Below, piece by piece: positions 1-53,669 of a DNA stretch of 53,669 nt (positions within the stretch are counted from its first letter, which is position 1; each line of letters starts with the position of its first letter). The translations under genes and the position numbers were made by a program. This DNA is from Fibrobacter sp. GTDB taxonomy: Bacteria > Fibrobacterota > Fibrobacteria > Fibrobacterales > Fibrobacteraceae. Location of the stretch: positions 1-53,669 of the forward strand of contig JAFVTX010000008.1 in the NCBI GenBank assembly GCA_017503015.1, in the 5' to 3' direction. Under the pieces are notes generated by a model. That model had not been told where the DNA came from, did not search any database, and saw nothing but the letters and a program-made list of their open reading frames with translations.

Positions 1-249
1 ATTCATTTTCAAAAATTTGGCTGCAACACATCGCGCAGTTTCGTCACTCAAAGTGGTAAAGACCTCCAGTATTCACCACTTTTCGTTCCTGCCTGCGCTC
101 GGTTTCGCTCAAATTCTTTTTATCAAAGCAATTTTTAGAGGTGCCCTTTATTTATAAGTCTAGTTTCAAGAAATTGATCACGGGATAAACCTGTGATGAC
201 ATTAAGGTCTAGGCGCGGGTAGACATCGTGATGACATTTTGGAAAAAGA
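1..249. other. Gene-free left edge with repeat-like palindromes
   Basis: No convincing gene is seen before the minus-strand gene whose stop codon lies at 301. The stretch holds an imperfect hairpin at 177-197 (arms ATCACGGG / CCTGTGAT) followed by GAC, which resembles the dispersed GGATNNN...NNNATGAC palindromes found elsewhere in the window. The phrase GTGATGACATT occurs twice (about 192 and 229). An inverted pair AAAGTGGT / ACCACTTT lies near 50-100. One frame is open from base 1 to about 138 but has no recognisable protein character. Confidence 0.5.
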
Positions 250-278
250 AAGTCCCGCAGGTTTTACCTGCGGGACTT
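241..278 (-). terminator. Rho-independent terminator of the outer-membrane protein gene
   Basis: A perfect 13-bp stem (AAGTCCCGCAGGT, 250-262, and its complement 266-278) has a 3-nt loop and, read on the minus strand, runs into a T-rich tail (TTCTTTTTCC, 241-249). It sits 22 bases beyond the stop codon of the gene at 301-1863. Confidence 0.88.
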
Positions 279-300
279 CTCTATCAAGAAGAATTGAAAA

Positions 301-1863
301 CTAGAAGAAGATGAAGGCACCGAGGCTTGTCACGATGGCGTCTTTTTCAGCAAATCCGGAGAAGGGATTCTCCAGGAACTGCTTTGTGAAAGCGAGTTCT
401 ACGGCGGTCGGGCCGTATTCGAAGCGTGCGCCCAAGTTCACCGTTGTACCATTGGTGATGGTGGAAACAGTCTTTGTCTTTTCACCACCCAGTTCACGGT
501 CGGAATACTCTGCGGCAGTCCATGTGTATTTGGCACCGCCGAATGCCATGAAGTACTTGCTGAGTTGGACTTCGCCCAGGATGTTGGGTTCGAAGACCAG
601 CTGGGCATCTCGATGTCTGTCGCTAACGCCTTCAATATTGTCGTAGTTGTACATGGGCAAGAAGGTGTTCAAGCCCAGATACACGTTGGCATTTTCAGAG
701 CTGAGGACCGCAGCACCCAGGGTGAACATCGGGACAATTGAAACATTGGCCAGAGTGTCAGACAGGGTAGTCTTGGTGGTGACTAGGTAGTTTTTGCCGT
801 CTTTTACCTGAATTTCAGAGACGCTGTTCTTGTGCTTGTATTCGTTACGGATGCCTTCAACTCCTAAGGTCCAGTAGTAAACATCGCCACTGTAGGAAAC
901 GCCCAAGTAGCCTTGTGCAGCCCATGCATCATCTTCGATTTCGGAGTTGGGCTGATCGAGGAAGTGGTTTCCATAAGGAGTTGCATAATGTCCGCTTAAC
1001 AAGATGTCGAAGGAGCCGAGGTTCAAGGAGAAATTGGCGCCCACAACAGAGCCTGCGGTGGAGGACTTTTCAGTTTCATCAGTGCCGTCGGCGTGGTCGG
1101 TCCAGCGCCAGGCTTTACCTAGGGAATAATCCAAAGATGCACCGAACTTCTGGAAGGCGATACCTGCAGTTAGGAGACCCATGTCGGCTTCGTCGTTATT
1201 ATCAAAAGAAAGGAAATAGGTCCAGCTGTCACCGAAGGCGACTACGCCCTGTTGCTCGACGGGGTCGAAATAGGCCAGCTTGGAACCGAACATGAAATGG
1301 GGAATGCCCACATTTCCGCCGATGGTGGAGGCGGCGGCTTCGTTACCGACAGTGTTGTAGGCATTGCCATGAAGGATATCGCCCAGCTTGTTTACAGGAG
1401 CCTTTGCAACCTTGGAGGTATCCGTAGCGACGGAGTCCGTAACGGCCTTCGCGCTATCGACTACGGCCACCTGTTCAGGAGCCGCTATGGCGGAATCAGC
1501 TGGTGCGGCAGCAGCAGTCTCGGCTACTGTAGAGTCGGCGGCGGGTGCGGGTTCGGCTACGGCAACTGCAGAATCGGCAGGTGCCGGTGTCGCAGTGCTA
1601 TCGGTGGCAACTTGGTCTGCAGCGGGTGCCGCGGTAGAGTCGGCCACTGTGGAGTCCGCTGCGGGAGCAGGTTCGGCTACGGCGACAGAATCGGTAGGAG
1701 CTGCCGCAGGGGCGGGCTCAGCTACGGGTGCGGTCGCAGGAGCGGGAGCCACTGCTGGTGCTGGTTGTGCTGCCGGTGTGGCTGCAGCGCTGGCGGGTGC
1801 ATTTTGAGCCTGGACACGGGCTGCCAGGCCGAGGGCGATAAGCAAAAGGTGTTTCTTCTTCAT
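301..1863 (-). CDS. Outer-membrane beta-barrel protein with Ala/Pro/Asp-Ser-rich N-terminal linker
   Basis: The 520-residue protein begins with a cleavable signal peptide (MKKKHLLLIALGLAARVQAQ). Residues about 21-155 are low complexity, with repeated blocks such as AEPAPAADSTVA. The remaining about 365 residues alternate polar and hydrophobic residues, are rich in Tyr/Phe/Gly, and end in ...AFIFF; a C-terminal Phe is typical of proteins inserted into the outer membrane by BamA. The likely location is the outer membrane, with the linker in the periplasm or at the surface. The linker carries about nine D-S/T-(A/I/L/V/M/T) triplets (see findings). No enzymatic domain is recognised and the substrate, if it is a porin, is unknown. 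A strong terminator follows; the gene appears monocistronic. Confidence 0.8.
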   Translation of the reverse strand: MKKKHLLLIALGLAARVQAQNAPASAAATPAAQPAPAVAPAPATAPVAEPAPAAAPTDSVAVAEPAPAADSTVADSTAAPAADQVATDSTATPAPADSAVAVAEPAPAADSTVAETAAAAPADSAIAAPEQVAVVDSAKAVTDSVATDTSKVAKAPVNKLGDILHGNAYNTVGNEAAASTIGGNVGIPHFMFGSKLAYFDPVEQQGVVAFGDSWTYFLSFDNNDEADMGLLTAGIAFQKFGASLDYSLGKAWRWTDHADGTDETEKSSTAGSVVGANFSLNLGSFDILLSGHYATPYGNHFLDQPNSEIEDDAWAAQGYLGVSYSGDVYYWTLGVEGIRNEYKHKNSVSEIQVKDGKNYLVTTKTTLSDTLANVSIVPMFTLGAAVLSSENANVYLGLNTFLPMYNYDNIEGVSDRHRDAQLVFEPNILGEVQLSKYFMAFGGAKYTWTAAEYSDRELGGEKTKTVSTITNGTTVNLGARFEYGPTAVELAFTKQFLENPFSGFAEKDAIVTSLGAFIFF

Positions 1864-2006
1864 AGTAACCTAAACATAGATAAATGGAGCGAAGAGCGGT
1901 TCAGAAAAGTGCAATTTTTTTGTAGACGCCTGTAAACAGAAAAGGTTTGGGCAGATTTATCTTTTTTTGGGAAAAAGTTTAATTTTATGTTCAATAGCTC
2001 ACAAAT

Positions 2007-2010
2007 GGAG
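2007..2010 (+). promoter_or_regulatory. Ribosome binding site of the GH5 gene
   Basis: GGAG lies 6 nt before ATG 2017 and fixes that start. The AT-rich stretch 1960-2000 upstream probably holds the promoter, but no hexamer pair is convincing. Confidence 0.5.
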
Positions 2011-2016
2011 TAAAAT

Positions 2017-3099
2017 ATGAGGATTTTCCAGTTAATCGGCACGATATCCCTTGGTGCATTCCTGCTTTTGGGATGCGATGGCGAAAATATTACAGAAGTT
2101 AGTCAGAAAGAGACCGATATCTCGCTTGCTGAAAGGGTCGGGCCGGTAAGCCAGTATGGCGAGCTTTTGGCGGGTCAGGTAGATGGGGTTGGGCGTATCT
2201 ACGGCTCTTGTAATGGAATCGCGGCTGGCAAGGAAGTTCAAGTTCGTGGCATGAGCATGTTCTGGAGCGTTGCTGGTGTGGGTGCCGATTTCTACAACGA
2301 AGCGGCAATTGATGCCATGGTCAGGGATATGAAGATTGAAATCATCCGCCTCGCTATCGGAACCGAAGAAAACTGGGGTGTAGGTGGTTTCATGAAGGAT
2401 CCCGATGCCCAGCGTGAGCTCATCAAAAATTCAGTGATGGCAGCTGTTAAGAACGATATCTATGTGATTATCGACTGGCATTCTCATACGGCAGTTGACC
2501 AACTAGAAGCGGCCAAGCAGTTCTTTGGCGAGATGGCGGAAGCCTATGGTGGATATAACAACGTCATTTTTGAAATATTCAACGAGCCCACCAAGCAGAG
2601 TTGGGATCAAGTTAGGGACTATGCGAACCAGATTGTAGACACTATCCGCGTACATTCGGACAACCTTGTCCTTGTGGGTAATCCTAATTGGGACCAGAGG
2701 CCCGATATGGCCATAGGCAAAGAGGTGGAAGACTCCAAGCACAATGTAGCCTACACCTTCCACTACTACGCTATGACGCATGGCAATTGGGAAATGGGCA
2801 ATGCCAATAAAGCTATGAAAGCGGGTCTATCGATTTTTGTAAGTGAATGGGGTACGGGCACAGCTGACGGAAACGGAACACCAGGTGAAGCCGAAAACCA
2901 GAAATGGCAAGACTGGATGGATGCCAACAAGTTGTCTTCGGCCAACTGGTCTGCGGGCAACAAGAACGAAGGCACTGCGGCATTTACCCCGAACTCAACT
3001 CCGGAGTCCATAGAATTTACCGTTTCTGGTGAAATGGTCAAGGGCTTCTTTGCCAAGAATCCGGACAGCTACACGGCCTGCAAGTCCACAAAGAAATAA
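2017..3099 (+). CDS. GH5-family endoglucanase (cellulase), lipoprotein
   Basis: The 360-residue protein carries a lipoprotein signal with lipobox LLLGC (Cys20), so it is probably anchored in the envelope or exposed at the surface. The catalytic domain fills residues about 60-355. The GH5 (clan GH-A) hallmarks are visible: IDWHSH on an early strand, IFNEP with acid/base Glu190, a HYYAMTHG segment, and SEWGTG with nucleophile Glu277. The fold hydrolyses beta-1,4 glucan links with retention. No carbohydrate-binding module is present, and the length suits a single-domain GH5 enzyme. The gene stands alone between terminators and is divergent from the barrel protein. Exact subfamily and substrate (cellulose, mannan or mixed-linkage glucan) cannot be decided by eye. 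Confidence 0.92.
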   Translation: MRIFQLIGTISLGAFLLLGCDGENITEVSQKETDISLAERVGPVSQYGELLAGQVDGVGRIYGSCNGIAAGKEVQVRGMSMFWSVAGVGADFYNEAAIDAMVRDMKIEIIRLAIGTEENWGVGGFMKDPDAQRELIKNSVMAAVKNDIYVIIDWHSHTAVDQLEAAKQFFGEMAEAYGGYNNVIFEIFNEPTKQSWDQVRDYANQIVDTIRVHSDNLVLVGNPNWDQRPDMAIGKEVEDSKHNVAYTFHYYAMTHGNWEMGNANKAMKAGLSIFVSEWGTGTADGNGTPGEAENQKWQDWMDANKLSSANWSAGNKNEGTAAFTPNSTPESIEFTVSGEMVKGFFAKNPDSYTACKSTKK

Positions 3100-3115
3100 G
3101 TGATTAATGGAAAAT

Positions 3116-3150
3116 AAAAAACTACTTCCGCGAGGAGGTAGTTTTTATTT
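3116..3150. terminator. Bidirectional terminator between convergent genes
   Basis: The arms AAAAACTACTTCC and GGAGGTAGTTTTT pair around loop GCGA (one G-T pair), with A-run and T-run flanks that serve both the GH5 gene (plus) and the oxidoreductase-propeller gene (minus). Confidence 0.85.
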
Positions 3151-3155
3151 TGAAG

Positions 3156-5111
3156 TTATTTCTTTTCGTAGCGCACGTAGGCAAATTTTTTGCTATCGGG
3201 GGCCCACGAGTTCACGTTGATGGTTCCCTGGCCGCCGAACAGCTTTAGAATCGTGCGGGGTTCGCTCCAGCCGGTCTTATCGCTGCCCGTCATCAGACGG
3301 ATTTCCACATTCTTGTTGGGCACGTGTTCGCCGGGGCGCACGTCCCGTTCGTGGTAGGCCAGCATCACGACTTTCGTGCGGTCGGGCGAAATGTGAGGGA
3401 ACCATGTGTTCCAATGGGCGTCTTGTGTCATCTGCGTCTGTTCGGAGCCGTCGGACCTCATGCGCCACGCCTGCATACGACCGCTGCGAACAGAATTGAA
3501 CCAGATGTATTCTCCGTCGCAGTCGTATTCCGGTCCGTCGTTCAGGCCGAAAGCCGTCGTGAGCTGCGTCTCGTTCCCACCGGTAGTGGGAATGGTGTAA
3601 ATGTCGTATTCTCCATCCCGTTCGGCGCAGTAGGCGAGCGTTTTTCCGTCGGCGGTAACGCCGTGGAGGTAGCTGGGAGCAAGGGGCGTCACCAGTTCCG
3701 GCATGCGTCCGTCAAAGAAAATCTTGTAGATGCGGGAAAGGCCGTCTTCTTTGGTGTGGTGGCTCACGAAAAGTCCCAAACCGTCGGGAGAGAGCACGTG
3801 GTCGTTGTTGCAGTTGTCCACAAAGTAGCTCGGAACTTCTGTCACCTCGCCGCTCTCGATGTCGATTTTGTAGATGCGGCCTTCGCTGTTGTAGGTGAGA
3901 AATTTTCCGTCGGCGCTCCAGTTGGGCGCTTCGATGACCTTGTCGAATTTCTTGAGAAGTTTTGATTCGCCGGTTTCGATGTCGAAAATTTCCAGGAAGG
4001 ACTTGTCTCCGCTGCGGTCCCAGACTTCGCCCGGGCTGAGTTCGAAGGGGTAGCTCACTCCCCATGCGGCGCGGAGGTTGTCCATCTGCGTCATCATCTG
4101 CATGGTCTTGCTGTGAGGCATTTCGGGGCATTCCTTGAGGCCTTTCTCGAGGGCGGCCTTGCAGCCCAGCACCTCGTATTCGTAGCAGTTCTCGATGCGG
4201 GGCGGCCTCACGGATTCTACCAGATTCCCGGTCACGTCGAACAGCTGGATTTCTTCCATGTCGTTCAAGTTCTGCACCCGGATAAAGCCCGCTGTTCCGT
4301 AGATGACGCCCTCGTTTTTGAGCGGCGCTACCATGGAGGTCTTGAGATGCGCCACCTGGCCATTCGCATATACCAAATCAATCCAGTCCGTAGCATCTAC
4401 GCCCGTGTGGAACTTGACGCACTTGGTTTTCGTCTGCACGATGTGATTTGCGACGCATTCCCCACCCGATGTCATTTCCGCACAGTCTCCACCTGATGTC
4501 ATCCCCGCGGAGGCGGGGATCTCCTTGCAAATTTCCGGGTCAGTCAAAAAGATATCCGCGAACGTGAGGCTGTAAATGCCCAAGTCAAGCAACGCGCCGC
4601 CTGCAAGCTCCGGCTTTTGCAAGCGCTCGATATGCGAAAGTGGCATGGAAAAATCTGCCTCCACGCTTTCTACCTTGCCAATTTTCCCGGCCAGAATCCA
4701 ATCCTTGACCATCTGCACGGCGGGCAAGAACCTTGTCCACATGGCCTCGCACAGGAACACGCCTTTTTCTTCGGCAAGAGCCACCACTTCTGATGCCATC
4801 AGGGCGTTGGCGGTAAATGCCTTTTCTACTAGCAAGTTCTTGTTGTGTTCCAGGCAAAGCAAGATGTTGTTGTAATGCTCGGAATGGGGAGTGGCCACAT
4901 AGATCAAATCTACCGCAGGGTCCCGGGCAAGTTCCTCATAACTGCCGTAGGCATGCCCGAAACCATATTCGTCGGCAAATTTTTTCGCCTTGTCAAGTGA
5001 GCGCGATGCCACCGCATAGCATTCTACGCCCATGCCGCGTTTTTCGAGAGTCTTGACGGCAGCCGCCATCTTGGTGGCGATATGCCCACAACCGAGAATT
5101 GCAAACTTCAT
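3156..5111 (-). CDS. Gfo/Idh/MocA oxidoreductase fused to TolB-like (PD40) beta-propeller
   Basis: Two intact domains share one 651-residue frame. Residues 1 to about 340 form a Gfo/Idh/MocA dehydrogenase: nucleotide-binding LGCGHIA near the N-terminus, YVATPHSEHY, and the catalytic-region VEKAF. Residues about 345-651 form a cytoplasmic TolB/PD40-type propeller with blades marked by APNWSADGKFL, NNDHVLSPDG, SYLHGVTADGKTLAY, DGPEYDCDGEYIWFNS and SWAPDSKKFAYV. Neither part has a signal peptide, so it should act in the cytoplasm, probably on a sugar or sugar derivative. Residues about 198-217 are encoded by an inserted palindromic repeat plus a 9-codon tandem duplication (MTSGGDCAE / MTSGGECVA). 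Both parts are usually separate proteins; no frameshift is evident at the junction. Confidence 0.85.
   Translation of the reverse strand: MKFAILGCGHIATKMAAAVKTLEKRGMGVECYAVASRSLDKAKKFADEYGFGHAYGSYEELARDPAVDLIYVATPHSEHYNNILLCLEHNKNLLVEKAFTANALMASEVVALAEEKGVFLCEAMWTRFLPAVQMVKDWILAGKIGKVESVEADFSMPLSHIERLQKPELAGGALLDLGIYSLTFADIFLTDPEICKEIPASAGMTSGGDCAEMTSGGECVANHIVQTKTKCVKFHTGVDATDWIDLVYANGQVAHLKTSMVAPLKNEGVIYGTAGFIRVQNLNDMEEIQLFDVTGNLVESVRPPRIENCYEYEVLGCKAALEKGLKECPEMPHSKTMQMMTQMDNLRAAWGVSYPFELSPGEVWDRSGDKSFLEIFDIETGESKLLKKFDKVIEAPNWSADGKFLTYNSEGRIYKIDIESGEVTEVPSYFVDNCNNDHVLSPDGLGLFVSHHTKEDGLSRIYKIFFDGRMPELVTPLAPSYLHGVTADGKTLAYCAERDGEYDIYTIPTTGGNETQLTTAFGLNDGPEYDCDGEYIWFNSVRSGRMQAWRMRSDGSEQTQMTQDAHWNTWFPHISPDRTKVVMLAYHERDVRPGEHVPNKNVEIRLMTGSDKTGWSEPRTILKLFGGQGTINVNSWAPDSKKFAYVRYEKK
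4462..4520. repeat. Palindromic repeat inserted in frame within the oxidoreductase gene
   Basis: A perfect stem ATCCCCGC / GCGGGGAT with loop GGAG lies at 4501-4520. It is preceded by a tandem 27-nt duplication (CCACCYGATGTCATYYCCGC at 4462 and 4489). On the minus strand it reads through without a stop (peptide IPASAGMTSGG). Confidence 0.8.
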
Positions 5112-5222
5112 AAAGACCTCAAATTTGCTGGATTATTGTCCTACATTGCTCAATATAAGCATATTTTGTCAACAACAACATATCATTATTGAACAAAGCT
5201 GGATTCCCGTGTAAACACAAAA

Positions 5223-5243
5223 CGCTAAATTCATAATTTAGCG
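5223..5243 (-). terminator. Terminator overlapping the stop codon of the symporter gene
   Basis: CGCTAAATT and AATTTAGCG form a perfect 9-bp stem around a 3-nt loop. Read on the minus strand it is followed by TTTTGTG. It includes the symporter stop codon (5238-5240), and so separates the symporter operon from the oxidoreductase-propeller gene. Confidence 0.75.
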
Positions 5244-6707
5244 ACTTGCGCATTTACAGGGCACCAATTTCAGCAACAGCGCCACCAGAATGGTGGTGGT
5301 CATGCTGATAAAGGGCATCCAGGGCCAGCTGAAGATGCCGCCCAGCACCGCAGGCACGCCAAAGGCGGGAATCCCCTGGATAAGCACCAAACTGGCCATA
5401 CCGCAAAGGACGGCCGCAATCACCTGCCAACTGCGTAGCCCCTTCACAAAGAAGGCGAGCAGGAACATGCCGAGAAGCGGCCCGGTAAAGAGTCCCGTAA
5501 AGAAGATGGCGTTCTTGAGGAGGCTGCCCTGCTGGGTGGCGGCAAACAGCGCAAAGAACACGCCCAGCACGCCCCAGACCACCGTCCAGATTTTCGCACG
5601 CTTGAGACCGCCAATCCCTTCGGATTCGCCCCAACCCAAAAAGTCGTGCTCCGAGGTGTTGCTGAGGGAATTGATTGCTCCCGAAAGGCTGCTCATAGCA
5701 GCCGCGCAAATGGCCGCCACAATGAGGCCGGTCACTCCCACCGGAAGCCCGTTCACGATAAAGTAGGGGAACACGTCGTTCTGCCCAAGGCCATCGGGCA
5801 AGGCCGCCACCTTTGAAATCTTGTAGTAAACGAACAGGGCGGCACCCACCCAGTAAAACAATATGGAAACAGCACAGCCAAGCACCATGGAGAGCACGCT
5901 GGAGCGGTTGGCCGCCTTCACGTCTTTGCAACTCAGGTAGCGCTGCACGAACTGCTGGTCGCAACCGCGAATGGCGATTTCTAGAACAGCATAGGCAAAG
6001 CCCGCCGACACCAAGGTCCGGGCGTTAGAAATATCGAAACTGGCATCCCACCACTTGGTCTTGCCCGCCTCGCTTGCAAGAGCGGCCATCTCGCCGAAAC
6101 CGCCCACTGCATTGGCGATTAAAACAAGCACCAAGACGCCTCCGCCAAAGAACACGCAGAACTGCATCACGTCGGTCCAGATAACCGCCTTGATGCCGCC
6201 AAACCAGGTGTAGAAAATGGCCACCGCCGCAGACACCACAATGGCAAGCTTCAAGTCGATGTGCAAAATCTGGGCCAGCACCAGGGATGGCGCGTACAGC
6301 AGAATTCCCGTGCGGAGCAGAAGGTGCATGCAGTAGAACACTGCCGCCAGGCGGCGCACCGCCTTGGAACCGAAACGGACTTCGAAAAGTTCATAGGCAC
6401 TGTTGATTCCGGATGTACGGAACCTGGGGATAAACACGAAGCCCACCACCACGATGCTGAGGAGCGCTCCTATCTGGAACATGAGGAAAGTCATGTTGTC
6501 GCCGTATACGTCGGCGGGAGCGCCCAAGAAGGTGGTGGCGCTTACAGAGGTAGCGATAAGGCTTATACCTACGGCAATCCAAGGCATGGACCCGCCACCG
6601 AACATGTATTCCTTGAGATTCTTGTTGCCCCGGGAAACCCAGAGGCCGATAAACAGGGAAACTAAAAGGTAAGCGGCGAGAACCGCCCAATCCAAAACAG
6701 TGAACAA
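5238..6707 (-). CDS. Sodium/solute symporter (SSS family)
   Basis: The 489-residue protein is hydrophobic throughout, with about 13 membrane segments, matching the size and character of the SSS family (SglT/PutP-like). It begins with a typical TM1 (LDWAVLAAYLLVSLFIGLWVSR) and has the early SSS features GNKNLKEYMFGGGSMPWIAVGISLIATSVSATTFLG, in which the Ser/Thr-rich SATSVSATTF-like segment belongs to the Na+ site region, and GGIKAVIWTDVMQF in the middle. It would import a sugar, amino acid or carboxylate with Na+. The start lies 23 nt after the stop of the diguanylate cyclase gene, so the two are probably co-transcribed; a terminator overlaps its own stop. The substrate is unknown; proximity to the oxidoreductase-propeller gene hints at a sugar, which is inference only. 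Confidence 0.88.
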   Translation of the reverse strand: MFTVLDWAVLAAYLLVSLFIGLWVSRGNKNLKEYMFGGGSMPWIAVGISLIATSVSATTFLGAPADVYGDNMTFLMFQIGALLSIVVVGFVFIPRFRTSGINSAYELFEVRFGSKAVRRLAAVFYCMHLLLRTGILLYAPSLVLAQILHIDLKLAIVVSAAVAIFYTWFGGIKAVIWTDVMQFCVFFGGGVLVLVLIANAVGGFGEMAALASEAGKTKWWDASFDISNARTLVSAGFAYAVLEIAIRGCDQQFVQRYLSCKDVKAANRSSVLSMVLGCAVSILFYWVGAALFVYYKISKVAALPDGLGQNDVFPYFIVNGLPVGVTGLIVAAICAAAMSSLSGAINSLSNTSEHDFLGWGESEGIGGLKRAKIWTVVWGVLGVFFALFAATQQGSLLKNAIFFTGLFTGPLLGMFLLAFFVKGLRSWQVIAAVLCGMASLVLIQGIPAFGVPAVLGGIFSWPWMPFISMTTTILVALLLKLVPCKCASR

Positions 6708-6730
6708 AATCGCCCCCTAGTCAAGCGGCT

Positions 6731-8548
6731 CTAGGCCGTTTCTGTGTATTGGATAACCTGGTTACGGCCGCCTTCCTTGGCCTTGTACAGGGCCTGGTCC
6801 GCAAAGTTCACAGCCTTCATCATGTTGTCCTTGAATTCCGGAGTCACGAGGAACGCACCGATACTGATGCTTACCCGGAGAGGCGTGGCCTGGTGCACTT
6901 CGAATTCCAAATCCAGCACGGCCTTGCGGATGCGCTCCGCCGTTTCCATCATGCCTTCGGGCGTGGTATCTACAAGGCCCACCACAAGTTCTTCACCACC
7001 GTAGCGGGCCACCACGTCGATATCCTTGCGGACCTCCCTGAGCAGGGTCTTTGCAATCCCAATGATCACCATGTCGCCTACGCCGTGACCATAGGTATCG
7101 TTCACGCTCTTGAAATGGTCGATGTCCATCATCAGCACGCCGATATTGTACTGGCGTCTGTCGGCACGAATCTTTTCGGTGCGCAAGGCGTCGGGCAGGG
7201 TCCGCTTGTTCAAAAGGCCTGTCATGCCGTCGCGAGTAGCCTCGTCTTTCTTGGTCTCGTACTGGCTTGCCCTGGCGTAGGCAAAACCCGCCACTCCGGC
7301 AAAGGCCTTCAAAAGCTGCATTTCGTGTTCGGTGTAACGGCCGGAGGTTCTGCTCTCGAGGCAGATCGCCAGTTCCGCCTGACCCGCATTGTTGTCCGTA
7401 GAAATGGGCATCACGAACAGCTGGCGGAAATCCAAGTTCTTGTTTTCGCGGTTGTCTATACGGGGAATGTACTGGCTGGAGCTAGAACTGAAGAATCGCT
7501 CCACGGGGCGGTTCTGGAAAATCGCAAGAATCGCTAGGCCCTTGTCCGAAAGGGTGAACTTTTTATTCTGGAACTGCTCGCTATCAATACCGTCAACGCA
7601 AACCACATGGCCTTCACGTTCCTTGTGGGTATCCACCTGGTCCTGCTTATCCAGGGCCAAAAGCATCATGCGGTCGTATGGAATATTCTGCTTGACGTAG
7701 TCGAAAATCTGATTGTAAATGTCCTTGACGGACATGGTCTGGAAAAACTTGTGCTGGTAGCTGTACAGAATGCTGAACTGGTGCTGGCCGATAAAGTTTT
7801 TTGCCGAAACAAAGGACTTATAGTAGAGAGCAAATAGGGTGCTTGCGATGTGGGTAAGGGCCTGGACCGTCGATTGGTTGAAGGCGTTGGGGTACAGCGA
7901 ATCTATCACCAGGGCACCAATGCGATTCTTGCCCTGGTCCAAAATCGGTACCGCAGCAAGGGACTTGATCATGGGATTGTCGATATAGTACAGCAGCGCC
8001 TTTCCGCCAGAAAGGTCGCCTTCCAGCAGGCGTTCCACGTCTATGTTGAAAAGCTGGCCGATAAGTCCAGAAGTTTCGGTCACTTTTACATCGGAAGCTA
8101 TCTGGACGCTGGGGTCTGCACTATAGACCCGGATCCCCCATTCCTTGTTGCTGTTCAATGAAGAGAAAATGACCAAAGAGTGGACATTGGGAATGACCCT
8201 TTTTAGCCCGTGGAGCAAATCCGTCATGGACTTGTTCACGTCGGCATTTGCACGGGCCCAGACCTGGTTCACCTTCAGGGTAGAATTGGGTTCGTTGAAT
8301 TCAGAAGATTCGTCCTTGATGGAGTTCCGGAGTTCCGGAGTCACCGCAGGGGCAAGGCCCGTGGCCCTCATGGCACGGGTCACCACCGGAAGGCTCGCCG
8401 TCTTGCTGCCAGGAATACGGGGCAGGTTAATATAACCGAGAGCTACAGCAATACCTGCCACAGGGATAAAGAACAGGAACATCCCTCCCTGGAATGCGGT
8501 GCCTAAAAAAAGCCCCGCCACAAAAAACAACACACATGCCACCAACAT
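6731..8548 (-). CDS. Membrane-anchored GAF-GGDEF diguanylate cyclase
   Basis: The 605-residue protein starts with two membrane helices (residues about 2-18 and 22-40). Two GAF-like sensory stretches follow, about 90-250 and 255-420, and a C-terminal GGDEF domain about 430-600. The active-site signature is RYGGEEL, an accepted GGDEF variant; the substrate/metal motif MDIDHFKSVNDTYGH is intact, so c-di-GMP synthesis is likely. The usual RxxD inhibitory site five residues before the signature reads KDID, so product inhibition may be lost. No EAL or HD-GYP domain is present. The gene starts 10 nt after the lptG stop, placing it in an envelope-biogenesis operon. Confidence 0.88.
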   Translation of the reverse strand: MLVACVLFFVAGLFLGTAFQGGMFLFFIPVAGIAVALGYINLPRIPGSKTASLPVVTRAMRATGLAPAVTPELRNSIKDESSEFNEPNSTLKVNQVWARANADVNKSMTDLLHGLKRVIPNVHSLVIFSSLNSNKEWGIRVYSADPSVQIASDVKVTETSGLIGQLFNIDVERLLEGDLSGGKALLYYIDNPMIKSLAAVPILDQGKNRIGALVIDSLYPNAFNQSTVQALTHIASTLFALYYKSFVSAKNFIGQHQFSILYSYQHKFFQTMSVKDIYNQIFDYVKQNIPYDRMMLLALDKQDQVDTHKEREGHVVCVDGIDSEQFQNKKFTLSDKGLAILAIFQNRPVERFFSSSSSQYIPRIDNRENKNLDFRQLFVMPISTDNNAGQAELAICLESRTSGRYTEHEMQLLKAFAGVAGFAYARASQYETKKDEATRDGMTGLLNKRTLPDALRTEKIRADRRQYNIGVLMMDIDHFKSVNDTYGHGVGDMVIIGIAKTLLREVRKDIDVVARYGGEELVVGLVDTTPEGMMETAERIRKAVLDLEFEVHQATPLRVSISIGAFLVTPEFKDNMMKAVNFADQALYKAKEGGRNQVIQYTETA

Positions 8549-8558
8549 TCAAAAACCT

Positions 8559-9650
8559 CTACAGCCTAAACGAGCGGTACAACATGGTAGAAGCCAAAGC
8601 CCCGAACACCAGGTGGCTTATCCAGGCACCCATGAAGGGGGAAAGGGCTCCGTTCTCGCCCATTTTCAGTCCAATCCGTTCCAAGATATAATAGCTAAAA
8701 ACAAGCAGCAGGCCAATGCCGAATTTCTGGGAAAGCCCTCCGGAGCGGGTATAACGGTGACAGAGGGCAGCACCGATCAAAAGCACAATCAAGTTCATCC
8801 AGTGAGCAGACCGCTTAAAGTACAGGGCTGTCTCCATGGCACGGGTGTCTTCGCCGGAGCGTTTTAACACCTCGATACGCTTGAGGACCATCTTGGAATC
8901 CATCTCATCGGGAACCTGCCGCTCGTTGATCAGGTCTTCGGGGCGGGTGCTGACCTTGTTCACCAGTTTTTCCTTGGTAAAGGGTAGCACCGTCACGGAG
9001 CCATCCTTATTGAAAATTCTCTGATGGCCCCGTTCAAAAAGCCAGTAGCCTATGCCTTCTTCTTCGGCCCAGGTCACGGTCTTGGCGTCAAAACGCTCCA
9101 CCAGGTGCCCCTGGTCCCGCAAAAGCAGCACCACGTCGCGGCCCAGTTTCTTGTCGCCGGAATAATGCCTAAAGAACCAGCTGGCCCTTTCACTGTCGAT
9201 AAAGGTAAAGTTGTTCTTTTCCTTGATTCGCGGGTTCTTCTTTTTCTGGGCGTTGGTCTCCATGATTTCCAGGCGCTTGTGATTCGCGTCGGGTAGCCAA
9301 AGTTCGCTCATCTCGTAGGCCCCCAGAGAGACCAATATGCCAAAAACAAATATGGGCATCAGCGTGCGGAAGGGGTTTTGGCCCGAACTCTGCATGGCGC
9401 TCATTTCCAGGTGGCGGGTCATGTTGCCCACAGAGGCAAGCACCGCAATAAAAAGGGCTACCGGCGTAATCAGGTAAAGAATATAGGGCAGGTAGCTGAT
9501 GTAGTAATCGTACACCGACTGCACATCGCGGGCAAGCCAGGTCTTGATGTTGCCCACAAAATCAATCACCACGAACATAAAGATGGCGCCCACCACTACG
9601 ATGAGGAACATCTTCAAGAAATTGCGTATGAGATAGCGGGAAAACTTCAT
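8559..9650 (-). CDS. lptG: LptG-like permease of the LPS transporter (YjgP/YjgQ family)
   Basis: The 363-residue inner-membrane protein has the LptF/LptG layout: N-terminal RYLIRNFLKMFL followed by paired membrane helices, a periplasmic beta-jellyroll-like middle (about residues 130-270), and C-terminal helices (LIVLLIGAALCHRYTRSGGLSQKFGIGLLLVFSYYILERIG segment). With LptF and the ATPase LptB it would extract lipopolysaccharide from the inner membrane toward the Lpt bridge. It overlaps the upstream lptF gene by 4 nt (ATGA), which implies translational coupling. The F/G assignment follows gene order and length, not residue-level proof. Confidence 0.87.
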   Translation of the reverse strand: MKFSRYLIRNFLKMFLIVVVGAIFMFVVIDFVGNIKTWLARDVQSVYDYYISYLPYILYLITPVALFIAVLASVGNMTRHLEMSAMQSSGQNPFRTLMPIFVFGILVSLGAYEMSELWLPDANHKRLEIMETNAQKKKNPRIKEKNNFTFIDSERASWFFRHYSGDKKLGRDVVLLLRDQGHLVERFDAKTVTWAEEEGIGYWLFERGHQRIFNKDGSVTVLPFTKEKLVNKVSTRPEDLINERQVPDEMDSKMVLKRIEVLKRSGEDTRAMETALYFKRSAHWMNLIVLLIGAALCHRYTRSGGLSQKFGIGLLLVFSYYILERIGLKMGENGALSPFMGAWISHLVFGALASTMLYRSFRL

Positions 9651-11047
9651 CCGAACCTCTTCGTGAACTTCTTGAAGAACCCGCCCACGGCACGAACCGC
9701 CCTGAAAAACTTGGAATCTCCGGAGAAGCGGTCACGGACCATGGCCACCGTGATGAACACGCCAAAGGAGCCGATGATGATGTTGGAGGCCCACATGGCA
9801 AGCTCCGGCGAAATAATCAGGCGGTCCGCCAGGTTCTCGCCTCCAATCAGGCAAATCCAGTAAATGACAAAGAAGGCGAGGCTATAGAGGATGCCCGTGC
9901 CGATACCGCCCTTGCGGGCCATGATCCCGAGAGGGGCACCGATAAGCACAAAGATGAAACAGGCAAAGGAGGTGCTGAACTTCTTGTGGATTTCAACCAG
10001 ATACTGGGCCTGGCGCTTTTCTTCCACTTCCATACGGCCTCGAAGGCGTTCCGTGGTACGCAGCACGCCCTGCTCCTGAGCTCGAACCCTCGGGAACATC
10101 CTGGAGCGGCGCAGGACATCGTCTTCAATGGCCTTGCGTGAACTGTCGGGAACAATACTGTCGCTTTCAACCAGACGGCATGTAGCCATAAGCGAGGATA
10201 GCCTTGTCTCCTTGGCGTAGTCCGCCAAAGAATCGTAATTGTGCTTGGCCTCTTCCACAACGTCCATCATCATTTCTACAGGCATTTCGCGGTCGCTTCG
10301 GTAACTGCGGCTCCGGCGTTCTAGACGGTCATCTACGTTTTCCATGGCCAGGTCCTGAGAATAGAACCTGATGCGGAAATAGTTTTCGGGATTATCCGGA
10401 TCCACCATGTGGGTTTCGCCGCTCCGGAGCTTGAACATAAGGGTTGCGCCGTTGTCCACATAATCAAGAGTGGCACTGTCGGCGTAAACTATACGTGGGG
10501 CTCCGCGACGTTCCATTTCGTACACCTGAATCCCGTACAGCGTTCCCGACACCTGGTCGATGCGGCTCACCCACAGCTGTACATCGGGAAACTGGGTTAT
10601 CAGGCGGCCTTCGTCGATAAACACGTGGGGTTTCTTTCTAGAAACGGCATTCATCAGTTCTACGGAACGGTGGTTCGCCTCGGGCAAAACCCAATTGTTG
10701 AACAGCACCATGAGTACCGCTATGAGCATAGCCACAAGCATCACCGGGCGCATCAACGACAAAGGGGACATTCCCGCCGCCTTTACCGCCGTAATCTCCT
10801 GGTCTCCGGAAAGCCTGCCAAAAGACATAAGGCAGGCCACCAGCACCGCCATGGGAATAGACAGCGAAAGCATCCAGGCCAGGTTCAGCACGAAAATTTC
10901 CAGAACCGTAGAAGCCGGGAGCCCCTTGGAAAGCACATTGTCCAGAATCTTTACCAGAAAGTCCACCACGAACAAAAACGTGATGCCGAAAAGAGCCGCC
11001 AAAAAGGGGCCTATCTGCTCTTTCAAGACATAACGGACTAAAATCAT
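9647..11047 (-). CDS. lptF: LptF-like permease of the LPS transporter (YjgP/YjgQ family)
   Basis: The 466-residue inner-membrane protein begins MILVRYVLKEQIGPFLAA, a typical LptF N-terminus. The conserved LSLSIPMAVLVACLMSFGRLS and EITAVKAAGMSPLSLMRPV segments are present in the first membrane bundle. A long periplasmic domain (about 110-350) exceeds the E. coli length and includes a charged helical stretch about 225-320. The last three helices include FIFVLIGAPLGIMARKGGIGTGILYSL. Adjacent lptG overlaps by 4 nt. The gene heads an apparent operon lptF-lptG-diguanylate cyclase-symporter and is divergent from the BamD-like gene, so two outer-membrane assembly systems share this intergenic region (11048-11111). 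Confidence 0.9.
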   Translation of the reverse strand: MILVRYVLKEQIGPFLAALFGITFLFVVDFLVKILDNVLSKGLPASTVLEIFVLNLAWMLSLSIPMAVLVACLMSFGRLSGDQEITAVKAAGMSPLSLMRPVMLVAMLIAVLMVLFNNWVLPEANHRSVELMNAVSRKKPHVFIDEGRLITQFPDVQLWVSRIDQVSGTLYGIQVYEMERRGAPRIVYADSATLDYVDNGATLMFKLRSGETHMVDPDNPENYFRIRFYSQDLAMENVDDRLERRSRSYRSDREMPVEMMMDVVEEAKHNYDSLADYAKETRLSSLMATCRLVESDSIVPDSSRKAIEDDVLRRSRMFPRVRAQEQGVLRTTERLRGRMEVEEKRQAQYLVEIHKKFSTSFACFIFVLIGAPLGIMARKGGIGTGILYSLAFFVIYWICLIGGENLADRLIISPELAMWASNIIIGSFGVFITVAMVRDRFSGDSKFFRAVRAVGGFFKKFTKRFG

Positions 11048-11111
11048 TTTTCCGGTGAATTTCTTTTTTCTAATTTGATAGCTGAAAGTTAGAATTAACC
11101 AAAGAAAAAAA

Positions 11112-11960
11112 ATGAACCTTTTTCAAAAGTCAGCCCCAATACTCTGCCTTTTTGCCATGGCCATCGGGCTTGGCGCGTGTTCCTCGGACCGCGGGAAAGT
11201 AAGCCATGCGGAATTCTGCAAGAACAAGTACGTAGCGGCCGAAGAACTATTCAAGAAACAAAAATACGGCAGGGCCCAAGACAAGCTAGAAGAAATCCTC
11301 AGCCTCTGTGCGGGCACGGGCTACATGGAACAGAGCCAGTTCCTGCTGGCCGAAAGCTATTTCAACCTGGAAGAATGGATTGAAGCCCGTGGCGAGTACG
11401 GTTCCTTTGTCTTGAATTTCCCGGGCTCACCCTTTATCGAGACCGCAGAGTTCCGCAAGGCCATTTCCTCTTTCAACATAGAGTTCAAGGTGGCCCGAGA
11501 CGAATCTAACACTACCACTGCCATGAGGGACTTTGAGCGCTACCTGTCCAACTACCCTGACTCCCCCCTTAGGGATTCTGTCAACTACTATTACGGGCTA
11601 CTGGTGGAACGTATGGCCGAAAAGGAATTCCAGACCGCTCGGCTCTATTACCGCATGGACAAGTACCAGGCCGCCGTCATCTACCTCAAGGAATTCTTGG
11701 ACACCTACAAGGTGAGCAAGCGCCGCAAGGACGCCTTCAAGATTATCGTGGATTCTTACATAGAGCTGGACCAGTTTGAACCCGCTCGCGATTACCTCAC
11801 CATGATGCGGGGCGAATTCGCGGGTGACGACGACATGGAAAAGATCTTCAAGAAAAACGAAAAGAATATTGCTAGCGCCGAAAAAGATTTCGAAAAGCGC
11901 ATGAAAAAAGATTCCAAGAAAAAGAAAGAAGACAAAGAAGACAAGGAAATGACAAACTAG
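11112..11960 (+). CDS. bamD: BamD-like outer-membrane assembly lipoprotein (TPR)
   Basis: The 282-residue protein has a lipoprotein signal (lipobox LGAC, Cys23). Tetratricopeptide-like pairs follow: AAEELFKKQKYGRAQDKLEEIL, QSQFLLAESYFNLEEWIEARGEYGSFVLNFPGSP, and ARLYYRMDKYQAAVIYLKEFLDTYKVS, which is the BamD/YfiO pattern. BamD supports BamA in folding outer-membrane barrels. The last about 30 residues are almost wholly Lys/Asp/Glu, an unusual charged tail. It is first in a three-gene run with the outer-membrane protein (4 nt downstream) and the PHP gene. No clear Shine-Dalgarno is seen; the ATG follows an A-rich run. Confidence 0.85.
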   Translation: MNLFQKSAPILCLFAMAIGLGACSSDRGKVSHAEFCKNKYVAAEELFKKQKYGRAQDKLEEILSLCAGTGYMEQSQFLLAESYFNLEEWIEARGEYGSFVLNFPGSPFIETAEFRKAISSFNIEFKVARDESNTTTAMRDFERYLSNYPDSPLRDSVNYYYGLLVERMAEKEFQTARLYYRMDKYQAAVIYLKEFLDTYKVSKRRKDAFKIIVDSYIELDQFEPARDYLTMMRGEFAGDDDMEKIFKKNEKNIASAEKDFEKRMKKDSKKKKEDKEDKEMTN

Positions 11961-11964
11961 CCTT

Positions 11965-13095
11965 ATGGTTTCCCTTGCAAAAAAGATTCTGTGTCTTGCA
12001 TTCGTGCTTACGGTGGCATCCCTTGCGGAAACCGAAAACAGCACGGACATCCACGACAATTCCAGAATCGCCCTGTTTTTGCAACCGGGAATTTCCTTTC
12101 TCAGCTTTGACCAGCGGGAATACTTTCAAGACGCCATCGACACCATCCATCACGAATTCTTGACACAGGCGCTAGACAAGCGGGACAGCGCCAACGTGGC
12201 CAAGCAGGACTTTCAGAAGGTGAACTTCTGCTTCCCGGTTTATGCAGGGCTACAGTTCCAGCTGCGGCAAGACCATTTCGTAAGCGTTGGCGCAGGCTAC
12301 ATTCACGACAACGAATCTGTCGTGCTTGTAGATCAAAACAACCGCTCCCACAACTACAGCTACACCATCCAGGGGTTCCCGCTTTTTCTAGAATACCGGT
12401 TCGCCATCCCCGTGAACCTGATGTCTCTCAGTAACGAAAGCCTTTTCAGTATCGCCCTGCGTTGGTACTGGACGCTCCCCCACACCGAAATCTATACCAG
12501 CTGGGGCAAGCTTGCCGCAGAGACCCCTTACTACGGCTCCGGATTCGGGCTCAGCATCGGCTACCTGCTGTTCAACTGGAAAAGCCTCTACGTTTATGGT
12601 GACCTGGGTTACAGCTACATTTCGGTCAAGTCCAAAAAACAGTATGCCGACATCGTGCCCGACGGCCCCGAAGAAAAGGCCAAATGGAACATCGGCGGAA
12701 TCCAACTGCAAATCCGTGTGAGCTTTGGTGCCTGGAACAGGCCCGTGGTTATAGAAGACAGCACCGCCACGGCGGACACCACCGTTGTTGCAGGGGATAG
12801 CAGCAAAACTGTGGGTAAGGACGGCGCGACAGCCGATTCGGCAGGTGTAAAAAGCGCCACCGCCGCGAAGGACAGCTCGATTGCAAGCAAGGACGGTTCG
12901 GCTGCAGGCAAGGAAAGCGCGAACATCGGGGCAAAGGAAAGCGCCGTACCTTCAAGCGCCGAAAAGCAGCCGCCGGCTCCGGAGGCAAAACAGCCTGCAA
13001 GCGAGCCTGCAAAAGTGAACGAACAGGCAGCTCCACCCGCAAGCAAAAAAAGTGAACAACCTGCACGCCCAAGCGCCGAAGCTCGGCCGGAGTAG
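11965..13095 (+). CDS. Outer-membrane protein with Asp/Ser/Ala/Lys-rich C-terminal tail
   Basis: The 376-residue protein has a signal peptide (KKILCLAFVLTVASLAE). A middle region of about 240 residues has alternating strand character and aromatic residues (FVSVGAGYIHDN, PLFLEYRFAIPV, GSGFGLSIGYLLFNW, YVYGDLGYSYISV), consistent with an outer-membrane barrel of the OmpA-barrel-like size. From about residue 265 the protein is low complexity (EDSTATADTTVV, SKDGSAAGKES, EAKQPASEPAK). It has no recognised name. Its position directly after the BamD-like gene and before the PHP gene suggests co-transcription. The Asp-Ser/Thr-rich tail recurs in other envelope proteins of this window. Confidence 0.72.
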   Translation: MVSLAKKILCLAFVLTVASLAETENSTDIHDNSRIALFLQPGISFLSFDQREYFQDAIDTIHHEFLTQALDKRDSANVAKQDFQKVNFCFPVYAGLQFQLRQDHFVSVGAGYIHDNESVVLVDQNNRSHNYSYTIQGFPLFLEYRFAIPVNLMSLSNESLFSIALRWYWTLPHTEIYTSWGKLAAETPYYGSGFGLSIGYLLFNWKSLYVYGDLGYSYISVKSKKQYADIVPDGPEEKAKWNIGGIQLQIRVSFGAWNRPVVIEDSTATADTTVVAGDSSKTVGKDGATADSAGVKSATAAKDSSIASKDGSAAGKESANIGAKESAVPSSAEKQPPAPEAKQPASEPAKVNEQAAPPASKKSEQPARPSAEARPE

Positions 13096-13098
13096 GCC

Positions 13099-14718
13099 AT
13101 GAGCATACTGCCCGGCGAAAAGCTCCGCTACGCGGAAACACACTTCAAGTTCAGGTTGCCCTGGTCCCTGCTGTACAGGCCCTGGCCCGAAATTTTCACG
13201 GACGCACCGTTCCAGTTTGTGCCGGACAAAACGCCCCTGCTATGGATTGTGGTGCGGGACGCCCACCGGTTTCCAGTCGCCATCAAGAGCCTAGAAATTT
13301 CGATCCGGCGCCTAGGCGAAAACAGCCCCGACGAAACCCGGCGTTTTGACAACCTGGACCTGAAAGCGGACCAGCCTTTCCACTTTTTCCCCGTAGGAAT
13401 CGGTGCGCTGGAACCCGGCCTCTACGAGATTTTCCCGAAGGTCGTTGCGTGTCGCAACGGCAAGGAACGAACCTTCCAGCGCTGGAACTTTCCGGGCCTG
13501 AAACCCTCGCCGCTGAAAATCCAGGTACTCCGGCACGAGCTTCCCAAACCCGAAGGATATGCCGTCGGCGAAATGCACTGCCACACCTACTACTCGGCAG
13601 ACCACGTGGAATACGGCGCAAGTCCCGCCGTGATGCAGCAGGCGGCAGAGGCCGTAGGACTCGACTTCGTGAACTTCACGGACCACGCCTACGATTTCGC
13701 CTTTGCCGTCGAAGACTACACCAAAGAAGCTCCTTCGGCATCGGCACGTTTCCAAAACCTGAAAGACGAAATCGCTGCACTCCCCGCAAAGCCGCTCCTC
13801 ATCGCCGGCGAAGAAATCTCCGCAGGCAACAGCAAGGGCGAAAACGTGCACATGACCGCCCTCGGGCCCGCCTCCTACCTGCCGGGCCTCGGCGACTGCG
13901 GCCGCTACTGGCTTTCCAACAGGCCCACGCTCCCCATCGGGCGCATCCTCGAAATGACGGACGCTCCCTGCTTTGCCGCACACCCCCTGCAGCAAATGGG
14001 CGCGCTTGAAAAATTCATCTTCCGGCGCGGCTACTGGAAAACCGCGGACCTGCACCTAGACGCAAAGCACCCCGTTCGCGGCATCCAGTTCTGGAACGGA
14101 ATCCGCGACGAAGGATTTAAACTGGGTCGCGCCTGGTGGATCGACGAACTGGGCAAAGGAAACTTCCTACTCCCCATCGGCGGAAACGACGCCCACGGCG
14201 ACCTGAACGACTCCACCTTCGTGCGCCTGCCCCTTTTCTCCCTGGGGAACAACCGTCACCACGTCTTCGGACGGGTACGGACTGCGGTTCTTGTAGGGGG
14301 AATCCTTCCCAACATTTGTCATCCTGAGCGGAGCGCAGCGGAGTCGAAGGATCCAGGCCCGCAGTTTCTTACCCAAGAAAAACTGAAAGCAGCCTTCGCA
14401 GGCGACAACTGCTACATCACCGACGGCCCCGCCCTCTGGTGGGATCGCGAGGTCGACTCCGTAAAATTCCACGCCCAAAGCACCCAGGACCTGGGCGGCG
14501 GATTCCGTTACATACGCATCTATGGCCGCCGCATTCTTGCAGGCGGCAAGTGGGCCACCAAAGAAGAAATTTGCCCCGAAAGCCTCGTGGCCGCAAGCCA
14601 GAACGAGACCATCACGGTTCACAGCTCAGGCTACGCCTACCTGCGGGCCGAATGCGAAACCGCCACGGGCCGTTTCGCCATGACCTCCGTTGCAAAATGC
14701 GTGTCCGACAATAAGTAA
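13099..14718 (+). CDS. PHP-domain metal-dependent phosphoesterase
   Basis: The 539-residue protein has a PHP fold with the metal-binding motif GEMHCHTYYSAD (His160, His162), followed by VNFTDHAYDFAF, EEISAGNSKGENVHM, CFAAHPLQQMG and GNDAHGDLN, which supply the expected His/Asp/Glu ligands. The N-terminal about 150 residues form a beta-rich domain, as in CehA/McbA-like proteins. No signal peptide is evident. Substrate unknown. Residues 407-419 (CHPERSAAESKDP) are encoded by a dispersed repeat element lying in frame between the last metal motif and the C-terminal domain. The gene begins 3 nt after the stop of the upstream gene, so it is probably the third member of the bamD operon. Confidence 0.82.
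   Translation: MSILPGEKLRYAETHFKFRLPWSLLYRPWPEIFTDAPFQFVPDKTPLLWIVVRDAHRFPVAIKSLEISIRRLGENSPDETRRFDNLDLKADQPFHFFPVGIGALEPGLYEIFPKVVACRNGKERTFQRWNFPGLKPSPLKIQVLRHELPKPEGYAVGEMHCHTYYSADHVEYGASPAVMQQAAEAVGLDFVNFTDHAYDFAFAVEDYTKEAPSASARFQNLKDEIAALPAKPLLIAGEEISAGNSKGENVHMTALGPASYLPGLGDCGRYWLSNRPTLPIGRILEMTDAPCFAAHPLQQMGALEKFIFRRGYWKTADLHLDAKHPVRGIQFWNGIRDEGFKLGRAWWIDELGKGNFLLPIGGNDAHGDLNDSTFVRLPLFSLGNNRHHVFGRVRTAVLVGGILPNICHPERSAAESKDPGPQFLTQEKLKAAFAGDNCYITDGPALWWDREVDSVKFHAQSTQDLGGGFRYIRIYGRRILAGGKWATKEEICPESLVAASQNETITVHSSGYAYLRAECETATGRFAMTSVAKCVSDNK
14318..14354. repeat. Dispersed repeat element inside the PHP gene
   Basis: The element runs from GTCATCC to GGATCC with GGAGCGCAGCGGAGTCG in between. 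A sister copy with the same ends lies in intergenic DNA at 36679-36720. It keeps the reading frame open. Confidence 0.82.
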
Positions 14719-14724
14719 AACTTC

Positions 14725-14749
14725 ATCGGCATACACGCCGATATTTTTT
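14725..14749 (+). terminator. Terminator after the PHP gene
   Basis: The stem ATCGGC / GCCGAT with loop ATACAC is followed by ATTTTTT. It lies between the convergent PHP and epimerase genes. Confidence 0.75.
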
Positions 14750-15764
14750 ACTTGAAATTTTTCTTCGCTGCTTCCAGCGTTTCAATCACCTTGTCGCACC
14801 AGGCGTCAAATTCTGGGTCCTCTTTCTGGAATTCCGGATGGGCCAGCACATTTGCAATAGTGCGGCGGATTCCCTGATCAAAAAGGACCTCGGTACGAAA
14901 CGTGGGCACGGCCCTCTTGAGTTTGGAATTGTCGAACACCACGGAATTCGCCTTGTCACCGATGAGGCTCCCCAGCAGGTCGTAATCGCTTACGTCCGCA
15001 AGGAACTGCGAAGACACATAATACGGCTTGAGTTCAACGCCCAGCGCATCAGCCACCGCCTTGTAAATCTGGTTCCAGGTGAGCGTTTCGTCACTTGTAA
15101 TCTGGAACGATTCTCCGATGGCATGGACGTTCCCCATCAGGCCCACGAAACCCCTGGCAAAGTCGGTGTTGAACGTCATGGTCCAGAGGCTCGTGCCGTC
15201 ACCGTGAATGATGACAGGTTTGCCCTCGAGCATGCGCTTTGCCACCTGCCAGCTGCCGTTCTTGCCGTGGACGCCCAGCGGGATGCTGCGCTCGTCGTAG
15301 GTGTGGCTCGGGCGCACGATCGTGATGGGGAAACCCACTTCGCGGTACTTACGCATCAGGAATTCCTCCCCCGCAATTTTGTTGCGGGAATATTCCCAGT
15401 AGGGGTTCGCAAGAGGCGTTCCTTCGGTAATGCGGTAATCCGAAAGCGGCTTCTGGTAGGCGCTGGCCGAACTGATGTACATGAACTGCTTGGTGCGGCC
15501 CTTGAACAGCCGGTAGTCGCGTTCCAACGCACTCGGGTGGAATACGATAAAATCGCAGACCACATCGAACTGCATGCCCTTGAGTTTATCTGCAACGGCA
15601 GCTTCGTCGTAGATGTCGGCATTGATGATTTCGACACCTTCGGGAATGTCTTCTGCGGGGCGGTTTCCGCGATTGAGCAGGTAAAGTTTCCAGCCCTGGG
15701 CCACCGCGAGCCGCGTGATGGCCATGCTGATGGTTCCTGTTCCGCCGATAAAGAGAGCGATCAT
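14748..15764 (-). CDS. NAD-dependent epimerase/dehydratase (extended SDR)
   Basis: The 338-residue protein is an extended short-chain dehydrogenase. The N-terminal dinucleotide motif GGTGTI lies at residues 7-12 with a following NRGN loop. DVVCDFIVFHP, ISSASAY and YSRNK (the Tyr-x-x-x-Lys catalytic pair) are present. Late segments such as GDGTSLWTMTFNTDFARG and FQITSDETLTWNQIYKAVADALG match the atypical SDR group related to UDP-sugar epimerases and chloroplast CSP41-like proteins. It should act in the cytoplasm on a nucleotide sugar or related compound; substrate undetermined. It is monocistronic and preceded by a repeat-rich leader (15771-15896). Confidence 0.85.
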   Translation of the reverse strand: MIALFIGGTGTISMAITRLAVAQGWKLYLLNRGNRPAEDIPEGVEIINADIYDEAAVADKLKGMQFDVVCDFIVFHPSALERDYRLFKGRTKQFMYISSASAYQKPLSDYRITEGTPLANPYWEYSRNKIAGEEFLMRKYREVGFPITIVRPSHTYDERSIPLGVHGKNGSWQVAKRMLEGKPVIIHGDGTSLWTMTFNTDFARGFVGLMGNVHAIGESFQITSDETLTWNQIYKAVADALGVELKPYYVSSQFLADVSDYDLLGSLIGDKANSVVFDNSKLKRAVPTFRTEVLFDQGIRRTIANVLAHPEFQKEDPEFDAWCDKVIETLEAAKKNFK

Positions 15765-15770
15765 AAAGAA

Positions 15771-15820
15771 GTGGTTAGTGGTTGGTGATTAGTGGTTAGG
15801 GCCGAAGGTCCGTGATTAGG
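15771..15820. repeat. Heptamer-repeat plus GC-hairpin element (copy 1)
   Basis: Tandem GTGGTTA/GTGATTA-type heptamers precede GGGCCGAAGGTCC and a final GTGATTAGG. The same architecture recurs at 22681-22737 and, inverted, at 48241-48292. Confidence 0.7.
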
Positions 15821-15835
15821 ATTCTGAAACTCGTC

Positions 15836-15896
15836 ATGTTCGCGAAGGCGAACATCTGCTAGACAACTGTGAGCGGATCCTCACATTCGTGAGGAT
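15836..15896. repeat. Two perfect 8-bp palindromic hairpins
   Basis: ATGTTCGC/GCGAACAT with loop GAAG lies at 15836-15855. ATCCTCAC/GTGAGGAT with loop ATTC lies at 15877-15896 and is followed by GAC. The second belongs to the dispersed GGATNNN...NNNATGAC family. Confidence 0.75.
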
Positions 15897-15970
15897 GACG
15901 AAAAAGGTTTTATTTTCATTTCTCACAACTGGCTCCTCATAACCCATCACACACTTCACACTACACATTT

Positions 15971-17146
15971 TTATAGCGTTGCGTGAGCCGCGATCTTGTA
16001 GATTTCGGTCACGTCCTTCGCCTTGAGCGGAACAAAGCCCCAGCCGTCACCCGGATTGAGTTTTTCCACCATCTTCGGGATGTCTTCTTCTTTAGCACCG
16101 AGTTCAGCGAAGTTGATGGGCATGCCGATGGAATGCAAGAACCGGCGGAAAGCCTTGATGCCTTCGAGGGCGGTGGCCTTCGGGTTTTCAAAATTCATCT
16201 CGCAGCCGAACACGCGGGTCGCCATCTGGGCAAAGCGCATCACGTTGTGGTCTACCACGTATTCCATCCAGGAGGGCATGATGACCGCAAGGCCCGCGCC
16301 ATGGGCGCAGTCGTAAAGCGCCGAAAGTTCGTGCTCGATGGCGTGGCTGTTCCAGTCCTGACTGCGCCCGCAGCCCACAACACCGTTGTGGGCTACCGTC
16401 CCCGCCCACATGATGTTCGCACGCACCTGGTAGTTGGCGGGGTCGGCAATGGCGCGCGGGCCCTCCTTCACCATCGTGAGGAGCACCGCTTCGCACAGGC
16501 GGTCGGTGATTTCCACTTCCAGCGTGTTCGTGAAGTAGCGTTCAAAAACGTGGGCCATGATGTCGGTAATGCCGCAGGCCGTCTGGTAGGCAGGCAACGT
16601 GCAAAGGAGCGCCGGATTCTGCACCGCAAACTTCGGACGAATGTGCTCGCTGCTGGCACCCCGCTTGAGCATGCCGTCTTCCTTGGTCACCACGGAGTCG
16701 CCGCTACCCTCGGAACCGGCGGCCGCAATGGTCTGCACCACGCCTATGGGGAGCGCACATGCCGCCGAGGCCTTGCCCTCGTAAAAATCCCAGAAATCGC
16801 CCTCGTAAGGAACGCCCATGGCAATGGCCTTGGAACTGTCGATGGTAGAGCCGCCGCCCACCGCAAGGATAAAGTCGATGCCGTTCTGGCGGACAATCTC
16901 GATGCCCTTGTACACGAGCGAATCGTGCGGGTTCGGCTTCACGCCGCCAAGTTCCACATGGGGGATTCCTGCAGCGTCGAGGCTCGCCTTCACCCGGTCG
17001 ATGAGGCCTGAACGCACGGCAGAACCGCCACCGTAGTGGATAAGCACCTTGGTGCCACCGTATTTTTTGACAAGCGCACCGCATTCATTTTCGCGGTCCA
17101 TACCGAATACAAATTCTGTGGGGCTGTAAAAATTGAAATTTTCCAT
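15971..17146 (-). CDS. Iron-containing alcohol dehydrogenase (butanol dehydrogenase-like)
   Basis: The 391-residue group III alcohol dehydrogenase starts MENFNFYSPTEFVFG, close to the YqhD/BdhA subgroup. The nucleotide motif GGGSTIDSSKAIA lies at about residues 97-109. Metal-ligand motifs DIMAHVFERYF, AIEHELSALYDCAHGAGLAVIMP are intact. It would reduce aldehydes to alcohols with NAD(P)H in the cytoplasm, for fermentation or aldehyde detoxification. The gene is monocistronic. Its upstream region holds one copy of the 41-bp repeat shared with the far side of the Rpn gene. Confidence 0.92.
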   Translation of the reverse strand: MENFNFYSPTEFVFGMDRENECGALVKKYGGTKVLIHYGGGSAVRSGLIDRVKASLDAAGIPHVELGGVKPNPHDSLVYKGIEIVRQNGIDFILAVGGGSTIDSSKAIAMGVPYEGDFWDFYEGKASAACALPIGVVQTIAAAGSEGSGDSVVTKEDGMLKRGASSEHIRPKFAVQNPALLCTLPAYQTACGITDIMAHVFERYFTNTLEVEITDRLCEAVLLTMVKEGPRAIADPANYQVRANIMWAGTVAHNGVVGCGRSQDWNSHAIEHELSALYDCAHGAGLAVIMPSWMEYVVDHNVMRFAQMATRVFGCEMNFENPKATALEGIKAFRRFLHSIGMPINFAELGAKEEDIPKMVEKLNPGDGWGFVPLKAKDVTEIYKIAAHATL

Positions 17147-17194
17147 GTTTTCCTCTTTGTTTTTAATAATAATACAATGATTCTATGCCCAAAG

Positions 17195-17235
17195 TTGCCG
17201 TTTTTGGCCAAAATTCGTGTACAAAAAGAACCAAA
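17195..17235. repeat. 41-bp direct repeat, copy A (flanks the Rpn gene)
   Basis: This 41-base stretch starting TTGCCGTTTTTGGC and ending AAAAAGAACCAAA is repeated at 18403-18443 with one mismatch (GGCC versus GGTC). The copies are 1,208 bp apart and bracket the Rpn gene. Confidence 0.9.
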
Positions 17236-17256
17236 AGCGACCCCTAACGGGGCCGC
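17232..17256 (-). terminator. Probable terminator of the Rpn gene
   Basis: Read on the minus strand, GCGGCCCC-GTTA-GGGGTCGC (one mismatch) is followed by TTTTGG and then CTTTTTG. It adjoins repeat copy A. Confidence 0.6.
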
Positions 17257-17286
17257 CTTGAATTTTTCGCACTAAATGCCTAGGGT

Positions 17287-18201
17287 CTATTTCCCTAGAA
17301 TCTGTTCCTTGGAATACCCAAAGTAGGAAACGGCTTTTTCAAGAGAAATCGCGCCATCGGCCACCATCTTCCTGGCGGTTTCAAGCTTTTCCGCCTCGGC
17401 CTTTTGACGTTCTTCCGCTAGTTCTCTGCGGAACTCGTCTCCGGCACTCACAAAGCCGTACTTTTGTCCAATACTTACAAATGCCATATCCAGTTCCTTT
17501 AGAGCGTCTCTGCCTATATACTCCTTCAAATATACACTTATTTTTTCCAATATGCAAGTAGCTTCTTTGTGTGGCATCTTGCGCAGCGATTCCTTGAATC
17601 GGGGCAACAATTCAAGCAATTTGTCCTTGTCATATGCATACTTCATTGCCACGATACCCATTGCCGTTGCGGTATCTTCGCAAGCAAAACAGTCGCTGTC
17701 CGGAATATCCGCCATATTCACGAAGGCACAACGGAACGGAAGCACGACCCTCCGAAAGAATTCAGGGTAGCCATCTTCAAGGTGGCTTATGGGATTCCAG
17801 TTCGCCTTTCCGTTATAGAAAATAATCGCCATAGTAGGCAACCCGTCAAAAATGCGATTCCTGTCATAACGTTTCATCAAGGTCCGCACATAGCGGGCAA
17901 CCTGATTAAGCGTATCAGGATCCTGTCCCGACTTGTGTTCCACCAGGATGCCCACAAGAACAGGTGCTCCTGTCGAGACATTCACGCGAAACGCAAGGTC
18001 CGCCTCGCCGGTGTCATCCACTTCGGAATAGGAATCGGGTATCCGGACCAGGGTGTCCAAGTTTACCGCATCAATAAATTCGCTGACATCGCGGTTTACC
18101 TTGGCTGAAAGTTCCAAGAGTAGCCTAAGACGGTCAACGTCGGCAAAAAGCCAGCGAAAAAAGGAATCGTGTTTACGTTTATTCGTATTTTTATCGTCCA
18201 T
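17287..18201 (-). CDS. Rpn/YhgA-family PD-(D/E)XK nuclease (recombination-promoting)
   Basis: The 304-residue protein matches the Rpn (transposase_31/YhgA-like) family. It starts with KRKHDSFFRWLFADVDRLRLLLEL and continues to a PD-(D/E)XK core: Asp68 in GEADLAFRV and Glu88-x-Lys90 in LVEHKSGQD, followed by NQVARYVRTLMKRYD. The C-terminal part is charged and ends with FGYSKEQILGK, a typical tail. E. coli Rpn proteins are DNA nucleases that raise recA-independent recombination. Codon use looks more AT-rich than neighbours. It is a single-gene unit with its own terminator, bracketed by 41-bp direct repeats, consistent with acquisition. Confidence 0.88.
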   Translation of the reverse strand: MDDKNTNKRKHDSFFRWLFADVDRLRLLLELSAKVNRDVSEFIDAVNLDTLVRIPDSYSEVDDTGEADLAFRVNVSTGAPVLVGILVEHKSGQDPDTLNQVARYVRTLMKRYDRNRIFDGLPTMAIIFYNGKANWNPISHLEDGYPEFFRRVVLPFRCAFVNMADIPDSDCFACEDTATAMGIVAMKYAYDKDKLLELLPRFKESLRKMPHKEATCILEKISVYLKEYIGRDALKELDMAFVSIGQKYGFVSAGDEFRRELAEERQKAEAEKLETARKMVADGAISLEKAVSYFGYSKEQILGK

Positions 18202-18402
18202 AAATTCTCCATGACCATACGCGTTGAACGACCGCGCCGGCCGCTAAGGGTTGATCCCCAGTCTATACCGGGAATAAAAATTGTAGGTGATATGGAAAGG
18301 CGACCTGGTTCAGGTCGGCAAAGTCAAGGCAGCTTGCCTAGACCGAATGTAGCCAATATACAAAAGACCCTCGCTCAAAAGCCAGTCAAAAATCCTCATT
18401 TT
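18202..18402. other. Gene-free leader between Rpn and the small ribosomal-protein gene
   Basis: No ORF with protein character is seen. It holds two small inverted repeats, GCGACCTGGTTCAGGTCGGC near 18300-18320 and AAGGCAGCTTGCCT near 18328-18342, that could be RNA structure. It is followed by repeat copy B. Confidence 0.4.
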
Positions 18403-18443
18403 TTGCCGTTTTTGGTCAAAATTCGTGTACAAAAAGAACCAAA
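18403..18443. repeat. 41-bp direct repeat, copy B (flanks the Rpn gene)
   Basis: It matches copy A (17195-17235) at 40 of 41 positions in the same orientation. It ends two bases before the -35 hexamer of the downstream gene. Confidence 0.9.
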
Positions 18444-18445
18444 CC

Positions 18446-18474
18446 TTGACAAAATCCCCATAATTTTCTCTATT
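18446..18474 (+). promoter_or_regulatory. Sigma-70-type promoter of the 31-residue basic protein gene
   Basis: TTGACA (18446-18451) and TCTATT (18469-18474) are separated by 17 nt. The ATG follows at 18518 with GGAG at 18507-18510. Confidence 0.65.
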
Positions 18475-18517
18475 TTGGCACCGAATTTTTATGTTTAACC
18501 CTTAACGGAGAATCAAT

Positions 18518-18613
18518 ATGCCTTGCGGAAAGAAAAGAAAGCGCAGGAAGATTGCGACTCACAAGCGCAAAAAGCGCCGTCGTCGTGACCGTCACAAAAA
18601 GAAACTTCGCTAA
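18518..18613 (+). CDS. Small basic AURKAIP1/COX24-domain (bS22/mS38-like) ribosomal protein
   Basis: This 31-codon gene is below the usual calling threshold. The peptide starts MPCGKKRKRRKIATHKRKK and ends RRRRDRHKKKLR; about two-thirds of residues are Lys/Arg/His. The pattern KKRKxxIxxHKxxKRxRxxRHKKK is the COX24/AURKAIP1 signature, known from mitochondrial small-subunit protein mS38 and the mycobacterial protein bS22; similar short proteins occur in Bacteroidota relatives. It would bind rRNA in the small ribosomal subunit. Support is strong: a promoter with exact TTGACA, GGAG seven nt before the ATG, and an intrinsic terminator after the stop. The ribosomal role is inferred from family knowledge. 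Confidence 0.85.
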   Translation: MPCGKKRKRRKIATHKRKKRRRRDRHKKKLR

Positions 18614-18638
18614 TCCGTTAGCATTTTTGTGATTTCCT

Positions 18639-18668
18639 AAAACGGGGTGCCAACACACTCCGTTTTTT
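18639..18668 (+). terminator. Intrinsic terminator of the bS22/mS38-like gene
   Basis: An 11-bp stem (AAAACGGGGTG / CACTCCGTTTT, one G-T pair) with loop CCAACA is followed by more T. It overlaps the GTG at 18647, which argues against that GTG as the start of the helicase gene. Confidence 0.85.
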
Positions 18669-18706
18669 CGTGTAACCCGACACCGCCACGGAGCCGAAAA
18701 AACCGA

Positions 18707-20848
18707 ATGCAGATCCAGGGATCCATCAAGAACGTCACCTACCAGAACCCGGCCAACGGCTTTACCGTGCTGAAGGTGGTGATTTCTGATACGGGCAAGG
18801 TGGCGGTAGTCACCGGGAATTTTCCTGCACTCACTCCCGGCGAGAACCTGCGGTTTGAGGGCGAATGGGGCCGCCACCCCAAGTTCGGCGAGCAGTTCAA
18901 GGCCTCGGGTTTCGAAATCCTGAAAACAGGCGACGGCAACCTGCGGGACTACCTGGCCAGCGGGCTGTTCCGGGGCATCGGGCCCAAGACCGCCGAACGC
19001 CTGGTGGAGGCTTTTGGAGACGCCCTGCCAGAGGTGCTAGACTGCCACCCCGAAAGGCTCTCCGAGGTAAAAATCAAGGGTATCACTCCCAAGAAGATGG
19101 CGGAGTTCCTGGCCAGCTGGCAAGAGGCCCGCCTGAGCCGCGAAACCATGCTGTTCCTGTACAGCCACGGCATCGTGGGCAGTACCGCCAAGCGGCTGTG
19201 GAGCACCTACGGCGAAGACACCATCCCAAAGATCAAGGAGAACCCCTACCTGCTCTGCGAAGAGGTGTGGGGTATCGGGTTTGCAAGCGCCGACGAAATT
19301 GCCATGAAGCTGGGCCTACCGAAGGACAGTCCCATGCGGTTCCAGGCGGCGCTGCTCTACTCCCTGCAGGAATCGTCCTTCAACGAAGGTCACGTGTACC
19401 TGCCCAAGGACGCCCTGCTGGACCGCACCCTCAAGAACCTGCGGATAGACAACTTTGACGACGACGCGGTTCAAATTCTGATGGAGCAGTTCGAAGGCCT
19501 GTGCAAGAACGGGCGCATTACCCGCGTAGGCGACGACTGCTTTTACCCGTCTATGTTCCGGGCCGAAGATTCCGTGGCACGGAATATCGCGCTTCGGCTA
19601 CAGCGGAACACGCTCCCCACCGAAGGTTTCGAGCAGTACCTGGTGAGCTGGGAGCGGGAACACAAGTTCAGTTTCGACCCGGTGCAAAGGCAGGCCATCC
19701 AGATGGCGCTGTCCCACAAGTTCTCCATCGTCACAGGCGGCCCCGGCACGGGAAAGACCACGATACTCAAGGGCATATTGCATCTTGCCAACCAGATGGG
19801 CGAATCCGTGCTGCTGGCTGCCCCAACGGGCCGTGCCGCCAAGCGCATGGAAAGCCTCTGCGGAGCGCCCGCGAAGACGCTGCACCGCCTTCTGGAAATG
19901 GACCCCGTGTCCAAGAAGTTCAACAGGAACGTAGGCAACCAGCTGCACTGCGACCTGTTGATTGTAGATGAATTCAGCATGGTGGACACCTGGCTTGCAT
20001 CGTCATTGCTAGAAGCCGTGAGCCTTCGGGCACGAATCCTCTTGGTAGGAGACGCCGACCAGCTGCCAAGCGTAGGACCGGGCAACGTGCTGAACGACCT
20101 GCTGCAATGTCCGAAAATCCCGAGCGTGCGTCTGCAGCACATATTCCGGCAGGCCAGCGGCAACGACATCGCCGACAAGGCGGCCAAAATCAACCAGGGC
20201 ATCATGCCTGCGCCTATCGACGGGCCCAACTTCCACTTTATGCCCTACGAGACTCCCGAGGAGGCCCTAGGCATATTGCAGCAACTGGTCACCACAGGCG
20301 TGCGCTCCAAGCTGGACATCGACCTGAAAAGCGACCTGCAGATTCTAGCCCCCATGCGCAAGGGCCCGCTGGGCGTGTTCGAGCTGAACCAGTTCCTGCA
20401 AAGGCTCATGAACGGCAGCGCCCAGAAATTCAAGATAGGCGGCACCGAATGGGGCGCTGGCGACCGGGTGATGCAGACCACCAACAACTACGACAAGAAC
20501 GTGTTCAACGGTGACGTGGGAATTATCTTCAACGTCAAGAAGGACAAGTCCGCCATGACGGTCTTCTTTGACGACAAGACGGTGGACTACGAAGGCGATG
20601 AAATAGAAGACCTGCAGCTGGCCTACGCCTGCACCATCCACAAGAGCCAAGGCAGCGAATACCCCGCCGTCATCGTGATTCTAGACTCCAGCCACTACGT
20701 GATGCTCCAGCGGAACCTGCTTTATACGGCCATCACCCGCGCGAAAGGACACGTGTGGGTACTTTCCGCACCCGGAGCGTTCCACCAGGCCGTCCGCAAC
20801 AACCGCAGCACCAGACGGTACACGAGGTTAAAAGAGAGATTGGGGTAA
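18707..20848 (+). CDS. recD2: RecD2-like SF1B DNA helicase
   Basis: The 713-residue protein has the RecD2/RecD-TraA layout. An N-terminal OB-like domain opens with MQIQGSIKNVTYQNPANGFTV. Helix-hairpin-helix segments follow (YLASGLFRGIGPKTAERLVEAFG). The helicase core contains Walker A GGPGTGKTT, motif II VDEFSMVD, LVGDADQLPSVG, and motif VI YTAITRAKGHVWVLS. It should move 5' to 3' on single-stranded DNA in repair. An in-frame GTG at 18647 would extend it by 20 residues, but that GTG lies inside a terminator stem and family members start at the MQIQG-like position. No recB or recC homologue is nearby, as expected for RecD2. Confidence 0.9.
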   Translation: MQIQGSIKNVTYQNPANGFTVLKVVISDTGKVAVVTGNFPALTPGENLRFEGEWGRHPKFGEQFKASGFEILKTGDGNLRDYLASGLFRGIGPKTAERLVEAFGDALPEVLDCHPERLSEVKIKGITPKKMAEFLASWQEARLSRETMLFLYSHGIVGSTAKRLWSTYGEDTIPKIKENPYLLCEEVWGIGFASADEIAMKLGLPKDSPMRFQAALLYSLQESSFNEGHVYLPKDALLDRTLKNLRIDNFDDDAVQILMEQFEGLCKNGRITRVGDDCFYPSMFRAEDSVARNIALRLQRNTLPTEGFEQYLVSWEREHKFSFDPVQRQAIQMALSHKFSIVTGGPGTGKTTILKGILHLANQMGESVLLAAPTGRAAKRMESLCGAPAKTLHRLLEMDPVSKKFNRNVGNQLHCDLLIVDEFSMVDTWLASSLLEAVSLRARILLVGDADQLPSVGPGNVLNDLLQCPKIPSVRLQHIFRQASGNDIADKAAKINQGIMPAPIDGPNFHFMPYETPEEALGILQQLVTTGVRSKLDIDLKSDLQILAPMRKGPLGVFELNQFLQRLMNGSAQKFKIGGTEWGAGDRVMQTTNNYDKNVFNGDVGIIFNVKKDKSAMTVFFDDKTVDYEGDEIEDLQLAYACTIHKSQGSEYPAVIVILDSSHYVMLQRNLLYTAITRAKGHVWVLSAPGAFHQAVRNNRSTRRYTRLKERLG

Positions 20849-20871
20849 AAAAGGCCCTAAACTCTTTAGAC

Positions 20872-20901
20872 TTCACTCGATTTTTCTTCTATTGCTATAT
20901 T
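20872..20901 (+). promoter_or_regulatory. Candidate promoter giving a leaderless MCE transcript
   Basis: TTCACT (20872-20877) and TATATT (20896-20901) are 18 nt apart. The ATG begins only 7 nt after the -10 hexamer and no Shine-Dalgarno fits between them. Confidence 0.45.
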
Positions 20902-20908
20902 TTTTTTC

Positions 20909-21916
20909 ATGAAACTCAAGCCCATCAAGCAGATAAACTGGATGGAGATGTCCGGCCTTTTGGTCGGTATCTTCTTTACGGTTGCCGTGATGGTATTCGG
21001 GCTTGTGCTCTATACGAAGCTTTTTACCAGCGGAATGATTGGTGTGGAGGAGTATAAGCTCCACAGTACCTTCGACAAGGCTTTGGGACTTAGGCCCGGC
21101 ACCCGCGTGCAGATTAGCGGTGTAGATGTGGGTCAGATTTCGGACATGAAGATCGAGGGCGATGGCGTCTATATGGAATTCACCCTCCGCAAGCAATTCC
21201 AAAACTGGATTACCGACAGCGCCCAGGTGTACGCCATCCGCGACCAGAACGTGATTTCGGCCCGTGTGGTCAACATCGATGTCAAGCGCGGAAAGGGGCG
21301 TGTACTAGAAAACGGGGACTTTTTGCCGCCGGGCAAGGCACAGGATATCGAGACGGTGCTGGAGACGGCCAACGAACTGCTAGGCCGCGTGAACCAGCTT
21401 ATCGATGCCGCCGATACCCTGGTGTCCATGGCCATGGATACGGGAACTACCATCGGCGCCCTGTTCGGCTCCCGCACCCTCTACGACAACCTGAACAGGC
21501 AGCTCTACCGCCTGGACGACATTACCCTCAGCGGCACAAGGGCAATACACAAGGTTTCGGACCTGATGGATACGCTGCAGCTATCTGTTCCGCCCCTCGT
21601 GAACCGGATGGACAACGTGATGAACAATGTCTCCGGAATGATGAACGACGTCTCAGGCATGATGAAAGAGCTGAAGCCCCTGCCCGGAAAGGTGGACGGG
21701 CTCATGGGCAAGCTTGAAGGAACGGTGGGTCGCGCGGACGACATGATTACCGAACTCGGAAAGATTACCGTCGGACTTTCGGATTTCATGGAATCTACGG
21801 AACAGACCCTGGAAAACGCGGACGAGCTAATGGAAGGCATTTCCAACATGTGGATTATCAACCGGAACATGCCTAACCGCGACAGCATTCCCTACATGGT
21901 GGAGACCTTATGGTAA
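20909..21916 (+). CDS. MCE (MlaD-like) lipid-transport substrate-binding protein
   Basis: The 335-residue protein has one N-terminal membrane helix (residues about 12-35) then an MCE domain about 38-125: YKLHSTFDKALGLRPGTRVQISGVDVGQISDM with the usual G(L)xxGxxVxxxGxxVGxV pattern. The rest is a long helical region with repeated MDNVMNNVSGMMNDVSGMMKE-like heptads, able to form a periplasmic needle or channel. MCE proteins form rings that pass phospholipids between the membranes. No mlaE permease or mlaF ATPase is adjacent, so partners must be elsewhere. The TPR-like partner gene overlaps by 7 nt. Confidence 0.85.
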   Translation: MKLKPIKQINWMEMSGLLVGIFFTVAVMVFGLVLYTKLFTSGMIGVEEYKLHSTFDKALGLRPGTRVQISGVDVGQISDMKIEGDGVYMEFTLRKQFQNWITDSAQVYAIRDQNVISARVVNIDVKRGKGRVLENGDFLPPGKAQDIETVLETANELLGRVNQLIDAADTLVSMAMDTGTTIGALFGSRTLYDNLNRQLYRLDDITLSGTRAIHKVSDLMDTLQLSVPPLVNRMDNVMNNVSGMMNDVSGMMKELKPLPGKVDGLMGKLEGTVGRADDMITELGKITVGLSDFMESTEQTLENADELMEGISNMWIINRNMPNRDSIPYMVETLW

Positions 21917-22680
21917 ATAGAATCTTCGCCCTGGCCCTGGTCCTTGTTTTTTCGGGAATGAGTTTCGCTTCCGAGTCTTCGACGCTGGCCTTTCGCGCCC
22001 AGAAGTCCATTGCCAACGGCAAATTCGCCAAAGGTTACGGCCAGCTGGAACGAGCTCTCCTTGCAAGCCGCAAGGAAGCCGATTTAGCCTCCGAAGGACG
22101 GGTCTTGCTGTCTATGGCGAGAGTCCGCATCATGAGTCTGGACCTGGACTTTGCGGATTCCCTACTGAAGGTGGTGCGTCCCGAAGCTCTAGACGATAAT
22201 TCCGCATTGATGCTCAACCAGTCGAAAGTTGCCCTGGCCAACGCCCGGGAAAAATACGGCGACGCCGAAAAAATTTGTCGCTCCATTGACGACGGCAGCA
22301 TCAAGAAACGAGACGAAGCCCTGAAGGCCGCCTACTATTCGGAATGCGCCATCGCCTACGCCGGAGCGGGCCACGAGGACGAAGCCAACGCCGCCCTCAA
22401 GATGACCGGCAAGAACAGCGACACGGACGGCGGCTTTTACGCCTACACTGCGGCAAAGGTCAAGAGGCTCCTGGGAGACTCCGAAGCCGAAAAACTATAC
22501 AAGACGGCCGAAGAAAAATCCATCAAGAACAACTACACCTACATGACCGCCAATATCCTCTGGGAGCGTTCTTTGATCAAGGGTGTTCCGCAGAAAGAAA
22601 AAGACGACCTGCGGCTCCGCTGCAAGAACGCTTTTGAATTGATGGGACTCCCCAACAACGCCAAGCGCTGCGGGAAATAG
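21910..22680 (+). CDS. Secreted helical-repeat (TPR-like) protein coupled to the MCE gene
   Basis: The 256-residue protein has a signal peptide (RIFALALVLVFSGMSFAS) and then helix-turn-helix pairs rich in Ala, Leu and Lys (AQKSIANGKFAKGYGQLERALLASRKEADLASEGRVLLSMARVRI; ALKAAYYSECAIAYAGAGHEDEANAAL), typical of tetratricopeptide-like solenoids. It would be periplasmic. The 7-nt overlap with the MCE gene implies co-translation and suggests a role with the lipid-transport protein. No named family is recognised. Confidence 0.75.
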   Translation: MVNRIFALALVLVFSGMSFASESSTLAFRAQKSIANGKFAKGYGQLERALLASRKEADLASEGRVLLSMARVRIMSLDLDFADSLLKVVRPEALDDNSALMLNQSKVALANAREKYGDAEKICRSIDDGSIKKRDEALKAAYYSECAIAYAGAGHEDEANAALKMTGKNSDTDGGFYAYTAAKVKRLLGDSEAEKLYKTAEEKSIKNNYTYMTANILWERSLIKGVPQKEKDDLRLRCKNAFELMGLPNNAKRCGK

Positions 22681-22737
22681 GTATTAGGAAAGTCAGGCCG
22701 TAAGGCCGTGGTTAGTGGTTAGGACCGATGGTCTCAA
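22681..22737. repeat. Heptamer-repeat plus GC-hairpin element (copy 2)
   Basis: GGCCGTAAGGCC (22697-22708 region) is followed by GTGGTTAGTGGTTAG. It begins immediately after the stop codon of the TPR-like gene and lies between convergent genes. Confidence 0.7.
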
Positions 22738-22744
22738 GATGCTG

Positions 22745-23626
22745 CTAGTTGTTGGTCGTATCGGTTGCGGCGGCAGCGACAGTATCTGCTGCAACGGCAT
22801 TAATTACCGTAGAATCAGTTTTCGTCGAATCCACCGCCGTAGAATCGGCAGGTTTCACCTCTTCGGGCTTTTTCAGCTGAAGCAGGTGGTTGTATGCCTG
22901 CGCTGGCGAAATCTTGCCGTCCGCAAACAAGTCGATAGTCTTTGACACGTCTTCATAAATCGCTGAATACTCATCTTTTTTCAAACCACGATAACCAAGA
23001 ACACGGAATGCCTTATTGTGGAAGCTCTGCCGGAAATTTTTGAAGCTAGGTTGCATCACGTCATTTAGCACCGCTTCAAGGGCAATTTCTGTTTGCATTG
23101 TATCAAGCTCAAAGCTCCTGTACAATGTGCGAATGTGGTTAGGAATTTTTGGATCAGGATAATCGAAATAAGGCCGCATCACGTTAGCCGCTTCCGTTTT
23201 GTTGGGGTATGGACCATTATACAAGCGCAAAGCATAGGCAATGGCGATATTCCACCGCTCTGGGTAAACCCTCAACGCACGGCGCATTACTATAAAGTCG
23301 GATGTGTCCTTCGCATCTGTTGGAGTCACGCCACTCACAAAATAATATGGCGTGTAAAACAAACTGTCCAATTCCGTACAGAGATTCGCTACATGACTCA
23401 GGTAGGCATATTCCTTGCCGCTTAAGTAGCTTTCGCCAAGTTCCGTAAGTCCCTTAATCCAAAAAAGGCCTGCAACAGACGCGTCGTTACCCGCGGCGAT
23501 ATACTTGACATAATCGGCTTTCGGCAAGAAAGACTCGTCGAAATTAGTGTTGGGGAGCGGCTTCGCAAAATGGAAGGCCGCCGCAATGACCGCTATGGCT
23601 AATATGATGATGGCAAGGAAACGCAT
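22745..23626 (-). CDS. TPR-like envelope protein with Asp-Ser/Thr-rich tail
   Basis: The 293-residue protein starts at the ATG giving MRFLAIIILAIAVIAAAFHF, a signal anchor; a TTG four codons earlier is less likely. The body carries ASVAGLFWIKGLTELGESY and NLCTELDSLFYTPYYFVSGVTP, which resemble the 'ADLLWLRAxQYFG ... LDPxFxxPY' TPR proteins seen in several Gram-negative phyla. The C-terminal about 35 residues are low complexity (KPADSTAVDSTKTDST...), with five D-S/T-(A/T/V) triplets. Function unknown. It is separated from pyrF by a repeat-rich spacer, so it is probably a separate transcript. Confidence 0.68.
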   Translation of the reverse strand: MRFLAIIILAIAVIAAAFHFAKPLPNTNFDESFLPKADYVKYIAAGNDASVAGLFWIKGLTELGESYLSGKEYAYLSHVANLCTELDSLFYTPYYFVSGVTPTDAKDTSDFIVMRRALRVYPERWNIAIAYALRLYNGPYPNKTEAANVMRPYFDYPDPKIPNHIRTLYRSFELDTMQTEIALEAVLNDVMQPSFKNFRQSFHNKAFRVLGYRGLKKDEYSAIYEDVSKTIDLFADGKISPAQAYNHLLQLKKPEEVKPADSTAVDSTKTDSTVINAVAADTVAAAATDTTNN

Positions 23627-23638
23627 AGTTATTAACAA

Positions 23639-23691
23639 GTGTGTAGTGTGGAATGATCAATTACACATCACACATTTCACATTACACATCC
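23639..23691. repeat. TGTGTAGTGTGG-type repeat between the TPR-like gene and pyrF
   Basis: GTGTGTAGTGTGGAATGAT is followed by the loosely inverted TACACATCACACATTTCAC and TTACACAT. A sister copy lies at 36769-36802, and fragments lie at 15945-15970. Confidence 0.65.
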
Positions 23692-24596
23692 TATAAGTTA
23701 CAGGCCTCTGCGAGTTTTTCGAGGGCGTCGATGCAGTCGCTTGCGAAGTTCGCCGGGTTGCCGCTGCGCTGGTAGGCGAAGTTCAGACCGCTACTGCTGT
23801 TGAGCACGTGGAACTTGCGCTTGCCGCCGCCGTTGGCAATGGCGGTAAGTACCGTCTTGGCGTCGCCGCCCTGACCGCCGGGCACGCCAGGAATGGACAC
23901 GCCCGGAATCAAGAAGGGAATCTCGTGCTTGTGGGCTACGGTGTAGGCCGTAATCTTTTCAAGCTCTTCGGGATGGGTAGCTCCGACGACTGCGCCCAGG
24001 TATCCGAAGTTTCCGTCCCATTCCATAATCTTGTCGGCTACGGAATAAAACGCTTCGGCCTTGTCCCGAGGGTCGTCGCTACGGACCACAGGCAGGTCCT
24101 GAAAATCGTGGGCGCCCTTGTTGCTCGTGCGGAGCAGCACGTAGGCGCCATGCTCGTCGGCGTTCGTTTCGGAACTGCGGATAAACGGCCCTACGGAATC
24201 GGCGCCCATCCAGGGAGAAACCGTGACGGCGTCCGCCTTGTAAACATCGTAGGCGGCGGTGGCGTAGGCGGCGCTGGACTTGCCGATGTCGCCGCGCTTG
24301 GCGTCGAGAATTACCGGAATACCGGCACTGCGGTAATCGGCAATCAGCTGCTGCAGTACCAGCATGGCCTGCACGCTCACGCATTCGTAGTAGGCACTGT
24401 TGGGCTTGACTACAGCCGGCTGCACACCCCGTTTCAGGGCGCATTCCAAAATTTCGGAATAGAAACGCTTGATCTTGTCTTCGGCAGAGCCATCAGGGCA
24501 GCAGGGGTCAATCAGCTTGAGCACAGGATCCATGCCCAGGCAAATCGGGTTTCCGCACTTGGCAATGCGTTCTTCTAAACGGGCCTGAAAGTTCAT
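23691..24596 (-). CDS. pyrF: Orotidine-5'-phosphate decarboxylase (type 2)
   Basis: The 301-residue protein matches the longer class of OMP decarboxylase. The catalytic motif ILDAKRGDIG is intact (Asp98, Lys100, Asp103). LGMDPVLKLIDP near the N-terminus and IPGVPGGQGGDAKTVL near the C-terminus (phosphate site) are also seen. It converts OMP to UMP in the last step of pyrimidine synthesis, in the cytoplasm. It overlaps the methyltransferase stop codon by one base (TAATG) and ends the four-gene overlapped operon prenyl synthase-dxs-methyltransferase-pyrF. Confidence 0.95.
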   Translation of the reverse strand: MNFQARLEERIAKCGNPICLGMDPVLKLIDPCCPDGSAEDKIKRFYSEILECALKRGVQPAVVKPNSAYYECVSVQAMLVLQQLIADYRSAGIPVILDAKRGDIGKSSAAYATAAYDVYKADAVTVSPWMGADSVGPFIRSSETNADEHGAYVLLRTSNKGAHDFQDLPVVRSDDPRDKAEAFYSVADKIMEWDGNFGYLGAVVGATHPEELEKITAYTVAHKHEIPFLIPGVSIPGVPGGQGGDAKTVLTAIANGGGKRKFHVLNSSSGLNFAYQRSGNPANFASDCIDALEKLAEACNL

Positions 24597-25855
24597 TACT
24601 TCAGCTCCTCTTGAATCTGGGCGGCCTCGTAGCTGAGAATGCCGTGAGCTACCGCCACGTTCAGGGATTCCAGTTCGCTGCTCATGGGAATCTTTACCGT
24701 CTCGTCGGCCAATTCGATAAAGTAGGGGTTGGTGCCCGCACCTTCGTTACCCACCAAGAAAGCCATCTTGCGGAGCTTGCGTTCCGGAATCTGGCGCAAG
24801 GACTGCTTGGCATGCAGGTCGGTCGCAATAATCGTGTATCCCTTGCTGCGCAAGAAATTAATCTGGTCAATCAAGTCCACGTCGAATTCGAAAGGAACAC
24901 GGAGGAAAGTTCCCGACGAACCACGGACCACCTTCGGGTTGAAGGGGCTCACGGTACCGCGGCCAAGAATCATGCCGTCAGAACCGAAGCCGAGGCTCGT
25001 GCGGAACAGCGTTCCCAAGTTGCCCGGGTCCTGCACCGCATCCACAAGAGTCAGCACGCTGCGGCTAGATTCGTAGTTGGGCTTGGTATTTGCAATACGG
25101 CAGTGGGCGATAATGCCCTGGGGAGTTACCGTAGAGCTAATCTGCTTCATCTGGTCGGCAGGCATGTCATGGAGGGTGATCCCTGCCTCGTTGATGAGGT
25201 CCAGCAGAGTTTGGTCCTCGAAACCTTCGACGGCGTAAACGGCAATGACCAGCTCGCGATGGTTTTTTACCAGCTCGGTCACCACATGGACTCCTTCGCC
25301 CAAGAAACGGCCTTCGCGTTCGCGGCCCTTTTCTGTGGTGAGGGCCAGGAGCTTCTTGAACCAGGGCGGATTGCCGGCGGTTTCTTCTACGGTTTCCGCC
25401 TGGGCTACGCGGGCTTCCAGAACGGATTCGTCCAGGTTTTCGTCCTGGAAGGCGTCGGACTTTTGTTCCGGACGCTGGCGGTAAATGGGCCTGCTGGACT
25501 TTTCAAAACCGGCCTTGTCGTACCCGCGGAAAGGGCGGTCTCCATCGCGGCGGCGGTCATGACCAAACCTTTCGGAACGGCCGAAGGGCCTGTCGTCAAA
25601 ACGGCGGGGACGGCGTTCGCGGTCAAAGGGCTTGCGCTCGCGGTCGAAACGGCGTTCCCCTGTGCGGCCTTCACGGAGGCTTCCGTCTTCGCGAAGTCCA
25701 CGGGGGCGGTCCCCGCGGGGGCCACGGCCAAATTCCCTATCATCGCCGGTTCTTTCTTCGCGGCGGGGGCGGCGTTCATCACGGCTTTCGCTGACGCCGA
25801 ACTTGCGGTCCAAAGTTTTCCTTATGGTACGCGGGGTCTTGTTTTCTTCGCTCAT
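24596..25855 (-). CDS. SpoU/TrmH-family RNA 2'-O-methyltransferase with Arg/Asp-rich N-terminus
   Basis: The 419-residue protein has two parts. Residues 1 to about 135 are low complexity, dominated by Arg, Asp, Glu and Gly (ERRPRREERTGDDREFGRGP, RRFDDRPFGRSERFGHDRR), like RNA-binding RGG/RD tails. Residues about 165-419 form a standard SpoU enzyme: substrate-binding part FLGEGVHVVTELVKN, then knot motifs DPGNLGTLFRT, FLVGNEGAGTNP and IPMSSELESLNVAVAHGI. It would methylate a ribose in rRNA or tRNA using S-adenosylmethionine. Members without the tail are about 250 residues. It overlaps dxs by 4 nt and pyrF by 1 nt. The target base is unknown. Confidence 0.88.
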   Translation of the reverse strand: MSEENKTPRTIRKTLDRKFGVSESRDERRPRREERTGDDREFGRGPRGDRPRGLREDGSLREGRTGERRFDRERKPFDRERRPRRFDDRPFGRSERFGHDRRRDGDRPFRGYDKAGFEKSSRPIYRQRPEQKSDAFQDENLDESVLEARVAQAETVEETAGNPPWFKKLLALTTEKGREREGRFLGEGVHVVTELVKNHRELVIAVYAVEGFEDQTLLDLINEAGITLHDMPADQMKQISSTVTPQGIIAHCRIANTKPNYESSRSVLTLVDAVQDPGNLGTLFRTSLGFGSDGMILGRGTVSPFNPKVVRGSSGTFLRVPFEFDVDLIDQINFLRSKGYTIIATDLHAKQSLRQIPERKLRKMAFLVGNEGAGTNPYFIELADETVKIPMSSELESLNVAVAHGILSYEAAQIQEELK

Positions 25856-27720
25856 AGTTTTTCCATCAGTTGTTCGGCGACAGATTCGCCATCGATTTTC
25901 AAGAGTTTGTAAAGGTTCTTGATTTCACCTTGCTCCACGAAATTATCCGGGATTCCGAACCGGAAGAACTTCTTGCCTGAATATCCAAGATCTGCGGCGA
26001 GCTCCATCACGGCAGAGCCAAAGCCGCCTACTAAGGTGTTGTCCTCGAGAGTGACAATGGTGTCGTGACTTTCGAACAGGCTGCGATAACATTCGGTGTC
26101 CAGGGGCTTCACCAGACGGGCGTCCACGAGAGTGGGGTTATGCCCATGCTCGCGAAGAATCTTCGCCGTCTTCTTCAGTTCATTGGTCATGAACCCGGCG
26201 CCCAAAAGCAGAATGTCCTTGCCCTGTTCCAAGACCTTCGGGAGCTTCACATCTACTGTCGCAGGCGGCTCCAAAAGCTTCTCGGCAAGGGCAGTCCCGC
26301 GGGGGTAACGGATAGCCACAGGGCCTTCCATATCGATGGAAGCCTTCAGCATATCCCGAAGTTCGTTTTCATCGCTGGGCGCAAGAATGGTCATGCCCGG
26401 CACCGTGCGGAGGAACGACAGGTCAAAGGTCCCGTGATGGGTAGGCCCGTCGGCGCCCACGAGGCCTGCGCGGTCCAGCACGAACACCACGTGCAGTTTC
26501 TGCAGGGCCACGTCGTGCATAATCTGGTCGTAGGCCCGCTGCATAAAGCTGGAATAGATAGCCACCACCGGCACCACTCCGTCGCAGGCAAGGCCTGCGG
26601 CAAAGGTCACCGCATGCTCTTCGGCAATGCCCACATCTATCACCCGGTCGGGCAGTTCCTTGGCCACAATGTCCAGGCCGCAGCCCGTAGGCATGGCGGC
26701 CGTAATCCCGATAATGCGGTCATCCTTCTTGGCCAGTTCCAACAGGGTCTTTCCGAACACGCTGGTAAGAGATGGGTTCGGACTGCCCGGCGAAAGGGGG
26801 AGCCCGCTTTCGGGGTCGAAAGGTCCTGTGCCGTGGAACTTGGTGGGGTTCTTCTCGGCGGCGTTCAGCCCACGGCCCTTCTCGGTCAGAACATGGACCA
26901 GGCAAGGCCCCGGTTGGGACTTGACCCGCTCGAGAATCATGATCAGTTCGTTGATGTCGTGACCGTCGATAGGCCCGAAATAGCGGATACCCAGGTCTTC
27001 GAAGAAAGCCCCCGGCTTCACGGCGTTCTTCGCCGCGTTTTCCACCTGCAAGAACAAATCGCGGAACCTGCTCCCTAGCACACCTGGGAGCCTTGTCATG
27101 AGGCGGTCCAAATCGGAGCGCATCTTGTTGTAGACCGGGTCGGATATCACGCGGTTCAGGTACTTGCTGAACCCGCCCACATTGGGAGCGATGCTCATCT
27201 TGTTGTCGTTCAAGATGATGGTCATGTTCTGCTTCGAAATACCCGCGTTGTTCAGGGCCTCGTAAGCCATACCGCCGGTCATGGAGCCGTCACCGATGAC
27301 AGCCACCACGTTGTTCTTGCGGTTAAAGTGGTTGCGGGCCACAGCAAAGCCAAGAGCCGCCGAAATGGAGGTGGTGGCATGTCCTGCGCCAAAGCAGTCG
27401 TACTCGCTTTCGCAGCGTTTCAAGAATCCAGAGATGCCGCCCTGCTGGCGGAGCGTGTCGAACCGGTCGTAGCGGCCCGTCAAAAGCTTGTGCACATAGG
27501 CCTGGTGCCCTACGTCCCAGACAATCTTGTCTTCGGGAGCGTTGAACACGTAATGGAGGGCGATGGTCAGTTCTACCACCCCGAGGCTAGACGCCAAGTG
27601 GCCGCCATGCTTGGCCACCTGACCAATGATGGTCTCGCGTACCTGGGACGCCAGGTTATAAAGTTCCTCCACAGAACAATGCTTGATGTCCTCGGGAGAC
27701 TTTATGTCTTTCAGTTCCAT
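25852..27720 (-). CDS. dxs: 1-deoxy-D-xylulose-5-phosphate synthase
   Basis: The 622-residue enzyme is full length. The start KSPEDIKHCSVEELYNLASQVRE is typical. The thiamine-diphosphate motif VIGDGSMTGGMAYEALNNAG lies at about residues 150-170. HVLTEKGRG and the transketolase pyrimidine-domain EEHAVTFAAGLA, followed by DRAGLVGADGPTHHG, are intact. It condenses pyruvate and glyceraldehyde-3-phosphate, the first step of the MEP isoprenoid pathway. It overlaps both operon neighbours (1 nt with the prenyl synthase, 4 nt with the methyltransferase), joining the entry and chain-elongation steps of isoprenoid synthesis. Confidence 0.97.
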   Translation of the reverse strand: MELKDIKSPEDIKHCSVEELYNLASQVRETIIGQVAKHGGHLASSLGVVELTIALHYVFNAPEDKIVWDVGHQAYVHKLLTGRYDRFDTLRQQGGISGFLKRCESEYDCFGAGHATTSISAALGFAVARNHFNRKNNVVAVIGDGSMTGGMAYEALNNAGISKQNMTIILNDNKMSIAPNVGGFSKYLNRVISDPVYNKMRSDLDRLMTRLPGVLGSRFRDLFLQVENAAKNAVKPGAFFEDLGIRYFGPIDGHDINELIMILERVKSQPGPCLVHVLTEKGRGLNAAEKNPTKFHGTGPFDPESGLPLSPGSPNPSLTSVFGKTLLELAKKDDRIIGITAAMPTGCGLDIVAKELPDRVIDVGIAEEHAVTFAAGLACDGVVPVVAIYSSFMQRAYDQIMHDVALQKLHVVFVLDRAGLVGADGPTHHGTFDLSFLRTVPGMTILAPSDENELRDMLKASIDMEGPVAIRYPRGTALAEKLLEPPATVDVKLPKVLEQGKDILLLGAGFMTNELKKTAKILREHGHNPTLVDARLVKPLDTECYRSLFESHDTIVTLEDNTLVGGFGSAVMELAADLGYSGKKFFRFGIPDNFVEQGEIKNLYKLLKIDGESVAEQLMEKL

Positions 27721-28607
27721 TACTTAACCCGGGTGATAATGAATGCGGCTATGGCCCGAAGGATTTCGGTATCGCAGGAAAGGGAATCCAGAGACTTGAT
27801 GGACTCTTCGAAGAGTTCCTTGGCCTTTTCCCTGGAGCGGTCAAGCCCCACCACAGAGGGGTAGGTGGCCTTGCCCTTCTCGATGTCGGAACCGGCATCC
27901 TTGCCCAGTTCTTCGGTAGTGGAGACAATGTCCAGGATATCGTCCACAATCTGGAACGCAAGGCCGATGGACTTGCCGTACTTGCGGATGACCTGGATAT
28001 CGGCATCGCTTGCACCGGCAAGCATGGCGCCTACCTGCAAGGCCGCCTCGATAAGGGCCGCCGTCTTGTGGTAATGGATGTAGTCCACCGTTTCCAGGTC
28101 CACTTCCTTGCCTTCGCACTCGATGTCGATCATTTCGCCGCCGATAAGGCCGTAGGTGCTGAGCAGGTGGGCAAGGACTTCGATTGCACGGGCGTTTCCT
28201 GTCTTGCCCATGAGTTCAAAAGCGAGCACGCAAAGGGCATCTCCTGCCATTACGGCCGTAGCCTCGCCAAACTGCTTGTGGCTGGTGGGCTTTCCCCTGC
28301 GGAAGTCGTCGTTGTCGATACAGGGCAGGTCGTCGTGAATGAGGGAGAAGGTGTGGATCATCTCCAGAGCGACCATGGCGAGCTCAACGCCTTCGCCCTT
28401 GCCGCCGAACATGTCAAAAGTAGCCCTAACAAGGGCAGGACGCAGGCGCTTACCGCCCGCCAGCATAGAATAGCGCATGGCCTCGTGCAACCGGCAGGGC
28501 TGATCCGTCACCGGAGGGAGGTACTTGTCAAATAGGGCTTCCGCCTCTACAGAAATCTTGGACAGATAGTCCTGAGCAATAGCTGCTTCTTTTTCAATAG
28601 ACTGCAT
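27720..28607 (-). CDS. ispA: Polyprenyl (farnesyl/geranylgeranyl) diphosphate synthase
   Basis: The 295-residue all-helical enzyme has both Asp-rich motifs: DDLPCIDNDD (first, DDx4D form typical of bacterial farnesyl synthases) and DDILD (second), plus GGKRLRPALV and FQIVDDILD. It condenses isopentenyl diphosphate with allylic diphosphates in the cytoplasm. The DDx4D spacing and length fit IspA. It heads the overlapped isoprenoid operon with dxs. The gene is divergent from the membrane pyrophosphatase, fitting since prenyl transfer releases pyrophosphate (inference). Confidence 0.93.
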   Translation of the reverse strand: MQSIEKEAAIAQDYLSKISVEAEALFDKYLPPVTDQPCRLHEAMRYSMLAGGKRLRPALVRATFDMFGGKGEGVELAMVALEMIHTFSLIHDDLPCIDNDDFRRGKPTSHKQFGEATAVMAGDALCVLAFELMGKTGNARAIEVLAHLLSTYGLIGGEMIDIECEGKEVDLETVDYIHYHKTAALIEAALQVGAMLAGASDADIQVIRKYGKSIGLAFQIVDDILDIVSTTEELGKDAGSDIEKGKATYPSVVGLDRSREKAKELFEESIKSLDSLSCDTEILRAIAAFIITRVK

Positions 28608-28740
28608 ACCCCCAAAGATACTTAAATCAGGGGGGCCCCCTATCCCGTTTTACCCCCATTTTATCCCCTTTTTCCCCGTTTCGTCATAAATAAATGGACC
28701 GAGTTGTGCTTTTTTCTTTTTTTGGAGATAGATTTCAAAT

Positions 28741-28746
28741 AGGAGG
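28741..28746 (+). promoter_or_regulatory. Strong ribosome binding site of the pyrophosphatase gene
   Basis: A perfect AGGAGG lies 5 nt before ATG 28752 and fixes the start. Confidence 0.85.
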
Positions 28747-28751
28747 TTCCC

Positions 28752-31118
28752 ATGACTACGATTCCCAGTTTTTGGTTCCTTGTTCCTGTCGCGGCCCTGT
28801 TCGCCCTCGTTATGGCCTACCTGTTCTACAGGGCCATGAAAAAAGCTCCCGATGGCAACCGCAAAATGAAAGCCATCGCCCACTTTGTGCGGGTGGGGGC
28901 GTTTGCCTACCTGAGGCGCCAATACAAGACCGTCTCCATCGTCTTTACGGTGCTGTTCGCGGTGTTCGTGGTGCTCGCCATCATGGGCATCCAGAACCCC
29001 TTTGTGCCGGTGGCGTTCCTTACCGGCGGTTTCTTCAGCGGCCTGTGCGGTTTTCTGGGCATGAAGACCGCCACCTACGCAAGTTCCAGAACGGCCCAGG
29101 GCGCCATGAGCAGCCTGAACCGGGGGCTTGTCATCGCCTTCAGAAGCGGGGCCGTCATGGGCCTTGTGGTGGTGGGCTTTGGCCTGCTGGACATTTCGGC
29201 GTGGTTTATCTTGCTGAATTACATCTATGACCACAACGTGTTCGGTTTCGGCGCCGACATTGCAAACAAACTAGCACTAGGAGAATGGAGCGAGTCCTTC
29301 CTGCAAAATGACGCCTGGCTCCACGGCAAGATGGTAGAAATCACCACCACCATGCTGACCTTCGGCATGGGAGCCTCTTTGCAGGCGCTGTTCGCACGCG
29401 TGGGCGGAGGCATCTACACCAAGGCGGCCGACGTAGGCGCCGACCTGGTGGGCAAGGTAGAAGCGGGAATCCCCGAAGACGACCCGAGAAACCCGGCCAC
29501 CATCGCCGACAACGTGGGCGACAACGTAGGAGACGTAGCCGGCATGGGAGCCGACCTCTACGAATCATACTGCGGGTCCATCTTGGCGACGGCGGCTCTG
29601 GGGGCGGCTCTCCCCGGAGGCCTCAACTACGTAATCGCCCCCATGGTGGTGGCGGCCATCGGTATCGTGCTTTCGGTGGTGGGCATTTTCATGGTCCGCA
29701 CCAAGGAAGATGCCACCACCAAGAACCTTCTCCACTCCCTCCTGACAGGAACGCTGGGCTCATCTATCATGATCCTCATCGCCCTCTTTGTCATGGTGAA
29801 ACTTGGATTTATCGGCATGGGAATTTTCGGGGCGGTGCTTTCGGGCCTTGCCGCCGGCGTGCTTATTGGGCAGTTTACGGAATACTACACCTCCGACGCC
29901 TACAAGCCTACCAGGGGCATCGCAGGGCAGGCTAGGCTTGGAGCCGCCACCACCATCATCGACGGCATTTCGGTAGGCATGTTCTCTACGGGGCTCCCTG
30001 TGGTGACCATCGTGATTGGCATCATCGCCGCATTTGGATGCGCTGGTGGTTTTGAAAACATGGCCATGGGACTTTACGGCGTAGGCTTTGCGGCCGTGGG
30101 CATGCTCAGCACCTTGGGAATTACCCTGGCTACAGATGCCTTTGGGCCTATTGCCGACAACGCCGGCGGAAACGCCGAAATGGCAGGGCTTGACGCCAGC
30201 GTGCGCGCCCGTACCGACGAACTGGACATGCTGGGGAACACCACTGCCGCCACCGGAAAGGGATTCGCCATCGGGTCTGCGGCCCTTACCGCCATGGCGC
30301 TGCTGGCCTCTTATGTCGAAGAAATCAAGATATGGATTGGCCACCTGGCTACATCGGCCAAGGGCCTCTGGAACGTAGGCAGCGTCACCTTCGCGAACCA
30401 CAGCCAGGACCTGGTAAATGCGGTAGCCAACATAGACGGTGCAAAGATTCTCGACGGCGGAAACCGCGCCGTCTCTGCCAGCGGCGAGCTTATCGGCCTT
30501 GTGGCCAGCAAGGCGAACTACGTGGACTTCATGAACATCTACAACCTGAACCTCATGAACCCGCTGCTGCTGGGAGGCATCTTCATCGGTGCCATGATGG
30601 CCTTCGTGTTCTGTGCCCTCACCATCAAGGCGGTGGGCCGTGCCGCCAGCGCCATGGTCGAAGAAGTCCGTCGGCAGTTCAGGGAAATCCCCGGAATCAT
30701 GGAGGGTACGGGCCAGCCGGATTACGCCCGCTGCGTGGAGATTTCCACCGTAGGCGCCCAGCACGAAATGGTCATCCCGTCGCTTCTGGCAGTTGTGGTT
30801 CCGGTGCTGGTGGGGCTCTTTATGGGCGTGGCCGGAGTGTTCGGCTTGCTGGTGGGCGGACTTGCGTGCGGTTTTGCCCTTGCCACCATGCTGAACAATG
30901 CAGGCGGCGCCTGGGATAACGCGAAGAAATTCGTGGAAAAAGGGAACTACGGCGGCAAGGGCTCCGATACACACAAGTCCGCCGTCGTCGGCGATACCGT
31001 GGGCGACCCCTTCAAGGATACCGCAGGTCCTTCCCTGAATATCCTCATCAAGCTCATGACTATGGTGAGCGTCGTCTTTGCAGGAGTGATCGTCCGCTTC
31101 GGCGGGTTCCTGTTCTAG
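28752..31118 (+). CDS. hppA: Membrane-bound ion-pumping pyrophosphatase, K+-dependent type
   Basis: The 788-residue protein has about 16-17 membrane helices. The pyrophosphate-binding motifs are intact: [53 protein letters not shown] and, at the C-terminus, [22 protein letters not shown]. It hydrolyses pyrophosphate and pumps H+ and/or Na+ across the inner membrane, saving energy in anaerobes. In NTTAATGKG the determinants read Ala and Gly at the positions where K+-independent enzymes have Lys and Thr, so it belongs to the K+-dependent group. Whether it pumps Na+, H+ or both is not decidable by eye. It is monocistronic, convergent with the next gene with one base between stop codons. Confidence 0.96.
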
Positions 31119-31119
31119 C

Positions 31120-32454
31120 CTACCTGGATTCGGACTTCTTGAAGGTGGCGCTGGTCACACGGTTGCGGCCTGCCTGCTTGGAGGCATACAGGGCCTTGTC
31201 CGCACGGTCGAACAGGCGCTTGGGATCTTCGCCCGCAACCATTTCGGCGATACCGAAGGAGCAAGTAACCACCTGCTGCTTGATAAGCTGAGTCGTCTCG
31301 ATGGCGTGACGGAGCTTTTCGGCCAGGAACTGGGCGTTCTGGATAGGCGTGTCGCCGCAGAGGATCACGAACTCTTCGCCACCCCAGCGGACCAGGGCGT
31401 CGGTGTTACGGATCTTGCCCTGGATAAGCTTGGTGAGGTTCACCAGCACCTCGTCGCCAACGTTGTGGCCCCAGGTGTCGTTCACGTCCTTGAAATGGTC
31501 GATATCCAGAATCACGAAGGAAACGGGGCTTCCGTTCTTTACCAGTTCCTCGTGTTCACGCATAAGCACGCTGCTGAAGCCCGCACGGTTCAGGCAACCC
31601 GTCAGCGGGTCTTCCTTGCTGGACTTCTCGTATTCGCTCTTCTCGATTTCCAGGGCCTTCAGGTTCTTTTCCAGTTCCTCGCGCTTTTTCTTGTTGGAAG
31701 CCCGTTCGCGGCTGTAGTCGAAGAAGCGGATAATCAAGATGATCAAGAAGGTCACGAACCAGATAGCGACGATGATGGTCACCAGGTCTGCCCAGGCAAT
31801 CTTCTTGCCCTTGAAGCAGAGGCCGCGGATTTCCATAGTGCCGTAGCCCAGGGGAGCGTTGGTGCCCGTCTGGATTTCGATAAGGGGCACGTTGGACAGG
31901 TCCACGCGGGCCTTGTGCACGTTGATTTCGTTCTGGGCCACCCACCAGCCCGCCACGCGGAATTCCTGGGGTACGAACACCGCAGGGTAGGTTTCTTCTA
32001 GCGGGAAAAATTCCAGTTCGTTGAATTTCAGGGAGCTTTCGTCGCCTTCGCGGTAAATGGACGGATCGTAGCTGCGCATGTAGAGGCGCACCGTTCCCTC
32101 GCCGCGAGGCTTAATCCACACGAAAATGCTGTCGTAGTGGGAAAGGTCCAATCCTTTGGTCTGGCCATCTCCCAGCAAAATCTTGATACCCGCAAAGGGG
32201 TAAGCGTAGCCTTCCCGCAGTTCGTAGTCCACCACCACGGAAGAATCCGTACGGATCAGTTTGACTGCGGAATTACCGCCGTCGGCGGAGTCCGTCTGGG
32301 CGATAATGTAGGGGTAGTCGGAAAGGTTCAAGAAGACAATGTCGTTCAGCCCCTTGTGGTAAGCCGTAAGGGCGATAACCGTAGCGGCAAGGAGCACAAA
32401 AATCAGGATGTTCATCCTGAACAGGGCATATATCTTTTCCATCAACCAAGACAT
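31120..32454 (-). CDS. Diguanylate cyclase with periplasmic carbohydrate-binding-like sensor domain
   Basis: The 444-residue protein has membrane helix 1 at about 13-33, a periplasmic beta-rich domain about 35-220 (with EGTVRLYMRSYDP, FVPQEFRVAGWWVAQNEIN, resembling CIA30/galactose-binding sandwich folds), membrane helix 2 at about 226-247, a charged coiled coil about 250-290, and a GGDEF domain to residue 440. The active site reads RWGGEEF; the RxxD inhibitory site RNTD is in place, so feedback inhibition by c-di-GMP is likely. LDIDHFKDVNDTWGHNVGD is intact. It could sense a periplasmic ligand, perhaps a glycan, and signal by c-di-GMP (inference). Confidence 0.88.
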   Translation of the reverse strand: MSWLMEKIYALFRMNILIFVLLAATVIALTAYHKGLNDIVFLNLSDYPYIIAQTDSADGGNSAVKLIRTDSSVVVDYELREGYAYPFAGIKILLGDGQTKGLDLSHYDSIFVWIKPRGEGTVRLYMRSYDPSIYREGDESSLKFNELEFFPLEETYPAVFVPQEFRVAGWWVAQNEINVHKARVDLSNVPLIEIQTGTNAPLGYGTMEIRGLCFKGKKIAWADLVTIIVAIWFVTFLIILIIRFFDYSRERASNKKKREELEKNLKALEIEKSEYEKSSKEDPLTGCLNRAGFSSVLMREHEELVKNGSPVSFVILDIDHFKDVNDTWGHNVGDEVLVNLTKLIQGKIRNTDALVRWGGEEFVILCGDTPIQNAQFLAEKLRHAIETTQLIKQQVVTCSFGIAEMVAGEDPKRLFDRADKALYASKQAGRNRVTSATFKKSESR

Positions 32455-32514
32455 CTAAAAGATTCCGTTAAACTTGCTTTCAAAATAATACAAAACTATT
32501 GCGAAAACAAGAGT

Positions 32515-33594
32515 TTACCTGCTCAAAAAGCCTCCCAATCGGCCAACCGTGAAACGGAGGGTCTGTGCAAGCTCTTCTTGGGAGTGTGCGGAGGGGTGAC
32601 CGTGGAGCGCGGTGTTCTCTGTCTGGACCAACTTGTACTCCAGGTCCTTGAAGCCCTTCGCCTGCTGGTCTTCGAAAACCTGTTGCACCGCAGGAGTCAT
32701 GGCGTCGTTAGGCCAGGTTTTGGTAGATACCAGCAGGAACTTCACCCCGGGGTGCAGTTTGCGGAGCTTGGCGAGCAAGGCGTCGTAGGTCGCCTTGAAG
32801 GCGGCAGGATCCGCGTAGGGAGGATTGCCCTGAAAATCGTTGATGCCCACTAAAATCACGATGACCTGGGGGTGAAATGTCTCGAAATTCCAGAGTTCGG
32901 ATTCCCCCTGTTCCGCCGCACCAAAGACGGTGTAGTCGTAGAGCCTGCTCAAAGGCCAGTCGGGCACAATCCCGTCGTAGTTGCGGACAAGGCCGCGGCC
33001 GCTCACCGCGTTAATCTGAAAGTCCGCCTTGTATCCGTCGGCCAGCAAAAAGGCGTAACTCTTGGAAGTATTGGTCTTTTCGAAAACGGTTCCGTCTTCG
33101 GGGCCGTTCGCCTCGTTGCCGTAACCTACACTGTAGGAATCCCCGATAAATTCGATGCGGCGGTTAGAAGCCTTGGGCTTCGGTCCGAACTTGCCTCCCT
33201 TGCCGAGGTCGATACTGTAGAGGTTGATCTTTCCCGGATTGGACTCGCTGACCTTGATCAGGCGGAACTGGTGGACGCCTTCGCTCTGGACTTTTACCTT
33301 GTGGGTTTCGCGGGCGTCGATGACGAAATACTCGGCGGTCTTGCCGTCGATATCCAGACGGTAGCGGGCCTCCCCTTCCAGGTCAAAGGAAAGTTCCTTC
33401 GTGGTAGCGGCAAACTGGACCATGACTCCGGGAGCGCTTGCGGTAAGGGCCTGGGACGAAACTTGCCAGCGGCCCGTCAAGAGAACGTTTTCCAACAGGG
33501 GATGATTCATAGGACCTCCGAAAGAGAAGGTGAAAAAGCCGAACGCCAAAAGCAAGAGGGCGGCAAAGGAGATGTGCGTTTTTTCCGTGTTCAT
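32515..33594 (-). CDS. SGNH/GDSL carbohydrate esterase (CE2-like)
   Basis: The 359-residue secreted protein has a signal peptide (residues about 1-26). A jelly-roll-like domain about 35-135 (FAATTKELSFDLEGEARYRLDIDG) precedes the SGNH hydrolase. The catalytic block I reads FIGDSYSVGYG (Ser153), block III VGINDFQG and block V GHPSAHSQEELA. This order of a beta-sandwich followed by an SGNH hydrolase is that of family CE2 acetylxylan esterases/CtCE2. It would remove acetyl groups from plant cell-wall polysaccharides. In the minus strand TATATT lies 11 nt before the ATG, giving at most a very short leader. Exact substrate unproven. Confidence 0.85.
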   Translation of the reverse strand: MNTEKTHISFAALLLLAFGFFTFSFGGPMNHPLLENVLLTGRWQVSSQALTASAPGVMVQFAATTKELSFDLEGEARYRLDIDGKTAEYFVIDARETHKVKVQSEGVHQFRLIKVSESNPGKINLYSIDLGKGGKFGPKPKASNRRIEFIGDSYSVGYGNEANGPEDGTVFEKTNTSKSYAFLLADGYKADFQINAVSGRGLVRNYDGIVPDWPLSRLYDYTVFGAAEQGESELWNFETFHPQVIVILVGINDFQGNPPYADPAAFKATYDALLAKLRKLHPGVKFLLVSTKTWPNDAMTPAVQQVFEDQQAKGFKDLEYKLVQTENTALHGHPSAHSQEELAQTLRFTVGRLGGFLSR

Positions 33595-33636
33595 TTGTGC
33601 TGAACAATATATAAAATGAGGGACAGGAGGGAAGGT

Positions 33637-33727
33637 GTGAGTTGTGAGTGGTGAGTGGTGAGTTCGTATGGTCGCGCCTTTGGCGCCAAATTATATACTG
33701 AAAACCCATGACTGATAACTGATAACT
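33637..33727. repeat. Heptamer-repeat plus GC-hairpin element (variant)
   Basis: Tandem GTGAGTG heptamers (33637-33664) are followed by GGTCGCGCCTTTGGCGCC and then tandem TGATAAC heptamers (33709-33727). The plan matches the elements at 15771, 22681 and 48241 although the heptamer differs. Confidence 0.6.
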
Positions 33728-33835
33728 ATAATCTATCATTTTGATGAAAATTATGTATTTGACTTTATGGATTTGCAAAGGTATATTAGGGGCATAAGAA
33801 ACAAACAATTCAAAAAGAACAGGGAGTTCAAAAAA

Positions 33836-34117
33836 ATGAAAAAGCTTTTGGTCATCTTCGCACTGGTCGCCGCAACATTCGCTTCTGCCGAAAATACGCG
33901 GGCAATCCCCAATCAATCGATCAATGTGACGAGAAATTGCAAGGCCATCGTAGAACAGGCTTGGGTGTTCGGCACTGCCGTTCCTGCCCGCTGCCAGGCC
34001 TTCAATCTAGACCAATCTAACAAGGCCCAGTCCACTGTTAAGCAGACCTCCTCACGAAACAGCGTCGCTATAAAAGTGTCGAAGCACCGCTCCTCTATCG
34101 CCGCCAAGCAAGGCTAG
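33836..34117 (+). CDS. Small secreted protein of unknown function
   Basis: Starting at the ATG of MKKLLVIFALVAATFASAE, the protein has 93 residues and a clear signal peptide cleaved near residue 18. An upstream in-frame ATG (33767) would put 23 charged residues before the signal peptide and is unlikely; AGGGAG lies about 10 nt before 33836. The mature part is Ser/Asn/Lys-rich, basic, with two Cys (NCKAIV, ARCQAF) that could form a disulfide. No family recognised. The gene precedes the cytochrome c gene by 36 nt in the same direction. Confidence 0.65.
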   Translation: MKKLLVIFALVAATFASAENTRAIPNQSINVTRNCKAIVEQAWVFGTAVPARCQAFNLDQSNKAQSTVKQTSSRNSVAIKVSKHRSSIAAKQG

Positions 34118-34141
34118 GCGTAAATCCTACCCCCTAATTAC

Positions 34142-34147
34142 TATATT
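34142..34147 (+). promoter_or_regulatory. TATATT -10-like box just before the cytochrome c start
   Basis: TATATT ends 6 nt before ATG 34154, with no Shine-Dalgarno between them; a transcript from it would be leaderless or nearly so. No convincing -35 hexamer is seen. Confidence 0.35.
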
Positions 34148-34153
34148 CTCCCC

Positions 34154-34600
34154 ATGCGCCGTTCGTTTAGAACCCTGGGAATCGCCCTCTGTCTTGCAGG
34201 CTACGGCCTGGTTCTTGGCGATCCGGCACCTGCAGGAGACGCGCCTGAGCCCGGTTCTCCCGGAGACACCCTCACCAGAGAAGACAAGCGCATGGCCTAC
34301 CTGGTCTACAAGCTCCTGGACAAAGACGGAAAAATCAAGGGCGCAAACCTGGAGCGTGGCAAAAAACTCTTTTACCAGAACTGCAGGGGCTGCCACAATA
34401 TCGACGGCAGACGAATCAATTTCACGCCGATGGAGGCAAAGCCCACCTACCTGGGGCAAAGGGCCCGGGAAGACATGCCCACATTCTGGTACCAGATGAA
34501 TTTCGGTGACGAGACCCGGGAGGGCATGGAACCGTTTTACGACGAGCTCACGCTGGACGAAATGGTAGATATCGCGGGCTACGCCCAGACGCTGCCCTAA
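34154..34600 (+). CDS. Small monohaem c-type cytochrome
   Basis: The 148-residue protein has a signal peptide (GIALCLAGYGLVLG) and a Pro/Asp-rich spacer, then one class-I cytochrome c domain. The haem motif is CRGCH (Cys77, Cys80, His81); Met residues in the MPTFWYQMNFG / REGMEPF stretch can supply the distal ligand. The domain ends with the expected C-terminal helix (LDEMVDIAGYAQTLP). It would carry electrons in the periplasm. No oxidase, reductase or cytochrome maturation gene is adjacent, so the partner is unknown. Confidence 0.87.
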   Translation: MRRSFRTLGIALCLAGYGLVLGDPAPAGDAPEPGSPGDTLTREDKRMAYLVYKLLDKDGKIKGANLERGKKLFYQNCRGCHNIDGRRINFTPMEAKPTYLGQRAREDMPTFWYQMNFGDETREGMEPFYDELTLDEMVDIAGYAQTLP

Positions 34601-34626
34601 AAACGCTTTCGACTAAATCCGAACTA

Positions 34627-34649
34627 AGTCCGAACTAGACGGATTTTTT
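34627..34649 (+). terminator. Weak terminator after the cytochrome c gene
   Basis: AGTCCG / CGGATT (one G-T pair) with loop AACTAGA is followed by T6. It overlaps the convergent gene's stop codon. Confidence 0.45.
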
Positions 34650-36530
34650 CTGCATGACCTTGACTTCTTGGATAAAGGAGAGAAGCAAGGGATGGTTTTC
34701 TTCGCTGCCCACTTCTTGAATTTCGGCGTTGAAAGGCGCCTTGGACAGGTGCAGGGAATGCACGTAGAAGGTGATTTCCTTCATCTTGTCGCTGCGCTTG
34801 CCGGGGTCCTTCACCTGGGCGCCCAGCAGGGTTCCCGTCACCTTCGCATAGCGAAGCACCTTCACCAGATCAAAGGTATCCAGCTTGCGGTAGAGACTCC
34901 CGTACTTGGTGGCGTCCAGCGAAGACTGCATGGACGATTCGTCCTGACCGCCGCGGAGCTCGTAGTCCGGCGTGCCCGCCTCGTAGTGCGGGATACAGAA
35001 ATCCTTGCGCCATTCTTCCGTAGGAGCCTTCTCTGCATTTTCCAGAGCGCGAGAGGCATTGGGGCAAAAACCGTAACTTTCCAGAATGCTGAACACGCCC
35101 TCTTCCCGCTCCGGCTTAATCAAAAAGCCATAACCCGGAATGAACTCTTCCACGTTTTCCATGAACTGCGGGAAAGCCGAAAGCTCGTTCAGCGCCTTGG
35201 CGTCGTCAATCTTCAGCAGGCGCACCGTGCGGACCCGGGCTCCATAGAAGGATCCGTTCCATTCGTCCAGAGCCGAAGACACGTTGTCAGGCGTCTTGAC
35301 GCCGTTCCTAAAATGCTCGATTTCCGATTCCGGAAAACCGCTGCGGAGCCCCGAAAGGTAAGTCTCCTTGTCCAGGCTGAAACAGAGGAAGGTCTCGTCG
35401 TTCTTGGACACCGCGAGGGTCGAAAGCACGAACAGGATTCTCGGCGACGTGCCTACGGAGGCCACAATGTCAAAGTTCGGGAGCACCGAAACAGACGCCT
35501 CGGGCATGGGCATCACCGAAGTCTCCAGCCATTCCAGGCCGCTTGCGTTCAGCGCCACCTGCTCCACCTTGTGCACGCCCTTCTGCCCGGAGAGGGTAAA
35601 GTCCACAAGTCCCAGGAGCCACGCTTCCCGCAGGGGGCGGGGCAGGTTTTCCCAGCCCAGGTGGCGGCTCTTGTCCAGAATGCGGAAGGTGGGGTCCAGC
35701 ACCCAAAAAATCTGGGCGGCGTCCTGCACAGAGGTAACCGTGGAGAGGTTCTTGAAAAGGCTCTTGCAGAGCATGCGGTCTTTCTGGAAACGGACGCACA
35801 GCCACCAGGAGAGAATGTCCTGATGCAGGCGGAAACTGTTCTTCTTCAAAAAGTCAAGGGCCTTTTCCGAGGGGTAAAGGTTCGTGCCCACCAGGGAAAG
35901 CCAGCGGTTCTGGGTCAAGAAACTGAAAATCAGGGTCAGCTCCGATTCGGCGGCGCTAGACCACAGCTTGGAAGCCGATGTAAAGGAATCCAGGCAGAGC
36001 TGCCGGCTGCGGCGGTGCAGGGTCCCGTTGCCGTTCACCTTCAGTTCGCCCCGCTGGGCAAGTCCCAGCACCTTGCAAACGTGCCAGTCCAAAAGCACGC
36101 TGTAACCCACGTGTGTGCCCTTGGAAGGGTCCACCGGTTCGGGAACGTAACGGATGTTCTCCTCGAAATTCCTGAAACCGTAATACACGACAGCGGCAGG
36201 CGTCGAAGAACGCCACACCAAAAACTGCTGGCAAAGGGAAATCAAGAACTTCTGGAGCTCGGCGCTCTTGGCCGCCGGCACAGAAAGACGCAGCTCGTTG
36301 TAAGAAAGCCCGCGGCTCCCGCTCAGATAAATCAGGTCCAGACAATGCCGCTGCCAGCTCTCCAATTTTTGACGGATAGACTGCATGCGTTCTTCGCTGG
36401 AATAAAAGGATACTACCTCCGACTGAATCAAGGCGTTGTTCAGCAGGCCCTTCTTGCCATATGCCGTGGCGTGGACCTCACGCAGCATGGGCTTGGACAT
36501 TCCATCGAAAAATACAGACAAATCCATCAT
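34635..36530 (-). CDS. Helicase-associated domain (XPB/Ssl2 C-terminal-like) protein
   Basis: From the ATG giving MMDLSVFFDGMSK the protein has 631 residues; a TTG 12 codons upstream is less likely because AGGGG lies 7 nt before this ATG. Much of the length is helical winged-helix-like repeats. The region about 345-500 (VLPNFDIVASVGTSPRILFVLSTLAVSKNDETFLCFSLD, LRSGFPESEIEHF, VEEFIPGYGFLIKPE) resembles the Helicase_C_3/XPB-associated domain found in large uncharacterised bacterial proteins. No Walker A or DEAD box is visible, so it is not itself a helicase. Function unknown, probably DNA related. Monocistronic. Confidence 0.68.
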   Translation of the reverse strand: MMDLSVFFDGMSKPMLREVHATAYGKKGLLNNALIQSEVVSFYSSEERMQSIRQKLESWQRHCLDLIYLSGSRGLSYNELRLSVPAAKSAELQKFLISLCQQFLVWRSSTPAAVVYYGFRNFEENIRYVPEPVDPSKGTHVGYSVLLDWHVCKVLGLAQRGELKVNGNGTLHRRSRQLCLDSFTSASKLWSSAAESELTLIFSFLTQNRWLSLVGTNLYPSEKALDFLKKNSFRLHQDILSWWLCVRFQKDRMLCKSLFKNLSTVTSVQDAAQIFWVLDPTFRILDKSRHLGWENLPRPLREAWLLGLVDFTLSGQKGVHKVEQVALNASGLEWLETSVMPMPEASVSVLPNFDIVASVGTSPRILFVLSTLAVSKNDETFLCFSLDKETYLSGLRSGFPESEIEHFRNGVKTPDNVSSALDEWNGSFYGARVRTVRLLKIDDAKALNELSAFPQFMENVEEFIPGYGFLIKPEREEGVFSILESYGFCPNASRALENAEKAPTEEWRKDFCIPHYEAGTPDYELRGGQDESSMQSSLDATKYGSLYRKLDTFDLVKVLRYAKVTGTLLGAQVKDPGKRSDKMKEITFYVHSLHLSKAPFNAEIQEVGSEENHPLLLSFIQEVKVMQKKSV

Positions 36531-36634
36531 AGCGCATCCCCTGAAATAGGGACGCAAATCTAGCAAAAAAAGTGCCTGCCGTCAAAGGGCGTTCCCCGTC
36601 CTGGGGCCGGGTCGGGTGCTGCTCGCCTCTCGTC

Positions 36635-36720
36635 ACCCCGGACCTGATCCGGGGTCGGCTCATCGAGCCTTGCGATGTGTCATCCTGAGCGAAGCCCGTC
36701 AGGGCGAAGTCGAAGGATCT
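36635..36720. repeat. Dispersed palindromic repeats (two units)
   Basis: Unit 1: perfect 8-bp stem with loop CCTGA (36635-36655). Unit 2: GTCATCCTGAGCGAAGCC...GAAGTCGAAGGATCT (36679-36720). Both resemble copies found inside coding sequences in this window. Confidence 0.78.
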
Positions 36721-36768
36721 ATCGCAAGTCTCGCCACAAAGGTGCGACGCCCCCTAACGCAGACGCGA

Positions 36769-36802
36769 GTGTGTAATGTGTAGTGTGGGGTGTGGAATGA
36801 TT
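36769..36802. repeat. TGTGTAGTGTGG-type repeat (copy)
   Basis: GTGTGTAATGTGTAGTGTGG continues GGTGTGGAATGATT, matching the element at 23639-23657. Confidence 0.65.
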
Positions 36803-36849
36803 GTTTATCGGCGGGTTAGTCAGAGTCCTTAACGCAACAGACAGAAGAA

Positions 36850-36939
36850 TCAATCGGAGACAGTCGCATCCATCATCAGACGAGGGCCTAGCTGTTCAAT
36901 ACGATAGGAGTTATATGTTCGTTCTTTTTTCTTACTCAT
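36850..36939 (-). pseudogene. 29-residue LEPR-XLL-like leader peptide, probable remnant of a large surface protein
   Basis: A short reading frame encodes 29 residues: MSKKKERTYNSYRIEQLGPR then LMMDATVSD. GAGG lies 9 nt before the ATG. The RIEQLGPRLMMDA segment closely resembles the LEPR-XLL motif (RxExLEPRxLLDA) that opens very large secreted adhesin-like proteins. Such motifs normally head proteins of thousands of residues, so this is best read as the stub of a lost gene; the frame stops at TGA 36850 and neither it nor the sequence beyond (TTC TTC TGT CTG TTG CGT TAA) continues. It could instead be a functional micropeptide. It lies upstream of the FISUMP-gene 3' end in repeat-rich DNA. Confidence 0.55.
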
Positions 36940-36983
36940 ATAGGTTATCCTCGTTTTTTGATTTTGCAATCTAAATTCATCTC

Positions 36984-38183
36984 TTAGTTTTCATAAACAT
37001 AGTCTCTCGTACATCTGACTCCTACTATGGATCTATGTTTCGAATCAGGTACATATTTTCCCGTAATTTCTGCACCCTTTCTAACGTATCCAAATTCACC
37101 AGTTTCTATAGAGAACTTCAACACTTGAGCATGAGTATCATTTTCTTGAAGATTTCCATCCAAAACAGAGGGCAAGAACCAGGATGCATAGTTATTTCTC
37201 AACAAAATAGATAGTCCGGCAGCATCAACGCCCCCAGAAGCCTTAGAGACCGACAAAGAACCTCTTCCGCCAACAATTCCTACAGCCCATTCTCTCTTAT
37301 TCGTTATATGCCACCCCTCTGGACAAATGCCCCTATATTGCCTTCCGTAGTCGTCGGCATCCAATATGAAAGGACACTCGACCGTATTAGTTTTGTGATC
37401 ATTACATGCATAAGGGAAACCCATAACACCTGCCCAGGTGTACTGTCCACCGTAGAAATTATCGCAATACCACTCATCATCATCGTAACAGAATTTTATT
37501 GTATCCCCCTCAATGATTTCATCACCTTCTTTTAGAAATTTCCCGTAATTCAGATTCTGCGCAAAGACTTCAATTTTCTGCCCATTAGACAAAGTAAGCG
37601 TTCTTGTCTTGTAGACCTGATGGTCTCTTGGATCCTCGAATTCTCCATAACTCAGCTCGCTGTTGAATACGCTGTCCATAACGGGATAGTTGCTGGAGGA
37701 ACTAGGAACATATTCACTCGCAGGAATATAATAGTTGTTGGAACAAATATAATCTACCCACGATTGGCTTGCCCTATCCCAAACACTTTTTATGTAACCT
37801 TCTTTTGAGCAAGCCATATCTTCGGTACTAGTGCTGGATTTTTTTTCTATGCTAGAACTACTAGCCCCACTATCAGACAAACCTGAAAATGCAGTCTTGC
37901 CACTTGATGAAGACTTGCTAGACGTTGTTCTACTTGAAGAACCGGCTTCCTCAGCAGAGGATTCAATCTTTTTAGTAGAGCTACTTGATTCGTCATCGCA
38001 ATCCTTACAGACCGAAGATGAAGAATCGACCGCTGCATTTTCATCCGGTCCGTTGCTAGAGGCAGACGACGAATCGTCGCAGCCCCAAAGGGCGAAGAAT
38101 GCCGCCAACATAAAGATGGTTAGAGATTGCTTCCCCTGAAACAAGCTCAGGGTCGCAATGACACGCTGGAAAGACTTCTTCAT
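36984..38183 (-). CDS. FISUMP (Fibrobacter major paralogous domain) lipoprotein
   Basis: The 399-residue protein has a lipoprotein signal ending ALWGC (Cys35), then a Ser-rich linker about 36-125 (SSSSTKKIESSAEE, SSKSSSSGKTAF), then the Fibrobacter succinogenes major paralogous domain about 190-395: VYKTRTLTLSNGQKIEVFAQNLNYG, YTWAGVMGF, ICPEGWHITNKREW and VGVRCTRD. The family is surface-associated and of unknown function, with folds related to C-type-lectin/FGE-like domains. Residues 8-20 of the signal peptide (VIATLSLFQGKQS) are encoded by an inserted palindromic repeat, lengthening its n-region. Base composition is clearly more AT-rich than flanking genes, suggesting distinct origin. Confidence 0.88.
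   Translation of the reverse strand: MKKSFQRVIATLSLFQGKQSLTIFMLAAFFALWGCDDSSSASSNGPDENAAVDSSSSVCKDCDDESSSSTKKIESSAEEAGSSSRTTSSKSSSSGKTAFSGLSDSGASSSSIEKKSSTSTEDMACSKEGYIKSVWDRASQSWVDYICSNNYYIPASEYVPSSSSNYPVMDSVFNSELSYGEFEDPRDHQVYKTRTLTLSNGQKIEVFAQNLNYGKFLKEGDEIIEGDTIKFCYDDDEWYCDNFYGGQYTWAGVMGFPYACNDHKTNTVECPFILDADDYGRQYRGICPEGWHITNKREWAVGIVGGRGSLSVSKASGGVDAAGLSILLRNNYASWFLPSVLDGNLQENDTHAQVLKFSIETGEFGYVRKGAEITGKYVPDSKHRSIVGVRCTRDYVYEN
38125..38162. repeat. Palindromic repeat forming part of the FISUMP signal peptide
   Basis: The 38-bp element GATTGCTTCCCCTGAAACAA...GTCGCAATGAC has stem CCCTGA / TCAGGG. It is the widespread 'HCDPELxSGEAIS'-type intergenic repeat and here encodes residues 8-20 in another frame without a stop. 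Confidence 0.78.
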
Positions 38184-38302
38184 AAGAACATCCCCGTCTA
38201 TAGTTTATCTTGTGAAATATAGGTAATGCCCCTGCCAAAGTCCATACCCCCCCCATTGTAAAATTTGGGTAACAAATTGGGGGGGGTGGCACCGAAAACA
38301 GA
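38184..38302. other. Upstream region of the FISUMP gene with C8/G8 inverted homopolymers
   Basis: C8 (38247-38254) and G8 (38279-38286) are flanked by A/T so that a 10-bp stem ACCCCCCCCA / TGGGGGGGGT can form. The tracts lie 64-103 nt upstream of the FISUMP start codon. Confidence 0.7.
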
Positions 38303-38354
38303 ACTCTCGGCGGAAACGGTTCTTACTTGTAAAACATCGAGGGAGAGATTTGTT
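38303..38354. repeat. Direct repeats flanking the RhuM gene, left copies
   Basis: ACTCTCGGCGGAAAC (38303-38317) and ACATCGAGGGAGAGATTTG... (38334-38354) recur in the same order and orientation at 39498-39512 and 39688-39708. Confidence 0.85.
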
Positions 38355-38361
38355 TAAAAAT

Positions 38362-38391
38362 TTGCCCTTTCCTGGTTCTGTTTTGTATATT
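38362..38391 (+). promoter_or_regulatory. Candidate promoter of the RhuM gene
   Basis: TTGCCC (38362-38367) and TATATT (38386-38391) are separated by 18 nt. A transcript would start near 38398, just before the leader hairpin. Confidence 0.55.
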
Positions 38392-38400
38392 ACCCCGCGA

Positions 38401-38467
38401 AAGTCGTATTTCCATATCCCATAGCAGCCAAAATAGGCTGCGGGCTATGGAAATACGACTTTTTTTT
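38401..38467 (+). terminator. Terminator-like hairpin in the RhuM leader (possible attenuator)
   Basis: A perfect 16-bp stem (AAGTCGTATTTCCATA, 38401-38416, with 38446-38461) encloses a second 6-bp stem (GCAGCC / GGCTGC, loop AAAATA). Seven T follow (38461-38467), immediately before the GGAGG ribosome binding site at 38468-38472. Confidence 0.8.
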
Positions 38468-38476
38468 GGAGGTAAA

Positions 38477-39481
38477 ATGAGCAAAAAGGATAAAATTGAG
38501 ATTCCCGACCAGGTCGGGAACGAAAACAGGGGCGAAATCGTGCTTTACCAGCCGGAAGGCGAAGTCCGGCTGGAAGTGCGTGTAGAAAACGAGACGGTGT
38601 GGCTTACGCAAGCACAGATGGCTGCGCTGTTCGAAAGAGAGCGTTCCGTCATCGCAAAGCATATCAAAAACGTATTCAAGGAGGGCGAACTGGATTCAAA
38701 AGTGGTATGTGCAAATTTTGCACATACCACTCCCCATGGCGCAATTAAAGGGAAAATGCAGATTTCTGAGGTCGTCCTGTACAACCTTGACGTAATCATC
38801 TCTGTCGGCTATCGCGTTAAATCTATTGCTGGCACGCGTTTTCGCCAGTGGGCAAATCACGTCCTTAAAGACTACATGCTCAATGGCTATGTCGTGAACC
38901 AGCGAAAGCTATCGACCGATTTGCAGATTGCGGACCGTCTGCACGAACAGCGGCAACTCATCGAGAGCCAGGGAACAGAAATCGCGGATGTCCGGAAGTC
39001 TATTGCCGAACAGGATTCCCGGCTTTCTGCAGTCGAACAACGTATAGACTTTTTCGTGAATGCGGCACAAACTCCAACGGGTGGAATTCTTACGACTGGA
39101 ACGCGGTTTGACGGGTTTATACTGATTTCGGATCTTGTGAAAACCGCCAAAAAATCCGTAGTATTCATCGACCCGTATGCCACCGTCGAGGTGCTAAAAT
39201 TCGCGGCCATGCGGGCGAAAGGTGTCTCGGCGACAATCTACTCCCCGAGAATTACACCCGAATTCCAAGCTGCAGCAGAATTGCACAAAAAGCAGTACCC
39301 AAATTTAGAACTGAAGACCATGCGCACGATTCACGACCGTTTTCTTCTGGTCGATGACACTGTATATCTTTTTGGCGCAAGTTTCAAGGACATGGGTAAC
39401 GAGATGACGGCTTTCAGCGTGCTGGATTTTGTGACACCGGAGGAAGTCATCGAGAAAGTGAGGGAAAGCACGAAGGGGTAA
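38477..39481 (+). CDS. RhuM-family protein with C-terminal PLD-like domain
   Basis: The start at 38477 (MSKKDKIEIPDQ) is chosen because GGAGG lies 4 nt upstream and an earlier ATG (38447) falls in the hairpin stem. The 334-residue protein has the RhuM domain about 18-150: LTQAQMAALFERERSVIAKHI, YNLDVIISVGYRVKS and FRQWANHVLKDYMLNGY. A helical linker about 150-195 follows, then a phospholipase-D-like fold about 210-330 (VVFIDPYATVEVLKFAA, IHDRFLLVDDTVYLFGASF), where the HxK pair reads His-Asp-Arg. RhuM proteins occur in mobile and defence-island settings; function unproven. The gene is bracketed by direct repeats, has a terminator-like leader and a 31-bp internal palindrome. Confidence 0.85.
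   Translation: MSKKDKIEIPDQVGNENRGEIVLYQPEGEVRLEVRVENETVWLTQAQMAALFERERSVIAKHIKNVFKEGELDSKVVCANFAHTTPHGAIKGKMQISEVVLYNLDVIISVGYRVKSIAGTRFRQWANHVLKDYMLNGYVVNQRKLSTDLQIADRLHEQRQLIESQGTEIADVRKSIAEQDSRLSAVEQRIDFFVNAAQTPTGGILTTGTRFDGFILISDLVKTAKKSVVFIDPYATVEVLKFAAMRAKGVSATIYSPRITPEFQAAAELHKKQYPNLELKTMRTIHDRFLLVDDTVYLFGASFKDMGNEMTAFSVLDFVTPEEVIEKVRESTKG
38701..38731. repeat. 31-bp near-perfect palindrome inside the RhuM coding sequence
   Basis: The arms AGTGGTATGTGCAAA (38701-38715) and TTTGCACATACCACT (38717-38731) are exact complements around a single base. They encode part of VVCANFAHTT. Confidence 0.9.
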
Positions 39482-39497
39482 AAAAACTTAGCGAAAG

Positions 39498-39708
39498 ACT
39501 CTCGGCGGAAACTCGCAGGGACTAACAGTCACAAGAGTTTCCTCCTGCAGAAACGATTTTTGCCCAAAAAAAGTCTTGACCGCAAAGCACTTGTGAACCA
39601 GAGCCATTTTTTTTGTTTATTGACCGAGATGTGAGTTTCTCGAGTGAACAGTCGAACGAAGTGAGTCCCTGTGAACGAGAGATATTCACATCGAGGGAGA
39701 GATTTGTT
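39498..39708. repeat. Direct repeats flanking the RhuM gene, right copies
   Basis: ACTCTCGGCGGAAAC (39498-39512) and the ACATCGAGGGAGAGATTTG... repeat (39688-39708). The distance between the two units is 190 nt here against 31 nt on the left, so about 159 extra bases lie between them. Confidence 0.85.
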
Positions 39709-39737
39709 GAAGGAAACGCCCGCCAAAATAATAGCGG

Positions 39738-39902
39738 ATCCTCGCCTTGATTCGACTTCGCTCACCACAGGTCGCGAGGATGACGAGAAGGGTTGCGGGG
39801 TCTTAGGGGCAGAGCCCCTAGGAGAGGGGGTAGGCAAAGACTTGCCCCTGAAAATTGCTGGTATGAAAAGTATGGATCCCGTCGCTGCGCTCCAGGATGA
39901 CA
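39738..39902. repeat. Dispersed GGATCC...GGATGAC palindromic repeats (two units)
   Basis: Unit 1 has perfect arms ATCCTCGC and GCGAGGAT at 39738-39745 and 39774-39781. Unit 2 runs from GGATCCC (39874) to CAGGATGACA (about 39902). Confidence 0.65.
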
Positions 39903-39974
39903 GCGGGCATGACATGGTGGGGCAAGGCTTTGCCGAGGGGGAGGCTTCCCCCGCCAAGGTAAAGAGGGAAAACT

Positions 39975-42728
39975 TTACAAAAGGGAATCCAGTTCTTCGG
40001 AGCTGGTGGCTACCTGCTGCTTGTTGTTCCAGATGCGCATGAAGGTCTTGCCGTAGGCCTCGTTCACCACGCGGTTGTCGAGAATCAGGATTTTTCCGGA
40101 GTCCGATTCCGTGCGGATAAGGCGGCCAAGGCCCTGGCGCAGTTCCATGTAGGCCTCGGGCACAAAGTAGCTCTTGAAGGTGTTTTCGCCCCGGGATTTC
40201 ATGTCGGCGGAAATGCCCGCCACCAGCGGGTCCGAGGGGTTGGGGAACGGAAGCTTGGTAATGACCAAAAGTTTCAGCGCGTCGCCGGGGAAATCTACGC
40301 CCTCCCACAGGGTCTGGCAGCCAAGCAGGCAGGCGCCGCGGGACTTGCGGAACATGGACACGAGACCGTCCAGGGAACCATCTACGTGCTGGCACAGCAA
40401 AAGCTTGTTCTTGGCAGCAAAGGCAGGAGCCAGCGCCGCCTGGGCCTTCAGCATGGTGGAGACGCTGGTGAACAGCACCAGGGCGTTTTCGTCGGTCTTG
40501 GGCAAGACCTGCAAAAGGGTTTCGTTCAGGGCTTCGCCGAATTCCGCCGTAGAGGGCTTGGGCAGGTATTTCGTCACGATGACGGAGGTGCGGGAGTTGC
40601 GGGCCTGTTCGTCGGGGAACACCTTGAGGAAGGGCCGCTTACCAGGGCCGTCGCTGGACATGCCCATTTTCTGGACAAAGTAAGAAAGGTCGCCCTGCAC
40701 CGCCAAGGTGGCGGAGGTGAACAGCGCCGACTTTATCCAGGGGTAGAATTTTTCCTTCCAGGTGTCGCCGGAATGGAGCGGGTAGGCATGCATCTTGAGG
40801 GTGTGGGGATTGAAGGGTTCTTCCAGGTAGAACACCCAATCATTTCGGCCCGCCTTGGTCAAGAATTCAAAATCCGTCATGAAACGGGACAGTTCTTCCA
40901 TGGCGCCGCGGGCATCCTTCACCAGGCCCTTGGTCGCAGGCACTGCCGCAAGGGCGTCAAACAGCTTGTCGGCTTGGGATGCAGCCACCAGGAACTGGTC
41001 CACAAAGGGTTTGGGGTCGGCGTCGTATTCGGCGAGAATCCCGTTCCGGTAGATAAGTCCCGTCTTGTCCGTTTTCAGCTTGCCGATGCGTTTGCCGATT
41101 TTCATGAAGAATCGGTGCAGGCATTTTTCCGTCTCGTTCAGGGCGCCAATCAGTTCTTCGCAGGCGGCAAGGAGAGCCGTCTCCTCGGCAGGGATGCGGT
41201 TCTCGATTTCGGCTACGAGTCCATCTTTGTTGAGCCTGGAAGGCACCAGAGTCTTGACGGTGTTCCTGAAACCGAAGAAGGATACCAGCCTGCCCTGGGC
41301 CTGGTTGCTCACTTCGGGGAGGCGGTGGGCTTCGTCAAAGACGATGTGTTCGTAGGCGGGGAGCAGCGCAAAATCCAGTTTCAGATCCGCCATGAACAAA
41401 GCGTGGTTCACCAACAGCATGTTGGAAGCGGCCGCGCGGCGCTTGGCCACCATGGCGGGGCAATGGGAATAATGGGGACACTTTTCGCCTTCGCAGGTAG
41501 CGGCACTGCTCGAAAGCTTGGACCAGAGCACCCGATTGCGGTTGTGGTTGAAAGAGGTGCATTCGTTGATGTCGCCAGTAGTAGTCGTCTCTACCCAGGG
41601 GAGCAACGCCATAAAAGAATCCCGCTCGTCACTCTGCAAAAGGCCGGCGGAACATTCCAGCATCTGCTCGAACTTGCGCAGGCAAAGATAGTTGTCCCGG
41701 CCTTTCAGCATGGAGACCTTCAGACGGCCATCGAACAGCGGTTCGATCTGCGGGATGTCGTGATTCCAGAGCTGCTCCTGCAGGGCACGAGTAGCTGTGC
41801 TGATGACCACACGTTCGCCAGCCACCGCCTTGTTGGCGGCGGCCACCAGGTAGGCCATGGACTTTCCGGAGCCCGTAGGAGCCTCTATGACGCAGAGGCC
41901 GCCCTTGTACATGTTGCGTTCGGCGATGGCGGCGTATTCCGCCTGGTTCTTGCGGTAGGCAAATTCCGGAATCTGCTTGGAAAGAAGCCCGCCCTCGTCA
42001 AAAAATTCGGAGACCCGACGGCCCTTTGCAGGAACTGCGGCGCCCGACTCAGCCGCCACTTCGGGAATCTTGTAGCCCGGCTTGGAACCTGCGGCGACAC
42101 CGGAGGCGTTTTCGGCTGTGGAATTGTCGGCCTTGGCAGCACTCCCGAAAAGAGCTTCCCAATGACTGCCTGCACCTACACGCACAAGAGCGTCCATGAG
42201 CCAACTGTCCATAGACGAAATTTTCTCGAAGGATTTTACGAACAGGTTTCCGCAGGCCTCTGCATCGGGGAGCGCCCTATGGGCGCGGCTCTGCTCAATC
42301 CCGAGGGCCTGCACCAGCGTATCCAGGCGATGGTTGGGAACATCCTGGAAGGCGATTCTTGAAAGGGTCAGGGAATCCCAAACGGGATGGTTTGCAAAGT
42401 CGATTCCCACCTTCTCGAAAGCGCCTTTCAAGAAGCGTGCGTCAAAGGAAGCATTGTGAGCCACGATGGGGCTGTCGCCGATAAAGCTCCGGATTTTTCC
42501 GGCCAAAGACGCAAAGTCCTCGGATTCGTCCAGCTCCTTCTGGGTGATTCCCGTAAGGCTCTCGATAAAAGGGCGCAGCTTGACCGTTGCCGGGCGGACC
42601 AGGTAATCTACGGATTCTGTCGCCTTGCCGTTTTCGAAACGCACCAGGGCGACTTCGATGATTTCGTCCTTGTCAAATTCAAGGCCCGTAGTTTCCAAAT
42701 CGATGGCAATGAAAGTAGGAATGTTCAT
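39975..42728 (-). CDS. dinG: DinG-family helicase with N-terminal DnaQ-like exonuclease
   Basis: The 917-residue protein fuses a DEDD exonuclease (residues about 1-170: FIAIDLETTG, LTGITQKELD, VAHNASFDARFL, HRLDTLVQALG...HRALPDA) to an XPD/DinG helicase. The helicase has Walker A APTGSGKS, an Fe-S cluster cysteine set around CEGEKCPHYSHCPA, the DEAH box VFDEAHRL, and motif VI QGLGRLIRTESD. The exonuclease fusion is the form known from Gram-positive DinG. It should unwind DNA with 5'-3' polarity in repair or at R-loops. A short linker (about 185-240) is Ala/Ser-rich. It is the last gene of the run beginning with the NlpE-like lipoprotein and starts 7 nt after the Ig-like gene's stop. Confidence 0.93.
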   Translation of the reverse strand: MNIPTFIAIDLETTGLEFDKDEIIEVALVRFENGKATESVDYLVRPATVKLRPFIESLTGITQKELDESEDFASLAGKIRSFIGDSPIVAHNASFDARFLKGAFEKVGIDFANHPVWDSLTLSRIAFQDVPNHRLDTLVQALGIEQSRAHRALPDAEACGNLFVKSFEKISSMDSWLMDALVRVGAGSHWEALFGSAAKADNSTAENASGVAAGSKPGYKIPEVAAESGAAVPAKGRRVSEFFDEGGLLSKQIPEFAYRKNQAEYAAIAERNMYKGGLCVIEAPTGSGKSMAYLVAAANKAVAGERVVISTATRALQEQLWNHDIPQIEPLFDGRLKVSMLKGRDNYLCLRKFEQMLECSAGLLQSDERDSFMALLPWVETTTTGDINECTSFNHNRNRVLWSKLSSSAATCEGEKCPHYSHCPAMVAKRRAAASNMLLVNHALFMADLKLDFALLPAYEHIVFDEAHRLPEVSNQAQGRLVSFFGFRNTVKTLVPSRLNKDGLVAEIENRIPAEETALLAACEELIGALNETEKCLHRFFMKIGKRIGKLKTDKTGLIYRNGILAEYDADPKPFVDQFLVAASQADKLFDALAAVPATKGLVKDARGAMEELSRFMTDFEFLTKAGRNDWVFYLEEPFNPHTLKMHAYPLHSGDTWKEKFYPWIKSALFTSATLAVQGDLSYFVQKMGMSSDGPGKRPFLKVFPDEQARNSRTSVIVTKYLPKPSTAEFGEALNETLLQVLPKTDENALVLFTSVSTMLKAQAALAPAFAAKNKLLLCQHVDGSLDGLVSMFRKSRGACLLGCQTLWEGVDFPGDALKLLVITKLPFPNPSDPLVAGISADMKSRGENTFKSYFVPEAYMELRQGLGRLIRTESDSGKILILDNRVVNEAYGKTFMRIWNNKQQVATSSEELDSLL

Positions 42729-42735
42729 GAGAATC

Positions 42736-44544
42736 TCACTTTTTCGACAATGTCGGCAAATTGGGAATCAGCTTGTTCAAGTCGTTTTCGCCCTTGGATA
42801 TCTTGAGCGTGTCGTTTGGCGCGCGCCAGGGCTTGCCGAAAGAGAAAGGCGAAAGCGCGCCCGCATCGGGCGTGTCGCGGCCTTCCTTGGGGTAGTAATA
42901 TTCGATAAAGAAAGCGCCTTCTTCCAAATCCGGGAAGGTAAAGTTACCCGCGGCGTCGCACTTCGCGATTTGCGCCGCCTTGGTCTCGATGGAGGTGAGC
43001 CGCACCGCCACCTGGTCGTTTCCGCCAGGGACAGCTCCCTTGAGAGACGCGAGCTTCAGCTTGGACACCGCCTCTACGCGGGCCAGGCGCTTGTACTTGA
43101 GGGTAACCACCGTATCGCGCACGCCGTTGCTGTCGGCTGCCGCAAGGGTGGTGTCGTTATAGCCCTGCAAAACTTCGATAGCCACGTCGGTAGGCCATTC
43201 CTCGTCGCGCTTTACAAGCAGGCGGACAGGGTCTAGGGCCACCACGTTCAACTGCACCGTGTCCTTGTTGATGGCGGTGTAGAACGTCTGGGCCAGGGAA
43301 TCTCCAAAGGGCTTGTCGTAAGAAATAATCAGCGAGTCGTGAGGGAACACCGCCTTGGTCCTGGAGGTAAACTTTGCCGCTACGATGCTTGGAGCGAGAG
43401 TGTCCTTCGCCATCTCCTGCCATTCCCATTCCACATAGTTGCGGAGCGTGTCCAGCGGGCGGAACAGGGAATCCTTCGCGCTGTTGCAGGCAAACTTGTA
43501 AACCGTTTCTTTCTTGGGCTTTTCGTTAAAGTAGAACTGCGGCTTTTTAGAAGAAGCACCCAAATAAACCTTGGAGGGGTACAGCTTTTTGCCATCGGTG
43601 TTGGAGGTAATGGAACAGTTGGCGGTATCCGTAAAGGCAGAATCAAAATAGACCGGCCGTGTAAAAGTGGCCTCCAGCACGTTTGCAAAAGGCTGGGTGA
43701 CCGACTCCAACTCCAGATAGCTCGTGTCCTGGTCGCCCAGGGGAATCCAGAGGGTGTCCGCCGAAGTTTCCGTCAAGACCAGGTCCTGAATCCAGAAGCC
43801 TACCAATTCCGCCGACGGTTCGATTTTCTGGTTGCCGTTGGCGTCCAAGAATGCCGCTACGCGGTAACGGCCGGGCTTGAGGCCCGTCAGCTCAAAGTTT
43901 CCGGCGCTGTCCGCCAGAGTGGCAAAGAGGGGCGGCTCCTTCGCAAGCATGGGGAGCGAGTCCAGCTGTTTCGTGGTGGAGTCCCTGAACTTCTGCAGGT
44001 AGCGGATTCCTTCGCGTTCCGTACCCATCAAGAAAAGCCCGATACTCGGGTAGAGTTTCTTTTTCATCATGGAATCGTTCACCATGATGCGACCGGAGAG
44101 TTTCAACGAATCGATGTGGGCGCCCGTAGAGAACACCACCTGGAAAGGCTTCGCCAGAGAATTCCCTCGCAAATCCTTGATGCCCCCTGCAAAGGTCACC
44201 GTATAGGTAGTGCCCGTATCCAAAAGCCCGCGGGACGTGAGTTCCAGGGTCTTGCCGCTGACCTCGAAACGCATCTTCTTTTCGATAGGCGGCGAAATGG
44301 ACACGGCGTTTCTCGGAATGCTGGGGTTAATCCATTCGTCGAATTCCAGCTTGATGTAAAGTTCGTTGGGATGGTTCGTCGTGCCCGGTGCAGGGTAAAC
44401 CGCCGCAATTCTCGGCGGGAGCTTGTCTTCGGGCCCGCCGCCGGGCGCCACCTGGGTGGCACAGGACACAAGGAACACGCTCAGAACCGCACAGGCAATG
44501 GCCAGCGCAAGCATCCAAGAATATGTCCCGGCAAACTTTTTCAT
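42736..44544 (-). CDS. Ig-like (Big_5/SbsA-type) domain lipoprotein
   Basis: The 602-residue protein has a lipoprotein signal (VFLVSC, Cys28). An N-terminal SbsA/Big_5 Ig-like domain spans about 40-150 (DKLPPRIAAVYPAPGTTNHPNELYIKLEFDEWINPS; LLDTGTTYTVTFAGGIKDLRGNSLAKPFQVVFSTG). Further beta-sandwich segments follow, including carboxypeptidase-regulatory-like repeats (GNFELTGLKPGRYRVAAFLDANGNQKIEPS). Such proteins occur widely in Bacteroidota-related phyla, with unknown function at the outer membrane. One base separates it from lepB. Confidence 0.82.
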   Translation of the reverse strand: MKKFAGTYSWMLALAIACAVLSVFLVSCATQVAPGGGPEDKLPPRIAAVYPAPGTTNHPNELYIKLEFDEWINPSIPRNAVSISPPIEKKMRFEVSGKTLELTSRGLLDTGTTYTVTFAGGIKDLRGNSLAKPFQVVFSTGAHIDSLKLSGRIMVNDSMMKKKLYPSIGLFLMGTEREGIRYLQKFRDSTTKQLDSLPMLAKEPPLFATLADSAGNFELTGLKPGRYRVAAFLDANGNQKIEPSAELVGFWIQDLVLTETSADTLWIPLGDQDTSYLELESVTQPFANVLEATFTRPVYFDSAFTDTANCSITSNTDGKKLYPSKVYLGASSKKPQFYFNEKPKKETVYKFACNSAKDSLFRPLDTLRNYVEWEWQEMAKDTLAPSIVAAKFTSRTKAVFPHDSLIISYDKPFGDSLAQTFYTAINKDTVQLNVVALDPVRLLVKRDEEWPTDVAIEVLQGYNDTTLAAADSNGVRDTVVTLKYKRLARVEAVSKLKLASLKGAVPGGNDQVAVRLTSIETKAAQIAKCDAAGNFTFPDLEEGAFFIEYYYPKEGRDTPDAGALSPFSFGKPWRAPNDTLKISKGENDLNKLIPNLPTLSKK

Positions 44545-44545
44545 T

Positions 44546-45943
44546 TTAAATCAGGGGAATCACCTTGCCGATACGGCTCCAGCGGATACAGAAGGGAATG
44601 CGCCACCAGGTAAAGGGATTGCCCAGGGCGAATTTCTGGTCTTCGTTTTCGAAGGAGAAATAAATCACGAAAGCCTTGGCCCGGACATTCCGGAGGGACA
44701 CAAAACCCCAGTAGCGGCTGTCGGCGGAATTGTCCCGGTTGTCGCCCATCATAAAGAACTGGGGCGTCTTGACGGTATAGCTTTCGATGGGATTGCCATC
44801 TACCAGCAGACGGCGGTGAATCGAAAGCTGCGGCACAGGGGCCGACAGGGTGTCTCCGGCAATTCCTTCTACCGTAGAGGCTCCGTCCTGGGGAGCGTCC
44901 ACTTCCAGAGTTTCTACCACGCCGGCGGTATCTTCGGCGGTGCGGTTCTCAAGGGCCACGTTTCCTTCCAAGTCGCGAAGCACCGAAGCGTCAAACCCGA
45001 TGTAGCTCACCTGTCGGGTCAAGCCGCCCTTGGCGTGGGGGTCCAGCATGGGCAAGAACCCGATTCTCGAAAGTTCCTTGAAATAGGCAAAACTCATGGC
45101 TCCGTAAATCGTGTCGCCCTGCACCAGGTGCTGCTGCAGTACGGTACGGTTGTAACGCAACATGTCGTTTATCAAGAGGCTGCGGTCGTTTTCTACCGGA
45201 ATAAAGAAATTCTTGAATTCGTAGTTGTTGTTTTCGACGCTGTCCTGCCAGAGTGAAATGTCCAGCTCCACGTGGCTGTCGGGATTTTCTTGCAGAATCA
45301 GGGAACGGAGCCACCAGAGTTTTTCCAGCGGCAGGGAATCCACGTAGAACACGTCGCCTACCGAGGGCACCACGAAGGTTTCCCGCTCATCCTTGGGAGA
45401 CTTGGTCCGGAAGGTAGAAGTGTACTTGCCGTGACCCGGGAGCGTGTCTTGCCGGACTCCGTTCAGGTAAAGCACGCCCTGGTGAACCGCCAGGGTGTCT
45501 CCGCTTACGCCCACGCAACGCTTGATGTAGTCCTTGGGGCCATCCGCATAGTGAACCAGGTGGGGCTGGCCTTCTTCGGGTTCGTGATCCCAGTAGAAGT
45601 TGCCGAACATGAGGGCGTTAAACAGATGGGTGTAACGCCCGGGATTGTTGTCGGGGTATTCGGGCTCGCCCGGGTAGCGGAAAATCACCACGTCACCTTT
45701 CTTGGGCAGGGTATATCCCGGGAAATGCTGGTTGCTAAAGGGAATGGGAGAGCCGTAGGTGAACTTGAGGCCCAGCAGAAAATCTCCGGTGCGCAGGGAA
45801 TCTTCCATAGAACCGCTGGGAATCTGGAACGCCTGAATCACGTACTGGATTACAATCAGCGCAAGCACTACCGGGACGATAATTTCCCGCGTGAGGCCCT
45901 TCAAAAACTTCTTTGGCGAAAACTGTTTCGGTGTATTGTCCAT
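44546..45943 (-). CDS. lepB: Signal peptidase I, long form
   Basis: The 465-residue enzyme has one N-terminal membrane helix (about 21-39). Catalytic Ser45 lies in IPSGSMEDSL; the general-base Lys lies in DYIKRCVGVSGDTL; the late box reads MGDNRDNSADSRYWGFV. All point to an active Ser-Lys dyad that cleaves signal peptides in the periplasm. The E. coli enzyme has 324 residues; here about 140 extra residues sit between the Lys and the last box and include an Asp/Thr/Ala-rich stretch (AEDTAGVVETLEVDAPQDG). It follows the LytTR gene by 19 nt. Confidence 0.94.
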   Translation of the reverse strand: MDNTPKQFSPKKFLKGLTREIIVPVVLALIVIQYVIQAFQIPSGSMEDSLRTGDFLLGLKFTYGSPIPFSNQHFPGYTLPKKGDVVIFRYPGEPEYPDNNPGRYTHLFNALMFGNFYWDHEPEEGQPHLVHYADGPKDYIKRCVGVSGDTLAVHQGVLYLNGVRQDTLPGHGKYTSTFRTKSPKDERETFVVPSVGDVFYVDSLPLEKLWWLRSLILQENPDSHVELDISLWQDSVENNNYEFKNFFIPVENDRSLLINDMLRYNRTVLQQHLVQGDTIYGAMSFAYFKELSRIGFLPMLDPHAKGGLTRQVSYIGFDASVLRDLEGNVALENRTAEDTAGVVETLEVDAPQDGASTVEGIAGDTLSAPVPQLSIHRRLLVDGNPIESYTVKTPQFFMMGDNRDNSADSRYWGFVSLRNVRAKAFVIYFSFENEDQKFALGNPFTWWRIPFCIRWSRIGKVIPLI

Positions 45944-45962
45944 ATAATTCTCGACAGGGACG

Positions 45963-46730
45963 CTAGAGGCTGCGGACCCTCCTCACAAAATTCCTGCTCA
46001 CCAGCAGCTGGGTGCGTTCCTTGTCCCGCAAAATGACGTTCAGGCGGCTCATGTCCGACTTGCGGATTTCAGCGATGTAGTCGATGGCCACCAGATGGGC
46101 TCGGTGAATCCGCACGAACTGGGCGGGGTCCAGCTTTTTTTCCAAATCCACCAGCGGCGTATCGATGACGTACTGGTTGGTGGGAGTATAGACCGTAGTG
46201 TATTTTTCTTCGCTGTGGAAACGGATAATTTCATCGACGTTCACCAGCAAAATCCTGTCGCCGATTTTCACCTGCAAGCGCTGCAAGTAATTGTTTGCCG
46301 AACCCATCATCTGCCTAAAGGCATCCCAGGAGAAATTTTCGGGAAGCTGGTTTTCGCTGGCCGTCTGGGCAAGGCGTTTCCGCAGTTTCTCGACGGTCTT
46401 TTCTAGCCGGGAGGCTTCTACGGGTTTCAGCAGGTAATCCACCGTATTCTCTTCGTAGGCCCGCAGGGCAAAATTGTCGTAGGCCGTGGTGAACACGATC
46501 AGGGGCATGTCCTCTTCCAGGGATTTCAAGGCCTGGAATGCATCCATGTCCGTAAGCTGGATATCCAGGAACACCACGTCGGGCAAAAGTTCCTCGATTT
46601 TTTCGATGGCCTCGGCGCCAGACGACGCCTCTCCCGCAATCTCGATTTCTGAAGCGTATGGCTCCAGCAGGGAACGCATGCGCACGCGGGCCAGCGGTTC
46701 GTCATCTACAATCAGGGCCTTGCACTGCAT
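45963..46730 (-). CDS. LytTR-type response regulator
   Basis: The 255-residue protein pairs a receiver domain (residues 1-120: IVDDEPLARVRM, phosphorylatable Asp56 in VFLDIQLTD, FTTAYDNFA, LLKPVEASRLE) with a LytTR DNA-binding domain (about 160-255: VKIGDRILLVNVDEIIRFHSEEKYTTVY, KLDPAQFVRIHRAHLVAIDYI). It belongs to the LytR/AlgR group that acts with LytS-like kinases. No histidine kinase is encoded nearby. It overlaps the NlpE-like gene stop by 1 nt (TGATG), so expression of the two is coupled. Confidence 0.93.
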   Translation of the reverse strand: MQCKALIVDDEPLARVRMRSLLEPYASEIEIAGEASSGAEAIEKIEELLPDVVFLDIQLTDMDAFQALKSLEEDMPLIVFTTAYDNFALRAYEENTVDYLLKPVEASRLEKTVEKLRKRLAQTASENQLPENFSWDAFRQMMGSANNYLQRLQVKIGDRILLVNVDEIIRFHSEEKYTTVYTPTNQYVIDTPLVDLEKKLDPAQFVRIHRAHLVAIDYIAEIRKSDMSRLNVILRDKERTQLLVSRNFVRRVRSL

Positions 46731-47275
46731 CAGTTTTCTCCTTGAGCGCTGGAGGTGTCGGCGACTTTAGGCGTATCGGCTTCTTTGGTCAGGGCGGTGT
46801 CGGCAATTTTGGATGTATCGGCGCCGGCCGTTTTCCGCAAGGGGTTGATGTAAATGCGGATTAGTTCCGCCTTGAATCCGTCCTGGTCCTTATAGACCGT
46901 ACCCGCTCCCGTGAGCAGCGCCAGAGAGCCGTAGGAGCCCTGCTGGAAACGGTAACGGACTTTTCCTTCGGAAAGTTCCATAGACAGCCTGTCGCCATCA
47001 AAGGTGAAACGGCCCGAAAGGGTGTCCGTCTTCACGGAATCAGGAGTAGAGCCCCTGACGATATTCTGGATGAACACGACGGAGCTGTCCTCTTTCAGTT
47101 CCGCCTTGACCACATTGCCCTTGCAGTTGTCACAAGGGAGCCTGCCGGAATAAAAACCGACAACCCCTTCGGGGACTTCAATCTTTTTCAAGGGCGGCAG
47201 CGGGGCCTGTTCTTCTTTGGAACAGCCCAAAAGCACAAACAGCCCTAACAGGAGAATCCAGCTAGAAATCTTCAT
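46730..47275 (-). CDS. NlpE-like envelope-stress lipoprotein
   Basis: The 181-residue lipoprotein (LLGC, Cys18) resembles the N-terminal NlpE domain: GFYSGRLPCDNCKG with the Cys48/Cys51 pair replacing the CxxC, followed by a barrel rich in short strands (SVVFIQNIV, LSGRFTFDGDRLSMEL, YGSLALLTGAG). E. coli NlpE activates the Cpx system upon surface contact or lipoprotein/copper stress. The C-terminal about 35 residues are Asp/Thr/Ala-rich (ADTSKIADTALTKEADTPKVADTSS). The next gene is a response regulator. The ATG lies 7 nt after TAGATT and has no Shine-Dalgarno, 28 nt beyond the SUMF1 stop. Confidence 0.75.
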   Translation of the reverse strand: MKISSWILLLGLFVLLGCSKEEQAPLPPLKKIEVPEGVVGFYSGRLPCDNCKGNVVKAELKEDSSVVFIQNIVRGSTPDSVKTDTLSGRFTFDGDRLSMELSEGKVRYRFQQGSYGSLALLTGAGTVYKDQDGFKAELIRIYINPLRKTAGADTSKIADTALTKEADTPKVADTSSAQGEN

Positions 47276-47303
47276 GGGCTAAAATCTAAAAAATTTACGG
47301 AAA

Positions 47304-48218
47304 TTATTTTGCGGAACGGGCAACTCGGAAGCCCAAAGCATGGCCCTTGTACAGCGGGGCCTTCTTGTCGCGCTCGCTAGAAGCCATAGCCGAGGCCTTG
47401 TCGCTCCAGCCGCCACCGCGCACCACGCGGTTCGTGCCTGTTTCTGCCCCCGTGGGGTCTGTCTGGTCCTTGTTCTCGTAAGTGCCATACCAGTCGTTCA
47501 CCCATTCGGCCACGTTACCGCCCATGTCGAAGAGACCGTATTCGTTGGGAGTGTATAGCCCTACCGCTACGGGGCCTTTACTTTGTGCGTAATAGGCGTA
47601 ATTCTTTGCCTCATCCGTACCCCAATAATAAGTGGTAGTCGTGCCACCGCGGGCCGCCACTTCCCATTCGTTTTCGGTAGGCAGGCGAACAGCTCCCTTG
47701 GCGGAATAATCGATGGTCAAATCTTTCAGGTAAGACTCGTCACCTACGGAGGTGTAAACATAGGCGGTGTCACGACCCAGCAGTTTAGAGTAGGCGTTAC
47801 AGAAAAGCACCGCCTCGTACCAGTTCACGTTTTCCACCGGGAAATCTTCGCCGTCATTTGCCTGCTGGGGAACGCTCCCCATGACCTTGAAATAGGCGTC
47901 ACGGGTCACTTCGGTTGTTGCGATTTCAAAGCCCGAAATGGAATAGGTGGCCGTTCCACGGGTGACGTCCGTGGCTGGAATTTCGGCCCATTCCACAAGG
48001 GCTGCCCAGGCGGAATCTTCCACCGCACCGTCGGAGGATTCGGGAGCGACTGAACCCGAAGAACCGTTGCTGCCAGAAGACTTGACAGTGCCTGCATCCT
48101 CGTCGGGGAACTGGGGGGCGAAAGTCTCTTCGCCACCGCTTGCCGAACAGGCCGCAAGGAAAGCGGCCATCAAAAAAGCGAATGTCGCCTCAAAGACAAA
48201 ATTTGTTACTAATCTCAT
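47304..48218 (-). CDS. SUMF1/FGE-domain lipoprotein
   Basis: The 304-residue lipoprotein (lipobox FLAAC, Cys24) has a short Ser/Gly-rich spacer and then a formylglycine-generating-enzyme-like fold: FEIATTEVTRDAYFKVMG, PVENVNWYEAVLFCNAYSKLLG, RLPTENEWEVAARGG, GLFDMGGNVAEWVNDWYG, RVVRGGGWSD and LGFRVARSAK. The two catalytic cysteines of true FGE are not present, so it is likely a binding or structural relative rather than a sulfatase-maturating enzyme. Outer-membrane or surface location likely. It ends 28 nt before the NlpE-like gene and may be its first operon partner. Confidence 0.87.
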   Translation of the reverse strand: MRLVTNFVFEATFAFLMAAFLAACSASGGEETFAPQFPDEDAGTVKSSGSNGSSGSVAPESSDGAVEDSAWAALVEWAEIPATDVTRGTATYSISGFEIATTEVTRDAYFKVMGSVPQQANDGEDFPVENVNWYEAVLFCNAYSKLLGRDTAYVYTSVGDESYLKDLTIDYSAKGAVRLPTENEWEVAARGGTTTTYYWGTDEAKNYAYYAQSKGPVAVGLYTPNEYGLFDMGGNVAEWVNDWYGTYENKDQTDPTGAETGTNRVVRGGGWSDKASAMASSERDKKAPLYKGHALGFRVARSAK

Positions 48219-48240
48219 AACCCTAACCTCAGACCTTCAA

Positions 48241-48292
48241 ACCTACAACCTAATCACTAACCACGGCCTTACGGCCTAACCACTAACCACTT
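48241..48292. repeat. Heptamer-repeat plus GC-hairpin element (copy 3, inverted)
   Basis: CTAATCACTAACCACGGCCT continues TACGGCCTAACCACTAACCA. Its complement matches GGCCGTAAGGCCGTGGTTAG at 22696-22716 almost base for base. Confidence 0.75.
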
Positions 48293-48300
48293 TCAACGTG

Positions 48301-51300
48301 TCACTTCACCACTCCGATGCGGTATAATTTCTGCTTGGTCTTGCCGGAGCTGAACTTCACCTGCAGCCGGACCGTATAGACATCGCTGCCCAAAGCTTTC
48401 AGGTCCAGATTTTCGAACTGGTTCCGACCCGCCTCTACGCCGGACATTTTCTGCTGATAGACGCAGTAGCCCGTAATGTCGTAGATTTCAAGCGTTACCG
48501 TCTTGGCGGCATTCCCGATTTCAAAGCGGGCCTTGGCGTTTCCACCCCGCACAGGGTTCGGGTACACGAAAAATTCCTTAATTTCGTCCTTCAGTTTGGC
48601 TGCCGCAGGTTCGCCAAGCCGAGAAGCGTCAAAGTAGCCCGTCCTTTCGTTTCCGCCGGCAGGGAGCGTCCACGCCGCCGGAGATTCCACCGCCTTGCCG
48701 CTTGCCTTTTTCAAACGGAACGCCGAAAGGCTATTCCTATGTAGGGCGTAAATTTCAGGACCTGCGGACTTTGCGTCGGGAATGGCGTCAGCCACGAAGA
48801 TGCTCATGGGCTTCAGCTGTTTTACGGACTCCACATATTCAAAGCTGCCTGCCGCCAGGGGGAATCCGTCTTTTTCTGTAAGAGCCTTGCCCTTGCCCGT
48901 ATAGGCGTACACCAGGCCGTCGTTACTGGGCACGAGAATTTCGGGAGTATCGTCACCGTTCACATCTACAAGCACAGGGTCGCTGAAAAATCCGTATATC
49001 GGAGACCCGCGGGAGATCGTCACCGGGAACCCTGCGATGGGGAGGCCCGAACGGTCCAGCGCATACACGAGGTTGTTCCCCAAGAAAACGATTTCGGGAT
49101 ACTTGTCTCCGTTGATGTCACCGATGGCAATACCGGAGGTCTCGTCCTTCAGGCCGCTGGTGCCTGCGGCTCCGCGCTTGTAGGTCTTGGTCCAGAGAGT
49201 TTTGAGGGCGCCCTTGCTTTCGTCAAAATTCAAGCTTGCCACAGTCCCGCGACTGCCCACGGCGATGATTTCGCTTGCGCCGTCCCGGTCCATGTCGGTA
49301 CAGGCAATGCGGAATTTTTCGCCGGACTTGCCCTCTAGTTTCTTGGGCCCGCGAGAGGTAAACACAGAGCCGTCATCAGACACGTAGGCAAACAGGTCGT
49401 CGCTGCTCTTGGACAATTTACCGCAATAGGCCATGTCCGTAAAGACCTTTGCCGAAGACTTTTCCGAAATCTTGAATCCCTGAACAGGAGCGAAGGTCTT
49501 TGCGTCATAAATCAGCGCTCCTTCGCGGCTGGCAATCCAGATTTGTCCATCGTGAATCACGGGCCCCGCCGTCGCAGAATCCACCGGAATTTCATCTTGT
49601 ATGGGGAGGCCACCTACAAAGCGGGTCCTTACCAGTTTATTCCTGTGCAGGCTATACACATTCTTGCCGTCGCTGGCCATGCCCACCAGCGGGCTATGGC
49701 TTGCGCCCACGCGGTACAGCGGAACCTCGACCTTCGCGCTGTCGCGGGTCAGGGATTTTTGCACAATCGCGGTGTCCGCCACGAACAGCGTATCGCCTAA
49801 AGCATTGAACGCCTGCAGGGTTCCGTCTTCGGCGCCCACCACAACAATCTTTTGCCCGGCCTGTTCCGGGTCATCAACGAACACGGCGCCACGCACCGCC
49901 GAATTCAGGCCCACGTTCCGCGGGAACTTGCTCCCCTCAATACTGCCGTCGTCAATACTGATGGTTACGCTGATTACAGGTGCCGCAAAGTTCACCACGC
50001 TGTCGCCCATGAAGGCGTTAGAAGTTTTCTCCTTGCGGGCGTCTTTCGGCACGTTCACCGTAATCTTGATTCCGGTGTAACCGCCCTGGGCCGTCATGGT
50101 GTTGGCATAGCCCGTAGTGCCAATGGTCTTGACCGTATCGAATTTCTGCTTGGAATCCTTCGCGGGCACCCGCAGGTGGGGCAACAGGTCCGTGCCGCTG
50201 CCGTAATCGTAGGTGTCTTCGCCCAGGGCGTTCTTGAAGGACTTGCCGATGCTGAGAATCCCGTCGGATTCTACGAGGGACATTCCAAACTGGTGGTCCC
50301 GCAGGGTGTCTCCGCCCCAGAAGTTCGCTATGCCGTACTGCAAGGATTCCCGCAGGTGCCATTCGTTCACCTTCCAGACGGCAATTCCGCTGGCCGGGAG
50401 CCCCGCGTCAAAGGAACTGGGCGCGAGAATAAAACCGCTCAACTGCTTCTTGTTCTGGCTGCATTTGCCCTTCACGCACACGCTGTCTTCAAAAAGCTTG
50501 GAGATGCTGTCCACAGGAACTGTAACCTTTTTCTCTTCGGTCTGTTCGCCTGCATTCTGGACATATCCCACTTCTACCGAGCCGTCCTTGTTCCAGCTGC
50601 GCTGGCGGTTTTCGATGAGCAGGTATTCGCTCCCGCTCAGGGGCACTTTCACGATTTCGGTACCGAGGCCGCTACCGGCGGCGGCGATTTCCACCGTCAC
50701 GGGCTTCCCTGCCGTAGGCCGAACCTCTTTTACCTTTCCCCAGCCCATGTAGAGCCTGTCCCAAGCCGCAGGCAGTGCCGGCAAGAATCCGTTACCGGCG
50801 TTGTAGCCAGCAAAATCCATCAGGTCGAAATAGCCCAGACGGCTGATTCCCTTCACCACGTCGTAAGTGTTGGGGAGCCCCAGTTCACGACCCACCTGGT
50901 TTGTGATAATCCCGTTGATGCCCCAGTTCAGGCCGTCTTGCGATGCCGTCTCAGACACCACCATGATAGAACGCAGGGTATCCGTAGCGCCCGCATCTGC
51001 GCCCTTCAGCAAAAGAGCCGTCGTCACCGTATCGCCGCTCTCGCCCACGCCCATCACGGGCTTCACGTTTTCGTTCTTGGCGGAATCGGGCATCAGGTAC
51101 ATCCAGGCATCCTTATCCACGTAAATGTCCAAAAAATCTCCCGGCGTGTCGGCATTGCGGGTTCCCATGCTGCCGCCATCCAGCAAGCGGCTCGCCCCAG
51201 CGTGAGCAATCATGTAGGAGCGTTTTACGTTCGGGTTCTTGGAAAGGGGTATCTTGAAGGGCGAATCCTTGGAAGAATGGGCCTTGGCCACCGCATCGTA

Positions 51301-51714
51301 AATAAAGTTCAGGTAAAGGCGACTGCGGTCCTCGTCGTATTCCGCCGTCTTTTCGCCCTTGCTCTTGCCGGTACGGTTATAGCCCATAATGGGCTTGTCC
51401 AAAGTGTACAGGGAATTTTCAGGAAACACCCGTGCACGCACCGCCAGCTTACCTCCGCTAGCCGCCTGGTAATAGGCATTCACAAACTCAAAATGCCTGA
51501 GCCAATAATTTGGATTGGCACGCACTCCCGAGGGATCCAGCTTGTAATTCACCTTGGTGTCGGAATTGAACTGGCCGTTTCCCGTGGTGAGGGAATTGTC
51601 CGGCTGCTCTTCCTTGAAATCCACCAGCAGCACGAACACTTCCAGGGTGTCCGCCGCCTGCGCAAAAGACAAAAGGCCTACAACAAATGCAAAGAAAACC
51701 GCATTCAACTTCAT
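48301..51714 (-). CDS. Secreted M6-peptidase-like protein with degenerate active site, FG-GAP repeats and T9SS-type sorting domain
   Basis: The 1137-residue protein has a signal peptide (about 1-20). Residues about 25-400 resemble the M6 (immune inhibitor A-like) peptidase domain: VFVLLVDFKEEQPDN, WLRHFEFVNAYYQAASGGKL, YDLMDFAGYNAGNG and LPAAWDRLYMGWGKV. The expected HExxHxxGLPD reads NQVGRELGLPN, so both zinc His and the catalytic Glu are lost and no peptidase activity is expected. Later come Asp-rich FG-GAP-like repeats (DMDRDGASEI, GDINGDKYPEI, VDVNGDDTPEI) and quinoprotein-like segments. The last about 85 residues (YPNPVRGGNAKARFEI ... LYRIGVVK) form a type-A type IX sorting domain. It is probably surface attached or secreted. 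Confidence 0.85.
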   Translation of the reverse strand: MKLNAVFFAFVVGLLSFAQAADTLEVFVLLVDFKEEQPDNSLTTGNGQFNSDTKVNYKLDPSGVRANPNYWLRHFEFVNAYYQAASGGKLAVRARVFPENSLYTLDKPIMGYNRTGKSKGEKTAEYDEDRSRLYLNFIYDAVAKAHSSKDSPFKIPLSKNPNVKRSYMIAHAGASRLLDGGSMGTRNADTPGDFLDIYVDKDAWMYLMPDSAKNENVKPVMGVGESGDTVTTALLLKGADAGATDTLRSIMVVSETASQDGLNWGINGIITNQVGRELGLPNTYDVVKGISRLGYFDLMDFAGYNAGNGFLPALPAAWDRLYMGWGKVKEVRPTAGKPVTVEIAAAGSGLGTEIVKVPLSGSEYLLIENRQRSWNKDGSVEVGYVQNAGEQTEEKKVTVPVDSISKLFEDSVCVKGKCSQNKKQLSGFILAPSSFDAGLPASGIAVWKVNEWHLRESLQYGIANFWGGDTLRDHQFGMSLVESDGILSIGKSFKNALGEDTYDYGSGTDLLPHLRVPAKDSKQKFDTVKTIGTTGYANTMTAQGGYTGIKITVNVPKDARKEKTSNAFMGDSVVNFAAPVISVTISIDDGSIEGSKFPRNVGLNSAVRGAVFVDDPEQAGQKIVVVGAEDGTLQAFNALGDTLFVADTAIVQKSLTRDSAKVEVPLYRVGASHSPLVGMASDGKNVYSLHRNKLVRTRFVGGLPIQDEIPVDSATAGPVIHDGQIWIASREGALIYDAKTFAPVQGFKISEKSSAKVFTDMAYCGKLSKSSDDLFAYVSDDGSVFTSRGPKKLEGKSGEKFRIACTDMDRDGASEIIAVGSRGTVASLNFDESKGALKTLWTKTYKRGAAGTSGLKDETSGIAIGDINGDKYPEIVFLGNNLVYALDRSGLPIAGFPVTISRGSPIYGFFSDPVLVDVNGDDTPEILVPSNDGLVYAYTGKGKALTEKDGFPLAAGSFEYVESVKQLKPMSIFVADAIPDAKSAGPEIYALHRNSLSAFRLKKASGKAVESPAAWTLPAGGNERTGYFDASRLGEPAAAKLKDEIKEFFVYPNPVRGGNAKARFEIGNAAKTVTLEIYDITGYCVYQQKMSGVEAGRNQFENLDLKALGSDVYTVRLQVKFSSGKTKQKLYRIGVVK

Positions 51715-51724
51715 AGGCTACAAT

Positions 51725-51991
51725 TTACAAAAAAGCTCTCTCTTGAGCCCAAAAATTTCTGTTTTCGCCCACGTTTACGTCGATGGCGAGTTCTTCTTTT
51801 AGTTCGCGGGCGAGGGCCTGCTGCGGGGTTTCGCCGGGTTCCACCTTGCCGCCCGGGAATTCCCAGCCGTCCTTGTAGTCGCCGTACCCGCGCTGCGTGG
51901 CAAAAAACCGAACGCCTGGCGTGCGAGGCGCAGCCGGATTCCCGAAAGGATCCGCGCAAATGATGCCTGCCACGACTTCTATGCGTTTCAT
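51725..51991 (-). pseudogene. Truncated Nudix (MutT-like) hydrolase
   Basis: From ATG 51991 (MKRIEVVAGIICAD) only 88 residues remain. The Nudix box is complete: GGKVEPGETPQQALARELKEEL fits Gx5Ex7REUxEExGU. The frame stops 20 residues after it, at ENRNFWAQERAFL, whereas MutT-like enzymes need about 40-50 more residues for the rest of the fold. The last codons overlap GCTC...GAGC followed by T6, which looks like a terminator. The gene abuts the M6-like gene (start 51714). It is most probably a 3'-deleted remnant, perhaps inactive; no continuation is seen in other frames. Confidence 0.72.
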
Positions 51992-52043
51992 GGGCGTAAA
52001 AATAGAAAAATCGCGAGAAAAATCATTTTTTTGCTTAAACCTA

Positions 52044-52072
52044 TTGACTTTTGGCAATAAATTTTATAAAAT
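52044..52072 (+). promoter_or_regulatory. Promoter of the gpx-ohrR operon
   Basis: TTGACT (52044-52049) and TAAAAT (52067-52072) are 17 nt apart, directly before the OhrR-type palindrome. Confidence 0.7.
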
Positions 52073-52092
52073 TTAATTGTATACAATCAAAT
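52071..52092. promoter_or_regulatory. OhrR-type operator
   Basis: The perfect 12-bp palindrome ATTGTATACAAT (52076-52087) sits in a larger AT-rich imperfect palindrome. It resembles the TACAATT/AATTGTA operator of OhrR and overlaps the end of the -10 box and the expected start of transcription, so bound repressor would block initiation. Confidence 0.72.
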
Positions 52093-52151
52093 ACGGCGAA
52101 ACAAAATGCAATGAAATGCGGTGCAACCAAGCGCCGACATTCATAAAAAAC

Positions 52152-52156
52152 GGAGG
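52152..52156 (+). promoter_or_regulatory. Ribosome binding site of the glutathione peroxidase gene
   Basis: GGAGG lies 6 nt before ATG 52163. It fixes that start rather than the in-frame codon at 52121. Confidence 0.8.
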
Positions 52157-52162
52157 CTCATT

Positions 52163-52708
52163 ATGGCAACCATCTACGATTTCACGCTCACCGACGGCAA
52201 GGGCAACCAGGTCCCGCTCGCAAACTTCAAGGGCAAGGTGATGCTCATCGTGAACACCGCGACCGGCTGCGGTTTTACCCCGCATTACAAGCCTATCGAA
52301 CAGATGTATTCCGACTTCCACGACAAGGGCTTCGAAGTCATCGACATTCCCTGCAACCAGTTCAAGGGCCAGACCCCCGGCACCGACGACGAAATCCACG
52401 AATTCTGCACGCTCAACTACGGCACCGAATTCCCGCAAATGAAAAAGTCCGACGTGAATGGCCCCGACGAGCTGCCGCTCTACACCTACCTGAAATCGCA
52501 GAAGGGTTTCGAAGGCTTCGGCTTTGGCGTGAAGGCCGCCGCCATGGCAGTACTCCTCAAGAGCATCGACAAGGATTACAAGAATAATCCCGACATCAAG
52601 TGGAACTTCACCAAGTTCGTCGTGGACCGCGAAGGCAACGTTGTCGCGCGCTTCGAACCCACCGCCGACATGGACGCCGTGCGCGCCTGCGTAGAAAAAC
52701 TGCTCTAG
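52163..52708 (+). CDS. Glutathione peroxidase-family thiol peroxidase
   Basis: The 181-residue protein is a typical bacterial GPx. The peroxidatic Cys36 lies in NTATGCGFTPHY; the second site FEVIDIPCNQFKGQTPG and the Trp-Asn pair KWNFTKFVVD complete the catalytic tetrad. It has Cys rather than selenocysteine. It reduces organic hydroperoxides in the cytoplasm, probably with thioredoxin, since bacterial Cys-GPx usually prefer it (family knowledge). No signal peptide. It is the first gene of an operon with the OhrR-type regulator (8 nt downstream) and carries an OhrR-like operator on its promoter. Confidence 0.93.
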   Translation: MATIYDFTLTDGKGNQVPLANFKGKVMLIVNTATGCGFTPHYKPIEQMYSDFHDKGFEVIDIPCNQFKGQTPGTDDEIHEFCTLNYGTEFPQMKKSDVNGPDELPLYTYLKSQKGFEGFGFGVKAAAMAVLLKSIDKDYKNNPDIKWNFTKFVVDREGNVVARFEPTADMDAVRACVEKLL

Positions 52709-52716
52709 GAGATGCC

Positions 52717-53148
52717 GTGAACTGCCCCCAGTTAAAACTCGAAAACCAGCTGTGCTTCCCGCTGTATGCCGCATCCAAGGAGATTACGCGCCGTTACGCC
52801 CCGTACCTGGAGCCGCTCGACCTCACGTACACGCAGTACATTGTGATGCTCGTGCTGTGGGAAGAAAAGAAGTGTAACGTCTCGGAACTCGGCAAAAAAC
52901 TGTTTCTCGATTCCGGGACGCTCACCCCGCTCCTGAAAAAGCTCGAGGCTAAGGGCTATGTCCAGCGTACCCGCGAACAGAGTGACGAGCGCTGCCTCTC
53001 GGTAAGCCTCACCGCCGAAGGCGAATCGCTCAAGCGCAAGGCCGCAAGCGTCCCCAAGTCCATGGCCAGCTGCGTCAACCTCTCCGACACCGAAGCCAAG
53101 ACGCTGTACACCCTACTGTACAAGGTATTGGAAGGCTTTGGGGGGTGA
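52717..53148 (+). CDS. ohrR: OhrR-type MarR-family peroxide-sensing repressor
   Basis: The start is GTG 52717, with AGGAG 5 nt upstream; in-frame codons further upstream overlap the peroxidase gene. The 143-residue protein strongly resembles B. subtilis OhrR: KLENQLCF with redox Cys13, TRRYAPYL and LTYTQYIVMLVLWEE with the Tyr residues that hydrogen-bond the Cys thiolate, ELGKKLFLDSGTLTPLLKKLE recognition helix, and RSDER-like wing (EQSDERCLSVSLTAEG). Oxidation of the Cys by organic hydroperoxide would release DNA. Other Cys residues could allow a two-Cys mechanism. Here it is paired with GPx instead of Ohr. Confidence 0.9.
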   Translation: MNCPQLKLENQLCFPLYAASKEITRRYAPYLEPLDLTYTQYIVMLVLWEEKKCNVSELGKKLFLDSGTLTPLLKKLEAKGYVQRTREQSDERCLSVSLTAEGESLKRKAASVPKSMASCVNLSDTEAKTLYTLLYKVLEGFGG

Positions 53149-53454
53149 TCATTTTTTTCGGGCTGCTCTTGCGGCCTTGATCTCGGCCTCGATTTCCTCT
53201 TCGCTCATCCCGGCGGTTCCGTTCTTGTGAGCCTCGTCGTTGAGCGCATACAGGGCTTGCATCAGCCGACTGTTGTCTTGCGTGGTGGCAGAAGGGATTT
53301 CGTTCACGTTGAACGGAAGTCCCCTCTCAATGATAGCCCGCTTGAAGAAAATACGGACCGCGGTCGGAATGTCCATCCCGAGCCTTTCGAACAGGTCGCT
53401 CACCTCGTTCTTGAGATTATCGTCTACACGGATTTGTAGAATTGACATCGCCAT
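53149..53454 (-). CDS. RelB/DinJ-family antitoxin, apparently without toxin
   Basis: The start at 53454 (MAMSILQIRVDDNLKNE) is chosen because GAGG lies 5 nt upstream; an ATG two codons later is also possible. The 101-residue protein has the RelB/DinJ ribbon-helix-helix start SILQIRVDDNLKNEVSDLFERLGMDIPTAVRIFFKRAI, followed by an acidic toxin-binding tail (SEEEIEAEIKAARAARKK). RelB-type antitoxins neutralise a RelE/YafQ toxin and repress their operon. The toxin gene would be expected just downstream (below 53149), but the ohrR stop codon adjoins the antitoxin stop and no toxin is encoded. Confidence 0.85.
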   Translation of the reverse strand: MAMSILQIRVDDNLKNEVSDLFERLGMDIPTAVRIFFKRAIIERGLPFNVNEIPSATTQDNSRLMQALYALNDEAHKNGTAGMSEEEIEAEIKAARAARKK

Positions 53455-53548
53455 ATGCGCCTCGCAGTTGATACAACTACAAAATATAGTATAAACAACG
53501 TGTAAAAGCAACTGTTTTTCATTTTTGCCGTGACCATCACTGAAAAAG
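53455..53548. other. Upstream region of the antitoxin gene
   Basis: AT-rich, no ORF of protein character. It must hold the antitoxin promoter, though no hexamer pair is convincing. RelB operators are short palindromes; none is obvious. Confidence 0.4.
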
Positions 53549-53669
53549 GTTGACACTTTTTAGGTGATTTTACTGACCGGGTTGACAGTTTCTCTGACTT
53601 GGTTTACACCTTTTCCCCGGTATATCGATCCCGGTTGACAGTTCAACCGACTTGGTTGTCACTGCCGAC
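53549..53669. repeat. Five phased GGTTGACA-like repeats at the window edge
   Basis: GGTTGACA begins at 53549, 53580 and 53633, with variants GGTTTACA at 53601 and GGTTGTCA at 53654. The steps are 31, 21, 32 and 21 nt, i.e. about 3 and 2 helical turns, so all five lie on one face of DNA. Larger units GGTTGACAGTT...GACTTGGTT repeat at 53580 and 53633. The array reaches the window end and resembles multiple transposase-binding sites at IS21-family ends. Confidence 0.7.

Follow-up and report, generated by a model that had tools for sequence, protein, structure and literature searches.

How did a single nuclease gene come to stand between two nearly identical 41-bp direct repeats, and to which side of the event, the incoming gene or the recipient site, do the repeats belong? 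The locus lies in what we call the window, the whole 53,669-nt stretch of DNA that we examined from a rumen Fibrobacter genome (G000); the relatives that matched it are also titled Fibrobacter. The repeat (TTGCCGTTTTTGGYCAAAATTCGTGTACAAAAAGAACCAAA) occurs on the forward strand at 17195-17235 (copy A) and at 18403-18443 (copy B). The copies are identical at 40 of 41 positions, start 1,208 bp apart and leave 1,167 bp in between, which confirms the length, match and spacing that a first-pass annotation of this DNA had reported around the nuclease gene.

The 1,167-bp unit (17236-18402, reverse strand) carries the Rpn nuclease gene (17287-18201, reverse strand; 304 aa; PF04754, YhgA-like), the only substantial open reading frame with a family match between the repeats; the unit has no integrase gene. 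The intrinsic terminator of the Rpn gene (17234-17259, reverse strand) has its last stem bases and T-rich tail within copy A, so the tail is supplied by that copy. Copy A lies on the side of the left neighbor, an iron-containing alcohol dehydrogenase (ADH) gene (15971-17146, reverse strand; Pfam Fe-ADH, 2.5e-40), which holds this position at filled and empty sites alike in our genus comparison. Copy B lies directly upstream of the promoter (CCTTGACA) of the right neighbor (18518-18613, forward strand), a gene for a 31-aa basic protein that is conserved upstream of RecD2 in relatives. This protein had no match in the Pfam search and is called bS22-like here by resemblance only. The RecD2 helicase gene itself (18647-20848, forward strand; TIGR01448, 6e-244) served as the right flank.

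Allowing up to three mismatches, a search of the window returned copies A and B only, and 100 shuffles of the window gave zero matches to the 41-bp repeat. The whole of the same genome, searched with a 30-base core and up to three mismatches, again contained only these two copies. Across the genus the sequence is confined to one locus, where it was found in about a dozen close relatives. The first-pass annotation had named a common dispersed repeat as a finding that would count against it, and this reading is ruled out by the specificity of the repeat to one locus across genome and genus. We found no attC-like hairpin and no stable fold in the repeat.

To compare the locus among relatives, we searched 80 genomes of the genus with copy B and the downstream gene and found the locus in 74. 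Seven genomes (G006, G007, G048, G014, G056, G068, and G065) have an empty site with one 41-bp copy and no Rpn gene, so the empty site between the same neighbors that the annotation had suggested looking for does exist. At these seven sites the ADH and bS22-like genes directly adjoin; the ADH-side match reaches 17235, the bS22-side match runs from a point between 18401 and 18410 onward, and the two overlap on a single repeat copy. Six of them were aligned over long flanks, and in these the junction overlap measures 40-43 bp and the insert 1,208 bp. In two further genomes (G049 and G050), the single copy is accompanied by an unrelated ~200-bp insert that lies closer to ADH. The Rpn insertion of G000 is shared by G055 and G073, both repeat copies being present in each; copy B of G055 ends at 35 bp, interrupted by a further insertion. 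This second insertion (L077; G055:C17) is ~3.2 kb long, carries a lipoprotein-like gene and abuts copy B on the right. The intergenic site has therefore taken up foreign DNA twice.

A single copy also occurs in outgroup genomes, partly diverged there, which indicates that the 41 bp pre-existed as ordinary intergenic DNA. As empty sites have one copy and filled sites two, the 41 bp is recipient DNA that was duplicated when the 1,167-bp unit entered. These comparisons support the view that the gene plus one repeat copy constitutes an insertion, and we infer that the event was a gain. In pairwise comparisons of the region, other length changes of at least 150 bp showed no junction duplication. 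The right part of the repeat is kept in the outgroups, where the sequence to its left no longer aligns, and this conservation hints that the right part may be regulatory.

The inserts of G055 and G073 are 94% identical to that of G000 over all 1,167 bp, and their divergence is close to that of the flanks in the same genomes. The insertion is therefore old and probably one event. One old insertion inherited by three lineages seems the best fit, and it most likely took place in the ancestor common to G000, G055, and G073. In trees of ADH and of bS22 plus RecD2 the filled genomes did not form a supported clade, and the flanks have been shuffled by recombination; an older insertion with later losses is thus possible. 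G007 or G049 may have lost the insert, either through replacement or because the repeats recombined. Within genomes, the number of mismatches between copies A and B is 1 in 41 positions for G000, 3 in 41 for G073 and 2 in 35 for G055. The base at position 22 of the repeat is not constant, either between copies or between genomes, a pattern for which one clean duplication alone does not account.

The Rpn protein matched PF04754 over residues 10-213 (E = 9.4e-15; 55.2 bits, cut-off 21). The PD-(D/E)XK residues D68, E88, and K90 are present and are invariant in all 121 aligned Rpn proteins of the genus; judged by its sequence, the inserted gene is predicted to be catalytically intact. A search of solved structures by sequence returned no relative, and collections of plasmids, phages, and viral contigs yielded no relative of the window Rpn. 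When window positions 17287-17500 were compared with L077 and L078, the same-site orthologs were found to vary in the C-terminal tail: that of G055 has a 7-aa insertion and that of G073 has different last ~30 residues. This suggests that tails may be exchanged between Rpn paralogs. Candidate internal starts for RpnS, the small C-terminal antitoxin, are ATG codons that lie in frame at residues 209 and 239. Elsewhere in the genome, an RpnS-like open reading frame of 101 aa (L105:2604-2910, reverse strand; G000:C73:55607-55873) corresponds to the Rpn C-terminus only and stands alone beside a gene resembling ttcA, at a position that complete Rpn genes occupy in G006, G007, G050, and G065. This frame may represent an orphan antitoxin. 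Repeated short fragments matching the C-terminal coding end of Rpn occur in G017:C95, G012:C194, G035:C4, and G067:C8, some of them near full Rpn genes.

Rpn genes occupy many sites in the genus, in tandem arrays at some of them, and we scanned all 121 for flanking repeats. Most had no significant flanking repeat and long ones were rare, so direct repeats on both sides are not a general feature of Rpn genes. Only the window locus, one of the 121, showed a clean duplication of a single-copy target. The strongest other repeats (L063, L068, L069, L086, and L292) were read as promoter duplications in tandem Rpn-type arrays; for L068, L069, and L292 the second gene was assigned to the nuclease relatives on inspection of its sequence rather than through a family search. 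The repeats of L059 and L284 were read as shared terminators, and those of L258, L248, and L260 were inspected briefly. L257, with perfect 33-bp repeats at a spacing of 1,200, at first resembled the window locus but was not counted as the repeat is multi-copy locally: members of a small gene family end in it at their 3' side, and it occurs several times in the island and also near other genes. In accessory islands of G033, G030, G031, G037, G034, and G032 (L337, L338, L339, L340, L341, and L344), a ~40-bp sequence that forms the 3' end of a small gene family occurs repeatedly and delimits units of 0.8-1.4 kb. The units contain different genes, Rpn in one case. These islands look like a cassette-like hot spot.

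Other Rpn loci were compared with relatives lacking the insertion. At locus I the gene was cleanly inserted where two genes overlap, at locus II an intergenic region has been replaced, and neither has a target duplication; for locus IV one flank only was found in relatives, so the junction is unreadable. Rpn units of another subfamily have common 5' and 3' ends at several loci; the window unit differs from them at its 5' end, and unit ends vary between Rpn loci. To gauge the background, we scanned 31 further genes of the window in the same way and obtained one flanking repeat of note. There, a RhuM-family gene (38447-39481) lies between perfect 21-bp direct repeats, one at 38334 and one at 39688 (span 38334-39708). 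The same gene with near-identical repeats is present in G007, and a search for an empty site returned none.

The explanation that we favor, and consider probable, is that a single-gene Rpn unit was acquired horizontally and captured once, by a break-associated integration that involved no transposase and duplicated 41 bp. The incoming unit would have consisted of its own 5' region, the gene and the terminator stem, and would have entered the divergent ADH/bS22-like intergenic (promoter) region from outside. A break there may have taken up the rpn DNA with no dedicated transposase at work, and the duplication at the junctions would stem either from a stagger in that break or from repair synthesis, over about 41 bp. 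Ku was not found in the genome, which makes classical end joining an unlikely route of capture. In E. coli, RpnA cuts DNA nonspecifically and, when overexpressed, increases RecA-independent recombination (PMC5350276). The Rpn protein could thus help to make or use breaks, and its own nonspecific cutting possibly promoted the capture. The insertion left a complete upstream region for both neighbors and was therefore probably tolerated. Recombination between the repeats would bring back the empty site, and the product would look exactly like a natural one. Such a deletion is plausible: in an E. coli plasmid with 46-bp repeats the intervening gene was lost in recA-deficient cells (PMC5426353). 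The natural empty sites, for their part, may simply be ancestral or stem from allele replacement.

Another possibility is that a circle holding Rpn and one 41-bp copy was excised from the same site in another strain and integrated at the single copy by homologous or site-specific recombination. The product would be exactly identical to what we see, and the 41 bp is shared and locus-specific. However, 41 bp is short for RecA-dependent integration, the unit encodes no integrase, its repeat forms no attC-like hairpin, and a circle would account for the spread of the unit rather than for its origin. A precedent exists in E. coli, where a ~13-kb island that has no recombinase of its own is excised between imperfect direct repeats (PMC5426353). 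We regard the circle route as unlikely.

It could also be that the two-copy Rpn state is ancestral and that the gene disappeared from the empty genomes, through exact recombination of the repeats or through allele replacement. On the RecD2 side the empty genomes G007 and G049 do group with filled genomes. The single copy of G007 matches copy A of both G000 and G055 at every position, and the flank affinities of G007 shift along the region. On the other hand, every outgroup genome is empty, so that an ancestral filled state would need several independent exact losses, and as a general account of the locus we find it unlikely too. We also consider it improbable that Rpn nucleases, or the breaks they make, now and then bring about the capture of their own gene at a fresh site, leaving a target duplication of tens of bp. 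Rpn would then be a minimal mobile gene, independent of transposase, whose traces are normally erased by later recombination.

The first-pass annotation had entertained a self-moving cassette. In its strict form, a true one-gene mobile element with defined ends that Rpn moves as its transposase and that leaves a long target-site duplication, this has some appeal: the insertion is clean with a duplicated target, PF04754 carries the name 'putative transposase', a phage-family match is filed under integration and excision, and Rpn genes are found at many sites of the genus. We nevertheless consider it very unlikely. Among the inverted repeats listed (18 nt or longer), none pairs the two ends of the insert. 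The unit has no second location in the genus genomes and no constant ends, ends being unlike between loci. The 41-bp type of duplication is missing from the other Rpn genes, including the clean insertion at locus I and the replacement at locus II. Published comparisons likewise describe rpn genes as gained and lost singly, with variable ends and without inverted repeats or target duplications (PMC10327210). Finally, coincidence, a dispersed repeat or an assembly artefact could draw on the fact that the flanking repeats of other Rpn genes are duplicated promoters or terminators only, and is refuted almost beyond doubt by the arrangement common to three separate assemblies, the blank shuffles and the mere two copies in the genome.

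The window locus resembles several known systems in part. Like an insertion sequence, the unit lies between duplicated recipient stretches and has a single-copy empty site. Unlike one, it lacks terminal inverted repeats, a second copy and constant ends in relatives, and the duplication does not recur at other Rpn sites as it would for a transposon. At 41 bp it is also longer than the duplications usual for insertion sequences. Integron or XerCD single-gene cassettes similarly hold one gene per unit bounded by direct repeats; here no other cassettes share the repeat, and it has no attC-like hairpin. Integrative elements with attL and attR differ in that the window unit has no integrase gene. 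The E. coli H47 island (PMC5426353) shares with it direct repeats, the lack of its own integrase and natural empty sites. It is 13 kb long while the window unit is 1.2 kb with one gene, and H47 excises while excision of the window unit is hypothetical.

The closest likeness is to Rpn/YhgA-like genes themselves (PF04754, COG5464), with which the window gene shares the family match, the PD-(D/E)XK residues, the variable C-terminal tail, gain and loss of single genes between relatives, and tandem arrays elsewhere in the genus (PMC5350276, PMC10327210). These genes were already known to come and go singly and to act in anti-phage defence. In contrast to the published rpn genes, which have varying ends and no target-site duplications, the window insertion has a clean 41-bp duplication and is an exception to the published statement of no duplication (PMC10327210). 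The locus offers a rare clean view of how an Rpn defence gene enters genomes: a dated insertion together with natural empty sites gives exact junctions, with which both the mechanism of capture and precise loss become testable.
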